In this document: positions 1-64,000 of the stretch, in pieces | Layout: every line of letters begins with the position of its first letter | Position numbering within the stretch: the first letter of the stretch is position 1 | NCBI GenBank assembly: GCA_018673925.1 | Contig: JABHBL010000096.1 | Span: forward strand, 1 to 64,000 | Length of the DNA: 64,000 bases | Direction: 5' to 3' | DNA from: Fidelibacterota bacterium | Lineage (GTDB): Bacteria > Fidelibacterota > UBA8477 > JABMPR01 | Translations under genes and position numbers: made by a program | Notes under the pieces: generated by a model | What the model was told of the DNA's origin: nothing | Databases searched by the model: none | What the model saw: the letters and a program-made list of their open reading frames with translations, nothing else

Positions 1-947
1 AACAAATCATAACTCATTCCAACAGCCACCATATAGCTATCATTCCATTCTGAATATAAATCCAGATCGTTCCCCGACTTTGAGTATGAATAGCTTAATG
101 CTACCATGGGTAGAAAATTAGAGCGTGCCATGTTGACATTTAGGGAGCTTAAAGACTTTGATAGACTCATCTGCTGAATTTCAGCTCTATTCATAAGGGC
201 CTCGGTCTTTAGTTGATCCAGATTGTATTCACCGGGATTGTAGGTCATGACATCCGTAAGTTCGATGTTTGTTTCTGATTCAATTCCCAACAGCATTTTC
301 AATCCTGCAGCTGCCATGGTGACCCCATTCTCTGCCTGGGTTTTCTGGGGCAGTAGATTAGCAGCTTGAACCTCAGCCTGGAGTAGATCTAGCTTTGAAA
401 TCATTCCCTGCCCATATAGTAGTTCTGAGATCTCATAGAATTCTTGGGCAGTGTTGTAACCTTCGTCGGCAACAGAAGCAAATTCCTTTGTGACCAGCAT
501 CCCGAGATAGGCCTGAATAACATTGAACGACAGATTGTTTTTTTCCTGTTCTTGCTGGGATTGGATCATATCAAGGCCTTTCCTGGCCATGAGTGTTCCT
601 AAAGCAATTTTCCCACCGGTAAATAGCGGTTGAGTCACTCGAATATCATATTGGTAATCCATGGTAAAATCGAGTTCAAGCGGGGGGGCAGCCGGACCGG
701 CAAATGGATTCTGAATGACCTGTACCTTTTCATCTGTAATCCTGGTTCCCTGCAAACTTACGCTGGGTAATGCGGATCCCATGGCCTGATACAGGCTTTG
801 TTGGGCATCTCTCACTTTTTCCTGGGCGATTTTGATGTTGGGATTTCTCTCAAGAGCCAATTGTACACTCTCCTCAATGGAGAGATCCATTTGAGTTTGA
901 GCTCCCAATAGCATCGGGAGGACAAGTAGCAGTCTATATATTTTCAT
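1..947 (-). CDS. TolC-family outer-membrane efflux protein (partial)
   Basis: The frame is open from an ATG at 947 to the left edge, giving about 315 N-terminal residues with the C-terminus outside the window. It begins with a signal peptide (MKIYRLLLVLPMLLGAQT). A TolC-type repeat follows: an SIEESVQLALERNPNIKIA helix, a QPLFTGGKIALG strand/turn typical of outer-membrane efflux proteins, and long glutamine/alanine-rich helices. TolC proteins form the outer-membrane exit channel of RND, ABC or MFS export systems. The start overlaps the end of the upstream TetR gene by 14 bases, so the two are probably co-transcribed and translationally coupled. The usual membrane-fusion and pump genes would lie further left. 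The family call is firm; the pump type and substrate are unknown. Confidence 0.9.
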   Translation of the reverse strand, partial: MKIYRLLLVLPMLLGAQTQMDLSIEESVQLALERNPNIKIAQEKVRDAQQSLYQAMGSALPSVSLQGTRITDEKVQVIQNPFAGPAAPPLELDFTMDYQYDIRVTQPLFTGGKIALGTLMARKGLDMIQSQQEQEKNNLSFNVIQAYLGMLVTKEFASVADEGYNTAQEFYEISELLYGQGMISKLDLLQAEVQAANLLPQKTQAENGVTMAAAGLKMLLGIESETNIELTDVMTYNPGEYNLDQLKTEALMNRAEIQQMSLSKSLSSLNVNMARSNFLPMVALSYSYSKSGNDLDLYSEWNDSYMVAVGMSYDL

Positions 948-1548
948 GGGGAAGTATTCCATTTATAAAAAGTGATGCAATTTGACTTTTAATATGATTG
1001 AGGTCGATGGTATCAGTTGCCATGAGCCAATTAAGCTGGTGGAGATTGACTGCCCCAACGATGCTTCCAGCCAGGATGGAAGGATCAATTTGTGAGTCCT
1101 CCGCCATCCCATCCTTGAGGGCCTGCGATAATTGTTCAATATGGGTTTGTTGCTGGGTAACCAGTTTTTCGCGAAGTCCTGAATCAGAACTATGCATGAC
1201 TTTACCCTGCTCTGCGATGACCAATTGGAAGAAATGTTTATTTTCGGTGAGGAATTGAAATTGTGCATCTATTAGTGCCGCAACTTTGCCTTTCACACCT
1301 TCAGATGTTTTTAATTCGTTCAGGAGTGTTTCTGAGAACCGCTCCATTTTTTCTATGAGGATTGAGAAAAACAGATCTTCCTTATTCTTGAAATAGAGGT
1401 AGAGTGTTCCTTTGCTCCATCCGCATTCTTCGGCAACTGCCTCCATGGTGGTGGTGTGATAACCCTGACGGGCGAATATTTGTTCAGCCGCAGTTAATAT
1501 TTCCAGGCGATGCTGTTTTCGCCTTCGTGCTTTGATAGTTGGTGTCAT
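934..1548 (-). CDS. TetR/AcrR-family transcriptional repressor
   Basis: This 204-residue protein has an N-terminal TetR helix-turn-helix (about residues 10-60: ILTAAEQIFARQGYHTTTMEAVAEECGWSKGTLYLYFKNKEDL), which is the textbook signature. The all-helical C-terminal ligand and dimerisation domain resembles the AcrR/FadR-like group. The length is normal for the family. It is the first gene of a transcript that continues into the TolC-type gene, which it overlaps, and two palindromes lie directly upstream. It therefore probably represses itself and the efflux genes until an inducer binds. The inducer cannot be read from the sequence. Confidence 0.93.
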   Translation of the reverse strand: MTPTIKARRRKQHRLEILTAAEQIFARQGYHTTTMEAVAEECGWSKGTLYLYFKNKEDLFFSILIEKMERFSETLLNELKTSEGVKGKVAALIDAQFQFLTENKHFFQLVIAEQGKVMHSSDSGLREKLVTQQQTHIEQLSQALKDGMAEDSQIDPSILAGSIVGAVNLHQLNWLMATDTIDLNHIKSQIASLFINGILPHENI

Positions 1549-1573
1549 GCTAAGTAATCATCTCCATTATTTC

Positions 1574-1606
1574 TGACCGGTCAGCAAAATAATGACCGAC
1601 CAGTCA
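1574..1606. promoter_or_regulatory. Two TetR-type operator palindromes
   Basis: A perfect palindrome TGACCGGTCA (1574-1583) is followed nine bases later by the related imperfect palindrome TGACCGACCAGTCA (1593-1606). They sit 26-58 bases upstream of the TetR start codon. TetR repressors commonly bind GACCGGTC-like palindromes next to their own gene, so autoregulation is the natural reading. That is an inference from sequence and position. Confidence 0.7.
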
Positions 1607-1756
1607 TTTCAAAGCTGATTCGTGCTGGATGTAATAATTAAGTATGACTTGATTTGATAGTATGAAAGAATATTGGGCATGAAAAAGGCTTCTGAATGGA
1701 GCCCTTTTGTGTGCCTAATTTGTTTGAGCGATGTACAGGAAATTACGAGATTTGTT

Positions 1757-3346
1757 TTATACCTTTAGAAAAATGAATTTCCCAGCATAAATCTTTTCAC
1801 CTGATTTCACTGAAATGATCATGAGCTGACTTGCCAGACCTAAACTGGAGGGGATTGATATTTTTATAATGTTTCCAGATTCCTGAGTCAGGTTCAGAGA
1901 AGCAATTTCACTTCCACGAATATCATAAAGTACAGCCAGCTTGGGTAGCTCAGAGACTGATTCGGAAAGAATCATATGGACCTCTCCAGCTTGTCCAGGA
2001 TTTGGGTAAACCATGCAATTCTTGGAGTTACCAGTTTTCAACGCGGAAAAAAAACTTGTTAGATCTGGGATACCCCATCCATATGAATTGTCTGGAGCAG
2101 ATGCCTGATCACCATGGTTCTGAAATAGAGCAATAACTGAATCAGGGGTTAGGTGGGGCTGAGCCTGGAGGAGCAGTGCCGACAATCCAGCAATGAGTGG
2201 AGTGGAAAAAGAGGTTCCATTACCCCGGATGAATCCATTCACCCCTGAGGCCATGTAGACCAGACTACCCTGAGCAACCACGTCAGGTTTGATGCGTCCA
2301 TCGTAGGTGGGTCCTCTTCCTGAAAAGTATGAAATTTCAGCTTGAGGGTTTACTGAACCAACCGCCAAAACATGAGGACTGTCAGCAGGTGGCCAGAGAC
2401 TACTTGGTGATGAGCCTTCATTTCCAGCTGAATTTACGATCAAAATTCCTCTATCCGCTGCAATGTTGGCTGCTCTGGCAGTGATGGTGGTTTGTCCATC
2501 CAGAGCTGACGTTGGATAATCCTCATTGGGGTCATCAAAATCCTGAAAATAATTTAAAGAGCTGCTAATGATGTCTACTCCAAGTGAATCAGCCCATTCC
2601 AGGGCGGCCACCCAATTATCCTCTTCAGCTCTTGATTCGCTGTATGAATCCTCGGTACGAGCTAGCAGGAAAGTCGCATTGTGGGCTGGACCGATCAGTT
2701 CCCCTGGGAGATGACCTCCTATTGCGCTTAATACATTGATGCCATGTTCATGTCCCAGACCAGAGGCATCAACTTCATGATCGATAAAATCATATTGGGC
2801 TTTAATATCGATTCCATCAAATACCGGATGATCGGTAAGGAACCCTGTATCAAAAACACCGATGAGAACACCTGATGCATCGTAGCCTAGATTGTGGATA
2901 TGGGGAATATTCAGCATCTCGTTTTGACCCTCGGATGCACCATAGGACAACCCAGAGCTCCGCTCAAGCTGAGTGGTTTGGAAAGTCTCTTTATTTTTTA
3001 GGCGAGGAGCACGACCAACTGGTGAGATGGATTTCACAAAGGATAAGCTATGTAAATCTGCTAGCTGAATATCGTTTTCTATGATAACACTCACGGCATT
3101 GAGGAACCGTGAGGCATGTCTGATTTTATAGCCTGCAGCCCGTAATTGTGACAATTGAGATTCGGAAACGGCCATATTACCTGAAGTAATTGAAGAGCCA
3201 CGTTGTCTGATTCTCTCCACCGCTCGAGTGGTCAATTGTATCTGTGTAGAGTTGGGGTCGGATTCAAGAAAAACCCATAGGAACGACTCTCCAGCACTAA
3301 GAGTACTGACGACGACAAAGAGTAGTATGGAGCGTTTGAGAAACAT
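1757..3346 (-). CDS. Secreted subtilisin-like serine protease (S8) with T9SS sorting domain
   Basis: This 529-residue protein starts with a signal peptide (MFLKRSILLFVVVSTLSAGE). The catalytic triad is visible: Asp166 in GVFDTGF, His201 in GHEHGINV and Ser379 in GNGTSFSTP, with the oxyanion Asn309 in SAGNEG. Residues about 30-110 look like an I9-type propeptide. The last 85 residues, starting MVYPNPGQAGEVHM, form a type-A sorting domain of the type IX secretion system. Its motif is shorter (YPNP without FNP) than in the neighbours. The protein is probably exported and released or anchored at the cell surface. The gene is divergent from the second subtilase gene at 3689. Its targets are unknown. 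Confidence 0.9.
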   Translation of the reverse strand: MFLKRSILLFVVVSTLSAGESFLWVFLESDPNSTQIQLTTRAVERIRQRGSSITSGNMAVSESQLSQLRAAGYKIRHASRFLNAVSVIIENDIQLADLHSLSFVKSISPVGRAPRLKNKETFQTTQLERSSGLSYGASEGQNEMLNIPHIHNLGYDASGVLIGVFDTGFLTDHPVFDGIDIKAQYDFIDHEVDASGLGHEHGINVLSAIGGHLPGELIGPAHNATFLLARTEDSYSESRAEEDNWVAALEWADSLGVDIISSSLNYFQDFDDPNEDYPTSALDGQTTITARAANIAADRGILIVNSAGNEGSSPSSLWPPADSPHVLAVGSVNPQAEISYFSGRGPTYDGRIKPDVVAQGSLVYMASGVNGFIRGNGTSFSTPLIAGLSALLLQAQPHLTPDSVIALFQNHGDQASAPDNSYGWGIPDLTSFFSALKTGNSKNCMVYPNPGQAGEVHMILSESVSELPKLAVLYDIRGSEIASLNLTQESGNIIKISIPSSLGLASQLMIISVKSGEKIYAGKFIFLKV

Positions 3347-3688
3347 GGCATAAAACTACAAGCATATGGAGGATTATGAACACAACTTTTTTGTAACTGC
3401 AGAAATTAGAAACTGACTGAAAATCTGTCTTCTGATATGGCGCTGTTATTATGAAGGCTATAAAAGACTCATCATGTTGTCTCCATAATCCGACATTGCT
3501 TCCGAATTAAGCAATATTTACTTAACATTCGTGCCTATCACAGCTAAATTGGAAGTGTCAGAAGAGGTAGTAAAAATAGGCATTTATCGATGGAAAATAT
3601 TACTGGCATGACCTTTGACATTAATTTAAGGAAATGATGTTGAGATCATTATTACTAAAAATTTTTTCCTAAAGGGCGGAGACAAGAC
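3347..3688. other. Gene-free divergent intergenic region
   Basis: These 342 bases separate two divergent subtilase genes and must hold both promoters. The sequence is AT-rich, with a consensus-like TTGACA at 3615-3620 facing the right-hand gene but no convincing -10 box at the right distance. I see no RNA gene, long palindrome or hidden reading frame. Confidence 0.5.
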
Positions 3689-6600
3689 ATGAATAAATCA
3701 ATTTATAAGTCATTATTGGTTCTGTTGATTCCAGGAATTCTTTTCTCTGAAGGTATCACGGCTACTTCCCTGGCTAAACTCTCTCCTGATCTCCAAAACG
3801 TTTTTAAAGAGACTAGCTCAAGGGATATACAAATTATCGAGTCACCGCTTTCTAGAGTCCAGACAGCAAAGGGTCCTTTGCAGGAACTCTTATATCCTGT
3901 CACTATTCGTAGCACAGATATTGAAGCAGTGAAGGCTGCCGGGATTCAAACCAACTCAGACTATCCTGATTTTTCCACAGCTCGAGTCACCGAGGAACAA
4001 CTTTTAGTATTATCTGAACTAGATGCCGTGCATAGCGTCTTTCAGGGAGACTTACTTTATCCTCTCAATGATCTGGCGGTAGGCTTATCTGGAGCTGATC
4101 TAGCCCACGATGCTTATTTAAATAACACGGCTTATGATGGTACCGATGTGATCGTCTTGGTTATCGATACTGGCATTGATTGGTCTCATCTGGATTTCCG
4201 TGATCCTTCAGATAATACGAAGAGTCGAATTTTGTACATCTGGGATATGACTCTGACTACTGGGACTAGTACCCCTTATCACAGAGATAACACAGTATTT
4301 GCTGGCCTGAATTATGGTGTGGAATATACCAATACTCAGATCAACAATGAGATCGATGGCACTCCTGCTTCAATCGTTCTAACAAAAGATACAAATGGTC
4401 ATGGAACTGAGGTCACGGGTGCTGCTGCTGGGAATGGCGCTTCAGCCCTCAACGGAAAATACAAGGGGATGGCACCTGATGCAGATATTGTCGTGGTGAG
4501 GGCAGGGGTAAACAGCTTCGAAGATGCGAAAATAAAAGATGCTCTAACTTATGCTCAAAAAATTTCTTCAAGCGAAAATAAGCCTGTGGTGGTTAATCTT
4601 AGTTTGGGTAGTCAGAGCAATGCACACGATGGGACCAGTACCCTTGATGCAGCTGTCAACACCTTTGCTAGTTCAGGTGATGGAAGGGTCGCGGTAGTCG
4701 CAGCTGGGAATGCTGGGAACGAGGATATCCATGTAACCGGTGATGTCGCTGCATCCTCGACTGGCAACATTGTAGTAACTGTGCCCAATGGTTATGACGA
4801 TAGCGGTTACGATTATTTCTATTTAGAGCTATGGTGGAATAATGGTGACGATGTTTCGGTGACTTTAGTTCCTCCAAATGTTTCCTCCATAACACGAGCA
4901 AAGGATACGGATCCAGGTGGAGGTGTTGGAACTTCAGACGGTGCTATAGATATGAATAACATCATTGATTCTGACCATAGTAATGGCGATAGGATGACTG
5001 AGCTTATAGTATTTGATTATTCTACTGTAAATGTAGCTGATGGTACATGGACAATACAATTTACTAACAATTCATCCTCCCTCATGACTTATCATGCTTG
5101 GATGTACCAAAGTTCTATGGCTGCTACTGTAACAGGAGGAGATCATAATTCTACGATCGCTTCTCCAGGCACCGCCAGTTCAGCCATAACGGTTGGGGCC
5201 TACACAGCTAGATGGCGCTGGAAAAGCACTGCCGGTACTCCTTCTTTTGGAAGTCCCGACCTTTCAGACGATCACTCCTATTTTAGTAGTTTTGGACCTA
5301 CTCGAGAAGGGGGTGTGCAAAAACCTGATATTATGACACCCGGCCAAGGGGTTATCACCACAACCTCGACTGATTATACGCCGAGCTCAACATACGAAGT
5401 CCTTGCAGATAAATATCATGTAGAACAAGGGACCAGCGTTGCAGCTGGAACAGTATCCGGGGCAGTAGCCCTTCTGTTCGATTATGATTCCTCCCTAACT
5501 GCCTCTGAGGTAAAAACATTAATCACTGATAATGCCAGGAGTGACTCATATACTGGTACTGTACCCAATGATGAATGGGGTTACGGAAAACTAAATATTT
5601 TCGAATCGTTGGCTAAGGAAATCAATACTTCCACGACAATTCACCATGATGTTTACAGTTATGACTCTTGGAATACCCTGGGTGCTACCTCTATCGCCGA
5701 CACCTATAAAGAAGCCGTGAGATTCACTCCAGCTACCCAAGGAGACGTTTCAGGAGCATTTTTTCATACCCACTCAACATTGGGATCAAGTGGGTCCATT
5801 TCGTTTGAAATCTGGTCAGACTATGAAGGGGGTCCGAGTGTTAAACAAGGTTCCACAGTTTCACTTAGTGTAACTGATATAAGTGAATACTCTTGGAATT
5901 ATGTGTCTCTGGTAGATGCGGGAGTTCGCGTTCAAGCATCGACAGACTATCATCTTGTCATCGACAATACCTCAGGTTCAAGTTTTTCATTATTTAAAGA
6001 AACAGCTGGAATTGATGATAGATCCACTGGGTATCATGAGGGTCCACTTTGGGGTGCGTATGCCGATCGCAATTGGTTGATAAGGCCTGTAGTGGCTACC
6101 AACGAGGCAGATACTGATTATTCCCTTCCAGTTGAGCTCTCCTTTTTCAATGCAGGAACCCATAAAGGTCAAATGGTCTTAAAATGGGCTACTGAAAGTG
6201 AAACCGAGAATCTGGGCTTCAAGATTGAACGTCGCAAGAACGGTACTAGTGATTGGAAACTCATTGCTGATCATACCAAAGACCCCAAACTCCTGGGACA
6301 GGGTAACTCAACATCCAGGACTGATTATATCTATTATGACAAATTGGCCAAATCTGGTGTCAAATATGATTATAGACTCAGTGATATCCCCTATACTGGT
6401 GCATACAAATCTAATTTCTATGTACTGGAAGACATTGAGCTACGAATAGAGAAATTCGCCCTGCATAAGAACTATCCCAATCCCTTTAATCCAGCTACAA
6501 CTATTTCCTATGAGCTGGCAGATATCACAGACGTTCAGATTAAAATTATGGATGTAACCGGTCGGGAAATTCAATCATGGCGTCATGATTCCAAAGAAGC

Positions 6601-6727
6601 GGGTTATCATGAAATGATCTGGGCAGGTGTGAATCAAGCTGGTAAGCCAGTGAGTGCCGGACTTTATTTACTCACCGTACAGGCTGGGAATCAGTTTCAG
6701 ACTAGGAAACTCTTGCTACTGAAATAA
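3689..6727 (+). CDS. Large secreted subtilase (S8) with NYPNPFNP T9SS sorting domain
   Basis: This 1012-residue protein has a signal peptide at residues 1-22. The triad is Asp160 (LVIDTGIDWSHLDF), His238 (TNGHGTEVTG) and Ser583 (QGTSVAAGTVSG). The 345 residues between His and Ser are much longer than in subtilisin. They include an inserted beta-rich domain of about 140 residues after the AAGNAGNED oxyanion region, as in large subtilases of the lantibiotic-peptidase-like and C5a-peptidase-like groups. A beta-sandwich region (about 640-800) precedes the C-terminal sorting domain, which begins HKNYPNPFNPATTISYEL and ends RKLLLLK. A GGCGGAG ribosome site sits eight bases before the ATG. It is probably an extracellular protease for peptide scavenging. 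Confidence 0.93.
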   Translation: MNKSIYKSLLVLLIPGILFSEGITATSLAKLSPDLQNVFKETSSRDIQIIESPLSRVQTAKGPLQELLYPVTIRSTDIEAVKAAGIQTNSDYPDFSTARVTEEQLLVLSELDAVHSVFQGDLLYPLNDLAVGLSGADLAHDAYLNNTAYDGTDVIVLVIDTGIDWSHLDFRDPSDNTKSRILYIWDMTLTTGTSTPYHRDNTVFAGLNYGVEYTNTQINNEIDGTPASIVLTKDTNGHGTEVTGAAAGNGASALNGKYKGMAPDADIVVVRAGVNSFEDAKIKDALTYAQKISSSENKPVVVNLSLGSQSNAHDGTSTLDAAVNTFASSGDGRVAVVAAGNAGNEDIHVTGDVAASSTGNIVVTVPNGYDDSGYDYFYLELWWNNGDDVSVTLVPPNVSSITRAKDTDPGGGVGTSDGAIDMNNIIDSDHSNGDRMTELIVFDYSTVNVADGTWTIQFTNNSSSLMTYHAWMYQSSMAATVTGGDHNSTIASPGTASSAITVGAYTARWRWKSTAGTPSFGSPDLSDDHSYFSSFGPTREGGVQKPDIMTPGQGVITTTSTDYTPSSTYEVLADKYHVEQGTSVAAGTVSGAVALLFDYDSSLTASEVKTLITDNARSDSYTGTVPNDEWGYGKLNIFESLAKEINTSTTIHHDVYSYDSWNTLGATSIADTYKEAVRFTPATQGDVSGAFFHTHSTLGSSGSISFEIWSDYEGGPSVKQGSTVSLSVTDISEYSWNYVSLVDAGVRVQASTDYHLVIDNTSGSSFSLFKETAGIDDRSTGYHEGPLWGAYADRNWLIRPVVATNEADTDYSLPVELSFFNAGTHKGQMVLKWATESETENLGFKIERRKNGTSDWKLIADHTKDPKLLGQGNSTSRTDYIYYDKLAKSGVKYDYRLSDIPYTGAYKSNFYVLEDIELRIEKFALHKNYPNPFNPATTISYELADITDVQIKIMDVTGREIQSWRHDSKEAGYHEMIWAGVNQAGKPVSAGLYLLTVQAGNQFQTRKLLLLK

Positions 6728-6737
6728 GGTTAATTTT

Positions 6738-6765
6738 CCAGGTCGGTATTAAAATCCCGACCTGG
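6738..6765. terminator. Hairpin after the large subtilase gene
   Basis: The stem CCAGGTCGG (6738-6746) pairs with CCGACCTGG (6757-6765) across a ten-base loop, eleven bases past the stop codon. There is no strong T-run directly after it. A longer hairpin of similar design lies at 54010-54037, so this may be a processing or stabilising element rather than a simple intrinsic terminator. Confidence 0.55.
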
Positions 6766-6793
6766 ATCTTATATAACCATCGAGTAAAAGTTA

Positions 6794-6817
6794 TCCCTCG
6801 ACTCCGCTCGGGATGAC
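6794..6817 (+). repeat. Solo arm of a dispersed 24-bp repeat
   Basis: A 24-base unit that begins TCCCTCGACTCC and ends GCTCGGGATGAC. The identical unit occurs as the right arm of inverted pairs at 50380-50403 and 54737-54760, with its exact complement as the left arm in both. Here only one arm is present. Confidence 0.8.
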
Positions 6818-6840
6818 GAACTCGGTGGACCCAAAATCAA

Positions 6841-6890
6841 AGAAAGCCATAGTGTCTTCCTGAGCTTGTCGAAGGACACTATGGCTTTCT
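6841..6890. repeat. Long hairpin with TGAGCTTGTCGAA loop, between convergent genes
   Basis: AGAAAGCCATAGTGTC (6841-6856) and its exact complement (6875-6890) form a perfect 16-bp stem around an 18-base loop containing TGAGCTTGTCGAA. The same loop core with different stems recurs at 30813 and 54794. It lies between the convergent subtilase and tryptophanase genes and could end both transcripts. Confidence 0.75.
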
Positions 6891-6908
6891 TATTGGATTA
6901 AACCGAAG

Positions 6909-8291
6909 TTATATAATTGGTTTGAGGCGCGCTGTAAAGTGACGTAACACCTGGGCCTGATATTCGATCTCATAGCCCTTTATATTTTCCCTGTCCTCAT
7001 ACAACTCAATAATATTCTCAGCCACATATTGCATCTGACTGTTGGTGTATACCCGACGAGGAATCGCCAGTCGCACTAGCTCAAGATGGGGATAGATTGT
7101 TTCACCGGTCTCAGAGTCGTCATGTGCAAACATAAGACTGCCAATCTCTACTGCCCGGATTCCAGCATGGGTATAAAGTGAAACTGTCAATGCAATTCCA
7201 GGAAACTGAGATTGGGGGATATGGGGTAAAAAGTTTTTTGCATCAAGATAGACTGCATGCCCACCTGTGGGTCTTAAGATAGGGACTCCAGCTTCAATCA
7301 ATCTATCACCCAATTCTTCCACCTGTGAAATTCTATAGGCCAGATAGTCCTCCTGAAGGACTTCTTCAAGACCCCTGGCTATAGCCTCCAGATCACGTCC
7401 GGCTAGACCACCATAGGTTGGGAAACCCTCAATCAGGATCAGGCGATTTGTGATTTGCTGGGCCAATTCATCATCATTGGTGGCAAAAAATCCACCCATG
7501 TTCACCAGTGCATCTTTCTTGGCACTCATGGTACAACCATCGGCATAGGAAAACATCTCATTGGCGATTTCCAAGATGCTCTTTTCCTGATAGCCATCTT
7601 CCCGGGTCTTGATGAAATAAGCATTCTCAGCAAAACGACAGGCATCGATGTAGAAGGGTATGTCGTGCTTATGAAGTAACTCAGCTGTGCCCCTGATATT
7701 GGCCATGGAAACAGGTTGTCCGCCACCCGAATTATTGGTGATTGTAAGCATGCCGATGGGGATATTCTTAGCTCCAACTTTGTCAATCAGGTGAGCCAAT
7801 TTGTCCAAATCAATATTGCCTTTGAAATCATCTATTGCCTGTGTGTCCTTGGCAATATCAATCACCAGATCCTCGGCTTTTCCACCATTATATTCAACAT
7901 TGGCGCGGGTAGTATCGAAATGGTTGTTATTGGGAATAACCAGACCCTTGCGGTCTTTAAGAATAGTGGAAAATAAAAGATTTTCAGCCACACGACCCTG
8001 GTGAGTTGGGATGACATGTTTGAAGCCAAAGATCTTGTTAATCATCGTTTCAAAGTGAAAATAGTTTTTGCTTCCTGCGTAGGATTCATCACCCTTCATC
8101 ATACCAGCCCACTGATTGTCACTCATGGCACTGGTACCGCTATCCGTCAATAAATCGATGTAAATTTTTTCAGCGGGAATATTGAAGACATTATACCCAG
8201 CATCCTGTATTACAGCCAGTCGCTCCCAATCTGTGGTTCGGGCAATGGCCTCAACAGTTTTAATTCTAAACGGTTCTGGTGGATACTTCAT
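6909..8291 (-). CDS. tnaA: Tryptophanase (tryptophan indole-lyase)
   Basis: This 460-residue fold-I PLP enzyme cleaves L-tryptophan to indole, pyruvate and ammonia. The PLP lysine is Lys259 in TMSAKKDALVNMGG. The close relative tyrosine phenol-lyase differs at a few substrate-site residues. This protein has GIRAVEIGSL (Ile, where the phenol-lyase has Arg in SMERG) and LRHFTARL (His, where the phenol-lyase has Phe), so tryptophanase fits better. The phosphate loop reads THQGRVAEN; the glycine normal after QGR is valine. An AAAGGG ribosome site precedes the ATG. No TnaC-like leader peptide or tryptophan permease gene is adjacent. It would let the cell use peptide-derived tryptophan, in line with the nearby secreted proteases. 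Confidence 0.88.
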   Translation of the reverse strand: MKYPPEPFRIKTVEAIARTTDWERLAVIQDAGYNVFNIPAEKIYIDLLTDSGTSAMSDNQWAGMMKGDESYAGSKNYFHFETMINKIFGFKHVIPTHQGRVAENLLFSTILKDRKGLVIPNNNHFDTTRANVEYNGGKAEDLVIDIAKDTQAIDDFKGNIDLDKLAHLIDKVGAKNIPIGMLTITNNSGGGQPVSMANIRGTAELLHKHDIPFYIDACRFAENAYFIKTREDGYQEKSILEIANEMFSYADGCTMSAKKDALVNMGGFFATNDDELAQQITNRLILIEGFPTYGGLAGRDLEAIARGLEEVLQEDYLAYRISQVEELGDRLIEAGVPILRPTGGHAVYLDAKNFLPHIPQSQFPGIALTVSLYTHAGIRAVEIGSLMFAHDDSETGETIYPHLELVRLAIPRRVYTNSQMQYVAENIIELYEDRENIKGYEIEYQAQVLRHFTARLKPII

Positions 8292-8325
8292 AGTTTATTC
8301 CCTTTAATTGGTAAGCACGATTTGT

Positions 8326-9039
8326 CTATAATCTAAAATGTATGGGTAATATGATTTGAAAGTTCACAGGTCGTTCATCGTATTTGGCAGCCACCCAGGT
8401 GCACGCGTTGATGGCTGTAAGGGCCGCTTCATCCAGATCAGGATAACTGGATTTTAACAATTGAACATCCAGGACTGTCCCATCAGCCTCAACAATAATT
8501 GAAAACCAGCTCACTCCAGTACGTTTCATTTCCTGAGCCATTTCGGGATACTCCAGGATTTGATAAAGTCGCTTGTAACCGCCTACAGGCTCTACTCCAG
8601 AATCAAGGAGTTTGTATTCTCTGTCTTGAAACTCGGCGGGATATTCTGGATAGACTTTTTGCCACTCCGCAAAGCGTGAGGAATACTTATCGGATAACTT
8701 CTGATCAGCTTCAATCCTTGCCATGGCTTCTGGATAAATCCAGGCTGAACTATCACTGATTTCCAGTTGATTGTATACTTCAATCAGAAAAGGGTAAGCC
8801 TCTGGGTAAAGAATGCGTTGATCGGCCTTTATAACCCTCTCAAGGTCATTTCTAGCCTGGACCAGCTTATCTTTTTGTTTGTAACGAACGACTCTGGCTG
8901 CCCTGAAAAAATAATAGCCTTCATCTGCATTTTCTGGTTCAGGAATATCAATTCCAGCCAAAGGGTTCTGGGGCGCAATACAATGGCTAAGTAATATGCT
9001 CATTGCAAAAACGGCAATTAGTTGTGTTCTGAATTTCAT
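8326..9039 (-). CDS. Lipoprotein with C-terminal TonB-like domain
   Basis: I start this gene at the ATG at 9039. It follows an AGGAT-type ribosome site and yields a lipoprotein signal (MKFRTQLIAVFAMSILLSHC, lipobox LLSHC). The in-frame extension upstream would overlap the neighbouring gene and lacks a signal. The mature protein has a helical, TPR-like middle (DLERVIKADQRILYPEAYPFL) and a TonB C-terminal domain of about 80 residues. That domain includes the characteristic GVSWFSIIVEADGTVLDVQLLKSS-type strand and an AALTAINACTW helix. Classical TonB is anchored in the inner membrane by a helix, so a lipid-anchored TonB domain is unusual and probably does not transduce energy itself. It begins eight bases after the hydrolase gene, so they form an operon. 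Confidence 0.8.
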   Translation of the reverse strand: MKFRTQLIAVFAMSILLSHCIAPQNPLAGIDIPEPENADEGYYFFRAARVVRYKQKDKLVQARNDLERVIKADQRILYPEAYPFLIEVYNQLEISDSSAWIYPEAMARIEADQKLSDKYSSRFAEWQKVYPEYPAEFQDREYKLLDSGVEPVGGYKRLYQILEYPEMAQEMKRTGVSWFSIIVEADGTVLDVQLLKSSYPDLDEAALTAINACTWVAAKYDERPVNFQIILPIHFRL

Positions 9040-9046
9040 GATGTTC

Positions 9047-9916
9047 CTATCCTTTCTTAAACTGACTTTTGAAAAATTTATCGACACGTTCCCAAAAACC
9101 TGACTCATGATGACAATTTGAATGTCCACGCCCTGAAATAGACCAGTATTCACATTGCCCAGGACGTGCTGCTGTATTCAGTTTCTCTCCCTGAGAGGGC
9201 AGTACCACATCATCATCTTCCCCGTGGATGACTAGAAATGAAGCGTCTGCCTTGGCAATACTATTTATTGGAGCGAAGTGCTCGTATTTGACTCCGATTT
9301 TAATTTCAATCTGTTTTAAAATGAGCCATCTGAAGAAAGCCGGTATATGGTGCTTTTTAAATTCATGCTGCATGACATCAACAGGGTGGGCTGGTGCTCC
9401 CACCGTTACCACTGCTTTTATCGCGGGCTCTATAGCAGCGGCATAGGTCGAACCTGCACCCCCAATAGATAGACCTAGGACTCCGATACGGTCATGGTCA
9501 ACATCACGGGAGAGGGTGTATTGCACAGCTGCTTTCACATCTCTACCAAATTTATACATGGAGGCATGATTGTCCTCATCACTTGAACCGTGATGCCGGG
9601 CGTCAAAGGCAAGCAGGTTGTAATTGAGAGGATGGAGGTGTTGGATATAGCGGAGCATGCGACCCAGGTTGCGACTCCACCCATGTACCAGGACGATTGT
9701 CGGTGCCTGATTTTCATCTCTCACTACAGGTATCCACCATCCATAAAGCGTTTTATTATTTTCCGTTGCGAAACGAACTTCTTCAAAGTTGAGGCCGAGT
9801 GTTTCAGGTGTATCATCATGCTTATTGGGCTTGAGAGCATACATTTTCACAGTAAAAAAACGGGTGAGCAGGATGAGAAATACGAAGATGAGTGGTATGG
9901 TGATCCAGGTGGTCAT
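9047..9916 (-). CDS. Membrane-anchored alpha/beta hydrolase
   Basis: This 289-residue protein has an N-terminal membrane helix (ITIPLIFVFLILLTRFF) followed by an alpha/beta-hydrolase fold. Visible motifs are the oxyanion region LVHGWSRN, the nucleophile elbow GLSIGG (Ser), the acid in IHGEDDDVVLP and the His in GRGHSNC. The fold is closest to the esterase/dienelactone-hydrolase-like or YqkD-type hydrolases. The substrate cannot be determined. It heads a two-gene transcript with the TonB-domain lipoprotein. Confidence 0.85.
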   Translation of the reverse strand: MTTWITIPLIFVFLILLTRFFTVKMYALKPNKHDDTPETLGLNFEEVRFATENNKTLYGWWIPVVRDENQAPTIVLVHGWSRNLGRMLRYIQHLHPLNYNLLAFDARHHGSSDEDNHASMYKFGRDVKAAVQYTLSRDVDHDRIGVLGLSIGGAGSTYAAAIEPAIKAVVTVGAPAHPVDVMQHEFKKHHIPAFFRWLILKQIEIKIGVKYEHFAPINSIAKADASFLVIHGEDDDVVLPSQGEKLNTAARPGQCEYWSISGRGHSNCHHESGFWERVDKFFKSQFKKG

Positions 9917-10151
9917 TGGCCTGTCAAACTAAATTAGTTCTTACTGAAATGCTAGTCTAGCGTAGTTGAAAAATGGATGGGCAAGTCACTGTTATCTACC
10001 TGCTTAATTCGTTGACTGCCCTGTGGCCTTGAATTAGATTCGAGTTCAGCCGATATTCCATTTGAACTCCTCCCATATCTATGGGAAATTCGTTTGTTCC
10101 TAATAGAATCCTGACAATACCCCGGGGAATCACTTTAAGGAGGCACCAAAT

Positions 10152-11864
10152 ATGCTTAACAGAAACATTCCTAGCAAAGTTCCAGTGATCATCACGATGT
10201 TGTTGCTATTCATTATAGCACCAACAGATATCATGGGAGCTAGAGGTCATGGACATGATAACCATGAATACAGCATGGATGTCACAGCCCTTATGGGGCC
10301 AGATGATGTAGAATTGACAGTCACGCTTTCAACCAGTGATGCGGACAATTTTCCGCTCCCCGATGAATTGGAAAAAATCAAAGTGAAAATTCACCGAAGG
10401 AAACATTCTTCAGGTGGCAGCAATGGACATCTCATTGATGAACGGGATGTGGAAGTGGTTGATAATCAAGCTGTATTCTCCCTGACAGAAGTACCGCTAT
10501 ATGCCACCCTTAAAGTGGATGTAAAATTTCGCGTTGGTCGTCAAAAGGTGAAATTTAAAAAGTATGTAGAGGTTACCCTGCGTCCAGATCTGATCGTCGA
10601 AAATGTTGGTTATCCCATGACGGTATTTGTTGACCAACCCTTCAATATTCATGCGAACCTTCAGGAAATCCTGGGAGATAATAGTGCTTTAGCAAATGTG
10701 AACCTCTCTACTGATGGGTTAACCATGACTACGCCGGATGTGTTTATCTCGAAAGAGATTCCAACCACAGTTGTTTTTACAGGTCTTAGTTTTAATGAGC
10801 CTGCTTTCGTTTCATTTACTGTAGATATCTCTGATGCCATTCCTGGAGAATATGATGTAAACAATAATAGTTACTCATTTGATATTGAAGTGATCCCTCC
10901 ACCAACGCTCGCAGAAACTGAATATTCCATGGAGTATAAAAGTTGGGATAACCGCTTCGCTATAACGACCGAAGAAATATGCGGGATAATCGAAGAAACA
11001 GAATATAGCGGTGATCGGGATGAATTTTTTATGGATGGGAGTTCTGTGGAGTCTGCACCAGGTGGTAGTATAGACGTCACTTTCAGAATTTATGCTGATG
11101 GAGAGTCGGCATATGCTTTGGATATTGAAGGCATGACATCCTCTGAAACTATAAATGGTTTTGAGTATTATGATTATACGGATGAAGCGTCAGGCGTATT
11201 TATCACTTATGAACGCAATCCTGGAAATATTGCCTATTTTACAATCAATAAGTACTCTGGGCAGGATCTCTATATCTACCGCTACGATGGCACGGTCACG
11301 GTGAACACCATGTCGGATTATGGCCTCCACATGGATGCCGAGACCAGTATCGCAGCCTCCATACTCTTTGATGATGGATTTTCTTTTATGGGAGGGACAG
11401 CCAATATGATGCTTAACCCCCCCTTTGTTTTTATAGATGAATCTTCTATCACAGTACACAATCCTGATCCTGAATGTGGTGACGATATCATCTCAAATTA
11501 TTTTAGTATGGATTACACTTCTGGTGAAGATTATGGAATATTGGACCCCACATTCCTTCCACGACGCCCTCAGATTGCTGAAAAAGCTCCCATTATTCCT
11601 GAAATGATTTATCTGGAAAACAACTTTCCCAATCCATTCAACCCGAGAACAGCCATATCATTTGGACTGCCTGAAGACAGCAGGATTAATCTGATGCTTT
11701 ATGATATCAGTGGGCGCGAAGTCTTAAAGCTTGCTGAAGGACAGTTCTCTGCAGGTAGACACGATCTGCATCTGGATGCCAGTGAGTTGAGTAGCGGCAC
11801 CTATTTCTATAGTCTTGAGGCCGGCTCTTTTAAAGAGGTAAAACGGATGCTATTGCTTAAGTAA
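10152..11864 (+). CDS. Secreted T9SS cargo protein of unknown function
   Basis: This 570-residue protein has a signal peptide and a strong TAAGGAGG ribosome site (10136-10143). After a histidine-rich mature N-terminus (RGHGHDNHEY) comes a beta-sandwich region. Residues about 140-250 resemble a CARDB-like adhesion domain (DLIVENVGYPMTVFVDQP ... NNNSYSF). A middle domain of about 220 residues is unfamiliar to me. The C-terminus is a type-A sorting domain beginning ENNFPNPFNPRTAISFGL and ending RMLLLK, so it is very probably delivered to the outside by type IX secretion. No enzymatic motif is visible; a structural or adhesive role is a guess. Confidence 0.85.
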   Translation: MLNRNIPSKVPVIITMLLLFIIAPTDIMGARGHGHDNHEYSMDVTALMGPDDVELTVTLSTSDADNFPLPDELEKIKVKIHRRKHSSGGSNGHLIDERDVEVVDNQAVFSLTEVPLYATLKVDVKFRVGRQKVKFKKYVEVTLRPDLIVENVGYPMTVFVDQPFNIHANLQEILGDNSALANVNLSTDGLTMTTPDVFISKEIPTTVVFTGLSFNEPAFVSFTVDISDAIPGEYDVNNNSYSFDIEVIPPPTLAETEYSMEYKSWDNRFAITTEEICGIIEETEYSGDRDEFFMDGSSVESAPGGSIDVTFRIYADGESAYALDIEGMTSSETINGFEYYDYTDEASGVFITYERNPGNIAYFTINKYSGQDLYIYRYDGTVTVNTMSDYGLHMDAETSIAASILFDDGFSFMGGTANMMLNPPFVFIDESSITVHNPDPECGDDIISNYFSMDYTSGEDYGILDPTFLPRRPQIAEKAPIIPEMIYLENNFPNPFNPRTAISFGLPEDSRINLMLYDISGREVLKLAEGQFSAGRHDLHLDASELSSGTYFYSLEAGSFKEVKRMLLLK

Positions 11865-11885
11865 TTATAGCACGCGAAAACCTTT

Positions 11886-11916
11886 AAAGCCCTGACCGCG
11901 GTTGGGGCTTTTTTTT
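11886..11916 (+). terminator. Intrinsic terminator of the T9SS cargo gene
   Basis: AAAGCCC (11886-11892) pairs with GGGCTTT (11905-11911). The 3' arm runs into an eight-base T tract. This is a standard Rho-independent terminator about 20 bases after the stop codon. Confidence 0.85.
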
Positions 11917-12002
11917 GCCAGTTGCTGAAGAGTTTGGGGACTCTAAACCAGGCTTGGGAAAAAAAGATGTGTTTTATATGGAAACAAAAATCATTTTAAG
12001 GC

Positions 12003-12920
12003 ATGTATTACAAGGTCATGAACTTGTTCACCTTCAAATCTATACTTAGTCTTGCGCTGTTAGTCAGCATAGCTATTGCAGAAACACCCTCTCATCAATT
12101 ATTAACCTATCCCTTTAGTAATCGATCAGCCAGTATGGGTGGAAGCAGAGCTGTGGATGCCTCTGGAAATCTTGATATTCAAGGAAATCCCGCCAGTGCT
12201 AGTTTTATTCAAGGATTGCAGGGACAAGTCGGTTTTGTGAATCATCTTGTGGGGATTCAGGGCTTTGCAGCAGCTGGAGTGTTGCCCCTGGAGCGACACC
12301 GGATTGCCGCTGAACTGATTTATTTTGACTATGGCCTGTTTGACAGAACGGATATTGTGGGCACCAATCAGGGTACTTTTGGGTATCATGAATTGGCGGC
12401 AACACTGGGGTATGCCTTCAAGTTTTCTGAGGGAATCCGTCTGGGAGGACGTGTTGGTCGCTTTACGAGGGTCGCCGATGCAAATACAGCAGGTGACTTC
12501 TATTACGATCTTGGGGGAGTATATCATAATCAGGAGGATTCTCTAACTGTAGGAGTCTACCTCGCATCGGTCGCCCTGGGGGAGAGTGATGAAGCCTTTC
12601 CGACTCAATTGCACATAGGCAGTTCTAAGATTCTCTCACATTTACCACTGAGACTCAATCTGGAGGGAATTTATGGATTCAATGAGCAAGTCAGATTTGC
12701 CCTGGGTGGTGAAATATTAATTCATCCAAATTTCAGAATCCGTCTCGGTATGAACTCCAATCGATTTGATCTCCAAACCGGTGTGACAGAATCCGATTTT
12801 ATTGCCGGGGCGTCTGGTGGTTTTGCCATTGACTGGCAGGGAATGCTCATTGAGTCTGCTACCCAGAGTTTTGGTGCCGCTGGATGGATCAGTCAGATAT
12901 CCATTGCTTATCGTCTTTAG
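12003..12920 (+). CDS. PorQ-like outer-membrane protein (type IX secretion)
   Basis: This 305-residue protein has a signal peptide and then the features of PorQ/PorV-type barrels. The mature N-terminus reads LLTYPFSNRSASMGGSRAVD (family consensus: proline- and serine-rich, AALGG). Next come IQGNPASASF, the hallmark FDYGLFDRTD followed by NQGTFGYHELA, and amphipathic strands to the C-terminus. PorQ helps localise or modify type IX cargo at the outer membrane in Bacteroidetes, which suits its place between two secreted-protein genes. A second in-frame ATG at 12018 (MNLFTFKS) gives an equally good signal peptide; neither start has a strong ribosome site. PorQ-like is firm by pattern, but its role in secretion here is inferred. 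Confidence 0.78.
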   Translation: MYYKVMNLFTFKSILSLALLVSIAIAETPSHQLLTYPFSNRSASMGGSRAVDASGNLDIQGNPASASFIQGLQGQVGFVNHLVGIQGFAAAGVLPLERHRIAAELIYFDYGLFDRTDIVGTNQGTFGYHELAATLGYAFKFSEGIRLGGRVGRFTRVADANTAGDFYYDLGGVYHNQEDSLTVGVYLASVALGESDEAFPTQLHIGSSKILSHLPLRLNLEGIYGFNEQVRFALGGEILIHPNFRIRLGMNSNRFDLQTGVTESDFIAGASGGFAIDWQGMLIESATQSFGAAGWISQISIAYRL

Positions 12921-13148
12921 TTAAAATCCCTTACATTTAGCTATAATCAACATTCGAAAACCAATTTATGCTCAATTCTAATGTAAATTGAATTTTTATT
13001 GGGTCTTGTCGTTCGCCAATTACTTCTAAAAAAGACCATATTTTTAAGGGAATTGTGATTATACTACTCATCTAAGCAAAATCTGAGTGTGTGTTGAATC
13101 ACCCGCTTGGAGGAATTGGAAGGTTAGTTTAGAGAAATAAAGTTAGCT

Positions 13149-14729
13149 ATGACTTACTTGCATAGAATCATATTATCCTCAATTGTCATTGTAAATCTTG
13201 TTTATGGCGGAGCTGCTCAATTTGTCGAAAATGAACTGCTTGTGCGCTTTGACGAGGGCTTGACCCAGGCAGATATTGAAATCATTATTATGGATGATAA
13301 TCTGGAAATTGTGAGACAGGTGAGTCGGCCACTGAATCTGTGGTTGCTGCAAGTTGACCTGAACAAAAATCAACTTGGCAAAGTGCGTCGCAACATTGAG
13401 GATGTCCCAGAAATCAAATATGCTCAGAACAATCATCTCTTAAGTTTACGAAACACACCAGATGATCCTTTATACACATCTCAATGGAATCTTCATAATA
13501 CAGGTTTTGATGCGAATGGTAATCCTTCTGGAACTGAAGATTCTGATATTGATGCTCCAGAGGCCTGGGACATCACTACGGGAGGTGAAACGGTTCTGGG
13601 AAAAAAAATTGTCGCAGCTATCGTTGATGGGGGTTGTGATCTGGACCATCCTGATCTCCAGGTAAATATTTGGTCAAATCCATTTGACACTTTAGGCAAT
13701 GGAATTGATGATGATGAAAATGGTTGGGTTGATGATTCCTTAGGTTGGAATGCCTATGGTCACAATGGAACTATTCCCCAGACAAATCTTGATGCAAGCC
13801 ATGGTACTCATGTTTCTGGTACTGTGGGTGCTCACTCAAATAATGCCAACCAGGTAGCTGGTATAAATTGGGATATACAACTCATGATAGTAGCTGGAGC
13901 TAGTTCTACCACTGCCATCGCCATGGAAGCCTATAGCTATGTCCTTGAACAAAAGCAGGCCTGGTTGAATTCGGGCGGACTAGAGGGCGCTTTTGTTGTC
14001 ACTGCAAATTCAAGTTTTGGTGCAAATAACATTTTTTGTGATTCCACAGAGTATCCAGTATGGAACGATATGTATAACACCATGGGCGAAGCAGGTATCC
14101 TGTCCGTCGCATCCACAGCGAATTCCAGCATTAATGTTGATGTCTCAGGTGATTTACCAACGAGCTGTACCAGTCCCTATTTGATCACTGTGACCAATTC
14201 GAATAAGGATGATGTTAAAGTGCTTGGTGCCGGCTATGGAGCAGTCTCCATTGATTTAGCTGCCCCTGGCTACGGTATTCTCTCCACCAATTATAATGCA
14301 TCCACATCGACAAAATATGGGACCTCCATGTCCACACCTCAAGTGACAGGTGCTGTGGCACTTATGCATGCTGCGGCCAGCGCGGAGCTAGCTCAATTTT
14401 ATGAAGACAGCCCTGCACTTGCATCTCAAGTCTTCAAAACATTATTGTTCACCGCTGTTGACCCACTTGAATCTTTAGAGGGTATCACGGTAACGGGTGG
14501 TAGGTTGAACCTTCACCATGCCGTCCTGGCGGCTTCAATTTGGCCATCAGGCTCAGGCGATATGAATCAGGATCTTAGTGTCAATATTCAGGATGTAGTT
14601 ATTCTCGTCAACTTGATATTAGGCAATATTACACCAACTCCAGAACTCCTGGCTGCTGGGGATTTGAACTATGACACATTTATCACAGTCCAGGATTTGG
14701 TTCTATTGGTTAATTCAATACTTCAGTAA
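13149..14729 (+). CDS. Secreted subtilase (S8) with C-terminal dockerin-like domain
   Basis: This 526-residue protein has a signal peptide (about 1-23) and an I9-like propeptide (residues 25-100, ENELLVRFDEGLTQADIE). The triad is Asp160 (AAIVDGGCDLDHPD), His218 (ASHGTHVSG) and Ser393 (GTSMSTPQVTG). The Asp motif reads DGG instead of the usual DTG/DSG, which is tolerated in some subtilases. Residues about 467-526 hold two Ca-binding repeats, GDMNQDLSVNIQDVVILVN and GDLNYDTFITVQDLVLLVN, the pattern of type I dockerins. It therefore uses a different C-terminal device from the other two subtilases. No cohesin gene is in the window. Confidence 0.9.
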   Translation: MTYLHRIILSSIVIVNLVYGGAAQFVENELLVRFDEGLTQADIEIIIMDDNLEIVRQVSRPLNLWLLQVDLNKNQLGKVRRNIEDVPEIKYAQNNHLLSLRNTPDDPLYTSQWNLHNTGFDANGNPSGTEDSDIDAPEAWDITTGGETVLGKKIVAAIVDGGCDLDHPDLQVNIWSNPFDTLGNGIDDDENGWVDDSLGWNAYGHNGTIPQTNLDASHGTHVSGTVGAHSNNANQVAGINWDIQLMIVAGASSTTAIAMEAYSYVLEQKQAWLNSGGLEGAFVVTANSSFGANNIFCDSTEYPVWNDMYNTMGEAGILSVASTANSSINVDVSGDLPTSCTSPYLITVTNSNKDDVKVLGAGYGAVSIDLAAPGYGILSTNYNASTSTKYGTSMSTPQVTGAVALMHAAASAELAQFYEDSPALASQVFKTLLFTAVDPLESLEGITVTGGRLNLHHAVLAASIWPSGSGDMNQDLSVNIQDVVILVNLILGNITPTPELLAAGDLNYDTFITVQDLVLLVNSILQ

Positions 14730-14759
14730 TAAGCTTCAGTTAAAAAAATACAGATATAA

Positions 14760-14790
14760 AAAAAGCCCATCGGAAGTCGATGGGCTTTTT
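14760..14790. terminator. Bidirectional terminator between convergent genes
   Basis: AAAAAGCCCATCG pairs with CGATGGGCTTTTT across a five-base loop, with an A-run on one side and a T-run on the other. It serves both the dockerin subtilase and the convergent surface-protein gene that ends at 14810. Confidence 0.9.
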
Positions 14791-14809
14791 ATCCTGTTTG
14801 GATGTAGGA

Positions 14810-17800
14810 TCAGTACAGGAATTTCATAATAAACATAGCACCGATTCCAGCCAGTGTGATTAAAAAGGCTCCCATTTGTCTGATAGGTGCTTTGGGATCT
14901 TGAAAAACATTCACTTCAAATTCATGATAGCTTGAAGATCCACGGGAATCAGTCACTTCGATGATGAACTTGTTGGCACCATCGTTGGAACCATCAGGTA
15001 CCCAGGTGATGAGACCTTCTGCTTCGCTCATCTCAGCGCCATTCGGCAATAGAATCTTGGTATAGCTGATTCCATCCTCATTGAGATCACGGGAAGATAT
15101 CTGATATCGATACTCACGATCCATGAGAACAACTGGAGAAGGTGTAGAGGTCACTTCTGGTAGAGCATTCACAAAGAGTTGCACATTCTGCACATTTGTG
15201 ATAAAGCCATCAGTCACGCTGACCTTGAATTGCGCCTGGTTAATTTGGTCAATTTCAGGGGTCCATTTAATTGTTGAACCATCAACAAGATGAACACCAG
15301 CTGGTGCATCAAAAACCTTATAGATCAATTGTTGGTCTGTGTTCAAGTCCAGAGCTTTGATCTCATAAATATATTCCTGACCGGCTATAGCCATGGTATC
15401 CGCTTTCGATGCGATTACCGGTGGAGCGTTGGCATAGACGGCAAATTTGTAGGTATCTGAACTATACTTGTCAGAGACTTTTACAAAAATTTCATTCCAC
15501 CCCTTTTGCGTTTTAGTTGGGGTCCAGGTGATTTGACCTGTTGGAGAAATTTTCATCCCTTTGGGAGCCGTTAGAAAGGCATACTTTAACTTCTGGTCCT
15601 TGTTCAGGTCAGTAACTGGAAGGGAGGTGGTGTAAGGTCTGGCAACCGTTGCCAGCGTATCAGCAACACTGCCCAGAATGGGGGCACCGTTTACATATAC
15701 GGTTACCTTTTGGAGGTCATCTCTCAGACCATCAGATACAGATATAGTAAAAGTCTGTTTGCCCAGTTCTGCTTCTGTAGGTGTCCAGGTAATATGACCA
15801 CGACGACTGATAGTTAAATTGGGTATACTGCTTTCGGAAAGCAAAAAACTGATGTCCTGGTTGTTGTTGGGATCGTTAACTTCAACTTTGTAGTTCCAGG
15901 GTTTACCTACAGGTACATGCTCTTCATATTTGGAGATAATCACCGGTGGTGTATTGACAAAAATGGTGAATGAGTCCAACATGGTGGACATGTCATCAGT
16001 TAGCTCGAATAGAATATCATGGAAACCCGTTTGTTGAGATTCTGGTGTCCAGGTGATTCTTCCCGAGGATTCCATAATCAAACTTCTGGGGGTTCGCAGC
16101 GGGATAAGACGTGCACTGTTATAGCTGTTTTTGTCCTGAATATTGACCTGTCCGATATAGGGTTCATTGATGAAAGCAACAGGACCTGGTTTTTCAAGGA
16201 TAAGTGGCAGAATATTGACATACAGTGTGAATTTTTGTAAAACTCTCTCAAAACCATCGCTGACACTCAGGGTAACATATTGTGAATCGAGTTGTGTGTC
16301 GCTAGGGAGCCAACGGACGAGACCTTCCTCGTCAACCTGCATACCTGCTGGAGCTGAGATCAATTCAAACTCAAAATACTGTTCCTCGTTCAAATCTTCA
16401 AGCTGGACCTGGTATAGATATTGTTGACCGGTTTGAGCCAGGGGTGGTGGATTTGAAAAAATTTCAGGGACATGGTTAACATACAGGGTAAATGTCGTAT
16501 CTAATTGCTGACCAAATGAATATGAAATCTGATGATATCCCAGTTGATCCTCATGGGGGTTCCATCTCAGGATAAAATCTTTTCCCAGACGCATGCCTTC
16601 TGGGTAGGTCTTGAATTTGACATAAGCCTGACCTGGATCTATCTCATCCTGGCGTGGAATCGTATGGATAAAACTTTCATTGGTGTGGAGAATCACATCA
16701 GGTGACTTGGGTTTTCTACGAATTTCTGGAATGACCGGGGTTTCTTCCACAACCTCAGTATCAGTATCCTCTTCGAGGTCAGAGGTCACTTCATCATCCA
16801 TGGCTGTCATTGACTCAAGCTCTTCATCGGGTTCACTGGTCGCTTCAACAATATCCTGCTCATCAGGAGCTACGGCCATGAATTGATATGGACCGGATTT
16901 CTCCAGTAAAAGACCATCAGGGAAGGGCAGGGCATTTGAGGCATAGACCTCTTCTTCAAATAAGGGGACAAAACTTTCAAATTTTCCAACATGCTCTTTC
17001 TGTTCTAAATAGTGTACTCGATCGCCTGTACGAAGCAGGCATTCTGCATACCCATCACCATCCAGCTCAGAAAATAAAAGTTGATTGACAGGTCCTGGGA
17101 GCGTCTTCCACACCGAACCTCCATCTGTGGAGGCGTATTGGTAGACATTTCCTCTCGAGCTACCTAGATAAATTTTTTCAAGACCAGAGCCATCAAGGTC
17201 AGCTTGGGCAATACCAGAAGCGCTCACTATTTCACCTGGACCAGCAACCAGTTTCATATCTTTCAGGTCGCGAGTAGTATATCGATCTTCACCAGAAGAT
17301 GAGATGGCGGCCGCACTTAACTTATCGCCACGTTTTTGAAAGAGGACGATATCATCTTTTTGATCCTGATCGACATCATTGATAGCTACTAGAATCGAAG
17401 CAGGGATGCGTGTCATTTCTTTGGGTAGACCAGCATATTCAATCTGGATGTTCGAGGAACTCAGATCGCCTTTAAACTCAACAATTAGCAGGTTGGCCTG
17501 GGGTGCACTCAAGGAAAAAATAAGCTCAGTAAGACCATCATTATCAATGTCACCAGCTTTAATCTGGGTGGGGCGAGCATAAAGCCCATTGTCAGGGGTC
17601 CAACCCCATTGAAAGGTAGGCACATAATCAAAATCTTGCCCGGACCACTCAAAGCCATACACCCAGGGAGCACTGTTACCTGCCGAGGCAGAAATCAATT
17701 TGGTAATGGCTACAAATTCAGGTCGGCCATTCAAATTCAAATCAGTAAGTGTGAAATCTGCCCACTCACCTACCAGGTTTTCAGGTAAGGCAAATCGCCA

Positions 17801-18046
17801 GGTTATATCAAAACTTCCATCAGGGGTCATTTCAAATGCGATTAGTTCTGAGCCATTATTTGCGGTGTTTCGAATGGCTCCAAAATCATTGTTGCCATTG
17901 TGGTCCAGATCACCCAGGTCCTTTAAATGGCTTATATCGCGTAGACCGTCGGCGCTCCAAAGACTGCTCGCCATCAGAATGACCAGGAGGGGAACTAACC
18001 AGATATGACGTACTGCTACATGGCTAAAAAAATGTTTGCTCATCAT
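14810..18046 (-). CDS. Giant surface protein: FG-GAP beta-propeller plus seven Ig-like repeats and C-terminal membrane helix
   Basis: This 1078-residue protein starts MMSKHFFSHV with a signal or membrane segment near residues 12-32. Residues about 35-390 carry six Asp/Asn-rich turns (DLDHNGNNDFG, DLNLNGRPEF, DIDNDGLTEL, DVDQDQKDDI, DLDGSGLEKI, ELDGDGYAEC) like the Ca-binding blades of FG-GAP/VCBS propellers. An acidic linker (about 400-450) follows. Seven tandem modules of about 85-90 residues come next, each with a W-x-P motif (RWNP, RWLP, TWTP three times, KWTP, TWVP), which are He_PIG/cadherin-like Ig folds. The last 25 residues form a membrane helix (MGAFLITLAGIGAMFIMKFLY). It probably projects a binding domain from the membrane; no enzymatic residues are visible. 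Confidence 0.85.
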   Translation of the reverse strand: MMSKHFFSHVAVRHIWLVPLLVILMASSLWSADGLRDISHLKDLGDLDHNGNNDFGAIRNTANNGSELIAFEMTPDGSFDITWRFALPENLVGEWADFTLTDLNLNGRPEFVAITKLISASAGNSAPWVYGFEWSGQDFDYVPTFQWGWTPDNGLYARPTQIKAGDIDNDGLTELIFSLSAPQANLLIVEFKGDLSSSNIQIEYAGLPKEMTRIPASILVAINDVDQDQKDDIVLFQKRGDKLSAAAISSSGEDRYTTRDLKDMKLVAGPGEIVSASGIAQADLDGSGLEKIYLGSSRGNVYQYASTDGGSVWKTLPGPVNQLLFSELDGDGYAECLLRTGDRVHYLEQKEHVGKFESFVPLFEEEVYASNALPFPDGLLLEKSGPYQFMAVAPDEQDIVEATSEPDEELESMTAMDDEVTSDLEEDTDTEVVEETPVIPEIRRKPKSPDVILHTNESFIHTIPRQDEIDPGQAYVKFKTYPEGMRLGKDFILRWNPHEDQLGYHQISYSFGQQLDTTFTLYVNHVPEIFSNPPPLAQTGQQYLYQVQLEDLNEEQYFEFELISAPAGMQVDEEGLVRWLPSDTQLDSQYVTLSVSDGFERVLQKFTLYVNILPLILEKPGPVAFINEPYIGQVNIQDKNSYNSARLIPLRTPRSLIMESSGRITWTPESQQTGFHDILFELTDDMSTMLDSFTIFVNTPPVIISKYEEHVPVGKPWNYKVEVNDPNNNQDISFLLSESSIPNLTISRRGHITWTPTEAELGKQTFTISVSDGLRDDLQKVTVYVNGAPILGSVADTLATVARPYTTSLPVTDLNKDQKLKYAFLTAPKGMKISPTGQITWTPTKTQKGWNEIFVKVSDKYSSDTYKFAVYANAPPVIASKADTMAIAGQEYIYEIKALDLNTDQQLIYKVFDAPAGVHLVDGSTIKWTPEIDQINQAQFKVSVTDGFITNVQNVQLFVNALPEVTSTPSPVVLMDREYRYQISSRDLNEDGISYTKILLPNGAEMSEAEGLITWVPDGSNDGANKFIIEVTDSRGSSSYHEFEVNVFQDPKAPIRQMGAFLITLAGIGAMFIMKFLY

Positions 18047-18319
18047 GGGAACCCATTTCTTTACGATTAAAACTTTTGAATCCTACTCCAAACTTTTAAT
18101 CAATTTATGGGGCTAAGCCCCTGTATGCAATATAAATTTAGCCTGACACTTAAAGTAAATTCTTAAAAGACTTGTGTAAAAAATTGAGAGATGGTATATT
18201 GTGTCAACTACTTGTTTTGAGTTGAAATGAATGACAATTTGTCAGGTGACACTTTTTATGCGTTCCAGATATATTAATCACCTGCAATCGACTGATAGGA
18301 TCAGGGAGGAATTTTGAAA

Positions 18320-19060
18320 ATGAAACCATGGTTGAGCATCTTCTTATCTACTGTCTTGGTTACGGGTTCGGTTCAGGCGCAATTTGCCGAAGGTCAGACC
18401 GTTCTCCACGGTGCCATTGGCCCCGCCTTTTCATATATGATCTCACTTGACCTGGATCAGACTGCCTTTGGCCTGCTAAGCAATTTTACCACTGACTTCG
18501 ATATTTCTGATGCTGCCGAGGTTACAGGCATTAATAGCAATGGTATGGTTGTAACTGGTTTCGAAGGATTTGGTGAAGTTACCCCTCACTGGACTATTGG
18601 AATGTATGCTGGTCAGGGTGAATACATCGCCTCTGCACAGGATGCTGCAGATGTTGACTTTACCGTAAATTTTGTGTTGAGTAGTGTTGGTATTACAGCG
18701 GAATTCAATACCCACTCCCGTTCTCGTCTTAAATTATTGGGAGGCTCCATGTTTGGGATTGGCCAGGCTTCTCTGGTTGCCAGCTCGTCACCTGGGAATG
18801 AAAGTTGGGATGAAATTATTGCAGGTACCACAGCCCGAAAGGCTTTTGAGCTGTCTGCCTGGACGCCCGTTATCCAGCCATATCTGGGTATGCGCTTTGA
18901 CATTTCTCGTTCAATGGGATTCAAAACCATTGCAGGTTGGAATGAGCAGGTTGCATCTGCTGGTAGTTGGAAACTCTACCATAATAAAACAATTCCGGAT
19001 TCAAAAGAAGTTGCTTTAAGAGCGCTTTTCTTCCGTTTCCAGCTATACGTTATCCTTTAA
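18320..19060 (+). CDS. Putative outer-membrane or periplasmic beta-barrel protein, unknown
   Basis: I place the start at the ATG at 18320, ten bases after GGGAGG. The in-frame TTG at 18314 is too close to that site. The 246-residue product has a signal peptide (MKPWLSIFLSTVLVTGSVQA) and then alternating hydrophobic/polar beta strands with aromatic residues at strand ends. It ends in FFRFQLYVIL, like a terminal strand of an outer-membrane barrel. I do not recognise the family. It precedes the processing-protease/ExbB-TonB block, separated by 190 bases, and may belong to the same envelope function. Confidence 0.6.
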   Translation: MKPWLSIFLSTVLVTGSVQAQFAEGQTVLHGAIGPAFSYMISLDLDQTAFGLLSNFTTDFDISDAAEVTGINSNGMVVTGFEGFGEVTPHWTIGMYAGQGEYIASAQDAADVDFTVNFVLSSVGITAEFNTHSRSRLKLLGGSMFGIGQASLVASSSPGNESWDEIIAGTTARKAFELSAWTPVIQPYLGMRFDISRSMGFKTIAGWNEQVASAGSWKLYHNKTIPDSKEVALRALFFRFQLYVIL

Positions 19061-19251
19061 ACGAACTAATAGGACGCTTAACTCTTCAGCGTTCTTACCA
19101 CAGAATCGATTCCCCATAACGTTATTGAATTGTGTATTATTATAGCGTAATGCGCAAATGGGTGCTTTCATCAAATCAATGTCGCCGTTATTTTGTACGC
19201 CGTGATTAAAAACTGGAACCTTGGCAAGATACAAGGATTAGTATAAAGATT

Positions 19252-20847
19252 ATGAAGATTTTAAAACACATTACCGTTGTTGCCCTCGTCCTGCTTGGCG
19301 TGTTTGCGCTAAGCCCCTCGGGACAAGCATTGTTTGCTCAGGGCAGCGATTTTTACGATAAATGGAGAGATTTCCAGGACATGGTCAAAATCATCAACAC
19401 CAATTATGTTGAAGATGTTGACTGGGATAAAACCATGATTGGTGCCCAAAATGGTCTCATGGAAGCCCTCGACCCCCACTCAGTATATATTGGTGCTGAT
19501 CGAATGGGTCAGATCAATGAAAGTTTCCGAGGGAATTTTGAAGGTATCGGTATCGAATTTGATATCATTGATGACTATATCACAGTTATTACGCCCATTG
19601 TTGGCTCTCCCTCAGATGGATTGCTCCACCCCGGTGACCAGATAGTTAAAATTGATGAAGCTTCTGCTTATAAGATTACCAGGGATGGTGTATTTGATAG
19701 GCTGCGTGGTCCCAAAGGTTCAAGAGTTGATCTCGAAATAGCCAGGTTGGGTGAAACTGAACTTATTCCGGTGACCATTTACCGAGACAAAATTCCCATC
19801 TATAGCGTGTTGGCAAAATTTGTCATGGAAGACGGTACAGGATACATACTGTTGAATCGTTTCTCATCCACGACTTCCAGCGAAGTTATTACCGCCATTT
19901 CAGAGCTTCAGGCTCAAGGGATGGAACGTCTCATTATTGATTTGAGAAATAATAGTGGTGGCTACATGGATGAGGTTATCAAGATTGTTGACCATATCCT
20001 ACCTGGCGGTGAAAAAATTCTATCTACCAAAGGTCGCCTGAAAAATGCTAATGAGGAGATGTACTCCAAGCATAAACCGACTTTTTATAAACAACCAATT
20101 ATTGCCATGATCAATCGTGGATCAGCATCTGCCAGTGAAATATTAGCTGGGGCATTGCAAGATCTTGATCGTGGAATCGTTGTGGGAGAGACCAGTTTTG
20201 GCAAGGGATTGGTTCAGCGTCAATATCCACTTCGTGATGGTTCAGCTGTGCGAGTTACTGTTGCCAGGTACTACACGCCAAGTGGTCGCTTGATTCAGCG
20301 GGAGTATGAACAGGGTGAGGCTCAAGATTATTATGCTGAGCTATATGAACAAGACTATGGTCAAGATTCAACTGATTTGGAAGATAGACCGATTTTCAAA
20401 ACTAAAATGGGTCGCATGGTCTATGGCGGGGGTGGTATTGCACCCGATATCTCACTTGGAGAGCCAGCTACGATTTCACGTGATCTGGCAAAAGTGAGAC
20501 GTCATGATATCCGCTTTTTCTTCAAGATCGCCTCAGATTATGCCGCCAGTCATCCTGAATTAGGGAAAGATTGGAGCACCTTCTTTAAGACCTACATAGT
20601 GGATGAATCTCTCATGAATGAAGTCTACGAGAAGATACTGGCCATCGAAGATCTTGATCTGGATGAGGAAAAGATCCGTGAGGATGATGTCACAATACGC
20701 TATTACATTAAGAGTGAACTTGCAGCAAAGCTCTGGGGACGAAACGAGCAATATCAGGTGAGGACGCAAATGGATAATCAAATCCAGGAAGCACGTCAAC
20801 ACTTCAAAAAAGCCCGTGAAATTGCCGAGGCTGCAGATTATTTATAA
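19252..20847 (+). CDS. C-terminal processing protease (S41, CtpA family)
   Basis: This 531-residue protein has an N-terminal signal/anchor (ITVVALVLLGVFALSPSGQALFA). A helical segment (DFYDKWRDFQDMVKIINTNY), a PDZ domain at about residues 95-180 and an S41 peptidase core follow. The Ser-Lys dyad is visible: Ser293 in GSASASEILAGAL and Lys318 in SFGKGLVQ, 25 residues apart as in Tsp. Substrate loops include DLRNNSGGY. The last 110 residues form a helical C-terminal extension. Enzymes of this family trim or degrade periplasmic proteins and lipoproteins from the C-terminus. It lies about 130 bases upstream of exbB and may share its transcript. Confidence 0.92.
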   Translation: MKILKHITVVALVLLGVFALSPSGQALFAQGSDFYDKWRDFQDMVKIINTNYVEDVDWDKTMIGAQNGLMEALDPHSVYIGADRMGQINESFRGNFEGIGIEFDIIDDYITVITPIVGSPSDGLLHPGDQIVKIDEASAYKITRDGVFDRLRGPKGSRVDLEIARLGETELIPVTIYRDKIPIYSVLAKFVMEDGTGYILLNRFSSTTSSEVITAISELQAQGMERLIIDLRNNSGGYMDEVIKIVDHILPGGEKILSTKGRLKNANEEMYSKHKPTFYKQPIIAMINRGSASASEILAGALQDLDRGIVVGETSFGKGLVQRQYPLRDGSAVRVTVARYYTPSGRLIQREYEQGEAQDYYAELYEQDYGQDSTDLEDRPIFKTKMGRMVYGGGGIAPDISLGEPATISRDLAKVRRHDIRFFFKIASDYAASHPELGKDWSTFFKTYIVDESLMNEVYEKILAIEDLDLDEEKIREDDVTIRYYIKSELAAKLWGRNEQYQVRTQMDNQIQEARQHFKKAREIAEAADYL

Positions 20848-20978
20848 AGAGGGTTCAGAGAGCCTAGAAACTCTAGGACTGAACGGGAATTTGATTGACT
20901 TTAGATACGTATGAAACTATGATTATGCGCTTAGTCAGATCAAGTTGAAAATTATACAGGATTAGGAGGTAATACCGG

Positions 20979-21590
20979 ATGGTTGCGTGGTTTTATAACG
21001 GTGGGCCCTTTATGTGGCCAATTCTTGGGGTTTTTATTTTTGGACTCGTTTTTGTTGTTGAGCGTTTGATCAGCTTAATGAAAACAACGATGCAGACTAA
21101 ATCTTTCTTGAAACAAATTGATGTAACATTAAAAGAACAAGGTGTTGAAGCCGCGATGGAAGTTTGTCGCTCGACTCCAGGTTCAGTACCTTCGATTTAT
21201 CTTGCTGGTCTTTCCCGAGCAGATCGTGGTACGCTTGCAGTTGAAAAAGCTATTGAAAGTGCTGGTTCAATCGAAATGTCATTCCTTGAGAATAACATGA
21301 TCTGGTTGTCCACAGTTGTTTCACTGGCACCTATGCTTGGATTTACCGGAACGGTTTTCGGTATGGTTCAGGCCTTTGATTCAATCGCAGCTGCAAATGA
21401 TATTCAGCCAGCCCTCGTTGCTGTTGGTATCTCTATGGCATTGTTGACAACTCTCTTCGGTTTGGTTGTAGCTATGATTATTCAGTTTGCTCAGAATGTT
21501 TTCACATTCATGATCGACAAACTGATTATCAAAATGGAAGAATCTTCACTGGATCTTATCGATACTATTGAGAACCTGGAGAAGAAATAA
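20979..21590 (+). CDS. exbB: ExbB/TolQ-family proton-channel subunit
   Basis: This 203-residue inner-membrane protein has three membrane helices: one near residues 10-30 (WPILGVFIFGLVFVVERLI) and two in the conserved C-terminal half (LSTVVSLAPMLGFTGTVFGMVQAF and MALLTTLFGLVVAMIIQFAQ). The GFTGTVFGM motif is the family signature. ExbB pentamers with ExbD use the proton gradient to energise TonB. An AGGAGGT site precedes the ATG. It is the first gene of a tight exbB-exbD-exbD-tonB cluster. Confidence 0.95.
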   Translation: MVAWFYNGGPFMWPILGVFIFGLVFVVERLISLMKTTMQTKSFLKQIDVTLKEQGVEAAMEVCRSTPGSVPSIYLAGLSRADRGTLAVEKAIESAGSIEMSFLENNMIWLSTVVSLAPMLGFTGTVFGMVQAFDSIAAANDIQPALVAVGISMALLTTLFGLVVAMIIQFAQNVFTFMIDKLIIKMEESSLDLIDTIENLEKK

Positions 21591-21619
21591 TAACACCATA
21601 ACCGGGGTTAGCTGATACT

Positions 21620-22036
21620 ATGCTAGTAAAGAAAAAAAGAAATAAAAGTGGTGGTGAAATTCCCACAGCATCCCTCCCGGATATTGTGTTTATGCTGCTG
21701 CTCTTTTTCCTGGTGACCACGACTATCGACATGGATAAAGGTCTGGGTATGGTGCTTCCAGAAAAGGGCAATACGACAGAAGTGAATCCCAAGAATATTA
21801 CTAATATTCTGGTAAATGCTTCTGGTAAGATCGCAGTGAGTCACGAGGGAGACATCCAAGTTATCGATGTTCGTGAGCTAAAACATTTCGCAAAGAGATC
21901 GCTGGCAACCAACGACAAGATGATTTTTTCTGTCAAAACGGCCGCAACCAGCAAGTACAAGGACTACATTGAGGTGATTGACCAGCTTAAGCAGGCCAGT
22001 GCCACACGTATTTCTATTGCTGACCCGGAGAGTTAG
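21620..22036 (+). CDS. exbD: ExbD/TolR-family subunit, first copy
   Basis: This 138-residue protein has a short basic cytoplasmic N-terminus. Its single membrane helix carries the essential proton-carrying aspartate (PTASLPDIVFMLLLFFLV) and is followed by a periplasmic domain. It lies between exbB and a second exbD with a three-base gap on the right. The two ExbDs differ clearly in their periplasmic domains, so they probably form a mixed dimer or serve different partners. Confidence 0.95.
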   Translation: MLVKKKRNKSGGEIPTASLPDIVFMLLLFFLVTTTIDMDKGLGMVLPEKGNTTEVNPKNITNILVNASGKIAVSHEGDIQVIDVRELKHFAKRSLATNDKMIFSVKTAATSKYKDYIEVIDQLKQASATRISIADPES

Positions 22037-22039
22037 ATC

Positions 22040-22447
22040 ATGCGTTTAAAAAGAAAAATGAAAATTGAAGCCGGGATTCCAACATCCTCGCTTCCTGATA
22101 TCATCTTCATGTTGCTGATTTTCTTCATGGTGGTTACTGTTCTGCGTGAGTTTCAAGGTCTTAAATTGATTCTTCCAGAAGCGAAAAAAATCGCCAAACT
22201 GGAAGGGAATAAGCACGTTTCCCATATCTGGGCCACCTCTGAAGGTACCATTTCCATTGATGATCAGATTGTTACTATAGGAAAAATCCGTACCATCATG
22301 TATGATAAGATTCTCGCTGATCCTCAGATGACAGCTTCTTTAAAAGCTGATAGACAGACCGAGATGGCAATCATTACCGATATTCATCAGGAGCTCAGAG
22401 AAGCGAATGCGCTAAAACTAAACTATTCAGCCAAACCGAGGGAGTAG
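22040..22447 (+). CDS. exbD: ExbD/TolR-family subunit, second copy
   Basis: This 135-residue protein has the same plan as its neighbour: a basic N-terminus, the membrane helix PTSSLPDIIFMLLIFFMVV with its conserved Asp, and a periplasmic domain. A GGAGAG site lies inside the end of the preceding gene. Paired ExbD genes are common in Bacteroidetes-type TonB systems. It is followed four bases later by tonB. Confidence 0.95.
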   Translation: MRLKRKMKIEAGIPTSSLPDIIFMLLIFFMVVTVLREFQGLKLILPEAKKIAKLEGNKHVSHIWATSEGTISIDDQIVTIGKIRTIMYDKILADPQMTASLKADRQTEMAIITDIHQELREANALKLNYSAKPRE

Positions 22448-22451
22448 GATT

Positions 22452-23099
22452 ATGCTAGAACAACAACATCCACATATCTCGGTCAAACTGCAACATAGAA
22501 AGTATCTTGAAATTGGTGCTATCGTTGTGCTGCTGCTGTTTACCATGGTTCTGTTTGCGGTTCCTAAATTTGAAACTGAAGAACTTGTAGAGCAGGCTTA
22601 TGTAGCTCCAATTGAGAACATTGAGATTCCACCGGAAACTCAACAGTTTGACAAGCCACCACCACCTGCGCGTCCTTCCATTCCAATTGAATCTGAAGAT
22701 GATGAAATCGATGAAGATTTCACCATTGAGGAAACCGATCTGGAAGACTTTGAAATTCTGGATGAGCCACCACCACCACCAGAAAGTAATGTGATCTTCA
22801 TCGCTTATGATGAACCACCAGAACCTATGGGTGGTTATGGTGCCATTCAACAGGCTGTTGTCTATCCGGAGATCGCTCGTGAAGCAGGTATCGAAGGAAC
22901 TGTTATTGTACAGGCTACCATCGGTAAAGATGGTCGTGTTAAGGAAACCATTATTCTTAAAGGTATTCCCAAGACAGGTCTGGATGAAGCTGCCATGGAC
23001 GCTATCAAAACCATCAAATGGAAACCAGCTTATCAACGTGATAAACCAGTAACGGTTAGAATATCCGTACCTGTTGTATTCCGTCTTAAAAACGGCTAA
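22452..23099 (+). CDS. tonB: TonB energy transducer, first copy
   Basis: This 215-residue protein has one N-terminal membrane helix (IGAIVVLLLFTMVLFAVPKF), proline-rich stretches (FDKPPPPARPSIP, EPPPPPESN) separated by a very acidic segment (EDDEIDEDFTIEETDLEDFE), and a C-terminal TonB domain of about 85 residues (YPEIAREAGIEGTVIVQATI ... VPVVFRLKNG). The repeated basic-proline region of classical TonB is replaced by acidic residues, which is typical of this phylum group. It carries energy from ExbB/ExbD to outer-membrane receptors. Confidence 0.94.
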   Translation: MLEQQHPHISVKLQHRKYLEIGAIVVLLLFTMVLFAVPKFETEELVEQAYVAPIENIEIPPETQQFDKPPPPARPSIPIESEDDEIDEDFTIEETDLEDFEILDEPPPPPESNVIFIAYDEPPEPMGGYGAIQQAVVYPEIAREAGIEGTVIVQATIGKDGRVKETIILKGIPKTGLDEAAMDAIKTIKWKPAYQRDKPVTVRISVPVVFRLKNG

Positions 23100-23121
23100 A
23101 AACCTACATCCTAGTATTACC

Positions 23122-23153
23122 AAAAGACCGGATTTTTATCCGGTCTTTTTTTT
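23122..23153 (+). terminator. Intrinsic terminator of the exbB-exbD-tonB operon
   Basis: AAAAGACCGGAT pairs with ATCCGGTCTTTT around a four-base loop and continues into a T tract. It follows the tonB stop codon by about 20 bases, so the second TonB gene is probably transcribed from its own promoter. Confidence 0.92.
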
Positions 23154-23445
23154 GTCACGCCCATAGATTGTTTTGATATTTTCAGACTATCCCAGGCGAA
23201 CGCTGGGATCCTATCTTTCCCTTAAAAAAGAATAATGTTGTACATAGCCCCGCCTAAATGAGATAATCCTCCTGGATAAATTCATTCAAATTCGGTCTTG
23301 ATATTTACCAAAATCAGGTGTTACATTACTCATGGGTCGAATATTCGACTCACTGTTCGATAAATGACAATAGAATCCAATGGAATGGAGCTTAAGGAGG
23401 ACCAGGAAGGAAGCGAGACGAAATTTAACTATTTGGAGGTGAAAG
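23154..23445. other. Intergenic region before the second tonB
   Basis: About 290 bases follow the terminator. A hairpin ATCCCAG/CTGGGAT lies at 23189-23209. An AAGGAGG ribosome-like sequence at about 23393 has no start codon after it. The true ribosome site of the next gene, TTGGAGGTG, is at about 23431. No gene is visible. Confidence 0.5.
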
Positions 23446-24084
23446 ATGTTGACACAGTATCCATGGGTATCAGTAAAAAATCAAGAGCGCAAACACATTG
23501 AAATTGGTGCAATGGTTACACTTCTGGCGGCCATTATTTCCTTTTATAGTATCCCCGATTTTAATGACCGGGTGATCACAGAAAAACCTTATGTCCCTCC
23601 TCCGGTTGAAGTTCTTTCTATTCCAGCAACCATTCAACCTCCTGAAGTGGTCAAACCACTGCGACCTACTATGGTAGTAGAATCAGAGATTGAAGACATT
23701 GATGTTGCAATGGATGAGATTTTTATCGATCTGGGTACTTATGAATTTCTTTTGGACGCACCAGCACCCCAAGACCCTACTGTACCTTTCCATGCCATCG
23801 AGGTGCTTCCAGAACCCATCGGTGGTTTGCAAGCGATTATAAACAATGCAATATACCCACCTATCGCCATCGAAGCTCGCCAGGAAGGGAAGGTAGTGGT
23901 TGAAGCTTTGATTGGAAGTGACGGAATCGTCAAAGAGGTAATCGTTATAAAGGGAATGCCAGGTACTGGTCTGGATGAAGCAGCTATGGCAGCCGTTCTA
24001 AATACCCCTTTCAGCCCTGCCTATCAGAGGGATAAACCAGTACAAGTAAGAATGGCCATACCTGTAGATTTTAGATTAAGATAA
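23446..24084 (+). CDS. tonB: TonB energy transducer, second copy
   Basis: This 212-residue protein is a paralogue of the preceding TonB. The N-terminus (WVSVKNQERKHIEIGAM), membrane helix and C-terminal domain (YPPIAIEARQEGKVVVEALIG ... MAIPVDFRLR) align without large gaps. The acidic centre is shorter and the poly-proline runs are reduced. It carries its own ribosome site and terminator, so it may be expressed under different conditions and serve different receptors. Confidence 0.93.
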   Translation: MLTQYPWVSVKNQERKHIEIGAMVTLLAAIISFYSIPDFNDRVITEKPYVPPPVEVLSIPATIQPPEVVKPLRPTMVVESEIEDIDVAMDEIFIDLGTYEFLLDAPAPQDPTVPFHAIEVLPEPIGGLQAIINNAIYPPIAIEARQEGKVVVEALIGSDGIVKEVIVIKGMPGTGLDEAAMAAVLNTPFSPAYQRDKPVQVRMAIPVDFRLR

Positions 24085-24101
24085 CTCCATGTCAAAAAAG
24101 A

Positions 24102-24134
24102 AAAGGCGGTCGGTTTACCCGACTGCCTTTTTTT
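24102..24134 (+). terminator. Intrinsic terminator of the second tonB
   Basis: AAAGGCGGTCGG pairs with CCGACTGCCTTT (one G-T mismatch) around a short loop and is followed by a T tract. The inverse reading also has an A/T-rich flank, so it may serve the convergent gene ending at 24151. Confidence 0.88.
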
Positions 24135-24150
24135 GTTCAGGAAAGCAGTG

Positions 24151-24537
24151 TTAAAACATGGTGTTGTTGTGCTTTGACTTCTCTGGAACTATTTGCATCA
24201 CATCCCAGTGTTCCACAATTTTCCCATCCTCATCAAGTCTGAAGATATCTATGGTTGCATAATCGCTGTCACCGGGCCATTCCTGGCGACAATGAACCAC
24301 GACCATATTATTTTCACCGATCACTCTCTCAAAATGGATGTATTTACCAGGCCACTCCTGTGCCATTTTTTCAAAATATTCTATAAAGGCATCAGGTCCA
24401 TCCGCAACCAGAGGATTGTGCTGTGTGTATTGCTTACCGACATATCTTTTTACCGCTTCTGCAGGATTTCCCTCATTGAAGGCCAAGTCATAAAATGCCA
24501 GGACGTTCTGTTTATTTCTCTCAATTTGATTGGACAC
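24151..24537 (-). CDS. SnoaL-like / NTF2-fold protein
   Basis: This 128-residue protein starts at a GTG (24537) placed six bases after a clean AAAGGAG site. The sequence VLAFYDLAFNEGNPAEAVKRYVG with TQHNPLVADG and DIFRLDEDGKIVEHWDVMQ is typical of the SnoaL-like polyketide-cyclase branch of the NTF2 fold. Many such proteins are annotated as ester cyclases or predicted aldol-condensing enzymes, but the true substrate is usually unknown. It is a single-gene unit convergent with tonB. Confidence 0.82.
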   Translation of the reverse strand: MSNQIERNKQNVLAFYDLAFNEGNPAEAVKRYVGKQYTQHNPLVADGPDAFIEYFEKMAQEWPGKYIHFERVIGENNMVVVHCRQEWPGDSDYATIDIFRLDEDGKIVEHWDVMQIVPEKSKHNNTMF

Positions 24538-24714
24538 GATGAACTCCTTTGACTCATTAAATGAGAAACTAGACCATCACATTTTTTAATCAAGGCATTC
24601 ATAACCTTGAAATATGCGATTTGATTCCTTCTGCGTATAAGGGACAAAAATAGTCATGGTATAAAAGCAGATTTATTTTAAGCTAAGGGAAACAAAAGGT
24701 TAAGAGGTGTAATC

Positions 24715-25149
24715 ATGCGCGAAATTAAAACTGAAATTGAAATAAATGCTCCCCTGACTGAGGTCTGGGATATCCTCATGGCCTTTGATAAGTGGTCAGA
24801 CTGGAACCCAACGGTTAATCATGCAAGCGGCACAGCCACACTAGGCTCGAAAGTCAGTCTCACAATGGCAGGTCCTCAAGGTAAGAATGGTCAGAAATAT
24901 TCTGCTGATATTACCACCTTTGAAGCGCCGCGTTCTTTTCGCTGGAGAGCTGTAATGATGGCTGGATTTCTCATGACAAATGACAGATCATTTGACTTGG
25001 AACCCTCCGGAGAGGGAACCAGGCTTGTAAACACCGAGCATTTTAGCGGGCTAATGGTATCTCTTTTTTGGAGTAAGCTAGAAGGGTTTGTACCAGATTC
25101 ATTGAAATCAATGAATGAAGCCTTGAAAGCCAAAGCCGAACAGACCTAG
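24715..25149 (+). CDS. SRPBCC-fold protein (START/Bet v1-like)
   Basis: This 144-residue protein has the SRPBCC pattern: IKTEIEINAPLTEVWDILMAFDKWSDWNP at the N-terminus, a central GSKVSLTMAGPQGK strand pair, an RSFRWRA strand, and a C-terminal helix (SLKSMNEALKAKAEQ). Such small proteins bind hydrophobic ligands in a helix-grip cavity, and some act as polyketide cyclases or as cofactors. The gene is divergent from the SnoaL-like gene and nothing else points to a ligand. Confidence 0.82.
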   Translation: MREIKTEIEINAPLTEVWDILMAFDKWSDWNPTVNHASGTATLGSKVSLTMAGPQGKNGQKYSADITTFEAPRSFRWRAVMMAGFLMTNDRSFDLEPSGEGTRLVNTEHFSGLMVSLFWSKLEGFVPDSLKSMNEALKAKAEQT

Positions 25150-25160
25150 ATCAAACCGTT

Positions 25161-25808
25161 TTAGGCTTCCCTCTCACTTTTTAGCTGCCAGATATTTTCG
25201 GTGGCTGCGTGTTTTCCCCTCATTCCGCCTGGTAGGGTATAGGTTTCCAGGAGCGCCAAGGTATAGGTATCCTTAAAGAGCCGGTCCAACTCATCAGCAT
25301 CCACGGAAAATGGAGGACCGGATTTCAAACTTTGATCATATTCAAACGTAATCACCAATTGGGGAGCTGCATCGGTGATCTCCATTAAGTGCTTTGTATA
25401 TTTAATCCGCAATTCATCAGGTAATGCCACCAGAGCAGCACGATCATATATGGCATCTACTTCACCCAAAACATCTTTTGATAAGTTAAATACATCACCC
25501 ATGTAAATATCGATATCACTAGCGCTATACCGTGAGACCTTACCATGTACTGTAATTTTTGGAACCACACCCAGCTCTTGAAATAACTGCTCAATGGCGA
25601 GTTGGCTAATTTCTATCCCAGTGACCTGTACTCCCTGAGAAAGTAGCCATCCTATATCCAGTGTTTTGCCGCACAGTGGCAAGAATATGCGACTACCCCT
25701 CACTAGATTTAACGCTTTGAAATATTTAACCAGCTGCGGATGAGGCTTACTTTTGTGAAAGCCAATATTGTTCGTTTCCCAGGCTTGTTTCCAAGAGTCA
25801 ATATTCAT
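25161..25808 (-). CDS. Thiopurine S-methyltransferase-family protein
   Basis: This 215-residue SAM-dependent methyltransferase has the family hallmarks: WKQAWETNNIGFHKSKPHPQL at the N-terminus, the SAM loop FLPLCGKTLDIGWLLSQG, VTGIEIS, and YDRAALVALP. Bacterial members methylate thiopurines, selenium and tellurium oxyanions or small thiols; the chemistry of this one cannot be told apart. An AAGGAAAC site precedes the ATG. It lies downstream of the radical SAM gene on the same strand, 120 bases away. Confidence 0.88.
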   Translation of the reverse strand: MNIDSWKQAWETNNIGFHKSKPHPQLVKYFKALNLVRGSRIFLPLCGKTLDIGWLLSQGVQVTGIEISQLAIEQLFQELGVVPKITVHGKVSRYSASDIDIYMGDVFNLSKDVLGEVDAIYDRAALVALPDELRIKYTKHLMEITDAAPQLVITFEYDQSLKSGPPFSVDADELDRLFKDTYTLALLETYTLPGGMRGKHAATENIWQLKSEREA

Positions 25809-25928
25809 AAAGTTTCCTTAAGCATTCTTAACACGAATTTAATCACCCAATTTGAGGCATCAATTCAGTGTACATATGAATCAAAATTGCCTGACCAAAA
25901 ATGAGAGTTTTGGTAAATCTGTCTTCCC

Positions 25929-27119
25929 TTAAAATCCCGGAATGTCAGCCTTTTCATGATGCAAGGGAATCCCATTGTCATAATCAATGCGTTGAGGTTC
26001 AGTGGGCATGAGCCCTGGAAATTGCTTGTACAGACTCATAGCAAAGAGATGATCCAAATGCTCGTTACTTTCAGGACTCCAACCCATAACCCGCTCCCAA
26101 ATTTCAGCTGATTCCATACAGAAATAAATAAACAGATCATCGCCCCCATAATAACGCAATGAATTATATACGGTTCGATACATTTCCAGACGCAGGGGTT
26201 TGGGATAACGCATCTTGCCATCCATCCCACGGATCAACTCAGCAAACATGATCTTGGATTTGGGGAATTTTTCTAGGACTTTGTCCTTCATCTCTGGTGG
26301 AAAACGCAGTGAGCCAATGGAAATCCAGGCCACATTTTTGGGATCTACCACCTCAAACAATTGTCGGATCAAATCAGGATAGCTCTGCTTCCATTCCTCA
26401 TGGAAAAGCAGTGGATCAAAATGGAACCCAATCTTATAACCCCTCTCCTGGACTAGACGCATAGCTTCTAGGCGCTCATATAGGGAAGCCGCCTTGTGTT
26501 CCTCAGCATCAATGATAACCTGGGGGTTAACTGACCAGGAAATCACGGTATGACCCTGATGATCCAGATCCAAAAGGTTTTCAATACGATTAGATTTGGT
26601 TTTTAATTCCAAAAGTACATTGGGTAGAGTCGCAAAGTATTCAACCACATCCTTTGAGTATTCTGAAGAAGAATCAAATGCCAGACTATCTGATAACTCC
26701 CCTGTTCCAATTCGAAAAAAGCGTTTGGGTTGAGTGGCAATCTTGTCCTTCACCTCAGTCAAGAGTTTATCCGTGTTAGCATAAACCGTAGTGACTGGAT
26801 TATTCAGGTAAAATTGCAGGATGCAATATGTACAATCAATGGGACAATTACTGGTCTGATTGATGACATGATAGTTGCAGCACCTATAGGTCCGATCTGT
26901 TCCTGGACATTGTTTGACAGTATGACCCTGTTTCTCGGTAAGCAGGATATCCCTTTTAGCCGGTGTGGCTTCCTGTTTAAACATGATTTCTTTATCAGCT
27001 TCGGTAATATCCTGTTGGACGACCTTGGCCTGGGGATTGTTCTTTATATATCGCTGGACTAATTCTTGATCAGCAACCTTCTGATCAACAATGATCCGAG
27101 TAATTTTCGGTTCTTTCAT
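25929..27119 (-). CDS. Spore photoproduct lyase-family radical SAM enzyme
   Basis: This 396-residue protein has the radical SAM triad CPIDCTYC (Cys-x3-Cys-x2-Cys) in NQTSNCPIDCTYCILQFYL, the spacing and flanks of SplB. Other SplB-like elements follow: FRIGTGELSDSLAFD, LELKTKSN, VISWSVNP, GYKIGFHFDPLLFHE and AWISIGSLRFPP. SplB repairs 5-thyminyl-5,6-dihydrothymine in spore DNA. Non-sporulating bacteria carry related proteins whose substrate is not settled; a UV or cross-link DNA repair role is a reasonable guess. It starts six bases after the ParB-like gene, with the ribosome site overlapping that gene's end, so the pair is an operon. Confidence 0.85.
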   Translation of the reverse strand: MKEPKITRIIVDQKVADQELVQRYIKNNPQAKVVQQDITEADKEIMFKQEATPAKRDILLTEKQGHTVKQCPGTDRTYRCCNYHVINQTSNCPIDCTYCILQFYLNNPVTTVYANTDKLLTEVKDKIATQPKRFFRIGTGELSDSLAFDSSSEYSKDVVEYFATLPNVLLELKTKSNRIENLLDLDHQGHTVISWSVNPQVIIDAEEHKAASLYERLEAMRLVQERGYKIGFHFDPLLFHEEWKQSYPDLIRQLFEVVDPKNVAWISIGSLRFPPEMKDKVLEKFPKSKIMFAELIRGMDGKMRYPKPLRLEMYRTVYNSLRYYGGDDLFIYFCMESAEIWERVMGWSPESNEHLDHLFAMSLYKQFPGLMPTEPQRIDYDNGIPLHHEKADIPGF

Positions 27120-27125
27120 AGGACC

Positions 27126-28046
27126 TTATATATGTTTGAAGATGTTTTTAAATGCAGGCGATTTCAACTTATTCAGAGATTGCTCCAAATCTTCCTCATC
27201 TCTGGCATGAAAAGCAATCTGAACACCTTGTTGCTCAAAATAGGGATCCCATTTGATTTTCATGGAATCAGGCAGCTGGGCAGCATCCAATGTTTTGCTC
27301 AGATCAACGCCGGCCTGATTCAGAGATGGGAAACGTGCCTGGTTAATTTTTTCTCTAATTTCCATTATTGCCAGACGATTATCTTCATAGTCAGTGTCTG
27401 CCATTTCCCAGAGACCCATTTCCTGGGCTTTAGTTTTGAAGTCGACCTCGTCGTTTTTACTCATTTCCCAGACATTCTGAATAATCTCAGCCGTCATGTT
27501 GATGCCAATTTTCAGATTAGAAATAAATCTTTCTACCCATTCGAGATGACCTTCAGCCCGTTGGAAAATGAGAGCTCGTTTTAGACTTAGATCTTTATCA
27601 ACAATGAATGACTGCAGCGAGGGAGGTAATTTCAGGAGGAATAATATCTGATCGATGAGTTTCTCCCGGGGTGCTAGCTCCAGAGCGGGTAAAATCTGTT
27701 CGGCCAGCATGGGACGGGGGACACCCAGATCAATGGCTGCATGGGTAAGCAGTGCCTTATCCATGAGATTCATAGGGCTATAGTACTCTATGACCAATTG
27801 AATCAATTCGAGGGTACTCTCAGTTTCCTGTATCAGATAGGCCGGAACTGTAGGTTTGCCTGCTTCCTGATCTGCCACAAAGCAATGAATATCACCGACA
27901 ATTTTAATACAAGAGGGTGATTGATAGGCCAGAATGGGTCTGGACAGGCTCCCCCGAGTAGAATTGTCCCGTTGATAGGGCAGGGTGGCAAAGCTGGAAT
28001 GTATGGTGGGACCGACTGTGGTCAGTTCTTTAACTGTGATCTTCAT
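27126..28046 (-). CDS. ParB-like protein coupled to the radical SAM gene
   Basis: I start at the ATG at 28046 rather than a TTG three codons upstream (306 residues). Residues about 38-75 (LSRPILAYQSPSCIKIVGDIHCFVADQEAGKPTVPAYLI in two overlapping stretches) match the N-terminal ParB/sulfiredoxin fold, but the catalytic GERR segment is replaced by GDIHCF. Residues about 90-170 look like the ParB helix-turn-helix region, ending LLKLPPSLQSFIVD and LSLKRALIF, a close match to the family pattern. The last 130 residues are helical and unfamiliar. It may bind DNA and bring the lyase-like enzyme to it; this is an inference from the tight gene pair. Confidence 0.6.
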   Translation of the reverse strand: MKITVKELTTVGPTIHSSFATLPYQRDNSTRGSLSRPILAYQSPSCIKIVGDIHCFVADQEAGKPTVPAYLIQETESTLELIQLVIEYYSPMNLMDKALLTHAAIDLGVPRPMLAEQILPALELAPREKLIDQILFLLKLPPSLQSFIVDKDLSLKRALIFQRAEGHLEWVERFISNLKIGINMTAEIIQNVWEMSKNDEVDFKTKAQEMGLWEMADTDYEDNRLAIMEIREKINQARFPSLNQAGVDLSKTLDAAQLPDSMKIKWDPYFEQQGVQIAFHARDEEDLEQSLNKLKSPAFKNIFKHI

Positions 28047-28234
28047 AGTCACCAATATGTCTTGGTTTCAATTAAATCAAACGAAATTTACAAAATGATT
28101 TAACTGCGAGTTATGTGAATTACACAATATAGTTGAGCCACCAAATACGCTCATTGCGGAAATGGTTTAAAGCGGAAGCTTCAAAGGCTGTTTGCTCGTT
28201 ACGATCGTTTATTTCACTGTATGGAAAATAATCC

Positions 28235-28528
28235 TCAATTGTCCTGGTTTTTTCTTGCCAGGGAGAGCCCACCGAAACCACTGATGATGGCCATATAAAA
28301 CCCGAAATCGTACCACCAACCTGTATTATTGGGGTCATAGATACGGGTGTGGTCATTAAAAAAGCCCACGATCAATGAAAGTGGAGCGATCCAGCCATGC
28401 CAGACACCCTTAAAAAATCCTGAGGGGGACTGTCCCATGTTATGCTCTGGATTGGGCATGCAGGATGTAAAAGCTATAAGAACCAGCAGGGTGATGATGG
28501 TGACGAAGATGGATTTTTGAAGTTTCAT
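28235..28528 (-). CDS. Small membrane lipoprotein of unknown function
   Basis: This 97-residue protein has a lipoprotein signal (MKLQKSIFVTIITLLVLIAFTSC) followed by two hydrophobic segments, FFKGVWHGWIAPLSLIVGFF and WWYDFGFYMAIISGFGGLSLA. A conserved-looking HGWIAP ... NNTGWWYDFGFY pattern appears in other hypothetical proteins I have seen from FCB bacteria, but no function is known to me. An AAGGAG site lies in the 14-base gap after the asparaginase-like gene, so the two are co-transcribed. Confidence 0.75.
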   Translation of the reverse strand: MKLQKSIFVTIITLLVLIAFTSCMPNPEHNMGQSPSGFFKGVWHGWIAPLSLIVGFFNDHTRIYDPNNTGWWYDFGFYMAIISGFGGLSLARKNQDN

Positions 28529-28542
28529 GATTATCTCCTTGT

Positions 28543-29028
28543 TTATAAGGTCTCGAAAAGCCCTTTGGCTTTATTTTTACGCACATTGTTGTAATCAAAA
28601 TACTGCCCGTTCATGGCGATGTAAATACCTCGGTCCAGGGTCTGAACATAAGCCATAGCAGCACCCATGTTGAATAACCCATCAGAACTTCCAAATACAA
28701 TGGGGATCATGGCACCGGTGAGAATAATAGTTTTATCCTTGATATGCTCCGCCAGATAACGAGCTGTTTCAACCATGGTGTCGGTACCGTGGGTAATTAC
28801 GATGCGATCCGTGGAACTCTTGCGACAATGGGTCAGGATGATTTCCCGATCCTGTTCAGTCATTTCCAGACTATCGATCATCATCAGGCTGCGAATGTTC
28901 ACGTTGAGTTGTGAGCGACCCTGTTCCAGCATCTGTTTCAGATGGGTGTCTCTGAAGTATAGGTCTCCATTCAGTTCATTATATTCCTTATCAAAGGTGC
29001 CCCCGGTAATGAATATCTGTATTTGCAT
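28543..29028 (-). CDS. Single-domain asparaginase-like protein
   Basis: This 161-residue protein corresponds only to the N-terminal domain of L-asparaginases. It has the first catalytic threonine motif FITGGTFDKEY and the second, ITHGTDTMVETA. Ordinary bacterial asparaginases have about 320-350 residues, the second domain completing the active site. Both catalytic threonine regions are intact and there is no downstream remnant, so this looks like a stable short family rather than a broken gene. Activity on asparagine is uncertain. A GGAG ribosome site lies about nine bases before the ATG. Confidence 0.8.
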   Translation of the reverse strand: MQIQIFITGGTFDKEYNELNGDLYFRDTHLKQMLEQGRSQLNVNIRSLMMIDSLEMTEQDREIILTHCRKSSTDRIVITHGTDTMVETARYLAEHIKDKTIILTGAMIPIVFGSSDGLFNMGAAMAYVQTLDRGIYIAMNGQYFDYNNVRKNKAKGLFETL

Positions 29029-29190
29029 CTGGCTTGTTCTCCTGAACTGTGGTTAAGCTCTGCGTCCAAATTCATAGGAACGCAGTGTGCCGAGAAACTA
29101 CATAAAAGGTGTCCTTCGTTTAATAAAAAAAGAGCATGATTAATTGATAAAATTGCTTAGAATAAGAATCGTTTCAACAAAGGAGCTTCC

Positions 29191-30072
29191 ATGCTGGAAA
29201 AAACGGGCAGACGCTGGCTGCGGGTCATCCATATTGTCTTTATTGCCTCTCTTATGGGAGGGCTGGCATCTATCCTTACCATTCATCTGATTTCTGGTTT
29301 AGACACACATCAACTTTTTATCGCTAATTACTCTATCTATACACTTTTTAATATGGTGGTAACCTGGTCATTTTACGGGGTGGTGACTACGGGACTTGTT
29401 TACTCTGTATTCACCCATTGGGGTTTGACCAAACATTGGTGGATTATTGGGAAGTGGACTGGAACGGTTGTACTTTTTGTTCTCGTCTGGATCTGGCTGG
29501 GACCAGCCATCAACGGGATGGTTGCTCTCTCAGATATTGGTATGAAAGCATCTGATGTACCCCACGATTATGCTGAGTATCACAACACATTGACACCGGT
29601 GATTGCCGTTGCCATGCTGATTATGTTCACCTTGATCTCAATAACAATTTTTAGACCCTGGGGTCAACGGTCTCAGAAATACGAGATGCGCCGGGGTATG
29701 GTGCTCTCACTGACTGGCATTGGAGTTGTTTTAGGAGTAAGCCTAGGAGTCATCGGTTATTATGATCTGGAATCATATCGAAATATGGAAATCGGCAATC
29801 CTGACTTAAATCGAGTTCCCGATGGTATCCATCGTGGTTCAGTGAGCTATTCAGGATTTGAATATACTGTGGCTGTGAAAGTGAATGAATCCATGATTGT
29901 AGGTGTGGGCGTAGTTCAGAATAGGGATAGTGAATACGCTCGATTTGCTGAAGGAATTATTCCTCGGGTGATCGAAAAACAAAGCCCTGATGTAGATGGA
30001 ATCACAGGTGCCACGACCACCAGTAAATGTTTGATGAAGGCGATTGAAACTGCCCTGGAAGGAGCGATATGA
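29191..30072 (+). CDS. Membrane protein with covalently flavinylated FMN-binding domain
   Basis: This 293-residue protein has four or five membrane helices in residues 10-200 (VIHIVFIASLMGGLASILTI, WSFYGVVTTGLVYSVF, GTVVLFVLVWIWLG, VIAVAMLIMFTLISI, MVLSLTGIGVVLGVSLG). A C-terminal FMN_bind domain holds the motif DGITGATTTSKCLMKAIE. In NqrC, RnfG and related proteins the threonine of this D-x-(S/T)-G-A-T motif receives FMN from ApbE. It is therefore probably an electron-transfer protein that moves electrons across the membrane to or from an extracytoplasmic partner. Its ATGA overlap with the next gene shows coupling. An AAAGGAGC site precedes the start. Confidence 0.85.
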   Translation: MLEKTGRRWLRVIHIVFIASLMGGLASILTIHLISGLDTHQLFIANYSIYTLFNMVVTWSFYGVVTTGLVYSVFTHWGLTKHWWIIGKWTGTVVLFVLVWIWLGPAINGMVALSDIGMKASDVPHDYAEYHNTLTPVIAVAMLIMFTLISITIFRPWGQRSQKYEMRRGMVLSLTGIGVVLGVSLGVIGYYDLESYRNMEIGNPDLNRVPDGIHRGSVSYSGFEYTVAVKVNESMIVGVGVVQNRDSEYARFAEGIIPRVIEKQSPDVDGITGATTTSKCLMKAIETALEGAI

Positions 30073-30779
30073 ATGTAGATAAACGGGTCATCCGTAAATT
30101 TGAAAAAAAGACCTGGAGTGAAGTAAAATCCAAAAATTCCTGGCAGGTTTTCCGCATTATGGCTGAATTTGTTGAAGGTTTTGATGCGTTGACCCAGGTG
30201 GGCCCTTCCGTAACCGTTTTTGGCTCGGCACGCACGAAACCTGATGATCCCTATTATGAAATTGCACATCAACTCGGAACCTTTTTAGCTCAGGAAGGTC
30301 TTAGTGTCATCACTGGTGGCGGTCCTGGTATCATGGAAGCAACTAATAAGGGCGCTAAGGAGGTTGGCGGTGCTTCAGCAGGTGTTGGCATCGAGTTGCC
30401 CTTTGAAGCCTCAAATAACGCCTATATCGACTCTGATAAGAACATTACCTTCCGCTACTTCTTTGTGCGTAAGCTCATGTTTCTTAAATATTCACAGGCT
30501 TTTGTGGCTTTCCCTGGTGGATTGGGTACCCTGGATGAACTATTCGAATCCCTAACCCTCTCGCAAACAGGTAAAACTCCCAAATTTCCCATCATTCTAG
30601 TCGGTCGAGATTATTGGTCTGGTCTGGTGGACTGGCTCCACGATAAGGCCTTGGCTCAGGGATATGTTGGAGCTGATGATCTTGAATTGTTCCGGGTAGT
30701 TGATTCTGCCGAAGAGGTCATGGATTCCATAACAGGCTTTTTTGCGAAATTCCGCAAGGAGATGGTACCGAATTTCTAG
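30069..30779 (+). CDS. LOG-family Rossmann-fold nucleotide hydrolase
   Basis: This 236-residue protein shows the family motifs VFGSARTKPDDPYYE, VITGGGPGIMEATNKGA and AFPGGLGTLDELFESLTL. LOG-family enzymes hydrolyse nucleoside 5'-monophosphates or cytokinin precursors to base and ribose 5-phosphate; in bacteria they usually act in nucleotide turnover. The start overlaps the flavinylated membrane protein gene by four bases (ATGA). That coupling has no obvious functional reason and is worth comparing in relatives. Confidence 0.9.
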   Translation: MNVDKRVIRKFEKKTWSEVKSKNSWQVFRIMAEFVEGFDALTQVGPSVTVFGSARTKPDDPYYEIAHQLGTFLAQEGLSVITGGGPGIMEATNKGAKEVGGASAGVGIELPFEASNNAYIDSDKNITFRYFFVRKLMFLKYSQAFVAFPGGLGTLDELFESLTLSQTGKTPKFPIILVGRDYWSGLVDWLHDKALAQGYVGADDLELFRVVDSAEEVMDSITGFFAKFRKEMVPNF

Positions 30780-30812
30780 TTTTATTTAAGTGAAATGATG
30801 TTGTGTTCCGAT

Positions 30813-30890
30813 CACTGAGCTTGTCGAAGTGCGAGGGACTCAGGGTTTGAGTGATGTGAATTTATTAGACGTTTCGAGAGCCTCAACGTC
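30813..30890. repeat. Paired small hairpins with TGAGCTTGTCGAA-type loops
   Basis: First unit: CACT/AGTG (30813-30831) around GAGCTTGTCGA. Second unit: GACGTT/AACGTC (30868-30890) around TCGAGAGCCTC, which is the core in reverse orientation with changes. They lie between the convergent LOG and LytTR genes. A matching pair is at 54794-54859. Confidence 0.65.
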
Positions 30891-30910
30891 CAGAGAAGTA
30901 GGCTTAGTAA

Positions 30911-31636
30911 TTAACTTAGTTTTTGCTTTAGCTTCGTGACGTACCGACGGCTCATGACATAGGGCTCTTCAATACCCTTCATGTAAACGCGGTATGAATT
31001 ATTAAACCATTCTTCCAGTCGATCCACAAATTCCATGTTGACGATGGTCGTTCGATGAATCCGATTAAAGAAAGCATCAGGCAATCGGGTTTCCCATTCT
31101 GCCATGGATTTATGAACCAGCACCTTCTTCTTATTAGTGCACAAGACTTCAGAATAATCACCAGCTGATGTGATACAGACAATGGTGGATATTTTCAGGA
31201 AGCCCAGACTGGTATCCAACTTGAGCAGTAGTCGATCATGATATTCCAGCTCCCGCGAGGCCTCTTCAGCTTCATCCGGGATCAACTCAAGGCGCTCGAT
31301 GGATTGCAGGAGTCGCTCATCACTCACAGGTTTTAGTAGATAGTCCAGGGCATTGACCTCGAAGGCTCGCAAGGCAAATTCATCAAAAGCGGTGACAAAA
31401 ATAACCTTCACATCAGAGCTAATATGTTCGAGAACATCAAAACCATTCATTCCAGGCATCTGGATATCAAGAAAAACCAGATCCGGTTTCAGGTCCTTAA
31501 TCATATCAAGGGCATCCTGGCCATTGGAAGCCTCGCCCAGCACTTCAATATTTTTGTGATTATTAAGGAGCAGCCGTAAATCATTGCGAGCAAGACGTTC
31601 ATCATCAACTACAATAGCACGATAAAGCTTAGACAT
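30911..31636 (-). CDS. LytTR-family response regulator
   Basis: The start is the ATG at 31636, which follows a GAGGG site and overlaps the kinase gene by eight bases (241 residues). The receiver domain (residues 4-120) has VVDDERLARNDL, the phospho-acceptor Asp in PDLVFLDIQMPGMNG, and the KP of YLLKPVSDERLL. The C-terminal LytTR DNA-binding domain includes VCITSAGDYSEVL, HRTTIVNMEFVDRLEEW and YVMSRRYVTKLKQKL. It pairs with the adjacent LytS-type kinase. Target promoters are not identifiable here. Confidence 0.93.
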   Translation of the reverse strand: MSKLYRAIVVDDERLARNDLRLLLNNHKNIEVLGEASNGQDALDMIKDLKPDLVFLDIQMPGMNGFDVLEHISSDVKVIFVTAFDEFALRAFEVNALDYLLKPVSDERLLQSIERLELIPDEAEEASRELEYHDRLLLKLDTSLGFLKISTIVCITSAGDYSEVLCTNKKKVLVHKSMAEWETRLPDAFFNRIHRTTIVNMEFVDRLEEWFNNSYRVYMKGIEEPYVMSRRYVTKLKQKLS

Positions 31637-32726
31637 GATTTCCCTCGACATCGCGTGAAATTGAAATTTCTATCACCACACAACCTTCTTCTTCTGAAGT
31701 GGATAGGCTGTATTTATCGGGGAATCTATTTTCAAGGCGTTCCCTGACATTTTTCAGACCGGTCCCTGTACCAGCTGGACGACCGCGTCCTTCTGCATCA
31801 TCAGACAACCAGGTCCCGCTATTTCTAACAAAGATGGATAACTTATTGTCTTTGATTTTCGCTTGAATTTTAATCTTCAAGGGCATGCTTGATGTTTTCA
31901 TCCCGTACTTCACTGCATTTTCTACCAGGGGATGAACGAGAAAGCTGGGGATGGGATATTCCTCAGCCAGGGGGTCAATCTCGAAACTAACCTGTAGATT
32001 TTCCTCATAGCGTTTTTCTTCGATGGCGAAATAATGTTTAATGGCTGTGATCTCTTCACTAAAAGGAACATCACCATTGTTTTTACTCACCAGGGAGTAA
32101 CGCAGGAGTTCGGCCAGCTCTGTTACCATATCCCTGGCTTTGGTCTGGTCTTCCAGGATGAGGGCTCGAATAGAATTTAAGGAGTTAAATAGAAAGTGAG
32201 GATTCAACTGATATCTCAACATCTGAAGCTGAGCACTATGGGCGAGAAGTTCAGCCTTCTCCGTGCGGGCAAGCTGCTCATTCCATTGTCTCCAGAAATT
32301 AATAAGAAAATAGAGCGCTGACCAGGTAAACAGGATAAATGAATTCCAATAGATCTGACTGATATTGTTGCGCATGGTGATTTTATCAAGCGCCTTCTGA
32401 AATTTTTCAATACCATAAATGGGATAGGACACAAGACGATCCACATAAATCCAGATTACTGCGAAGACGATGGATGTCAGGATAACAATTGCAGAGACAT
32501 TCAAAATGGATCGGTGTTGGTAATCCAGCTTTTGATAGATTTTGCGCATTATGATGGTCATTAAAAAGGCCACGACATAGGTGACGGCAAATCCAAAGGT
32601 ATTGGCTAAATCAAGGTCTTTGTAAGAATAATAAATTAGATAGTATATCACTCCATACAGGAACCAGCCAGAAATTTGGAGTACCCAAAAGAGTGAAATT
32701 TTACCAGGATCGGAAGTGGATGTCAT
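31629..32726 (-). CDS. LytS-type sensor histidine kinase
   Basis: This 365-residue protein has about four to five N-terminal membrane helices (residues 12-150) and then the short His_kinase domain. The phosphorylated His is in RYQLNPHFLFNSLNSIRAL, the N-box is HPLVENAVKYG, and the ATP lid is GTGTGLKNVRERL. There is no periplasmic sensor domain, so the membrane part itself probably senses. It overlaps the LytTR regulator gene. Systems of this type in FCB bacteria regulate envelope or surface functions, but the signal here is unknown. Confidence 0.93.
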   Translation of the reverse strand: MTSTSDPGKISLFWVLQISGWFLYGVIYYLIYYSYKDLDLANTFGFAVTYVVAFLMTIIMRKIYQKLDYQHRSILNVSAIVILTSIVFAVIWIYVDRLVSYPIYGIEKFQKALDKITMRNNISQIYWNSFILFTWSALYFLINFWRQWNEQLARTEKAELLAHSAQLQMLRYQLNPHFLFNSLNSIRALILEDQTKARDMVTELAELLRYSLVSKNNGDVPFSEEITAIKHYFAIEEKRYEENLQVSFEIDPLAEEYPIPSFLVHPLVENAVKYGMKTSSMPLKIKIQAKIKDNKLSIFVRNSGTWLSDDAEGRGRPAGTGTGLKNVRERLENRFPDKYSLSTSEEEGCVVIEISISRDVEGNHV

Positions 32727-32863
32727 AGAGAAAGATAACTTTCATAGAGGGGTTTAAAAATATTATGTATAAAAAGTTGTTTCATCAGCTTGTGCCCAAT
32801 ATAGACGTGGAGAACTGCAGAATATTCTGATTTAGCCAAGCGGTGCATAAATACGGCGAGCGG

Positions 32864-34132
32864 TTAGGAAAGAATTACCCAGAGCTGTTTCAAGTTGGCA
32901 ATGATGGGAACACCATGAAGATCCTGGTTACTCCATGGGTTGATGAGGCCAATTCCCGCAATAATAACTGAGCATATAACCAGAGCCCAAAAAATAGGTT
33001 TTTCCCCACGCCAATCTGTCTCATACTCGTACTCGAAGAGATAAAAGAAAAAGAGGGGCAGGATGGGTACAAACCAACGGATACTGTAGCTCCATCCCCC
33101 ATAATTAGAACTGAATAACCAGTAGTAGGACATTAGGACAATTGAGCCAAATAAAATGATGAGAGTTTCAAGCTGAAATTCTTTACCGTGCCGAACATTC
33201 CTAATGACCAGCGGCACTAGAAACAATAACAGGGGGTTGTACCAGATGAAACCCTTGAAGCCGAATAGACTGATAAACGCATATTGAATCGTGAATAATG
33301 GGGTGTTCATGCTGACGCCTGAAAGCGTCTTCGAACCGGTCCAGACAGAACCATCGAATTCAAAAAACTGCGGATTTAATTGGAGGGGCAAAAAGGTTCC
33401 CCCAATAGAATAATTTACTACGAAATGTATGGTAAGAGGAATGAGTGCGCCTGCCATGAACAAGCGTGTCGGAGCTGTAATACGCCATTTGTGAGCCACC
33501 AACAGACCAAATCCCAACAGAAAAATCGTGGTGGGCATATCCATACTGGCTGCCAACCCAAAAAATAAACCTGACCAAAGTAGCGCTGGTTTCACATCTT
33601 GGTGCTTCCCTTTTAAATAGAAAAAGAATGCAATCATGAGACTTGACCCGGCCAGGCTGTGATTGTTGAAGCTGGAAGTCCAGGCAAATGCCAGGGAAGC
33701 AAAGGTGTAGATAAAGATGGCGAGGGGAATTCCGGCCTGTCTGATGGGTGTGAATGTGAGCGCCTTACGAAAAGCCAGAATACTGGCTATCCAAAAGACT
33801 TTGATGGTGAAAAGGATGATGAAATAATAACTCAGATTCCAACCATAATCCAACCTTAGTCCAATTGTGTTTAGTGGAGCATATATAATGGCCGCCAACA
33901 TGGAAGGAAGCGCAGGTTTGTCGGAGTAGAAATGCCCATTGATGAAGACTTTGTCTCCACCCTTCACAAATACGCTTTCATCAATAGCAAGACTGTGATG
34001 CTCCACCAGGGATTGAGTCAAAGCCATTCTGCTGGCTTCGTTCCAACCGTTAATCCGAGGATTGATAGTAATTAGAGATACTCCTACCAACAGGAGTAGG
34101 AGTAATCTGGTGGATTCAAATATTGATTTCAT
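32864..34132 (-). CDS. Multi-pass membrane glycosyltransferase-like protein (GT39/ArnT type)
   Basis: I choose the ATG at 34132 (MKSIFESTRLLLLLLVG). The longer frame to 34204 adds a polar N-terminus with no ribosome site. The product has about 420 residues and 9-11 membrane helices. The first external loop contains INGHFYSDKPALPSML, where the SDKP motif resembles the DKPPL signature of PMT/ArnT-type GT-C transferases, which move sugars from lipid-phosphate carriers. No C-terminal soluble domain is present. The acceptor is unknown and the call rests on topology plus one motif. Confidence 0.65.
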   Translation of the reverse strand: MKSIFESTRLLLLLLVGVSLITINPRINGWNEASRMALTQSLVEHHSLAIDESVFVKGGDKVFINGHFYSDKPALPSMLAAIIYAPLNTIGLRLDYGWNLSYYFIILFTIKVFWIASILAFRKALTFTPIRQAGIPLAIFIYTFASLAFAWTSSFNNHSLAGSSLMIAFFFYLKGKHQDVKPALLWSGLFFGLAASMDMPTTIFLLGFGLLVAHKWRITAPTRLFMAGALIPLTIHFVVNYSIGGTFLPLQLNPQFFEFDGSVWTGSKTLSGVSMNTPLFTIQYAFISLFGFKGFIWYNPLLLFLVPLVIRNVRHGKEFQLETLIILFGSIVLMSYYWLFSSNYGGWSYSIRWFVPILPLFFFYLFEYEYETDWRGEKPIFWALVICSVIIAGIGLINPWSNQDLHGVPIIANLKQLWVILS

Positions 34133-34257
34133 GTTTAGGCTCGGTAGCAAAATAGCAATCTGAATTTGAACTGCAAGATGGCATCCAGATTCTAGAAACT
34201 CCAAAATTGATCATTTTCCGCTTCCACCGTTATGGCAATCTAACTAGACTACCCAGC

Positions 34258-34971
34258 ATGAATCTAATTCTGCTCAATCCGACTGATTTCATCACCGAAG
34301 ACCAGGTCCGCCTAAGCGGTCGCAGATTTGACCATATCAGCACAATTCATCGCGCGGAACCTGACTCTCAACTCCGAGTTGGGCTGCTCAATGGCAAGAT
34401 TGGGCACGGATTGATCACAAATATGGATCCCAATTTTGTAGAATTAACCGTTAAGCTCACGCAACCACCGCCCGAAAAACTCCCAGTTACCCTCCTTCTG
34501 GCTCTCCCGAGACCTAAAATGCTAAAGCGGGTGATGCAAAGTGTTACCTCCCTGGGTGTTAAGCAGATCTACCTGATCAACACTTTCAGAGTGGAAAAGA
34601 GCTTCTGGAACAGCCCCCTCCTCCAAACAGATAACCTTCATGAACAGCTCTTGCTCGGTCTGGAGCAGGCTCGGGATACCATCTTGCCTGAAGTCCATTT
34701 GCGCCAGCGCTTTAAGCCATTTGTTGAGGATGAATTACCTGATTTATGCAAGGGAACCAATGCTCTGGTCGCCCATCCGACCAGTGGGAGGATCGCATTG
34801 CCGAAAGCTGGCCAACCAACCACTCTTGCTATCGGTCCAGAAGGGGGCTTTATCACCTATGAAGTTGAGAAGTTAGAAACCTGTGGCTTTACAGCTTTCA
34901 GTTTCGGTGAGAGAATTCTACGTGTTGAAACAGCTGTACCGGCAATCCTCTCACGATTGTTACCCATTTAA
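34258..34971 (+). CDS. rsmE: 16S rRNA m3U1498 methyltransferase RsmE
   Basis: The start is at the ATG at 34258 (MNLILLNPTDF), giving 237 residues. An N-terminal PUA-like beta domain (HISTIHRAEPDSQLRVGLLNGKIGHG) is followed by a SPOUT knot. The signature motifs are LALPRPKMLKRVMQSVTSLGV, IGPEGGFITYEVEKLE and SFGERILRVETAVPAIL, which form the SAM-binding trefoil. RsmE methylates U1498 in the 30S decoding centre. Spacing motif by motif is normal for the family. Confidence 0.95.
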   Translation: MNLILLNPTDFITEDQVRLSGRRFDHISTIHRAEPDSQLRVGLLNGKIGHGLITNMDPNFVELTVKLTQPPPEKLPVTLLLALPRPKMLKRVMQSVTSLGVKQIYLINTFRVEKSFWNSPLLQTDNLHEQLLLGLEQARDTILPEVHLRQRFKPFVEDELPDLCKGTNALVAHPTSGRIALPKAGQPTTLAIGPEGGFITYEVEKLETCGFTAFSFGERILRVETAVPAILSRLLPI

Positions 34972-35127
34972 TTCCCAATCTAACAGACCCAGTTCACTTC
35001 ATGTTGGAATGTTCGGCGCTGATGGCCGACCACTCAACGAATCCGGGAACCATCCGTAGATAAATTTGATGGAATTCTTTCCTCTAAATTAAAATAGCGA
35101 CATGATACTCAAGGGAGGGAAGCATTC

Positions 35128-36234
35128 ATGAAAAGGCAGAGACAAAAATTAACTCATTTTTTCATCATTATCCTGGTGGGAGCACTGATCCTGGGTTGTA
35201 GTGGTATTCAACAGGGGAAGGATCTGGTATTTAAGGTGGTAAATCGCGGTCAATTGCTGACAGATGCTGCGACAGCCTATCGTGCTGGTAATTTCGCTGA
35301 AGCTGGAAAATACTACAAGAAAGTCCTGATCCACAACCAGGATGATGCCATTGTAGCCTATAACCTGGCCTGCTGCTATGCCTTGCAGGGTGATGCCACA
35401 CATGCCGCACTATTTGTGACACATGCCTTTCAAAATGGGTTCAGGGGTCTGGAAATTTTTAACAAGGATACCGATTTCGATCTTGTAAGGGAGGATCCAG
35501 ACTTTCAGAAGGCCACTATCGATATTCAGAAACGTTTCGATTCCATTGGAACAAGAAATTATGTTGAAGCTTCATCCATGCTGCCATATCGGATGCGTTT
35601 CCCAAAGGAATATGATGCCAATAAGAGCTATCCATTACTGATTGGAATGCATGGGATGGGTGGTAATTCTGAGGGATTTATCAGTCAGTATGACAAATTG
35701 ATTGATCCTCAGATCATCTATGTGGCACCCGAGGGTCAGTACCCAATCTCTTTGCATATGGCAGCTCAATGGCATCGCCGTAAATGGTCAATTAATGATA
35801 TTGGAAAAGAAGCCTGGAATGCCAGCGATGCAATGGTTGGTGACTATATTTTAAAGACCATTGAAAAGGTGTCCGACGAATACAAAATTTCTGATGTCTA
35901 TATCATGGGGTTTTCTGAAGGTGCTGTCTATGCCTATACAATTGGCTTAAAAAATCCGGATAAGATTAAGGGCGTTATAGGGTTCAGCGGCTATCTCATG
36001 GATACAGAGGGGGACAAGACAATCCTTAATCAACAGGATATTGAGACAGGGAAGGATGTCAGACTATTTATAGCTCATGGAATTGATGACGCTGCTATCA
36101 AGGTGGAGACTGCCAGGGAGCTAAGTAAGATGTTTGAATCAAAGGGTTTTGATCTGACATATACAGAATTCGAAGGGCGTCATGGCATCAAAGCCGATGT
36201 TTTCAATGATGCTGTAAAATGGATGCAGTTATAA
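35128..36234 (+). CDS. Lipoprotein with TPR segment and esterase domain
   Basis: This 368-residue protein has a lipobox (LVGALILGC). A TPR-like pair follows (TDAATAYRAGNFAEAGKYYKKVL, IVAYNLACCYALQGD), then an alpha/beta-hydrolase domain from about residue 150. The domain has a GMHGMGGNSEGF oxyanion loop, the nucleophile Ser in IMGFSEGAVYAY, acid in AHGIDDAAIKVE and His in EGRHGIKADVF. It resembles PHB-depolymerase/feruloyl-esterase-like phospholipase-carboxylesterases. The fusion of TPR repeats to the hydrolase on one lipid-anchored chain is less common. A GGGAGGG site precedes the ATG. Confidence 0.85.
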   Translation: MKRQRQKLTHFFIIILVGALILGCSGIQQGKDLVFKVVNRGQLLTDAATAYRAGNFAEAGKYYKKVLIHNQDDAIVAYNLACCYALQGDATHAALFVTHAFQNGFRGLEIFNKDTDFDLVREDPDFQKATIDIQKRFDSIGTRNYVEASSMLPYRMRFPKEYDANKSYPLLIGMHGMGGNSEGFISQYDKLIDPQIIYVAPEGQYPISLHMAAQWHRRKWSINDIGKEAWNASDAMVGDYILKTIEKVSDEYKISDVYIMGFSEGAVYAYTIGLKNPDKIKGVIGFSGYLMDTEGDKTILNQQDIETGKDVRLFIAHGIDDAAIKVETARELSKMFESKGFDLTYTEFEGRHGIKADVFNDAVKWMQL

Positions 36235-36267
36235 AATTACGGGGTTCATTCTAGTATGAATGAATAG

Positions 36268-36300
36268 AAGAAGCCACCTGAGGAGGTGGCTTCTTTGTTT
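36268..36300 (+). terminator. Intrinsic terminator of the esterase gene
   Basis: AAGAAGCCACCT (36268-36279) pairs perfectly with AGGTGGCTTCTT (36284-36295) across a GAGG loop and runs into a T-rich stretch. Confidence 0.9.
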
Positions 36301-36360
36301 TAAGAAATACTGGACGCTGAGCAAGAAAACCCTTCAGAAGTCTTCGCGAAGGAGTTGTGC

Positions 36361-36420
36361 GACTGTGGCGATCTCGAAATCCTAGATTGCATCGTCACTT
36401 TGATCCTCGCTATGACAGTC
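36361..36420. repeat. Single structured repeat-like element next to acnA
   Basis: GACTGT (36361-36366) and ACAGTC (36415-36420) close an element that also pairs GCGA with TCGC inside. Its body (GATCTCGAAATCCTAGATTG ... TCCTCGC) resembles short interspersed sequences I have seen in other bacterial genomes, but there is only one copy in this window. It sits ten bases past the acnA stop, in a convergent gap. Confidence 0.45.
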
Positions 36421-36429
36421 AGAATAATT

Positions 36430-39108
36430 CTAATCCAAAAGTGACCGCATCACATACTGGAGGATACCACCGTGGCGATAGTATTCCAACTCGTTGGGAG
36501 TATCAATCCGAGTCGTTGCCATAAATGAAAATTGACTCCCGTCTGTTCTGGTACACTTGACTTCCATTTCTTTACCTGGTTTAAGTCCCTCTGAGATTCC
36601 AGCAATAGAGAAAGTCTCCTCACCAGTTAATCCTAGGTTCACCCGGCCCTCACCCTCGTTGAATTGCAATGGTAATACACCCATCCCTATCAAGTTGCTA
36701 CGATGAATTCGCTCGAAACTCTCAGCAACAACCGCTTTAACACCCAAAAGATAGGTTCCCTTGGCTGCCCAATCACGGCTGGAACCTGTACCATATTCTT
36801 TTCCAGCAATAACCACCAGGGAGGTCCCTTCGGCTTTATAGGACATGGCCCCATCATATATGGTGGTTACTTCACCTTCAGGTAATTTTTTTGTAAAACC
36901 ACCCTCAGTGCCTGGAGCTAAGAGATTGCGGAGACGAATGTTTGCAAAAGTTCCGCGCATCATGACTTCATGATTTCCACGGCGGCTGCCATATGAGTTG
37001 AAGTCTTTCACATCAGTTCCATTTGATATAAGGTATTTACCAGCCGGTGTATCAGCCTTGAAGGCGCCAGCGGGTGAAATGTGATCTGTGGTTACAGAGT
37101 CGCCGAGAAGTGCCAGAGCCCGTGCATCTGTGATGTCACTGAGTATGCCATGTTCGCGGCTCATTCCCTCAAAGAATGAAGGTTTGCGGATATAGGTGGA
37201 ATCTGCTTCCCAATCGAAGGTATTGCCCTCAGGAATGGTCAAGCCTTTCCAGGCAGCATCTCCGCTGAACACATCGGCATATTTACTGATGAATTGTTCA
37301 GGTTTTACTGCTAGAGCTACAGCTTCTGCAATTTCAGTAGAGGTTGGCCAGATGTCTTTCAGGAAGACCTCGTTACCCTGTTTATCCTGGCCAAGTGATT
37401 CGGTGGCCAGATCAATATTCATGGTGCCAGCCAGAGCGTAGGCGACTACCAGTGGAGGGGAAGCTAGATAGTTGGCTTTGACATGGGGATTGACGCGTCC
37501 TTCAAAATTTCGATTTCCTGATAACACTGAAGTCACCACAAGATCACCCGCTTCCACTGCAGAAGATACGGGAGCAGGTAGAGGTCCGCTGTTTCCGATA
37601 CAGGTGGTGCAACCATATCCAACCAGATTGAATTTAAGCTGATCCAGGTAGGGGGTGAGACCAGCTGCCTCCAGATAGTCCGTCACAACTTTGGATCCAG
37701 GCGCCAGGCTGGGTTTGACCCAGGGTTTGATATCCAGACCGAGTTCCACGGCTTTCTTAGCCACCAGACCAGCACCAACCAGAACACTAGGGTTTGAGGT
37801 GTTAGTACAGGAGGTAATAGCAGCAATAACGACATCGCCATCCTTTAATTGATATTCGCTTCCCTCAACATCAGAAGCGCCTTTGCTGTCTCCCTTGAGA
37901 ACCTCAAGATCCCTCATCCACGTGATTTTGGATTTAGATAATTCGATACGATCCTGAGGGCGTTTGGGTCCAGAAATGGATGGAACAACCGTATTCATAT
38001 CCAATTCAAGATTTGCTGAATACACTGCCTGGTCAACACCAGCTTCATAAAACATCCCCTGGGCCTTGGTGTAGGCCTCCACCAGAGCAACCTGCTCAGC
38101 ATCGCGACCACTAAATTTCAGATAATTGATAGTTGCGGCATTCACAGGGAAGTAGCCCATGGTGGCACCATATTCTGGAGCCATATTGGCGATAGTTGCC
38201 TGATCTTCAAGGCTGAGGTTGGCAATACCTTCACCATAAAATTCAACAAATTTTCCAACCACGCCAGCTTCGCGAAGCATCTGCACAACGGTAAGTACCA
38301 GATCTGTGGCAGTGGTGCCTTCAGCCATTTTACCTGTAAGTTTGAATCCAATAACTTGAGGGATAAGCATTGAGATAGGCTGACCAAGCATGACTGCTTC
38401 GGCTTCAATACCACCTACACCCCAACCCAGGACACCTAGTCCATTAATCATGGTTGTGTGTGAATCAGTACCAACTAGTGAATCAGGATATATTTGGATT
38501 CCATCTTCAGTTTCTTTTTTAAAGACTACCTGGGCTAAGTATTCCAGGTTGATTTGGTGGATGATACCGGTGTCCGGTGGAACCACACGAAAGTTTTCGA
38601 ATGCTTCTTGTCCCCAACGTAAAAATCCGTAACGCTCACGATTTCGCTCCATTTCAATGGTGGCATTTTCGGCAAAGGCTCCAAGGGAACCAAATTTGTC
38701 CACTTGCACGGAATGATCAATGACCAGATCGGCAGGTTGCAAGGGATTGATTTTTTCAGGATTTCCACCGAGATCAGCCATGGTGTCACGCATCACGGCC
38801 AGATCTACCACTGCAGGAACGCCAGTAAAATCCTGTAAGAGAACACGACTGGGTCTTAATTGGATTTCATGTGAAGGTGGTTGATTGGCATCCCAGTCCA
38901 AAACGGCTTCAACATCGGTACTTGTAACTGTGATGTCATCTTCAAAACGCAGCATGTTTTCCAACAGTACTTTGTGAGCAATGGGAAGCTTGCTTAACTT
39001 GTGTTCTGCATTTAGCTTAGAGAGATCGAAATACTCAAATTCTTGACCATTGAGATGCAGGGTTGACCGGGTCTTAAAACTATCTAATGATTTTGATTTG
39101 CTAGCCAT
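36430..39108 (-). CDS. acnA: Aconitate hydratase, AcnA type
   Basis: This 892-residue [4Fe-4S] enzyme of the TCA cycle interconverts citrate and isocitrate through aconitate. It is of the AcnA/IRP1 type by domain order and motifs: [24 protein letters not shown], the first cluster Cys in [20 protein letters not shown], the other two in [15 protein letters not shown], and the swivel-domain motifs [24 protein letters not shown] and [17 protein letters not shown] (motifs given in overlapping short form). A CAGGAG site lies before the ATG. It is a single-gene unit divergent from the sulfur operon. Confidence 0.96.
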
Positions 39109-39268
39109 GGGGGCTCCTGAAATTTATTGGGTTGTTCAATGATATGTCATGTAAGGGAGTGGTATATTTTATCATGCTAAACACCTTACAAACTAAGCTT
39201 TTGCTTACCAAAATCAATTGCCATAAGTACATGCAACATGCAGTCGTTAATTTACGCACATATTCAGC

Positions 39269-39296
39269 TTGACATATATAGCAAAAACGCTATATT
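39269..39296 (+). promoter_or_regulatory. Promoter with embedded palindromic operator for the sulfur operon
   Basis: TTGACA (39269-39274) and TATATT (39291-39296) are sixteen bases apart, a good sigma-70-type promoter. Between and overlapping them is the perfect palindrome ATATAGC-N6-GCTATAT (39276-39295). It lies about 40 bases before the ArsR-type start codon, so the repressor encoded there is the obvious candidate to bind it and block RNA polymerase. Both halves are seen in the sequence; the binding is inferred. Confidence 0.75.
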
Positions 39297-39334
39297 GGTG
39301 ACCTAAATTGTCACAAAGCTCTATTTTTCTGATC

Positions 39335-39685
39335 ATGAATGAAGTAAAGCATATATCATTTTTCGAAGTTGCCTCCAAAGTTCTCAAAGCTTTGGGACAT
39401 CCTGAGCGTCTTCGAATCGTTGAATACCTACAGGCTGGAGAACGAAATGTTGGAGATATCCAACGTGAAATTGGTTTATCACAACCAATCACCTCTCAAC
39501 ATCTGCGATATATGCAACGCCATAACATCCTGACCTCACGTCGGGAGGGCACGCGTCTTTACTACTTTCTGGCCAGTGATCTTATCCGCAAACTTCTGGA
39601 TTGCATGCATTCATGCAAAGTGAGCCTGGATTCCGGCGATATGCAAGTCGGGGACATCTTTCCAGAGATAAAAAGGAGTATTTAG
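39335..39685 (+). CDS. ArsR-family repressor, probable persulfide/thiol sensor
   Basis: I start at the ATG at 39335; a TTG at 39308 would only add an unlikely tail (116 residues from the ATG). The winged helix is clear: VLKALGHPERLRIVEYLQAGERNVGDIQREIGLSQPITSQHLRYMQ (overlapping segments) and the wing LTSRREGTRLYYF. The only cysteines are in the C-terminal helix, DCMHSC (Cys-x3-Cys). Persulfide-sensing ArsR proteins (SqrR, BigR) use two cysteines, one of them in this helix. Here both would be on the same helix, so the chemistry may differ. It heads the sulfur-transfer gene run and has a palindrome in its promoter. Confidence 0.82.
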   Translation: MNEVKHISFFEVASKVLKALGHPERLRIVEYLQAGERNVGDIQREIGLSQPITSQHLRYMQRHNILTSRREGTRLYYFLASDLIRKLLDCMHSCKVSLDSGDMQVGDIFPEIKRSI

Positions 39686-39687
39686 AA

Positions 39688-39924
39688 ATGAGTGAAATGA
39701 ATTTTGATCAGGTATTGGATTGTAAGGGCATGAATTGCCCTCTGCCAGTAATCAAAACAAAAAAAGCTATTGATGCTATGGACAGTGGACAGGTTTTAAA
39801 AATGGTTGCCACGGATCCAGGATCAAAAAATGATATTTCAGCCTGGGCATCTCGCACGGGCAACGAACTTCTGAATAGCGAGCAGACGGATGAAGGATAC
39901 GTATTCTTCATTCAGAAGAAATAG
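39688..39924 (+). CDS. tusA: TusA-family sulfur carrier
   Basis: This 78-residue protein starts at the ATG at 39688, nine bases after AAAAGGAG and two bases after the ArsR stop codon. The active-site motif is DCKGMNCPLPVIKTKKAI (Cys-Pro-x-Pro), followed by the conserved MVATDPGSKNDISAWASRTG and FFIQKK. TusA carries persulfide on the CPxP cysteine and passes it to partners such as DsrE or to oxidation and tRNA-thiolation pathways. The DsrE-like gene next door suggests the oxidation/trafficking role. Confidence 0.95.
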   Translation: MSEMNFDQVLDCKGMNCPLPVIKTKKAIDAMDSGQVLKMVATDPGSKNDISAWASRTGNELLNSEQTDEGYVFFIQKK

Positions 39925-39941
39925 GCTGGAGGCATACACTT

Positions 39942-40457
39942 ATGAGTGAATCAAAACCAAAACGTCTGGCAATAATCGCCTCCCAGGGTACGCTGGATTG
40001 GGCATACCCGCCATTTATTCTGGCCTCTACGGCAGCTGCAATGGATATGGAAGTAGGAGTATTTTTTACCTTCTACGGTTTGACCCTTTTAAATAAGAAA
40101 ATTGAAGCAAATGTAGCACCTCAGACCAATCCGGCCATGCCCATGAAAATGCCCTTTGGTCCAGAGGGTTTTCAGAGTATCCAATGGCCTATCCCAAATA
40201 TTCTGGCAAACAATATTCCAGGATATGAAAGCATGGCGACTTCATTCATGAAGAAAACCTTTGCCAATAAAGGTGTAGCCAGTATTGAAGAATTACGAGA
40301 AATGTGTGTTGATATGGGTGTCCGAATGATTGGATGCCAGATGACTATGGATGTTTTTGGATTCGAAGCCGATGACTTTATTGATGGTGTTGAACTTGGT
40401 GGTGCAGCGAGCTTTCTTGAGTTTGCAGCGGATTCAGATATATCGTTGTTTGTCTAA
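39942..40457 (+). CDS. DsrE2-like sulfurtransferase
   Basis: This 171-residue protein of the DsrE/DsrF/DrsH superfamily has RLAIIASQGTLDWAYPPFILA at the N-terminus, GVFFTFYGLTLL, and the conserved cysteine in GVRMIGCQMTMDVFGF, the pattern of the DsrE2 group found with TusA and persulfide enzymes. DsrE2 proteins exchange sulfane sulfur with TusA. Central DsrE2 proteins of some organisms have membrane segments; none is obvious here beyond a weak hydrophobic stretch. The stop codon directly abuts the next start (TAAATG). Confidence 0.88.
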   Translation: MSESKPKRLAIIASQGTLDWAYPPFILASTAAAMDMEVGVFFTFYGLTLLNKKIEANVAPQTNPAMPMKMPFGPEGFQSIQWPIPNILANNIPGYESMATSFMKKTFANKGVASIEELREMCVDMGVRMIGCQMTMDVFGFEADDFIDGVELGGAASFLEFAADSDISLFV

Positions 40458-40709
40458 ATGAGTTTAAACGGAGCAGATTATAGCGCTGATGCCCACATTG
40501 AGCTGGGTACCTGTGGCATGGGAATGCCAGTTATTCGCTCTCATCAGAAGATCAAAAGCATGGGTATGGGCGAGGTTCTTGAAGTTTCAAGCGCTCATCC
40601 CTGAAGCGAGCCAGATCTCAAGGCCTGGTGCAGAGCCTCCGGACAAAAACTCCTGGATATAAAGCAGGTTGGACAGAGTAAACACTTCTTTATCCAACGG
40701 ATGAAATGA
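40458..40709 (+). pseudogene. Second TusA-like gene interrupted by an in-frame TGA
   Basis: From the ATG at 40458 the frame encodes 48 residues (ELGTCGMGMPVIRSHQKIKS ... VLEVSSAHP). A TGA follows at 40602-40604, and the same frame then continues for 34 residues (SEPDLKAWCRASGQKLLDIK, ending FFIQRMK) to a second TGA at 40707. Both halves align with TusA; the TGA replaces the glycine of the usual DPGS. No frameshift occurs and the end is placed for the next ribosome site. The CPxP cysteine also appears lost, since GMNCPLPV corresponds to GMGMPV. It is either a nonsense-mutated copy or, less likely, a recoded selenoprotein. A 7-bp hairpin with a GTG loop (40621-40638) lies at a distance compatible with a bacterial SECIS. 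Confidence 0.8.
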
Positions 40710-40725
40710 TAAACGAGGAGAGATT

Positions 40726-41883
40726 ATGTTAACCCCTTACTCAGCTAATGAACTTTTTAACTGGCTCAGACAGAAGGATGATTTTCTGCTGTTAGATGTG
40801 AGGAACGAAGAAGACTTTGGTCGCTTTCAAGTAGAAAGCCCACATAAAGTCGATATGTTGAATGTTCCTTACTTCGACTTTATGGAAGAAGAAGAGACCT
40901 CGGTAGCCAAGGTTCCTCGGAATAAAAAGATCAAGGTGGTTTGTGCTAAAGAAGGTTCAGCCCAATATGTTGGTGAAATCCTGGAAAGTCATGGCTTTGA
41001 GGATGTTGGATATCTCAAGGAAGGCATTGTCTCCTGGGGTAATATGCTGGCACCGGTCAGAGTCAATGAGGAAGGTGAAGCCTTTGAGGTGTGGCAGTTT
41101 ATTCGGCCCGGGAAGGCTTCATTAAGCTGGGGAGTCATCTCCGAAGGTGAACTGAGCATTTTTGATCCCTCACGAAACCTTGAATTCTATACCGAATTTG
41201 CCGCCGAACATGGTTGTAAAATCACACAAACTTTTGAAACACATCTTCAAGCTGATTATATCAGCGGCAGTCGTTTTATTTCAAAAGCAGTGGGTTCAAA
41301 AGTCTATGGACACTCCGGTGACTTTATGGGTGCCAGCTTTGATTATACTGCCGTCCAGAATGGGGATATTTTCAAAGCTTCTCCAAACGGACCAGACATC
41401 GAAGTCGTGCATTCCCCCGGTCATACTCCAGGAAGTACCTGCTACAAAATTGATGATACCTTTGTGGTATCTGGTGACACCATTTTCCTCGTATCATTAG
41501 GTCGTCCTGATCTGGGCGGGAAGGCAGTGGAATGGGCTGGCATGCTCTATGAGACCATGACCCAAAAGATAAAGACCATGGATCCTACACTCCAGATATT
41601 ACCCGGTCACTATATTGAGTGGGCTGAAGCCGATGAGGATCTGGTATTCATGGACACACTCCAGAATATCCTGGATAGCAATGCCGCTATTTATGGCATC
41701 TCAACTGAAGCCGATTTTGTGGAATTCATAAAACAAAACATTCGTAAACAACCTGATGTATATGCTGAAATTCGCAAAGTAAATGCTGGTTGGCTTGATC
41801 CAGAGGATGATGAACAGTCCTCAATGGATCTTGGTAAAAATGAATGTGCAGCCTCAGCATACGCTGCTCAACAGTCAGCCTGA
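40726..41883 (+). CDS. Rhodanese/metallo-beta-lactamase fusion, persulfide dioxygenase-like
   Basis: This 385-residue protein has an N-terminal rhodanese domain (residues 1-115: LLLDVRNEEDFGRFQ, catalytic Cys73 in KVVCAKEGSAQYV, and GYLKEGIVSWG). A metallo-beta-lactamase domain follows, with FETHLQADYISGS, VHSPGHTPGSTCY, VVSGDTIFLVSLGRPDLGG and ILPGHY. The combination resembles CstB-type persulfide dioxygenases, which oxidise persulfides to sulfite or thiosulfate. The first metal motif reads H-x-Q-x-D-Y instead of H-x-H-x-D-H, a variant I know from related rhodanese fusions but of uncertain activity. A GAGGAG site precedes the ATG. It fits between sulfur carriers and the oxidoreductase. Confidence 0.82.
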   Translation: MLTPYSANELFNWLRQKDDFLLLDVRNEEDFGRFQVESPHKVDMLNVPYFDFMEEEETSVAKVPRNKKIKVVCAKEGSAQYVGEILESHGFEDVGYLKEGIVSWGNMLAPVRVNEEGEAFEVWQFIRPGKASLSWGVISEGELSIFDPSRNLEFYTEFAAEHGCKITQTFETHLQADYISGSRFISKAVGSKVYGHSGDFMGASFDYTAVQNGDIFKASPNGPDIEVVHSPGHTPGSTCYKIDDTFVVSGDTIFLVSLGRPDLGGKAVEWAGMLYETMTQKIKTMDPTLQILPGHYIEWAEADEDLVFMDTLQNILDSNAAIYGISTEADFVEFIKQNIRKQPDVYAEIRKVNAGWLDPEDDEQSSMDLGKNECAASAYAAQQSA

Positions 41884-41938
41884 TCAGAAAAAAATTAATG
41901 AGAACACCCAAATTCATAGAATGGGGGAGACCTGAATA

Positions 41939-43549
41939 ATGAATTATGGCTTTGTAATAGACAATCGCAAATGTATCGGCTGTCATGCCTGTACGGTTGC
42001 GTGTAAGTCTGAACATGATGTGGCCATCGGTGTCAATCGCACCCATGTGAAGTACATTGAAAAGGGTGTCTTTCCAGATGCGAGTCGCTCCTTTTCCGTA
42101 CATCGCTGCAACCACTGTGAAGATGCACCCTGTACCACAATCTGTCCCACGTCAGCACTCCATACCCGCATGGATGGTATTGTCGATTTTGACAATGATC
42201 GTTGTATTGGTTGTAAATCCTGCATGCAGGCTTGTCCCTATGACGCCCTGTATATCGATCCAGATACCAATACGGCAGCCAAGTGTAATTACTGTGCTCA
42301 CCGGGTTGATACTGGATACGAACCTGCCTGCGTGGTGATTTGTCCAACGGAGGCTATCATTTCAGGTGATCTGGATGATGCCCATTCAAAAATTGCTTCC
42401 TTTGTAGCAATGGAGCATGTGGTGACACGGAAACCCGAAAAAGGCACTACACCGAATCTTTACTATATCGAGGGTGACTCAGATATGCTCACACCCAGCA
42501 ATGCTGAACGTCGAGATAATTATATCTGGAGCGAACAAGCCTCAGGAGTGGGTCATCACGCCCCGGCTGCCGCAACAACTGAGCGCACAGAGAGTCAAGC
42601 TGATCTCCTTGTTCAAATGGCCATTGAATCCCATGCCAAGAATGGAACGCAACCTGATCAGCGGGCCATTGATAAAGTTCTGGAAGAAATCAAGGCCGAG
42701 GAGCAAAGTGCAACCCGTCGTGTATACGATTCACCTGCCAAAGGTGTACTCTGGGGCTGGGAAGTTCCTGCCTACATCTGGACAAAATCGGTGGCCACTG
42801 GTTTGCTCCTGGTATTGGCACTGACCTCCTGGTTTGGAGCAGCAGCAGACTCAACTCTTGAGTTTAACGGCTATATGGCAGCCATTGTTTTTATGATGTT
42901 AACGGGAGGTTTGCTGGTCAAGGATCTTGATAGACCAGATCGCTTCCTCTATGTCTTGCTGAGACCCAACTGGTCCTCATGGCTGGTGCGGGGTGGCTAT
43001 TTGATTACTGTCTTTGGAGCTATTATCACTGCTTTGATGGCAGATAATTTCTTTGATCTCGGTTTCCGAACCCTGCTCATCAATCTGACGGCTCCTGTCG
43101 CTCTTTTAACAGCTATTTATACGGCCTTTCTATTGGCACAGGCCAAAGGCCGTGATCTCTGGGGAAGTCATCTGGCTCCGGTACATATGTTGATTCATGC
43201 TTTGATAGCAGGGTCGGCAGGCTGGTTATTTCTTGGCGGTGTAGATTCTATTTTGACCTTGCTCATCCTGAAATTGGCCGTATTGGTAAACTTGGCTCTT
43301 ATCGGACTTGAGTTCATCACACCTCACGCGACTTCAGATACAAAAAGAGCCCATCATCTCATGATTTCAGGTTTTTATTCCAGGCATTTCATGCTGGGTA
43401 TCATTATGGGAAATCTGGTTCCATTGATCATGCTCTTTACGCTTGACACAGAATTGATGTTACTCATTGCCGCTGGACTCTCAGCAGCTGGTATTTTTAT
43501 CACCGAATTTGTGCGTGTGAGAGTACCTCAATTAATCCCCTTGAGTTAA
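41939..43549 (+). CDS. Fused iron-sulfur (PsrB-like) and NrfD/PsrC membrane subunit
   Basis: This 536-residue protein combines two usual subunits. Residues 1-165 hold four [4Fe-4S] sites: CIGCHACTVAC, CNHCEDAPCTTIC, CIGCKSCMQAC and CNYCAHRVDTGYEPACVVIC. A linker of about 100 residues follows. From residue 270 come eight membrane helices of the NrfD/PsrC type, with the signature DLDRPDRFLYVLLRPNWSSW and the SRHFMLGIIMGN helix near the end. It would pass electrons between the quinone pool and the molybdoenzyme encoded next. Neither protein has a Tat signal, so the catalytic side faces the cytoplasm, as in Soe-type sulfite dehydrogenases. A GGGGGAG site precedes the ATG. Confidence 0.9.
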   Translation: MNYGFVIDNRKCIGCHACTVACKSEHDVAIGVNRTHVKYIEKGVFPDASRSFSVHRCNHCEDAPCTTICPTSALHTRMDGIVDFDNDRCIGCKSCMQACPYDALYIDPDTNTAAKCNYCAHRVDTGYEPACVVICPTEAIISGDLDDAHSKIASFVAMEHVVTRKPEKGTTPNLYYIEGDSDMLTPSNAERRDNYIWSEQASGVGHHAPAAATTERTESQADLLVQMAIESHAKNGTQPDQRAIDKVLEEIKAEEQSATRRVYDSPAKGVLWGWEVPAYIWTKSVATGLLLVLALTSWFGAAADSTLEFNGYMAAIVFMMLTGGLLVKDLDRPDRFLYVLLRPNWSSWLVRGGYLITVFGAIITALMADNFFDLGFRTLLINLTAPVALLTAIYTAFLLAQAKGRDLWGSHLAPVHMLIHALIAGSAGWLFLGGVDSILTLLILKLAVLVNLALIGLEFITPHATSDTKRAHHLMISGFYSRHFMLGIIMGNLVPLIMLFTLDTELMLLIAAGLSAAGIFITEFVRVRVPQLIPLS

Positions 43550-43606
43550 GAGGGAGTTGAGCATGCTGAATAATTTGTTCTTTAATGAAGGACCGGGGAA
43601 ATAATT

Positions 43607-46465
43607 ATGAAAAGATCGTGGATAGAAAAATTTGCCGAGGGTATCCGACTCATTCCGAGGATTTCTCAGCACGAAGATGCCTCTGAAGCATATGCTCTGG
43701 AGGGACCGCGTCCCCTCTACAAATATCCTAAACCAGAAGAATGGGATAATTTTGTAGAGCTGGATCCTCAAGCCTGGCCAGTGAAAAAGGAACGTCGATA
43801 TAGCATCGTTCCCACGACCTGCTTTAACTGTGAATCTGCCTGTGGCTTGCTAGCCTATATTGATAAAGGTGATGATAAAATCCGCAAATTCGAGGGAAAC
43901 CCTCATCATCCAGGCTCGCGTGGAAGAAATTGCGCCAAAGGTCCAGCCACCATCAATCAGGTCAAGGACACCGAACGCATTCTTTATCCCCTCAAGCGAG
44001 TGGGTGAACGTGGAGCTGGTGACTGGGAACAGATCTCCTGGGATCAGGCTCTTGATGAAATCGGTGCCAAAATCCAAAAATCTTTAAAGGCAGAACGACG
44101 AGATAAAGTGGTTTACCATGTGGGTCGACCTGGTCATGAAGGTTACATGGAACGTGTTCTAAAGGCCTGGGGTGTGGATGGTCACAACTCCCATACCAAT
44201 ATTTGTTCAGCAGGAGCTAGAGCAGGATATGCCATGTGGCATAAATATGATCGACCTTCACCAGATCATACCAATGCCAAGGTGATTCTCCTGGCCAGCT
44301 CTCACCTGGAAACCGGTCATTATTTTAATCCACATGCTCAACGCATCATGGAAGGCAAGATGAAGGGTGCCAAGCTTATTGTCATGGATCCCCGTCTCTC
44401 AAATACAGCCTCCCACGCTGATTATTGGATGCCAACCTATCCAGGGTCTGAAGCCGCTGTTTTTCTGGCAATGGCCAAGATCATCCTGGAAGAGGGTCTC
44501 TATGATAGAGAATACATTGAAACCTGGGTAAATTGGGATGAGTATCTGAAAGCAGTTCACCCCGATGCACCGCACACTTTTGAAACCTTTATTGAAAAAA
44601 CCATTGAAGCTTATGCTGAATTCACACCAGAATATGCAGCAAAGGAAGCAGGGATTGAAGCTTCACAGATTGTAGAAGTTGCCCATGTTGTGGCCTCAGC
44701 AGGATCACAGCTTTCCACCCATGTCTGGCGTGGTGCTTCCATTGGTAATCTTGGTGGCTGGCAAGTCTCACGGACGCTGCATTTTCTGAATGTTCTGACA
44801 GGCTCAGTGGGAACCCCTGGTGGAACCTCGCCCAGTGCCTGGAATAAATTTCACCCTGAATTCTTTGATGTGCCCCCAGGTCCTCCGGTCTGGAACGAGC
44901 TACATTTTCCCAAGGAATACACCCTGAATCATTTTGAAATGAGTCAGATTCTACCTCACCTCATCAAAGATGGTCGAGGTTCAATGGATGTGTATTTCAC
45001 AAGAGTATTTAATCCTGTCTGGACCTATCCAGATGGTTTTTCATGGATTGAAATGCTTTCTAACCATGAATCCGTTGGTTGTCATATTGCTCTCACTCCT
45101 ACCTGGAATGAAACGGCCTTTTTTGCCGATTATGTCTTACCCATGGGTCATGGACCTGAGCGTCATGATATCAATTCATATGAAACCCATTCCGGGATGT
45201 GGATCGCCTTCCGTCAACCCGTATTGCGGGAAAAGGCGCGACGTGATGGTAAAGAAGTCAAATTCACCTATGAAGTGAATCCTGGTGAAGTTTGGGAAGA
45301 GGATGAATTCTGGATTGAATTATCCTGGCGGATCGATAAGGATGATGATCTGGGGATCCGCAAACACTTCATGAGTCCCTACCGTGACGGTGAAAAAATA
45401 ACCATTGATGAGTATTACCAGTACATTTTTGAACACACTGAAGGTCTCAAAGAAACTGCCGCAGAAGAAGGTCTCACAGCGCTCGATTATATGCGCAAGT
45501 ATGGTGCCTTTAATGTGGTTCCAAGTCTGTACTCAAAGAACAAGACTGAAATGTCAACCGAAGCTCAGTCAGGAACCACTGTTAATGAAAATGGCAGTGT
45601 GTATAAAGATGGTGAGATTGTAGGTGTTGAAGACAAGGGCGTCAAATACAGCGGCTTCCCCACACCTTCAAAGAAGCAGGAATTCTATTCTCAGACCACA
45701 GCTGATTTTGGTTATCCTGATCAAGCTATTCCTGGTTATATCAAATCCCATGTCCACCGCGATCATATGGATGAAAGCCGTCATGAATGTGTACTTCTGC
45801 CCAACTTCAGATTACCAACCCATATCCATTCTCGTTCTGCTAATGCCAAATGGTTGACAGAAATCGCCCATAGGAATCCTATCTGGATCAACACGCTGGA
45901 TGCTGATAAGCTTGGCGTGAAAACTGGGGAGCTCTTAAAAATCGAGACAGAGATTGGCTGGTTTGTAGACAAGGTCTGGGTCACTGAGGCCATCAAGCCC
46001 AGTGTTGTGGCTTGTTCACACCACATTGGACGCTGGCGTCGTAAACAGGATCAGGGCAATAAGTTCATGACCAATACGGTGAACATCAGCAACGAGGGTC
46101 AAGGCAAGTGGCGCATGGAAACCACTAGAGGTGTTGAACCCTGGAAAACCAGCGATCCTGATACTCAGAGGGTTTGGTGGCGTGATGGAGGTGTTCATCA
46201 GAATATCACCCATGCTGTGCAACCTGATCCAGTATCCGGTGCCCATTGTTGGCTCCAGAAAGTGGCTATTTCCAAACCAAAAGATGGTGAAAAGTACGGT
46301 GATGTCTTTGTAGATACTGAGAAATCATTTGCTCACTTCAAAAAATGGAATGGATGGGCGAAAGAACGTGAAACGCATCCTGATGGTTTGAGAAGACCAC
46401 TATGGATGGGTCGACCACTGGCACCAAGCAAGGAACTCTTTTATCTGAAAAAGGAAGAGAGTTGA
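43607..46465 (+). CDS. Molybdopterin oxidoreductase, Soe/Psr/Phs-like catalytic subunit
   Basis: This 952-residue protein of the DMSO-reductase superfamily binds one [4Fe-4S] cluster (CFNCESACGLLAY ... GRNCAKGPATI) and bis-MGD. The probable Mo-ligand cysteine is in HTNICSAGARAGYAMW. Other landmarks are ASSHLETGHYFNPHAQRI, VMDPRLSNTASHADYWMP and the C-terminal dinucleotide-binding barrel (LPNFRLPTHIHSRSANAKWL). No Tat signal is present (MKRSWIEKFAEGIRL), which favours a cytoplasmic sulfite- or sulfane-oxidising role over a periplasmic polysulfide reductase. The substrate cannot be fixed from sequence alone. The upstream persulfide genes make sulfite oxidation to sulfate at the quinone pool my preferred reading. 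Confidence 0.88.
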   Translation: MKRSWIEKFAEGIRLIPRISQHEDASEAYALEGPRPLYKYPKPEEWDNFVELDPQAWPVKKERRYSIVPTTCFNCESACGLLAYIDKGDDKIRKFEGNPHHPGSRGRNCAKGPATINQVKDTERILYPLKRVGERGAGDWEQISWDQALDEIGAKIQKSLKAERRDKVVYHVGRPGHEGYMERVLKAWGVDGHNSHTNICSAGARAGYAMWHKYDRPSPDHTNAKVILLASSHLETGHYFNPHAQRIMEGKMKGAKLIVMDPRLSNTASHADYWMPTYPGSEAAVFLAMAKIILEEGLYDREYIETWVNWDEYLKAVHPDAPHTFETFIEKTIEAYAEFTPEYAAKEAGIEASQIVEVAHVVASAGSQLSTHVWRGASIGNLGGWQVSRTLHFLNVLTGSVGTPGGTSPSAWNKFHPEFFDVPPGPPVWNELHFPKEYTLNHFEMSQILPHLIKDGRGSMDVYFTRVFNPVWTYPDGFSWIEMLSNHESVGCHIALTPTWNETAFFADYVLPMGHGPERHDINSYETHSGMWIAFRQPVLREKARRDGKEVKFTYEVNPGEVWEEDEFWIELSWRIDKDDDLGIRKHFMSPYRDGEKITIDEYYQYIFEHTEGLKETAAEEGLTALDYMRKYGAFNVVPSLYSKNKTEMSTEAQSGTTVNENGSVYKDGEIVGVEDKGVKYSGFPTPSKKQEFYSQTTADFGYPDQAIPGYIKSHVHRDHMDESRHECVLLPNFRLPTHIHSRSANAKWLTEIAHRNPIWINTLDADKLGVKTGELLKIETEIGWFVDKVWVTEAIKPSVVACSHHIGRWRRKQDQGNKFMTNTVNISNEGQGKWRMETTRGVEPWKTSDPDTQRVWWRDGGVHQNITHAVQPDPVSGAHCWLQKVAISKPKDGEKYGDVFVDTEKSFAHFKKWNGWAKERETHPDGLRRPLWMGRPLAPSKELFYLKKEES

Positions 46466-46560
46466 CCAAATCTGAGGAACAACGATAAGTTGTTTCAATC
46501 CCATTTGCCAAAGGTCATATTGAACTTCCTCGGAATAATCCGAGACCTCAGGGGATTGTA

Positions 46561-47961
46561 GTGAATTCATACATTGATATCCTGTTTTGGATACGTCAGA
46601 AAAAGTGGCTGTTGATTGCCATGGTGTACGGCATGTGCATGCATCATTTCGTAACGCCCCCAACTGATCTGAATCCAGCCGCTTTTGATGCTCTTATAAT
46701 CATCTCAATGGCGTTGATCCTCATTGTGACTGAACCCTTGCCCCTTCCTGCCATAGCCATGTTTATGCTATTTATGCAGGTGGTTCTTGGGATAGATACA
46801 GCCAATAATGTGGCTTCGTCGTTTATGAACGATGCTGTATTCTTTATTATGGGTTCTCTCATGTTGGCAGTAGCCATTGTGAGTCAGGGGCTGGATAAAC
46901 GGCTGGCCCTTGGGATTATCACCTTGACGGGACATAAAACCTGGCGGATTGTTGCTGGATTCACAGCGATTTCAGCTATCCTGGCCTCGTTTATTGGCGA
47001 ACATACCGTCGCAGCTATGATGATGCCGGTGGGATTAACCCTGGTGAGATATGCCCATAAGGATCCCAGAAAAGTGGCGGGATTAACTGCCGCACTACTT
47101 TTCTCAATTGCCTATGGTGCGACTATTGGATCTATTGGAACGCCCTCTGGTGGTGGCCGTAATGTAATCATGATGAATTACTGGGCTGAATTTGGAGCTG
47201 GATCTGTGACTTACCTGGAATGGATCAAGTATGTCTATCCCATGGTATTGTTCCAAATACCATTTACAGTTATCATTCTACTCTGGACCTTTAAACCAGA
47301 ACATAGCAATCTGGATAGCGCTGTACGTAAACTGGTTGTCGATGTGGCCCGGGCGGGCAAGATCAAAGGTCGCGAATGGTTAGCAATTATTCTTTTTATT
47401 CTGGTGTTTCTTGGCTGGGTCTTTCTCAGTGAGGATTTTGGATTGGGGATTATCGCTCTCCTCGGTGTTTTCCTGTATCTCTCTTTTGGATTGGTTGAAT
47501 GGCAAGAACTCAACCGTAAAACCAACTGGGGTGTCATACTTCTTTTTGGCGCTGCCATTTCCATCGGTATTCAGATGAACCAAACCGGTGCCGCAGAGTG
47601 GATTGCCCATGTCATCATTACCAATCTGGGTAGAGTTATCGATAACCCTGCAATACTTCAAGGAAGTGTCTCCGTGCTTCTCACCGGTGTTATGTCAAAT
47701 ATTTTGAGCAGCTCTGCCACAGTGGCTGTTGTAGGTCCTATTGTCCTTGACCTGGGTGGGGATCAAATTCTTATCGGGTTTGCTACAGCAATAGCCTCTG
47801 CCTTTGGTTATTTCACAGCCGTAGCAGCTCCAGCTTGTACCATTATCTATTCAAGCGGGCTGGTAAAATCAAAAGACTTTCTCAGAGCTGGTTGGAAAAT
47901 GGGCGTTTTATCCCTTGTTAGCCTGCTTGGATTATCCTTATTATGGTGGCCACTATTATGA
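46561..47961 (+). CDS. SLC13/DASS-family anion transporter, first copy
   Basis: This 466-residue membrane protein has about 11-12 helices and the two pseudo-repeats of the divalent-anion:sodium symporter family. Key loops are IGSIGTPSGGGRNVIMM, in the place of the first SNT motif, and NILSSSATVAVVGPIVLDLGG, in the place of the second. FFIMGSLMLAVAIVSQGLDKRLAL is also typical. The family carries sulfate, thiosulfate or dicarboxylates. In this operon sulfate or sulfite movement is likely but not shown. It lies 95 bases after the molybdoenzyme gene and overlaps the next gene (ATGA). Confidence 0.88.
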   Translation: MNSYIDILFWIRQKKWLLIAMVYGMCMHHFVTPPTDLNPAAFDALIIISMALILIVTEPLPLPAIAMFMLFMQVVLGIDTANNVASSFMNDAVFFIMGSLMLAVAIVSQGLDKRLALGIITLTGHKTWRIVAGFTAISAILASFIGEHTVAAMMMPVGLTLVRYAHKDPRKVAGLTAALLFSIAYGATIGSIGTPSGGGRNVIMMNYWAEFGAGSVTYLEWIKYVYPMVLFQIPFTVIILLWTFKPEHSNLDSAVRKLVVDVARAGKIKGREWLAIILFILVFLGWVFLSEDFGLGIIALLGVFLYLSFGLVEWQELNRKTNWGVILLFGAAISIGIQMNQTGAAEWIAHVIITNLGRVIDNPAILQGSVSVLLTGVMSNILSSSATVAVVGPIVLDLGGDQILIGFATAIASAFGYFTAVAAPACTIIYSSGLVKSKDFLRAGWKMGVLSLVSLLGLSLLWWPLL

Positions 47962-48878
47962 CAAACAAGAAAGTTCTATTCGACCCAAAATCTCTCAAGT
48001 TTCTCACTGCAGTAAGTAGTGCTGAATACTCAAAACCCACTTTGAAGATGGGAGCGCTCATTGCCTCTGTCTTTGATGCCAGTCATGGTGTGGTTTATGT
48101 CGGTGAAAGAGCCAGTGAATTTCATGGAAGTTCTGTTAATCTCACCCGCCAAAATTTGGACAACTGGAATATCATCCATCCTGGTTTGGAGGTGCTGGAA
48201 TGGGCCTTACAGGAACTTAAGACACTATCTCCAGATAATGAAGAGTTGGCAAAAATTCAATTCAATCCGGATCATGTCTATGAAGAAGATGGTCGTGTCC
48301 GTGTCATTTTACCTGATGATAAGGGCTGCCGCATCGAGCTCGTCCTTCGGGAAGGTGAGTTGGTTGATCAGTTGAGGAAGGAAATACAACTTGAGGGATA
48401 TGATCTCGCCATTATTGGTGGGAGTCAGAACAAACGCCATCTCGCTCACTCCATACTCCAGTATCTACCCTCTTCTATTTTTGTACTACAAAAATTTAAT
48501 CCCCGCAAGAAATATAAACTCTTGCTCCTGGTGGATGATTCAACGGCTACAGGTAAGACCATTGAGTGGGGAGCATTGATTGCCGAAAAATTGGGATGGC
48601 CTGTTCGAACTCTTACTGTTTCTAAAACTAAGCGGTTCGGAGCAGGGTATCAAGGTGCAGCAGATAAAGCCAAAGCATACTTTGATTCCAGAGGGATTGA
48701 AGTTGAACAATTTTTTCTCACTGGAGATCCTGTGAGAACTTTTGTGGAGTTTGCCGGTGATAATCATTTTGTCATCATGGGTGCCTCGACATTGAATCCT
48801 GTGAAGCAATTTCTGTTTGGAAGCAAGCCCATCAAGACACTTGAACAAACTGATGTCCCGATTCTGATCGTCCGATAA
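47958..48878 (+). CDS. Universal stress protein, two-domain
   Basis: The start is the ATG at 47958 in an ATGA overlap with the transporter stop codon (306 residues). The C-terminal half is a clear UspA domain: KLLLLVDDSTATGKTIEWGALIAEKLG, GDPVRTFVEFAGDNHFVIMGAS, and the nucleotide loop GASTLNPVKQFLFGSKPIKTLEQTDVPILIV (shown as overlapping pieces). The N-terminal half is less conserved but has a similar length and ends in SSIFVLQKF, suggesting a diverged second Usp unit. Placed between two near-identical transporters, it may regulate them, as Usp-type domains do for some cation and anion transporters. Confidence 0.8.
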   Translation: MTNKKVLFDPKSLKFLTAVSSAEYSKPTLKMGALIASVFDASHGVVYVGERASEFHGSSVNLTRQNLDNWNIIHPGLEVLEWALQELKTLSPDNEELAKIQFNPDHVYEEDGRVRVILPDDKGCRIELVLREGELVDQLRKEIQLEGYDLAIIGGSQNKRHLAHSILQYLPSSIFVLQKFNPRKKYKLLLLVDDSTATGKTIEWGALIAEKLGWPVRTLTVSKTKRFGAGYQGAADKAKAYFDSRGIEVEQFFLTGDPVRTFVEFAGDNHFVIMGASTLNPVKQFLFGSKPIKTLEQTDVPILIVR

Positions 48879-48891
48879 CAGGACTTCTCCA

Positions 48892-50295
48892 ATGCATATC
48901 TCCGCTGACATGCTATTTTGGATCCAACAGAAACGTTGGCTCCTGATCGCACTGGCAATTGGAGCCATCCTTTATTTTTTTGTTCCACATCCTCAATCTC
49001 TTGGTCAAGATGGTTATCATATTCTCATCATCATTTTGATGACCCTCATACTTATCCTGAAAGAACCCATACCACTTCCAGCCATTGCGCTTCAGCTAAT
49101 TTTCTGGCAAGTCATTATCGGAGGCAGCACAGCCAATGAGGTCGGTGGCTATTTTATGAACGATGCGGTTTTCTTTATCATGGGATCTCTTATGTTGGCT
49201 GTAGCCATCGTAAGTCAGGGTCTGGATAAACGACTTGCTCTGGGAATCATCCGTCTTACTGGCAACAAAACCTGGAGAATTGTGGCTGGTTTCACCGCCA
49301 TCTCGGCGATTCTTTCTAGCTTTGTTGGTCCCCATATGGTGACTGCCATGATGCTTCCTGTCGCCCTAACACTGATTCGATATACCTCCAAAAAGGGACA
49401 GTCAAACACAGGTCTTATTGCGGCTCTACTCTTTTCCATAGCGTATGGAGCAACCATTGGATCCATCGGAACACCCAGTGGTGGTGGGCGCAATGTGATT
49501 ATGATGAATTACTGGGCCGAATTTGGATCTGGCAGTCTTAGCTATATTGAATGGATGAAAATGGTTTACCCCATGGTACTGATTGAGATCCCCATTACAA
49601 CCTTCATCATATTAAAGACCTTCCCACCTGAATTGAAGGTGTTGGATACCGCCGTTCGACATCTTTCAGTGGAAGTGGCTCATGCTGGGAAGATGTCCTG
49701 GAAAGAAATCTCCTCTCTCGGTCTATTTGCAGCTGTTCTGTATGGCTGGATCGCTTTAAGTGAAGTTTATGGATTAGGGAGTATCGCACTAATGGGGATT
49801 TTTCTCTATTTAACCTTTGGCCTGGTTTCATGGAAGGAGCTTAGCAGAGGGGTCAACTGGGGAGTGATTCTATTATTTGGGGCGACTATATCAATTGGTG
49901 TTCAGATGAAAAATACTGGAGGAGCTGCCTGGTTGGCTGAGGGTAGTGTTAATTTTCTGCAGAATTTGATCCCCAATATTGATACCCTGCGAGCTGTCGT
50001 TTCCGTAGGATTGAGTGGGGTGTTATCAAATCTATTGAGCAGTTCGGCAACGGTGGCAGTGGTAGGACCTGTTGTCCTTAATCTCGGGGGTGATCCTATC
50101 CTCCTTGGTCTGGCATCGGTTATATCCTCAGCCTTTGGTTATTTCACAGCGGTGGCCGCACCGGCTTGCACCATCATTTATTCCAGTGGGCTGGTCAAAG
50201 CACCTGACTTTCTGCGCGCCGGCTGGAAGATGGCGATAATGTCCGTCATTTCCCTGGCTCTGGTGGCTCTGGTTTGGTGGCCACTTTTTCAATAG
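48892..50295 (+). CDS. SLC13/DASS-family anion transporter, second copy
   Basis: This 467-residue paralogue of the transporter at 46561 has most helices nearly identical, including FFIMGSLMLAVAIVSQGLDKRLALGI and the GTPSGGGRNVIMMNYWAEFG loop. Differences concentrate in the N-terminus and in the residues around the central loop (FVGPHMVTAMMLPVAL against FIGEHTVAAMMMPVGL). It starts 14 bases after the Usp gene, so all three are one transcript. Duplicated symporters could divide import and export, or two anions. Confidence 0.88.
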   Translation: MHISADMLFWIQQKRWLLIALAIGAILYFFVPHPQSLGQDGYHILIIILMTLILILKEPIPLPAIALQLIFWQVIIGGSTANEVGGYFMNDAVFFIMGSLMLAVAIVSQGLDKRLALGIIRLTGNKTWRIVAGFTAISAILSSFVGPHMVTAMMLPVALTLIRYTSKKGQSNTGLIAALLFSIAYGATIGSIGTPSGGGRNVIMMNYWAEFGSGSLSYIEWMKMVYPMVLIEIPITTFIILKTFPPELKVLDTAVRHLSVEVAHAGKMSWKEISSLGLFAAVLYGWIALSEVYGLGSIALMGIFLYLTFGLVSWKELSRGVNWGVILLFGATISIGVQMKNTGGAAWLAEGSVNFLQNLIPNIDTLRAVVSVGLSGVLSNLLSSSATVAVVGPVVLNLGGDPILLGLASVISSAFGYFTAVAAPACTIIYSSGLVKAPDFLRAGWKMAIMSVISLALVALVWWPLFQ

Positions 50296-50332
50296 ACAAT
50301 TTCCCATCAATAACACCAGAAAATTCAGTTAA

Positions 50333-50403
50333 GTCATCCCGAGCGGAGTCGAGGGAGGTGATAATTCATTTAATTGGTATCCCTCGACTCCGCTCGGGAT
50401 GAC
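50333..50403. repeat. Perfect 24-bp inverted repeat pair
   Basis: The left arm (50333-50356) begins GTCATCCCGAGC. The right arm (50380-50403) is its exact complement, ending GCTCGGGATGAC. The spacer is 23 bases, AT-rich and unlike the other copy's spacer. The unit sits between the second transporter and the FAD enzyme gene and could fold into a long stem. Confidence 0.9.
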
Positions 50404-50483
50404 GAATATGGCTTCCCTGGTATTCAAAATATCTGCTTTTAAAGCTGTTCGTTAATACCTGATCAAAGAGTTATCTTTCGCCT

Positions 50484-51602
50484 ATGCAAAACTATGATGT
50501 GATCGTACTGGGAGCCGGTATTAACGGTTGTGGTATTGCCGAAAAATTGGCTCAATCTGGCAAACGGGTTTTGCTCCTTGATAAGGAGGGTGTAGGTCAG
50601 GGAACTTCCTCAAAATCTTCACGGCTCATTCATGGTGGCTTACGTTATCTGGAAACAGGTCAAATTCACCTCGTCTATGAAGCGCTCCATGATCGGCAAC
50701 GACTTATAACCAAATATCCGGATCTGGTGGAGCCCAGGCGGTTTATTCTACCTATATATAAAAGTAGCCCCAGACCAGCATGGATGATTAGAATTGGTTT
50801 GTGGATGTATGATCTTCTCTCTGGCTCTCGCAAAGTTGGACACTCTAAAACAGAGGATATCTCGGAATTTAAATCAGATTTTCCAGCTTTCATTGAGGAC
50901 GGACTCAATTCGGTGCTCTCCTACGTTGATGCCAAGACCCATGATCGTGAATTGACTCGCAGAGTCGCCGATGATTTTCAGAAGTTGGGGGGGACGGTCA
51001 TCGTTCATTGTGAAATTCAGAGTATCAAATCAAACGATGAACACTTTGAACTGTATTCAAGTACTGGAGATTTCTTCGCCCCCATACTGGTGAATGCCAC
51101 TGGTCCCTGGCTCAATGAAGTCAACGAGAAATTTGATTTTCCCGCCCGTTTTCAAATCCGCAAAGTGAGTGGGATTCATCTGATCTTTGATGGTCTCATC
51201 GTGCCAGAGCTCATGTTTATGCAAACCAAAGAAAAAAGAATTTTCTTCATTATTCCGGAGCCTGAAAATGACCAGACCCTCATCGGTACCACCGAACGTG
51301 AGGAAGACTGTGAGATGGATGACCTCCACGCTCAGGAAAGTGACATACAGTATTTACTGGATCAGGTGAATGCCTATCTCAAGCCCGATCATCAATTTCA
51401 GAGGAAAGATGTACGCGATATATATATTGGTGTAAGACCTCTTGTCCGTCGTAAAGGTGACGTCACGGATGTCAGCCGTGAATACAAACTGGATTTGCAT
51501 ACAAAGGGGAATACCAAATTACTCCATATTTTTGGTGGTAAACTCACCACCTACCTGTCACTGGCTGAGAGAGTGGCTGATGTGTTAAAGATCAAGAATT
51601 AG
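50484..51602 (+). CDS. Short GlpD-like FAD-dependent oxidoreductase
   Basis: This 372-residue protein has the N-terminal FAD fold VIVLGAGINGCGIAEKLAQSG with RLIHGGLRYLETG, the signature of aerobic glycerol-3-phosphate dehydrogenase. NATGPWLNEV, DRELTRRVADDFQKLGG, IGVRPLVRRKG and FGGKLTTYLSLAERV also fit. Classical GlpD has about 500 residues with a helical C-terminal domain, which is missing here; the frame ends shortly after the last FAD-binding motif. It probably oxidises glycerol 3-phosphate or a related alpha-hydroxy substrate with electrons to quinone. It precedes the acylase gene by 31 bases. Confidence 0.82.
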   Translation: MQNYDVIVLGAGINGCGIAEKLAQSGKRVLLLDKEGVGQGTSSKSSRLIHGGLRYLETGQIHLVYEALHDRQRLITKYPDLVEPRRFILPIYKSSPRPAWMIRIGLWMYDLLSGSRKVGHSKTEDISEFKSDFPAFIEDGLNSVLSYVDAKTHDRELTRRVADDFQKLGGTVIVHCEIQSIKSNDEHFELYSSTGDFFAPILVNATGPWLNEVNEKFDFPARFQIRKVSGIHLIFDGLIVPELMFMQTKEKRIFFIIPEPENDQTLIGTTEREEDCEMDDLHAQESDIQYLLDQVNAYLKPDHQFQRKDVRDIYIGVRPLVRRKGDVTDVSREYKLDLHTKGNTKLLHIFGGKLTTYLSLAERVADVLKIKN

Positions 51603-51633
51603 TCTGTTTATATAACCTGCTGAAGGGGGCTTT

Positions 51634-53994
51634 ATGCTTAAGAAAATAATCGTAGTGTTCGTCGTTATACTCTTATTGGGTGCTGCATATTTGAATCATT
51701 ATCTCAAAATTGGTATACCGGACCATGCTGGTGAGGTCATGGTTAAGGGACTGGACAAAGAAGTGTCTATTCTGAGAGACGCTTCTGGTATCCCTCATAT
51801 CATGGCTGAATCCGAAGCTGATGCATTCTTTGCACTGGGTTATGCCATGTCTCAAGATCGACTTTTCCAGATGGAATTTCTCCGCGCAGCTGGGAATGGG
51901 AGTCTTAGTGAAATTCTTGGTGAGAGCATGTTGAAATCTGACAAATTTCTGCGCCGTATTATGTTGAGGCCCAGAAATCCCGAGGAGCTATTTAATACCT
52001 TCCCTCCCGGAGTTCAAACCATGTTAACGGCTTTTAGAGATGGTATTAATTCCTTTATCAAAGATGATCCGGCCTTGCCCATTGAATTCAGATTGCTGGG
52101 TCATGCACCCATGCTATGGAGTATTGCTGATATGATGGCCATCGTAAAACTTCAAAGCTGGCAACTCTCATATAACTATGACATGGAGTTGATCTATCGT
52201 CAGCTCAACGAGAAGCTCGGCGTGGAAAGAGCTGCGGAACTATTTCCCTATTATGCTCCTGAACACCTGAAGCTTCTCGATACTTTTGGAAAAACCAGAG
52301 CTGGAGATTCAGAAATGATCTCCCAGGCTACCCAACTCAGAGAGCTTCTCGGAACCAATGGAGGTAGTAATAACTGGGTTGTTTCTGGAGAACGTTCTGT
52401 CTCGGGTAAACCACTGCTGGCGTCAGATCCCCACCTCCATGGATCCAGACTTCCTGGACCCTGGTATTTTGCCCATCTCAGCACGCCGGGCTTGGATGTT
52501 GCCGGGAGCTTTTTTCCAGGATTACCGACTGCCCTAATCGGACACAACCGCAACATTGCCTGGGGTATCACCAATATGGGTCCCGATGTTCAGGATCTTT
52601 TTATTGAAGAGCCCAACCCTGACGATGATACCCAATACATGTATCTGGAGGAGTGGCTGGAATTCGAAATTATCCCCCAGACTATTCGCATCAAAGACAG
52701 TGAACAGGAGGATGGTTTCAGGATCAAAGAATTTGAAATTCGAAAAACCATCCATGGACCCATTGTTAAAGAGGATGAGGAACTCCTGGCGTTATCCTGG
52801 ACAGGACATCAGTTTAATGGAGAGATGGAAGCTTTTTACCGCTTGAACCATGCTCAGGATTGGGGTGAATTCTCGCTAGCACTTTCACATTTCTCAACAG
52901 CTCCACAGAATTTTGTTTATGCTGATGTTGATGGCAATATTGGCTATTACGGCGCTGGTAAGGTACCCATCCGGAAAAGCGGATCGGGAGTCTTTCCTGT
53001 GCCAGGCTGGTCAGGTGAATTTGATTGGGAAGGCTATATCCCCTTTGAAGACATGCCCCATATATATAATCCTGAGGGTGGTATGATCGTGTCCGCTAAT
53101 GCCGAGCCTTATAGCTCGGATTATCCCTATCCCATGCCAGGTGTTTATGCACCTGAATATCGGACCCGTCGCATCAAGGATCTCCTCGAGTCCAAAGAGA
53201 AACTTAGCCTGGATGATATGGCTACCTTTCAATTTGACAGGAAGTCGTATCTGGCGCCCATCTTTCTGAAATATCTCGTACCAGTTATCCCAGAATCCCA
53301 ACAGGATGTTCGAAATCTAATGGAAGTCTGGGATCATGAACTGGATCCCAATGGGGTTGAGGGTTCCATCTATCATGAGACCATGGAAACCTTTCTTAGA
53401 TTGATATGGGTTGATGACATGGGTCTGGAGCTGGCGGAAAAATATCTGGATACCTGGTATATCTCACTCAACCGCTGGGTCAAGATGCTGGAGGACAATG
53501 AAAATCCGTGGTATGACATGGTGGAAACGTCCGTCCTTGAAACTCGAGATGTCTTACTTCTGGAAGCTTTTGAGACAGCCATGACTAGCCTGGAGCAGAA
53601 ATTTGAATCAGATGATTTCAAGACGTGGGAGTGGGGGGGCATCCACAAGATAGCTTTTCATCACCCATTTGAGGCCAAGGGTGGTCTTATCGAGAAGTTC
53701 TTCAATTATGGTCCATTTCCTTTTGGTGGTGACGGTGAGACAGTCAATCGTGGGACACATAATTTTGATGCACCATATATGGCTGAGATGACGGCATCAA
53801 TGAGATTGTTGGTTGATCTGTCAGATGCAACCCGTAGTCGCATGGCAAATGCCTCTGGACAGGTGGGCATGCCTCTTCACCAACACTATACTGATCTTGT
53901 GGATATCTGGTTGGCAGGTGAATATGTGGATATGCACCTTGATAAGTCGGAATTGGGTGAAGTTCAGGAGTTGCGTCTCCTCCCAAAAGAGTAA
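51634..53994 (+). CDS. Penicillin acylase-family Ntn hydrolase (S45)
   Basis: This 786-residue precursor has an N-terminal membrane/signal segment (IIVVFVVILLLGAAYL), an alpha subunit (VSILRDASGIPHIMAESEADAFFALGYAMSQDRLFQME, in pieces), and a cleavage site before the nucleophile Ser245 in TNGGSNNWVVSG. In the beta subunit, HLHGSRLPGPWYFAHL, NIAWGITNMGPDVQD and RGTHNFDAPYMAEM are family motifs. S45 enzymes deacylate penicillins, N-acyl homoserine lactones or other N-acyl amides. The substrate is unknown; a lipid amide is possible given the long-chain lipid genes downstream. A GAAGGGGG ribosome site precedes the ATG. Confidence 0.93.
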   Translation: MLKKIIVVFVVILLLGAAYLNHYLKIGIPDHAGEVMVKGLDKEVSILRDASGIPHIMAESEADAFFALGYAMSQDRLFQMEFLRAAGNGSLSEILGESMLKSDKFLRRIMLRPRNPEELFNTFPPGVQTMLTAFRDGINSFIKDDPALPIEFRLLGHAPMLWSIADMMAIVKLQSWQLSYNYDMELIYRQLNEKLGVERAAELFPYYAPEHLKLLDTFGKTRAGDSEMISQATQLRELLGTNGGSNNWVVSGERSVSGKPLLASDPHLHGSRLPGPWYFAHLSTPGLDVAGSFFPGLPTALIGHNRNIAWGITNMGPDVQDLFIEEPNPDDDTQYMYLEEWLEFEIIPQTIRIKDSEQEDGFRIKEFEIRKTIHGPIVKEDEELLALSWTGHQFNGEMEAFYRLNHAQDWGEFSLALSHFSTAPQNFVYADVDGNIGYYGAGKVPIRKSGSGVFPVPGWSGEFDWEGYIPFEDMPHIYNPEGGMIVSANAEPYSSDYPYPMPGVYAPEYRTRRIKDLLESKEKLSLDDMATFQFDRKSYLAPIFLKYLVPVIPESQQDVRNLMEVWDHELDPNGVEGSIYHETMETFLRLIWVDDMGLELAEKYLDTWYISLNRWVKMLEDNENPWYDMVETSVLETRDVLLLEAFETAMTSLEQKFESDDFKTWEWGGIHKIAFHHPFEAKGGLIEKFFNYGPFPFGGDGETVNRGTHNFDAPYMAEMTASMRLLVDLSDATRSRMANASGQVGMPLHQHYTDLVDIWLAGEYVDMHLDKSELGEVQELRLLPKE

Positions 53995-54009
53995 TTATTC
54001 GTCAAAATT

Positions 54010-54037
54010 CCAGGCGGGGATTAGAATCCCCGCCTGG
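54010..54037. terminator. Strong 13-bp hairpin after the acylase gene
   Basis: CCAGGCGGGGATT (54010-54022) pairs perfectly with AATCCCCGCCTGG (54025-54037) across a two-base loop. A T-rich run follows about 14 bases later. It resembles the weaker hairpin at 6738-6765 in layout and ends (CCAGG ... CCTGG), so it may be a repeated 3'-end element. Confidence 0.75.
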
Positions 54038-54103
54038 AATCCCTCTATTCTAATTTTTTTTATCTTCTCATGGGATTTGGGTCAATTTGCTCTACTTTTA
54101 ATC

Positions 54104-54655
54104 ATGGCTTCCATGAAAGGACATATTCTCATCTCCATGCCCCACCTGACTGATCCATATTTCAGTCGTTCCCTGGTGTTTATCTGCGAACATGATGAGA
54201 ATGGTGCCATGGGTCTCATTATGAACAAATCATTTGATGATAAAGTGGTTAAGGAAGTCTTTCCGACACTGATAATCAACGATGAGGCCATCAATGAAGT
54301 CATATCACCCATGTACTTTGGTGGACCAGTATCTCTGGAACAAGGCTTTATCCTTCACAGCAATGACTATGTCAATTCCGATACCTTACAGGTGACTGAA
54401 GAATTCTCACTGACCAGTAATTCTGCGGTGATTGATGCCATCCAGGAGGACAAGGGTCCCCGTCATTTTAAGATGATGTTAGGATATGCTGGATGGGGAG
54501 AAGGTCAACTTGAGCGAGAAATAGAAAACGGAGACTGGCTGTTTCAGGAAGTCACACTTGATTTCATTTTTACAGGTAATGACTCAGAAAAATGGATCTC
54601 AGCCACACAGAGTTTTGGTATCGAAATAGCTCCCACCACCGGTGGCATAGCTTAA
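54104..54655 (+). CDS. YqgE/AlgH family protein (UPF0301)
   Basis: I start at the ATG at 54104 (MASMKGHILISMP), with 54113 as an alternative. The frame extends further upstream but would run through the acylase gene end and the hairpin. The 183-residue product has the family pattern: GHILISMPHLTDPYFSRSLVFICEHDENGAMGLIMN (in overlapping pieces), YFGGPVSLEQGFILH, and LGYAGWGEGQLEREIENGDW. The conserved fold has no proven activity; AlgH was named for an effect on alginate. Function remains unknown. Confidence 0.92.
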   Translation: MASMKGHILISMPHLTDPYFSRSLVFICEHDENGAMGLIMNKSFDDKVVKEVFPTLIINDEAINEVISPMYFGGPVSLEQGFILHSNDYVNSDTLQVTEEFSLTSNSAVIDAIQEDKGPRHFKMMLGYAGWGEGQLEREIENGDWLFQEVTLDFIFTGNDSEKWISATQSFGIEIAPTTGGIA

Positions 54656-54688
54656 CAACTCAAGTTATATAATTGGAATTTATGTAAC

Positions 54689-54760
54689 GTCATCCCGAGC
54701 GGAGTCGAGGGATGTGTTATTCACCTTTTTATTGTATCCCTCGACTCCGCTCGGGATGAC
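54689..54760. repeat. Second perfect 24-bp inverted repeat pair
   Basis: The arms are identical in sequence to those at 50333-50403: left at 54689-54712, right at 54737-54760, with a 24-base spacer that has a different sequence. It lies in the convergent gap between the YqgE and LD-carboxypeptidase genes. Confidence 0.9.
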
Positions 54761-54793
54761 AAGGCTGAAAGCCTGTCGCTTTCCTCTTCCGAT

Positions 54794-54859
54794 GGTTGAG
54801 CTTGTCGAAACCTGAGGATGTTACCTGCAATAACGGACATTTCGATAAACTCAATGTCC
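54794..54859. repeat. Second pair of TGAGCTTGTCGAA-type hairpins
   Basis: GGTT/AACC (54794-54812) encloses TGAGCTTGTCGA. GGACAT/ATGTCC (54835-54859) encloses TTCGATAAACTCA, the core in reverse orientation with changes. Stems differ from those of the other copies but pair within each unit. The pair directly follows the 24-bp inverted repeat in the same convergent gap. Confidence 0.65.
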
Positions 54860-54887
54860 AGTGCCTGAGCCACACAAAATATGTTGG

Positions 54888-55931
54888 TTAAATAACCGCA
54901 GGCTCCAGCAGTTTGATTGAGCCTTTTTTTGCATCAATCTCAGCCTTGACACCGAGGGGAATCGTAAACTTATCCTCGATATGACCGATCATGGACCCAA
55001 ACCATGCCGGAATACCCAGGGGTTTGATATGATCATCCAGAACTTCTTCCAAAGTGAATGACCCATAACTTTCACCAGAATCACAACTGCTACACTTGCC
55101 AAAGACAAACCCTGATATCTTATCCAGAATACCTGCCAGTTTGAGCTGTGTTAGCATACGATCGACTCGGTAAGGTGCTTCATCGACTTCTTCCAAAAAG
55201 AGGATGTTGCCCTTAAAGTCAGGTAAATAATCTGAACCCACCATAGCCGCGAGGACTGACAAGTTTCCACCCAACAATTTGCCCTGGCTCTTACCCTCAT
55301 GAATAGTCAATATACGGTTCTTAACTTGAGTCAGATTGTCACCCTTGTCGGTAGGATTATTCATTGTGAAAGACTCACCCTCGAACAGCAGACGTTTCAC
55401 ATAATCAGTGGAGTATTCATTCCATGTGGAGACACCCACAGGACCATGGAAGGTGACCAGTGAGGTCTTGGCATTGAGAGCCAGGAGCAGGCTGGTGATA
55501 TCACTATAACCCATGATAATTTTGGGATTCTTAGCGATGGTTTTATAGTTAATCAAATCCAGAATGCGATTGCAACCCCACCCACCCCTGAGGGTGATGA
55601 TGGCATCTACATCTGGATCTGAGTACATACTGTTTACATCAGTTGCTCTAGCTTCATCGGTTCCTGCGAGATATCCATATCGATCCAGAAGATGGGCTCC
55701 AGCTTTCATTTTGAGACCCAGTGCCGCAAAAGTTTCTTCAGCAATAACCACATCTTCAGGATGGAAGGTGGCTCCGGCAGGATTGATGAGTCCCACTGTA
55801 TCTCCAGCTTTCAGTCGAGGTGGTTTCAGGGTAGATTTCGAAAATATTCCTGATGCGGATGCCATGGGAACCTGGGTAGCTACCAGTCCAGTTCCAACCA
55901 TTTGTAATATTTGCCTGCGTGTGATGCTCAT
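54888..55931 (-). CDS. LD-carboxypeptidase (S66) with Tat-type signal
   Basis: This 347-residue protein begins MSITRRQILQMVGTGLVATQVPMASA, a twin-arginine leader with a short hydrophobic stretch and ASA cleavage site. The mature domain has the S66 pattern: LINPAGATFHPED, ITLRGGWGCNRIL, the nucleophile Ser in IMGYSDITSLLLAL, VTFHGPVGVSTW, GKLLGGNLSVLAAMVGS, FLEEVDEAPYRVDRML and IGHIEDKFTIPLGV. S66 enzymes remove the terminal D-alanine of the murein tetrapeptide or cleave microcin C-like peptides. A Tat-exported form points to a periplasmic murein role. A GAGGTC site precedes the ATG. Confidence 0.92.
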   Translation of the reverse strand: MSITRRQILQMVGTGLVATQVPMASASGIFSKSTLKPPRLKAGDTVGLINPAGATFHPEDVVIAEETFAALGLKMKAGAHLLDRYGYLAGTDEARATDVNSMYSDPDVDAIITLRGGWGCNRILDLINYKTIAKNPKIIMGYSDITSLLLALNAKTSLVTFHGPVGVSTWNEYSTDYVKRLLFEGESFTMNNPTDKGDNLTQVKNRILTIHEGKSQGKLLGGNLSVLAAMVGSDYLPDFKGNILFLEEVDEAPYRVDRMLTQLKLAGILDKISGFVFGKCSSCDSGESYGSFTLEEVLDDHIKPLGIPAWFGSMIGHIEDKFTIPLGVKAEIDAKKGSIKLLEPAVI

Positions 55932-56075
55932 TGCGACCTCATGTATGAATGTTGTCCTAAACTAGTCCAAATTCAAACTCTTGGCAATTTGCATTTGCTC
56001 CAAAAATATGCATTCAAAAACGAGTGTTTGTCAGTATATTTCATTTCTTAAAAAAACGGGGAGCTTAAATAGATT

Positions 56076-57221
56076 ATGAAAAAAACATGCCTGGTTTACG
56101 CAATAGTTTCTGTGATACTGTTATCTCAATTAATGGCTTTAGAGTATCAGGATAATCCCAATAACCCAATTTTTAATGGGTCACAAACCTGGGATGATTT
56201 AGCTGTCATTAATCCAACCGTACTCTATGAAGATGGAGCATATAAAATGTGGTTTGGTGGTCGCAATGTGGGGCTCCCAATTCAGATTGGATATGCCACT
56301 TCTCAGGACGGCATCGTGTGGGATGAATTATCAGATCCTGTGCTTACAATTGGTTCAGCTGGAGATTTCGATTCTCAAGACATTAAGGCCATCTGTGTTT
56401 TACATGACGAGACTGAGTATAAAATGTATTATACCGCCACGAATGCATCAGCCATGCCCCGACTTGGACTCGCCACAAGTCCAGACGGTATCGCCTGGAC
56501 TAAGTATCCCCAGAATCCAATTTTAGAATTGGGCGAACCAGGGAGCTGGAACGAATCCAGATCCCACAATGCATCAGTCCTTAAACGCGACGGTCTCTAC
56601 TATCTGTGGTTCACCGGCAGGAATGTCAATTTTGATATTGGAATGGGATTGGCGTATTCGTCGGATGGTATCACCTGGGAGGAGGATCAGCAGAATCCCG
56701 TGTTTATGATGTCTCCCAATATTTCCTGGGAATCTGATTACCCAACCTTTCCTGCAGTGATTGAGCGGGAAGATGGTAGTTTATTGATGGCTTATATGGG
56801 TTTTGATGGACTGTATCGACAGGTAGGGATTGCTCATTCACCTGATGGCATTCTATGGACTCGTTATCCACACAATCCCGTCATTCCACATGGTCCAGTC
56901 GGTAGCTGGAATGAAGAAACCAGCACAGGACCCAGTATTGCCCTCATTGAGCAGGGCATATATCGGATGTGGTATGCCGGGAACTCTATTTACAGTACAT
57001 CAACCACCTGGTCATTTGGCCAGGGAGATATCATTTTTGATCCTATGGGTGACATAAACTACGACTACTTTTTGAATATTTCAGATGTAATTCAGCTTGT
57101 GAGTATCATGCTGGGCAATCAAGTACCAAGTGAGTACCAACTTGATATGGCAGATCTCAACAGGGATGAGTTCGTGGATGTCTCTGATTTACAAGTGATG
57201 ATCAACACAATTTTGGATTAA
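56076..57221 (+). CDS. Secreted five-bladed beta-propeller with dockerin-like domain
   Basis: This 381-residue protein has a signal peptide (to about residue 22). Repeated units with KMWFGGRN, KMYYTATN, YYLWFTGRN, LMAYMGFDG and RMWYAGNS, each alternating with IGYATSQDGIVW or LATSPDGIAW, form the pattern of GH43/GH32/GH130-like five-bladed propellers. Catalytic acids are not certain: DLAVINPTVLYEDG and RSHNASVLKRDG are the blade starts where a base would sit. The last 60 residues hold dockerin-type Ca repeats (GDINYDYFLNISDVIQLVS and ADLNRDEFVDVSDLQVMIN). It is likely an extracellular sugar-active or binding protein. Confidence 0.8.
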   Translation: MKKTCLVYAIVSVILLSQLMALEYQDNPNNPIFNGSQTWDDLAVINPTVLYEDGAYKMWFGGRNVGLPIQIGYATSQDGIVWDELSDPVLTIGSAGDFDSQDIKAICVLHDETEYKMYYTATNASAMPRLGLATSPDGIAWTKYPQNPILELGEPGSWNESRSHNASVLKRDGLYYLWFTGRNVNFDIGMGLAYSSDGITWEEDQQNPVFMMSPNISWESDYPTFPAVIEREDGSLLMAYMGFDGLYRQVGIAHSPDGILWTRYPHNPVIPHGPVGSWNEETSTGPSIALIEQGIYRMWYAGNSIYSTSTTWSFGQGDIIFDPMGDINYDYFLNISDVIQLVSIMLGNQVPSEYQLDMADLNRDEFVDVSDLQVMINTILD

Positions 57222-57263
57222 CCTCTACTTTTTACCGTTCAATTTTTCAAAAGGACATTGTGA

Positions 57264-58685
57264 ATGAAATCCATTCCTAAGCAAGGAATAGATCAGAGTA
57301 AAATTCTAGACGAGATGCGTGAGTATGGGGGACAGGATGTGAATTATCGAGACTCCAGAACCTGGAGTCTGGTCTATCACCTCGATAATAAGCATACAGA
57401 ATTTCTGAAACAGGCCTATGGCATGTATTTCTCTGAAAATGCCCTCAATCCCATGGCCTTTCAAAGCCTGAAGCGATTTGAAACAGATATCATCAATATG
57501 ACAACCACTATGCTACACGGTGATGATAAGACAGTAGGAACCCTGACCTCAGGTGGTACTGAAAGTTGTCTGCTGCCTGTATTGACTTATCGTGATAGAG
57601 CCAGAGCGCTTCGAACACTGCCCTTCAAACCGGAAATGATTGCTCCAGAGAGCATCCATGTAGCCTGGAGTAAAGCCGCCAAATATTTTGGGGTGAAAAT
57701 CAGGTATGCTCCTCTCAAGTCAGATTTCCGCGTGGATGTTGATGCAGTGAGAAAAATGATCAACCGTCGAACCATTATGCTGGTTGGTTCGGCTCCATCA
57801 TATCCCCATGGAGTGATAGACCCTATTGAGAAGCTGGGGCAATTGGCACTTCAGCATGATTTGCCCCTCCACGTGGATTCTTGTCTGGGTGGATTTCTGC
57901 TGCCCTTTATTGAAATGAATGGAGGAGAGATACCGTCTTTCGATTTTCGAGTAAAAGGCGTGACGTCTATTTCTGCAGATGTACATAAATATGGGTTTGC
58001 AGCAAAGGGTGCCTCTACAGTTATCTATCGAAATATGAGCTATATGAAGCATCAATTTTTTATCCATGAGGATTGGCCTGGAGGTGTCTTTGCATCACCG
58101 GCATTGTTGGGGACGAGACCAGGGGGATCCTTTGCAGCGGCATGGGCAGCCATGCATGCTCTTGGTGAAGATGGATATAGAGAGAATGCCCGAAAAATTA
58201 TGACTATTACTGCCGACCTCCAGAAGGGTATTAATACTATTGAAGGGTTAAAGGTGCTGGGTCATCCTGATATGAGTGTGTTTGCCTACCATTCAGTAGA
58301 TGAAAGGGTCAACATTTTTGCAGTTGGTGATCAAATGGAAGCAAAAGGTTGGCAAATTGATCGATTGCAGCGCCCGGAGGGTTTGCATGTCATGGTCGTA
58401 CCAGGTCATGCAAAAATAACCGGGGAGTATCTCAATGATCTACAAACTTCAGTTGAAGCAGTTCGGTCAAACCCAAAGCTGGCAGCCAAAAGCAATGCAG
58501 CCATGTATGGCATGATTGCCAACCTCCCCTTCAGGAGCATGATCAAGAAAGAAGTCATGAAAATGATGGAAGGGATGTATAGTTCCAAAGGTCAGATGCC
58601 CATGGATGGTGAGAACAATCCCTGGCTAATTGAAAAGGTGGCGGGATTTATGCATAAAATAAAATCAAAGAAATCAGGTAAATAG
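57264..58685 (+). CDS. Sphingosine-1-phosphate lyase-like PLP enzyme
   Basis: This 473-residue fold-I PLP lyase/decarboxylase has the PLP lysine at Lys242 in SISADVHKYGFAAKGAS. Together with DWPGGVFASPALLGTRPGGSFAAAWAAM (given here in pieces), VDSCLGGFLLPF and GTLTSGGTESCLLPVL, this matches the S1P lyase branch better than glutamate or tyrosine decarboxylases. S1P lyase cleaves phosphorylated sphingoid bases to phosphoethanolamine and a long-chain aldehyde. An AAAAGGAC site precedes the ATG. The acyl-CoA synthetase downstream and the aldehyde dehydrogenase nearby support that reaction. The eukaryotic N-terminal membrane anchor is absent, as in other bacterial homologues. Confidence 0.82.
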   Translation: MKSIPKQGIDQSKILDEMREYGGQDVNYRDSRTWSLVYHLDNKHTEFLKQAYGMYFSENALNPMAFQSLKRFETDIINMTTTMLHGDDKTVGTLTSGGTESCLLPVLTYRDRARALRTLPFKPEMIAPESIHVAWSKAAKYFGVKIRYAPLKSDFRVDVDAVRKMINRRTIMLVGSAPSYPHGVIDPIEKLGQLALQHDLPLHVDSCLGGFLLPFIEMNGGEIPSFDFRVKGVTSISADVHKYGFAAKGASTVIYRNMSYMKHQFFIHEDWPGGVFASPALLGTRPGGSFAAAWAAMHALGEDGYRENARKIMTITADLQKGINTIEGLKVLGHPDMSVFAYHSVDERVNIFAVGDQMEAKGWQIDRLQRPEGLHVMVVPGHAKITGEYLNDLQTSVEAVRSNPKLAAKSNAAMYGMIANLPFRSMIKKEVMKMMEGMYSSKGQMPMDGENNPWLIEKVAGFMHKIKSKKSGK

Positions 58686-58787
58686 GGGCGCATCCCAACT
58701 GGTTTTTCTTTTCCACAGGTAACGGTACAATAAGTTATCGGCGATATTGCGAGACGAATAAACTATAATGAAATTGGGGATATACAG

Positions 58788-60572
58788 ATGAATTACGATC
58801 ACATCGGCCAAATGATCACAGTAAAAATTGCTGAGTATGGTGACAATACGGCACTCAGATATAAGATTGGCGATGGCTGGGCTTCCTTAACATACAAGGA
58901 ATTTGGTGAGAAGATTACAAACCTCGCCTGTGCCATGATACAGTCTGGTGTAAAGAAAGGTGATTCAGTTGGTATTTATTCTGCCAACCGCTATGAGTGG
59001 GCAGTCAGTGATTTGGCCTGTATTCTGGTGGGAGCCATATCGGTCCCTATTTACGCCACCAATACCCTCGACCAGGCCAAATACATCATTCAGGATGCCG
59101 GAATCAAACTAATCTACGCGGGAAACCTGGAACAGTATACGAATCTTGCTTCCATTCATAAAGATGGTCACACCCTCAAGGTGGTTTCCTACGATCCAGC
59201 AATAGAGATCGACACAAAATTCGCCACTTATTTCCGCGATTATCTTAATGTCCAGGATCGGGAGAAGCTGATCCAGGAAATGAATCTCCGCTCGGGAAAA
59301 ATCAATAGTGATGATGTCACCACCATCATTTACACTTCTGGAACCACTGGCCACCCCAAAGGCGTCATGTTATCACATGGAAATCTGTTCCATCAGTTCG
59401 AATGTGTGGATGCGAATTTCAATGTCAGTCACAAGGATGTTTCTCTGTGCTTTTTACCCCTCAGCCATGTCTATGAACGGATGTGGTCCTATTATGTCTA
59501 TCTCAAGGGAGCTGTTCAGACCTATCTGGAAGATCCAAAACAAGTGATTGAAACTCTACAGGAGGTCAAACCTACAGCCATGGTATCCGTTCCCAGGCTA
59601 TACGAAAAGATCTATGCTGCTGTGATGAACTCTCAGGAAAACGCCTCAAGCATAAAAAGATTTCTATTTACAAAAGCGATCGCCACAGGAACCGCCTACA
59701 ACAACCTATTCTTTAGAAAACAGGAAGTGCCGATAGGTCTGGCTCTGAAATACAAGGTTTTGGACAAATTAGTCCTATCGAAGGTGCGAGCAGTAGTAGG
59801 TGGGGATAAAAATTTCTTTTCAGCAGGTGGAGCTCCACTCGATAAGAGTATAGAAGAGTTTTTCCTGGCCTGTGGATTGCTCATTTGCCAGGGTTATGGC
59901 CTGACTGAGACTTCTCCCATGATCTCATACAACACGCCAGAGAATTTTAAGTTTGGTACAGTCGGAAAATTGGTACCCAATTGTGAGGTTAGAATTGCTG
60001 AAAATGGTGAGATTCAAGCCAAGGGTCCCCAGATCATGAAAGGATATTTCAATAATCCGGAAGCCACAGCTGAAAGTATTGTGGATGGTTGGTTCAAGAC
60101 AGGGGATGTCGGCGAATTTGATGAGGATGGCTTCTTGAAAATCACAGATCGCATCAAGGATTTGATAATCACATCTGGGGGCAAAAACATTGCCCCACAG
60201 AACATAGAAAAATTGATTGGTAAGGACTTCTTCATTGACCAGATCATTGCCATTGGCGATAAGCGCAATTTTGTAAGTGCTTTAATTGTACCTGCATTTG
60301 AAAGTCTGGAAGCCTGGGCTCATAAAAAGAAAATTCAGTTCCAGGACAATGAAGAACTAATTACTCATCCCCATGTCATAGAATTTTTCAAGGAGCGTAT
60401 TGAAGCGCAATCCAAGAAACTGGCAAATTATGAAACCATCAAGAAATTCCGTCTCATGGCCAAGCCTTTTACCCAGGAGGGTGGTGAGATCACACCAACC
60501 TTGAAACTCAAACGCAAGCAGATTAACGAAAAATTTAAAGCCCTCATCGAGACGATGTACCATAAGCATTAA
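58788..60572 (+). CDS. Long-chain fatty-acid-CoA ligase (AMP-forming)
   Basis: This 594-residue adenylate-forming enzyme has the P-loop TIIYTSGTTGHPKGVMLSH, LPLSHVYERMW, GYGLTETSPMIS, and the hinge DGWFKTGDVGEFDEDGFLKITDRIKDLIITSGGKNIAPQNIE (in pieces), the signature of long-chain acyl-CoA synthetases (FadD15/ACSL-like). It activates fatty acids for degradation or lipid synthesis. It follows the lyase gene by about 100 bases on the same strand, so it may use the acid formed from the lyase's aldehyde product. Confidence 0.93.
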   Translation: MNYDHIGQMITVKIAEYGDNTALRYKIGDGWASLTYKEFGEKITNLACAMIQSGVKKGDSVGIYSANRYEWAVSDLACILVGAISVPIYATNTLDQAKYIIQDAGIKLIYAGNLEQYTNLASIHKDGHTLKVVSYDPAIEIDTKFATYFRDYLNVQDREKLIQEMNLRSGKINSDDVTTIIYTSGTTGHPKGVMLSHGNLFHQFECVDANFNVSHKDVSLCFLPLSHVYERMWSYYVYLKGAVQTYLEDPKQVIETLQEVKPTAMVSVPRLYEKIYAAVMNSQENASSIKRFLFTKAIATGTAYNNLFFRKQEVPIGLALKYKVLDKLVLSKVRAVVGGDKNFFSAGGAPLDKSIEEFFLACGLLICQGYGLTETSPMISYNTPENFKFGTVGKLVPNCEVRIAENGEIQAKGPQIMKGYFNNPEATAESIVDGWFKTGDVGEFDEDGFLKITDRIKDLIITSGGKNIAPQNIEKLIGKDFFIDQIIAIGDKRNFVSALIVPAFESLEAWAHKKKIQFQDNEELITHPHVIEFFKERIEAQSKKLANYETIKKFRLMAKPFTQEGGEITPTLKLKRKQINEKFKALIETMYHKH

Positions 60573-60683
60573 CCACTGAAAAATGTAAAAAATGGTGGAT
60601 TCTGGTTTCAATTATTGCAAATTGTGACAAATATAGTCATAGTGATTTATTGTGGGGTTGGAAACGTGAAAAGGAGATTTCAA

Positions 60684-61088
60684 ATGCTTACTTTTGATGT
60701 GAATTGGATCGCAATTGCCGTATTGGTCATTGCCAATATGGCACTGGGAGCTATTTGGTATGGTCCTCTATTCGGCAAGCCATGGATGGAAGCCACGGGG
60801 ATTAAAATGGACGACATGGAGGGCAAGAACATGATGCCCCCCTACGCTGTCGCCATCATGAATTCATTTTTCATGGCATTTTTCATGGCCAACGTGATTG
60901 CCTGGACAAGTACTGCAAGTTTAGGGGGAGGACTCCTCCTGGGACTCTTCATGTGGTTGGGCTTTACAGGCTTATCGTTTGGAGTGAATCACGCCTTTGA
61001 GATGCGCTCACTCCATTTATGGTTTATCAATTCCGGGATGTACCTGATAGGTCTCCTTATTATGGGAGCCGTTCTGGCTATCTGGTAG
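60684..61088 (+). CDS. DUF1761 membrane protein
   Basis: I use the ATG at 60684, preceded by AAGGAG seven bases upstream (134 residues). Four membrane helices are visible: WIAIAVLVIANMALGAIWYG, AVAIMNSFFMAFFMANVIAW, GGGLLLGLFMWLGFTGLSFG and NSGMYLIGLLIMGAVLAI. The IWYGPLFGKPWMEATG loop is typical of DUF1761, a family of unknown function. It lies downstream of the acyl-CoA ligase gene. Confidence 0.85.
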   Translation: MLTFDVNWIAIAVLVIANMALGAIWYGPLFGKPWMEATGIKMDDMEGKNMMPPYAVAIMNSFFMAFFMANVIAWTSTASLGGGLLLGLFMWLGFTGLSFGVNHAFEMRSLHLWFINSGMYLIGLLIMGAVLAIW

Positions 61089-61107
61089 TAGCCTCGTAGT
61101 TTTTGAT

Positions 61108-61131
61108 GATGCCGGGTTAAACCCCGGTGTC
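61108..61131. terminator. Hairpin between convergent DUF1761 and aldehyde dehydrogenase genes
   Basis: GATGCCGGG (61108-61116) pairs with CCCGGTGTC (61123-61131), allowing two G-T wobbles. No long T-run follows on either side, so termination is only probable. Confidence 0.5.
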
Positions 61132-61132
61132 A

Positions 61133-62680
61133 TTAGAATCGTTTAAATCCAAATATTAGCTTTAGTAGGCCTTTCAGTTTCCATGACCAGGTCCCACCAA
61201 CCATCATGGTAAAACCAACCCAACGACGATAAACGAATCCGGGTACCGGAGTCCAATAAAGTTGCTTATTCAATGGGAAATAATCATTCACGATTACGCG
61301 TGTTTCGGTCATTTCCAATAAACCGAGTTCCCCATGAGTTCGACCAACACCACTCTGTTTAAAACCACCCCACGGTAAATTTGGAATTGCATGAGATATC
61401 AGATGACTATTTATTGTCACGACTCCAGCTTCTATTTGTGTGGCAATTTTTCGTCCAAGCCTGTGATTCTTGGTCCAAATCGAAGCTGTTAAGCCAAGAT
61501 CAGAATCATTGGCTAGTTGAATTGCTTCCTCAATGCTCTTGAAGGGCATCACTCCAATGACTGGTCCAAAGGTTTCTTCCTTCATAACCCGCATTTCCTG
61601 ATTTACATCAGTGAGGATGGTTGCCGGGAGTGCTTGATCCGTTGTTTCATCGATCTGTGATATTGCCTCAACGACAGCACCCTGAGCGATGGCCTCTTCC
61701 AGCATATTTCGTACTGCATTGTGCTGCTTTGATGTTGTCATGGCACCAATATGGGTATCATGATGATCAGGATGCCCGACATGAAGCTTCTCAACCTTTT
61801 TCTTGAGAAGTTTCAGGAAGGGTTTGTAGACCTCACGGTGTACATAAATACGTTCAACTCCAGCACAACTCTGACCGGAATTAGATAACCCAGCCCAGAT
61901 TGCTCCATTGACAGCTTTTTTCAGATTGGCCTCGGCGCAAACGATCATGGGATCATTGCCACCTAGCTCAAGGGAGATAGGAGTGAGGGTTTCGGCTGCC
62001 TTTTTCATGAGGATTTTACCAACAGGAACACTACCTGTAAAAAATAATTTGTCGATCCCAGCCTCTAGAAAGGCATCTCCAGCAATTCGTCCTGCAACAT
62101 TCACCTGGACAAAGAGATCCTGAGGTAGTTCACCCGCATCAACAATTTTTTGAATAACCTGTCCAACCATCTGCGTTTCAGATGCTGCCTTGTATAGCAG
62201 ACCATTGCCAGACATGAGGGCCATGAGGATTTCATGCATGGGAATTGCCAGGGGGTAATTCCAGGGAGAAATGATCCCTACGACTCCCATTGGTGCATGC
62301 TGTAGCCGGTTTCGCGTGAAAAGAGAAAATATGTGTGAGCCTTTGACCCGGCGTTCTCGCAGTACCCGTGCAGAATGCTTGATATAGTAGTCGAACGCTA
62401 TCACAGCTGAAGAGATTTCAGTCATATAGGCATCAACCAGGGTTTTACCATTGTCAGCCGATATTATTCTGGCATACTCTTCGCCATGTTCAATTAAATG
62501 GCGCTGCATTTTCCTGAGGTGTTTACCACGTTCAGAAAAGGAAAAATCGGCCCATTTTGCTTGAGCTTTCCGGATTCGCGATACCGCGTGTTGAATATCC
62601 TCAAGTGTATTTTGTGGTATCTGACCCAAGGACTCACCAGTGGCTGGATTGAATGCTTCGGTGTGTATCAGCGTTGACAT
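61133..62680 (-). CDS. Aldehyde dehydrogenase with hydrophobic C-terminal tail
   Basis: This 515-residue NAD(P)-dependent enzyme has IISPWNYPLAIPMHE, FFTGSVPVGK, the general base Glu in SLELGGNDPMIV, the catalytic Cys in NSGQSCAGVERIYV, and EETFGPVIGVMPF. The last 45 residues (from YWTPVPGFVYRRWVGF to LKLIFGFKRF) are aromatic, hydrophobic and basic, as in membrane-associated ALDH branches. That suits a long-chain aldehyde, such as the product of the lyase encoded nearby. An AAAGGGGA site precedes the ATG. It is convergent with the lyase/ligase genes rather than in the same operon. Confidence 0.9.
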   Translation of the reverse strand: MSTLIHTEAFNPATGESLGQIPQNTLEDIQHAVSRIRKAQAKWADFSFSERGKHLRKMQRHLIEHGEEYARIISADNGKTLVDAYMTEISSAVIAFDYYIKHSARVLRERRVKGSHIFSLFTRNRLQHAPMGVVGIISPWNYPLAIPMHEILMALMSGNGLLYKAASETQMVGQVIQKIVDAGELPQDLFVQVNVAGRIAGDAFLEAGIDKLFFTGSVPVGKILMKKAAETLTPISLELGGNDPMIVCAEANLKKAVNGAIWAGLSNSGQSCAGVERIYVHREVYKPFLKLLKKKVEKLHVGHPDHHDTHIGAMTTSKQHNAVRNMLEEAIAQGAVVEAISQIDETTDQALPATILTDVNQEMRVMKEETFGPVIGVMPFKSIEEAIQLANDSDLGLTASIWTKNHRLGRKIATQIEAGVVTINSHLISHAIPNLPWGGFKQSGVGRTHGELGLLEMTETRVIVNDYFPLNKQLYWTPVPGFVYRRWVGFTMMVGGTWSWKLKGLLKLIFGFKRF

Positions 62681-62967
62681 AATTTCCCCTTTAATGGCTC
62701 AGAAAATGTATACGGAATGAAGCTGATTAGTAGACTTTTTTAATCGGCTTGTCTTATAATGAGAACCTAAGATCATGGTGACATCCCTCGTTAGTTTGGC
62801 CCCTTCAATCAGTTTTATAAATCATGTGAAGAGACTTGATTTTAAGGCAGTAACAATGCCGAAATTGCTTATCTTGCCCACTATAGAGTCAAGCAAAATT
62901 ACATGATATGTATACCAAATTAGTCCATTGAAATATCTGGATTCAAAAATATGATCAGGATGAGATT

Positions 62968-64000
62968 ATGAAGAAACTGACGCCAAAAGATCTTTGTAGA
63001 ACCACCAACGATGAAGCACTAAAATTTAAATCCACCGCTGAACTTCCTAGTCTGAACAAGGTCATCGGCCAGGAACGTGCAGTTCGGGCACTTCAATTTG
63101 GTCTGGAGCTTCTGGCGCCTGGCTATAATGTGTTTGTTGGCGGTGTTCCCGGTACGGGAAAGAGCACTATCGTAAAAAGTCTTGTTGAAAAATTTGCCGC
63201 CAAAAAACCGGTCCCCCCTGACTGGTTGGTTGTGTTCAATTTCCGAGATGAATACCATCCCCGGGTGTTTCAATTGCCAGCCGGACAGGGCAACAAATTT
63301 GCCAAACAGATGAAGCGCTTGATAAGCAGTTTGAGCACAGATCTCCCTAAAGTTTTTACCGGTGACATTTATACGAAGCGCAAAAAAGAAATAACCGCGG
63401 AGTTCGATACTGGTCGTGAGGAAATCATTGCCAATGTGAATGCAGAAGCGGCTGAACGGGACATCCAGCTAAATATGACCCAGGAGGGTTTTCAAACCAT
63501 TCCGCTTAAAGATGGTACACCCATGAATGAAGCTGATATTTCGGCACTCACCGAAGAGGAGCTGGCAGCGATTAATGAAAAAATTAATCTGATCCAGGAA
63601 CATTTACGTGAAGCTCTCCGTGATATGGCTGAACTGGAAGATGAACGTTCAGATGTAGTTGAAACTCTCCAGGAAAAGATAGCTTTAGATTCAGTGGAAC
63701 ACCGCATTGGTCGATTGCTGGAAAATTATTCTGATCATCCAGGACTCTTGAAATATCTTGAGGAAGTCAGGGATGATATTGCAGAACATGTCCAGGAATT
63801 TGTTGGTATGGATAGCGTCGCGGAAGATGAAGAAGCACCAAGTCCTCAACAGAGTCAAAAAGCGTTGATGCAGAGATATAATGTCAACCTGCTGGTGGAT
63901 AATTGTCGTCAGAAAGGCGCACCTGTTATTGTTGACACCAATCCTTCGTATTACAACCTTTTCGGTAGAATTGGGAAGGAAGCCGTGATGGGGGGCTGGT
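62968..64000 (+). CDS. Lon-related ATP-dependent protease (LonB-like), partial
   Basis: The frame is open from the ATG at 62968 to the right edge (344 residues seen; the family has about 800). The N-terminal AAA part has IGQERAVRALQFGLELLAPGYNVFVGG (in pieces) and the Walker A loop GGVPGTGKST, followed by FNFRDEYHPRVFQLPAGQG. A long charged helical insertion comes next (NEADISALTEEELAAINEKI, AELEDERSDVVETL), as in AAA_32-type Lon-like proteases. The protease domain with the Ser-Lys dyad would lie beyond the window. An AGGATGAG sequence just upstream may be the ribosome site. Confidence 0.9.
   Translation, partial: MKKLTPKDLCRTTNDEALKFKSTAELPSLNKVIGQERAVRALQFGLELLAPGYNVFVGGVPGTGKSTIVKSLVEKFAAKKPVPPDWLVVFNFRDEYHPRVFQLPAGQGNKFAKQMKRLISSLSTDLPKVFTGDIYTKRKKEITAEFDTGREEIIANVNAEAAERDIQLNMTQEGFQTIPLKDGTPMNEADISALTEEELAAINEKINLIQEHLREALRDMAELEDERSDVVETLQEKIALDSVEHRIGRLLENYSDHPGLLKYLEEVRDDIAEHVQEFVGMDSVAEDEEAPSPQQSQKALMQRYNVNLLVDNCRQKGAPVIVDTNPSYYNLFGRIGKEAVMGGW

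Follow-up and report, generated by a model that had tools for sequence, protein, structure and literature searches.

The question raised by this locus is whether a TGA codon inside a TusA-like reading frame is a lesion or a sense codon. Within the window (the whole stretch of 64,000 nucleotides that was analysed) the frame at 40458-40709 reads MSLNGADYSADAHIELGTCGMGMPVIRSHQKIKSMGMGEVLEVSSAHP*SEPDLKAWCRASGQKLLDIKQVGQSKHFFIQRMK*, with a single interior TGA at 40602-40604 and TusA-like sequence on both sides of it in one frame, just as the initial annotation had described. That annotation considered a recent nonsense mutation or a sequencing error the simpler reading, while allowing for recoding as selenocysteine (Sec). 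Against recoding it held that TGA is a normal stop elsewhere, that relatives have the Gly of a DPGS motif at this codon, that the CPxP cysteine is missing and that no sel genes are seen here; it proposed an alignment of orthologues, in which relatives with a Gly codon and an intact CPxP motif would speak for a mutation, and a search of the genome for selA, selB, selC and selD.

The gene, termed Sec-TusA below, opens as had been proposed at the junction with the DsrE2 stop, its ATG directly following the TAA at 40455-40457, and when read through it scores 41-44 bits against the Pfam TusA family PF01206, over the cut-off of 28.6. No ATG, GTG or TTG lies in frame near the start of the second half, 3' of the TGA; because this half lacks a start codon two separate half proteins are unlikely, and re-initiation was rejected. 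That UGA encodes another amino acid through a general code change or a suppressor tRNA is barely conceivable: canonical TusA has Gly at the position and TGA is read as Gly in some candidate phyla, but TGA is the terminator, in this very operon, of Sec-TusA itself and of the neighbours ending at 41883, 46465 and 47961, so that a general change was rejected, and both Sec machinery and a candidate insertion element are present. The observation that TGA serves as a normal stop is thus true of the window but no obstacle, being what Sec insertion leads one to expect.

Table 1. Features of the Sec-TusA locus and the evidence for each
Feature	Position	Strand	Evidence
ArsR-type regulator, heads operon	39335..39685	+	PF01022 42 bits
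Canonical TusA paralogue (CPLPV, DPGS), two genes upstream of Sec-TusA	39688..39924	+	PF01206 91 bits
DsrE2 sulfur carrier, adjacent upstream	39942..40457	+	NF047629 215.6 bits, cut-off 210
Sec-TusA gene (putative TusA-fold selenoprotein, 83 aa, Sec at residue 49)	40458..40709	+	Read-through frame, PF01206
Cys19 codon (invariant residue of TCGMGMPV; candidate partner for Sec49)	40512..40514	+	Alignment
TGA codon, proposed to be read as selenocysteine (Sec49)	40602..40604	+	TGA in 23/23 non-redundant rows, 25 intact genomes
SECIS-like hairpin AGGCCUG-GUG-CAG(A)GCCU	40621..40638	+	Synonymous freezing, lower-stem covariation, foldings
Rhodanese/metallo-beta-lactamase fusion (persulfide dioxygenase-like)	40726..41883	+	PF00581, PF00753
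4Fe-4S/NrfD fusion subunit	41939..43549	+	PF13247, PF03916
Molybdopterin oxidoreductase (Soe/Psr/Phs-like catalytic subunit)	43607..46465	+	PF00384, PF01568, PF04879

When 60 related genomes were searched with read-through of the stop, the gene was recovered in eight more, at 54-98% identity and each time with a single TGA in the matching codon. The resulting nine sequences make up a profile (A1) in which the TGA column was entered as Cys, and orthologues with Cys would therefore have scored better. The profile was run against 390 genomes (245 of the phylum and 145 relatives of a Pseudomonadota carrier), and a GTDB-wide contig collection of 84,980 genomes was scanned with degenerate motif patterns. 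Intact Sec-TusA occurs in 25 genomes from several families of Neomarinimicrobiota, from Pseudomonadota/'Delta' MAGs and from Nitrospinota. The orthologue alignment has TGA at the same codon in all 25, with no TGT or TGC form, and in all 23 non-redundant rows of the codon table; judged from the alignment, this is far more than chance would leave among 23 distinct proteins whose identity falls to 35%. Neither the motif scan of the 84,980 genomes nor the profile search of the 390 yielded an intact Gly, Cys or other form of the clade, and the viral contigs searched held no relatives of Sec-TusA. The 23 TGA proteins group as a single clade in a maximum-likelihood tree, with support of 100/99, against 53 canonical TusA. 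The clade is marked by the motifs CG[MI]GMPV, with an invariant Cys19, and H[PT]U[SA], the latter also given as HPU[SA]xxD for the second loop. The Gly of DPGS that had been ascribed to relatives is hence a property of the canonical TusA paralogues and not of the true orthologues. The CPxP cysteine is indeed missing, its position being occupied by Met in all members, but since the whole clade shares this loss it does not argue against recoding. Homologues with Cys at the Sec position, the usual hallmark of a selenoprotein, were not found for Sec-TusA in either search; they are not obligatory, the precedent being glycine reductase selenoprotein A (PMC12013277).

Purifying selection extends across the codon. 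Pairwise pN/pS ranges from 0.03 to 0.44 upstream of the TGA and from 0.08 to 0.67 downstream, remaining below one on both sides and also when the hairpin codons are left out; the downstream values therefore indicate that translation passes the TGA. Genuinely decaying copies have another appearance: the one in G186 (L087) has Ser at the Sec site and a TAA and has lost motifs, and those in G251 (L106) and G254 (L115) have lost the CGMGMP motif. In a further damaged copy, that of G226 (L088), the second half is intact and the first half unreadable owing to a frameshift or an assembly fault.

The hairpin at 40621-40638 is present as initially described. It lies just downstream of the TGA, its apical loop contains a G and begins 23 nt after the codon, and the spacing is typical of SECIS elements. 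The codons +7 to +10 after the TGA (Ala-Trp-Cys-Arg) are synonymously frozen, with GCC in 20/20, TGC in 19/19 and AGA or AGG in 20/20 sequences; elsewhere in Sec-TusA the codons used for Ala, Cys and Arg are variable, and a conserved Arg, at codon -22, is encoded by CGN in 20/20, versus AGR in the hairpin. Pair 3-18 of the lower stem joins two third-codon positions and is found as GC, CG, UA, AU and GU. The covariation score was matched by 7 of 500 shuffles, and 87% of cells are paired, compared with 26-43% in slid controls. Where the Cys codon has become Val (TGG GTC AGG in G029), the stem is kept as CCUG-GGU-CAGG. The Nitrospinota have a hairpin of other sequence in the same place, CAC(U)CGUG-GGUCU-CACGGUG, with the bulged U and GGUCU loop that SelB recognises in E. 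coli and Moorella. In the G146/G136 subgroup the two outermost pairs are not formed. The single-sequence folding energy is no better than that of shuffles (z about -2 to +0.6) and an Rfam search of the hairpin region gave no match, blanks that may be expected because the element is so short; we consider the evolutionary evidence for the hairpin the stronger.

These observations bear directly on the preference for an ordinary TusA gene hit by a recent nonsense mutation or misread in sequencing, which would leave a truncated, non-functional protein. A single GGA to TGA change would suffice for it, and the Gly of canonical TusA and the lost CPxP cysteine fit it, but the same TGA recurs in independent assemblies of 25 intact genomes from three phyla, selection continues beyond it, the hairpin is conserved and real decay looks different. 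We regard this explanation as very improbable; the conservation of TGA, flanking protein and hairpin in three phyla refutes what had seemed the simpler reading.

Sel genes are, as had been objected, absent from the window, but the search of the same genome (3.41 Mb in 113 contigs) found all four on other contigs: tRNA-Sec (selC) at C102:6039-6129 (72 bits, gathering threshold 47), full-length SelB at C10:80602-82428 (348 bits, cut-off 242), SelA at C10:84001-85326 (524 bits) and SelD at C26:43075-43998, the last with an in-frame TGA at its own catalytic site. The complete selA, selB, selC and selD set that a bacterial selenoprotein requires is thus present in the genome. SelA is found in 24 of the 25 carrier genomes searched, two of which hold damaged Sec-TusA copies. 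The exception, G013 from the same genus, has an intact Sec-TusA, yet selA, full-length selB and selD are missing from its 86% complete draft, in which tRNA-Sec is present; the absence is probably due to incomplete assembly and possibly to loss of the trait. The tRNA-Sec scored below threshold in 6 of 23 carriers, which are draft genomes. As 177 of the 245 genomes of the phylum have selA, its co-occurrence alone is weak evidence.

That UGA 40602-40604 encodes Sec, and that the gene is a selenoprotein, is well supported by this comparative evidence; the recoding that the initial annotation had entertained gains its support from the conservation of the TGA across three phyla together with the full Sec machinery. 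SelB and tRNA-Sec, guided by the hairpin, would insert selenocysteine at the UGA to give an 83-residue protein with a TusA fold. We consider it highly probable that Sec insertion is combined here with a duplicated TusA of shifted reactive residue, which would most likely take part in a cytoplasmic sulfur relay.

The gene keeps characteristic company, lying within modules for dissimilatory sulfur oxidation or sharing a genome with them. In the genus of the window the order is mostly ArsR, TusA, DsrE2, Sec-TusA, rhodanese/MBL, 4Fe-4S/NrfD, molybdoenzyme and DASS transporter. The 952-aa molybdoenzyme (43607-46465), which has the FeS/NrfD partner, falls far short of the cut-off of every NCBIfam equivalog; the best is the thiosulfate reductase PhsA, at 197 of 694 bits. 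G009, which belongs to the same genus, and other Neomarinimicrobiota have Sec-TusA behind the final Hdr-like subunit in an operon of the sHdr type. The genes after it encode EtfB, EtfA, a protein resembling HdrD, a GcvH-like protein that binds lipoate and a lipoate ligase; TusA and DsrE2 lie at a distance of 6-8 kb where contigs are long enough. Inside these operons (L058:926-12018 of G009; L061, L065, L045) EtfB/EtfA and the HdrD-like FeS protein are flanked by the Hdr-like genes on one side and by the lipoate-binding protein and lipoate ligase on the other, and an ETF within an sHdr cluster may point to flavin-based electron transfer. An obligatory partnership with sHdr was rejected because the window's own genome lacks a close sHdr B2, its best HdrB-like match reaching only 33%. 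In Pseudomonadota the order is dsrMKJOP, DsrE2, Sec-TusA and a YeeE/YedE-like transporter, with DsrM, K, J, O, P and DsrE2 over their NCBIfam cut-offs. The transporter directly 3' of the gene (L068:6301-7491) scores 122 bits as YedE/FdhT and 119 as TsuA, both below cut-off; it is possible that the two form a TsuA-TsuB-like pair with a Sec protein. The Nitrospinota genes lie on short contigs with no adjacent sulfur genes, and each of these genomes encodes elsewhere a DsrE2-like protein that scores 177-178 bits and so misses the cut-off of 210. Of the 25 genomes with intact Sec-TusA, 24 have DsrE2, whereas G251 and G254, both with decaying copies, lack it; DsrE2 is thus the constant companion of Sec-TusA, and the two appear to have been lost jointly in G251 and G254.

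AlphaFold2 run on alignment A1 gave a TusA-like model (pLDDT 81) consisting of strand 12-17, helix 23-33, strand 40-45 and helix 50-61. Its best PDB match is E. coli TusA (3lvj, 1dcj; TM 0.82-0.88), followed by the TusA-like part of the YeeE-YeeD complex (8j4c, 8k1r; TM 0.86). The profile match, at 43.7 bits, and the fold alike thus place the protein in the TusA/SirA superfamily (PF01206), and it lacks the catalytic CPxP cysteine of a functional TusA. Cys19 falls within the loop that joins the first strand to its helix, the site of CPxP in canonical TusA, and Sec49 just before the second helix, in place of the Gly of DPGS. In the TusA fold the first and second loops lie on the same side of the sheet, and a selenenylsulfide between Cys19 and Sec49 as a candidate pair is for this reason plausible on the model. 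Cys58 (of AWC) was rejected as redox partner: it is Val in G029 and in Nitrospinota, and a residue that is not invariant is an unlikely partner of Sec49.

The protein would have arisen from a duplicated TusA that lost the CPxP cysteine and gained a selenol in the adjacent loop, where the second helix begins. Sec49 would be the reactive group and Cys19 its resolving partner, with the Sec49-Cys19 selenenylsulfide as a resting or resolving state. Sec49 may take sulfane sulfur or thiosulfonate from DsrE2 or another carrier, or reduce it there, and such groups may be exchanged with DsrE2 or the neighbouring canonical TusA; DsrE and TusA homologues exchange thiosulfonate in Metallosphaera (PMC4175335). 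Since the gene is encoded with DsrE2 and sulfur-oxidising complexes, a cytoplasmic relay role is the most likely one, and gene context makes a sulfur or redox relay with DsrE2 the likely function. A bolder version, in which sulfane sulfur would ride on Sec49 itself (Se-S) during the DsrE2 relay, an essential use of selenium in place of sulfur for which cysteine does not substitute, rendering lithotrophic sulfur oxidation selenium-dependent, is tentative and we lean slightly against it. If it were true, SAR406/Neomarinimicrobiota and some marine Pseudomonadota and Nitrospinota would need selenium for sulfur oxidation.

Two other functions would fit a selenoprotein. A YedF-like trafficking protein delivering selenium instead of sulfur would be in keeping with YedF being a TusA/SirA-like protein linked to SelD (PMC2432076) and the best, if weak, NCBIfam match of Sec-TusA, and with the YedE/TsuA-like transporter 3' of the gene in Pseudomonadota. 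We think this improbable, as Sec-TusA was not seen adjoining sel genes, the match to YedF is well short of its cut-off, a C-terminal DsrE-like domain is lacking and most selA-positive genomes of the phylum are without the gene. The main rival is a selenol oxidoreductase that carries no sulfur and would serve to resolve persulfides or mixed disulfides, or to shield the sulfur-oxidising complexes from damage. A redox function is assumed for the majority of bacterial selenoproteins (PMC13188914), and the sulfur-carrying CPxP cysteine has given way to an invariant Cys in the first loop; the gene nevertheless associates with sulfur-carrier genes and not with general redox systems, which leaves this reading unlikely but a serious competitor. 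A pure redox role of this kind, reducing persulfidated carriers, would compete with the proposed relay function and leave the Sec assignment untouched.

The 119 families and subfamilies of prokaryotic selenoproteins inventoried in 2026 include DsrE-like, rhodanese-like and YeeE/YedE members and no TusA/SirA (PF01206) (PMC13188914); NCBIfam 20.0 has no matching selenoprotein model. We found no Sec-TusA in the open-access literature, where an earlier listing is possible, for instance in the groundwater MAG survey that is reference 66 in PMC13188914. Within the scope of these sources Sec-TusA may be a previously unlisted selenoprotein. It may have been overlooked because deep-Sep retains a candidate only where a Sec or Cys homologue is already known; as its authors point out, the method may pass over families that lack Cys homologues (PMC12013277). 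The prokaryotic selenoproteome would thereby gain a family that methods based on Cys homology would overlook, no Cys form having been found. On the TusA fold the reactive residue appears to have shifted by one loop and to have exchanged sulfur for selenium, and in uncultured marine bacteria selenium would be tied to dissimilatory sulfur oxidation. Annotation pipelines would shorten this conserved member of sHdr/DsrE2/Dsr operons or flag it as broken.

Among known systems, TsuB (YeeD), the partner of the thiosulfate importer TsuA, has a TusA-like fold but is a Cys protein, and the YeeE/YedE-like transporter that follows Pseudomonadota Sec-TusA is not adjacent to the gene in the window. YedF (NF008242) shares a TusA-like domain linked to selenium, and in the E. 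coli protein the second loop likewise holds a reactive-type residue, Cys (DCPQS in 1je3); YedF keeps CPxP. Enterococcus-type YedF differs by its C-terminal DsrE-like domain and its position beside selD, Sec-TusA having only 83 aa, 24.9 of the required 79 bits and an operon without sel genes; YedF and other SirA-like proteins are tied to selenium metabolism and not described as containing Sec (PMC2432076). The DsrE-like (PF02635, UxxC) and rhodanese-like selenoproteins are Sec members of other sulfur-transfer families, with folds unrelated to Sec-TusA (PMC13188914 Table 1). Closest is the TusA/SirA-like sulfurtransferase (PF01206; E. coli TusA), of the same fold and length, whose Pfam cut-off Sec-TusA exceeds and whose known dsrE-tusA clusters are echoed by the adjoining DsrE2 (PMC4175335). 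From this relative Sec-TusA is set apart by Met in place of the CPxP cysteine, the proposed Sec in place of the DPGS glycine, and the invariant CGMGMPV.
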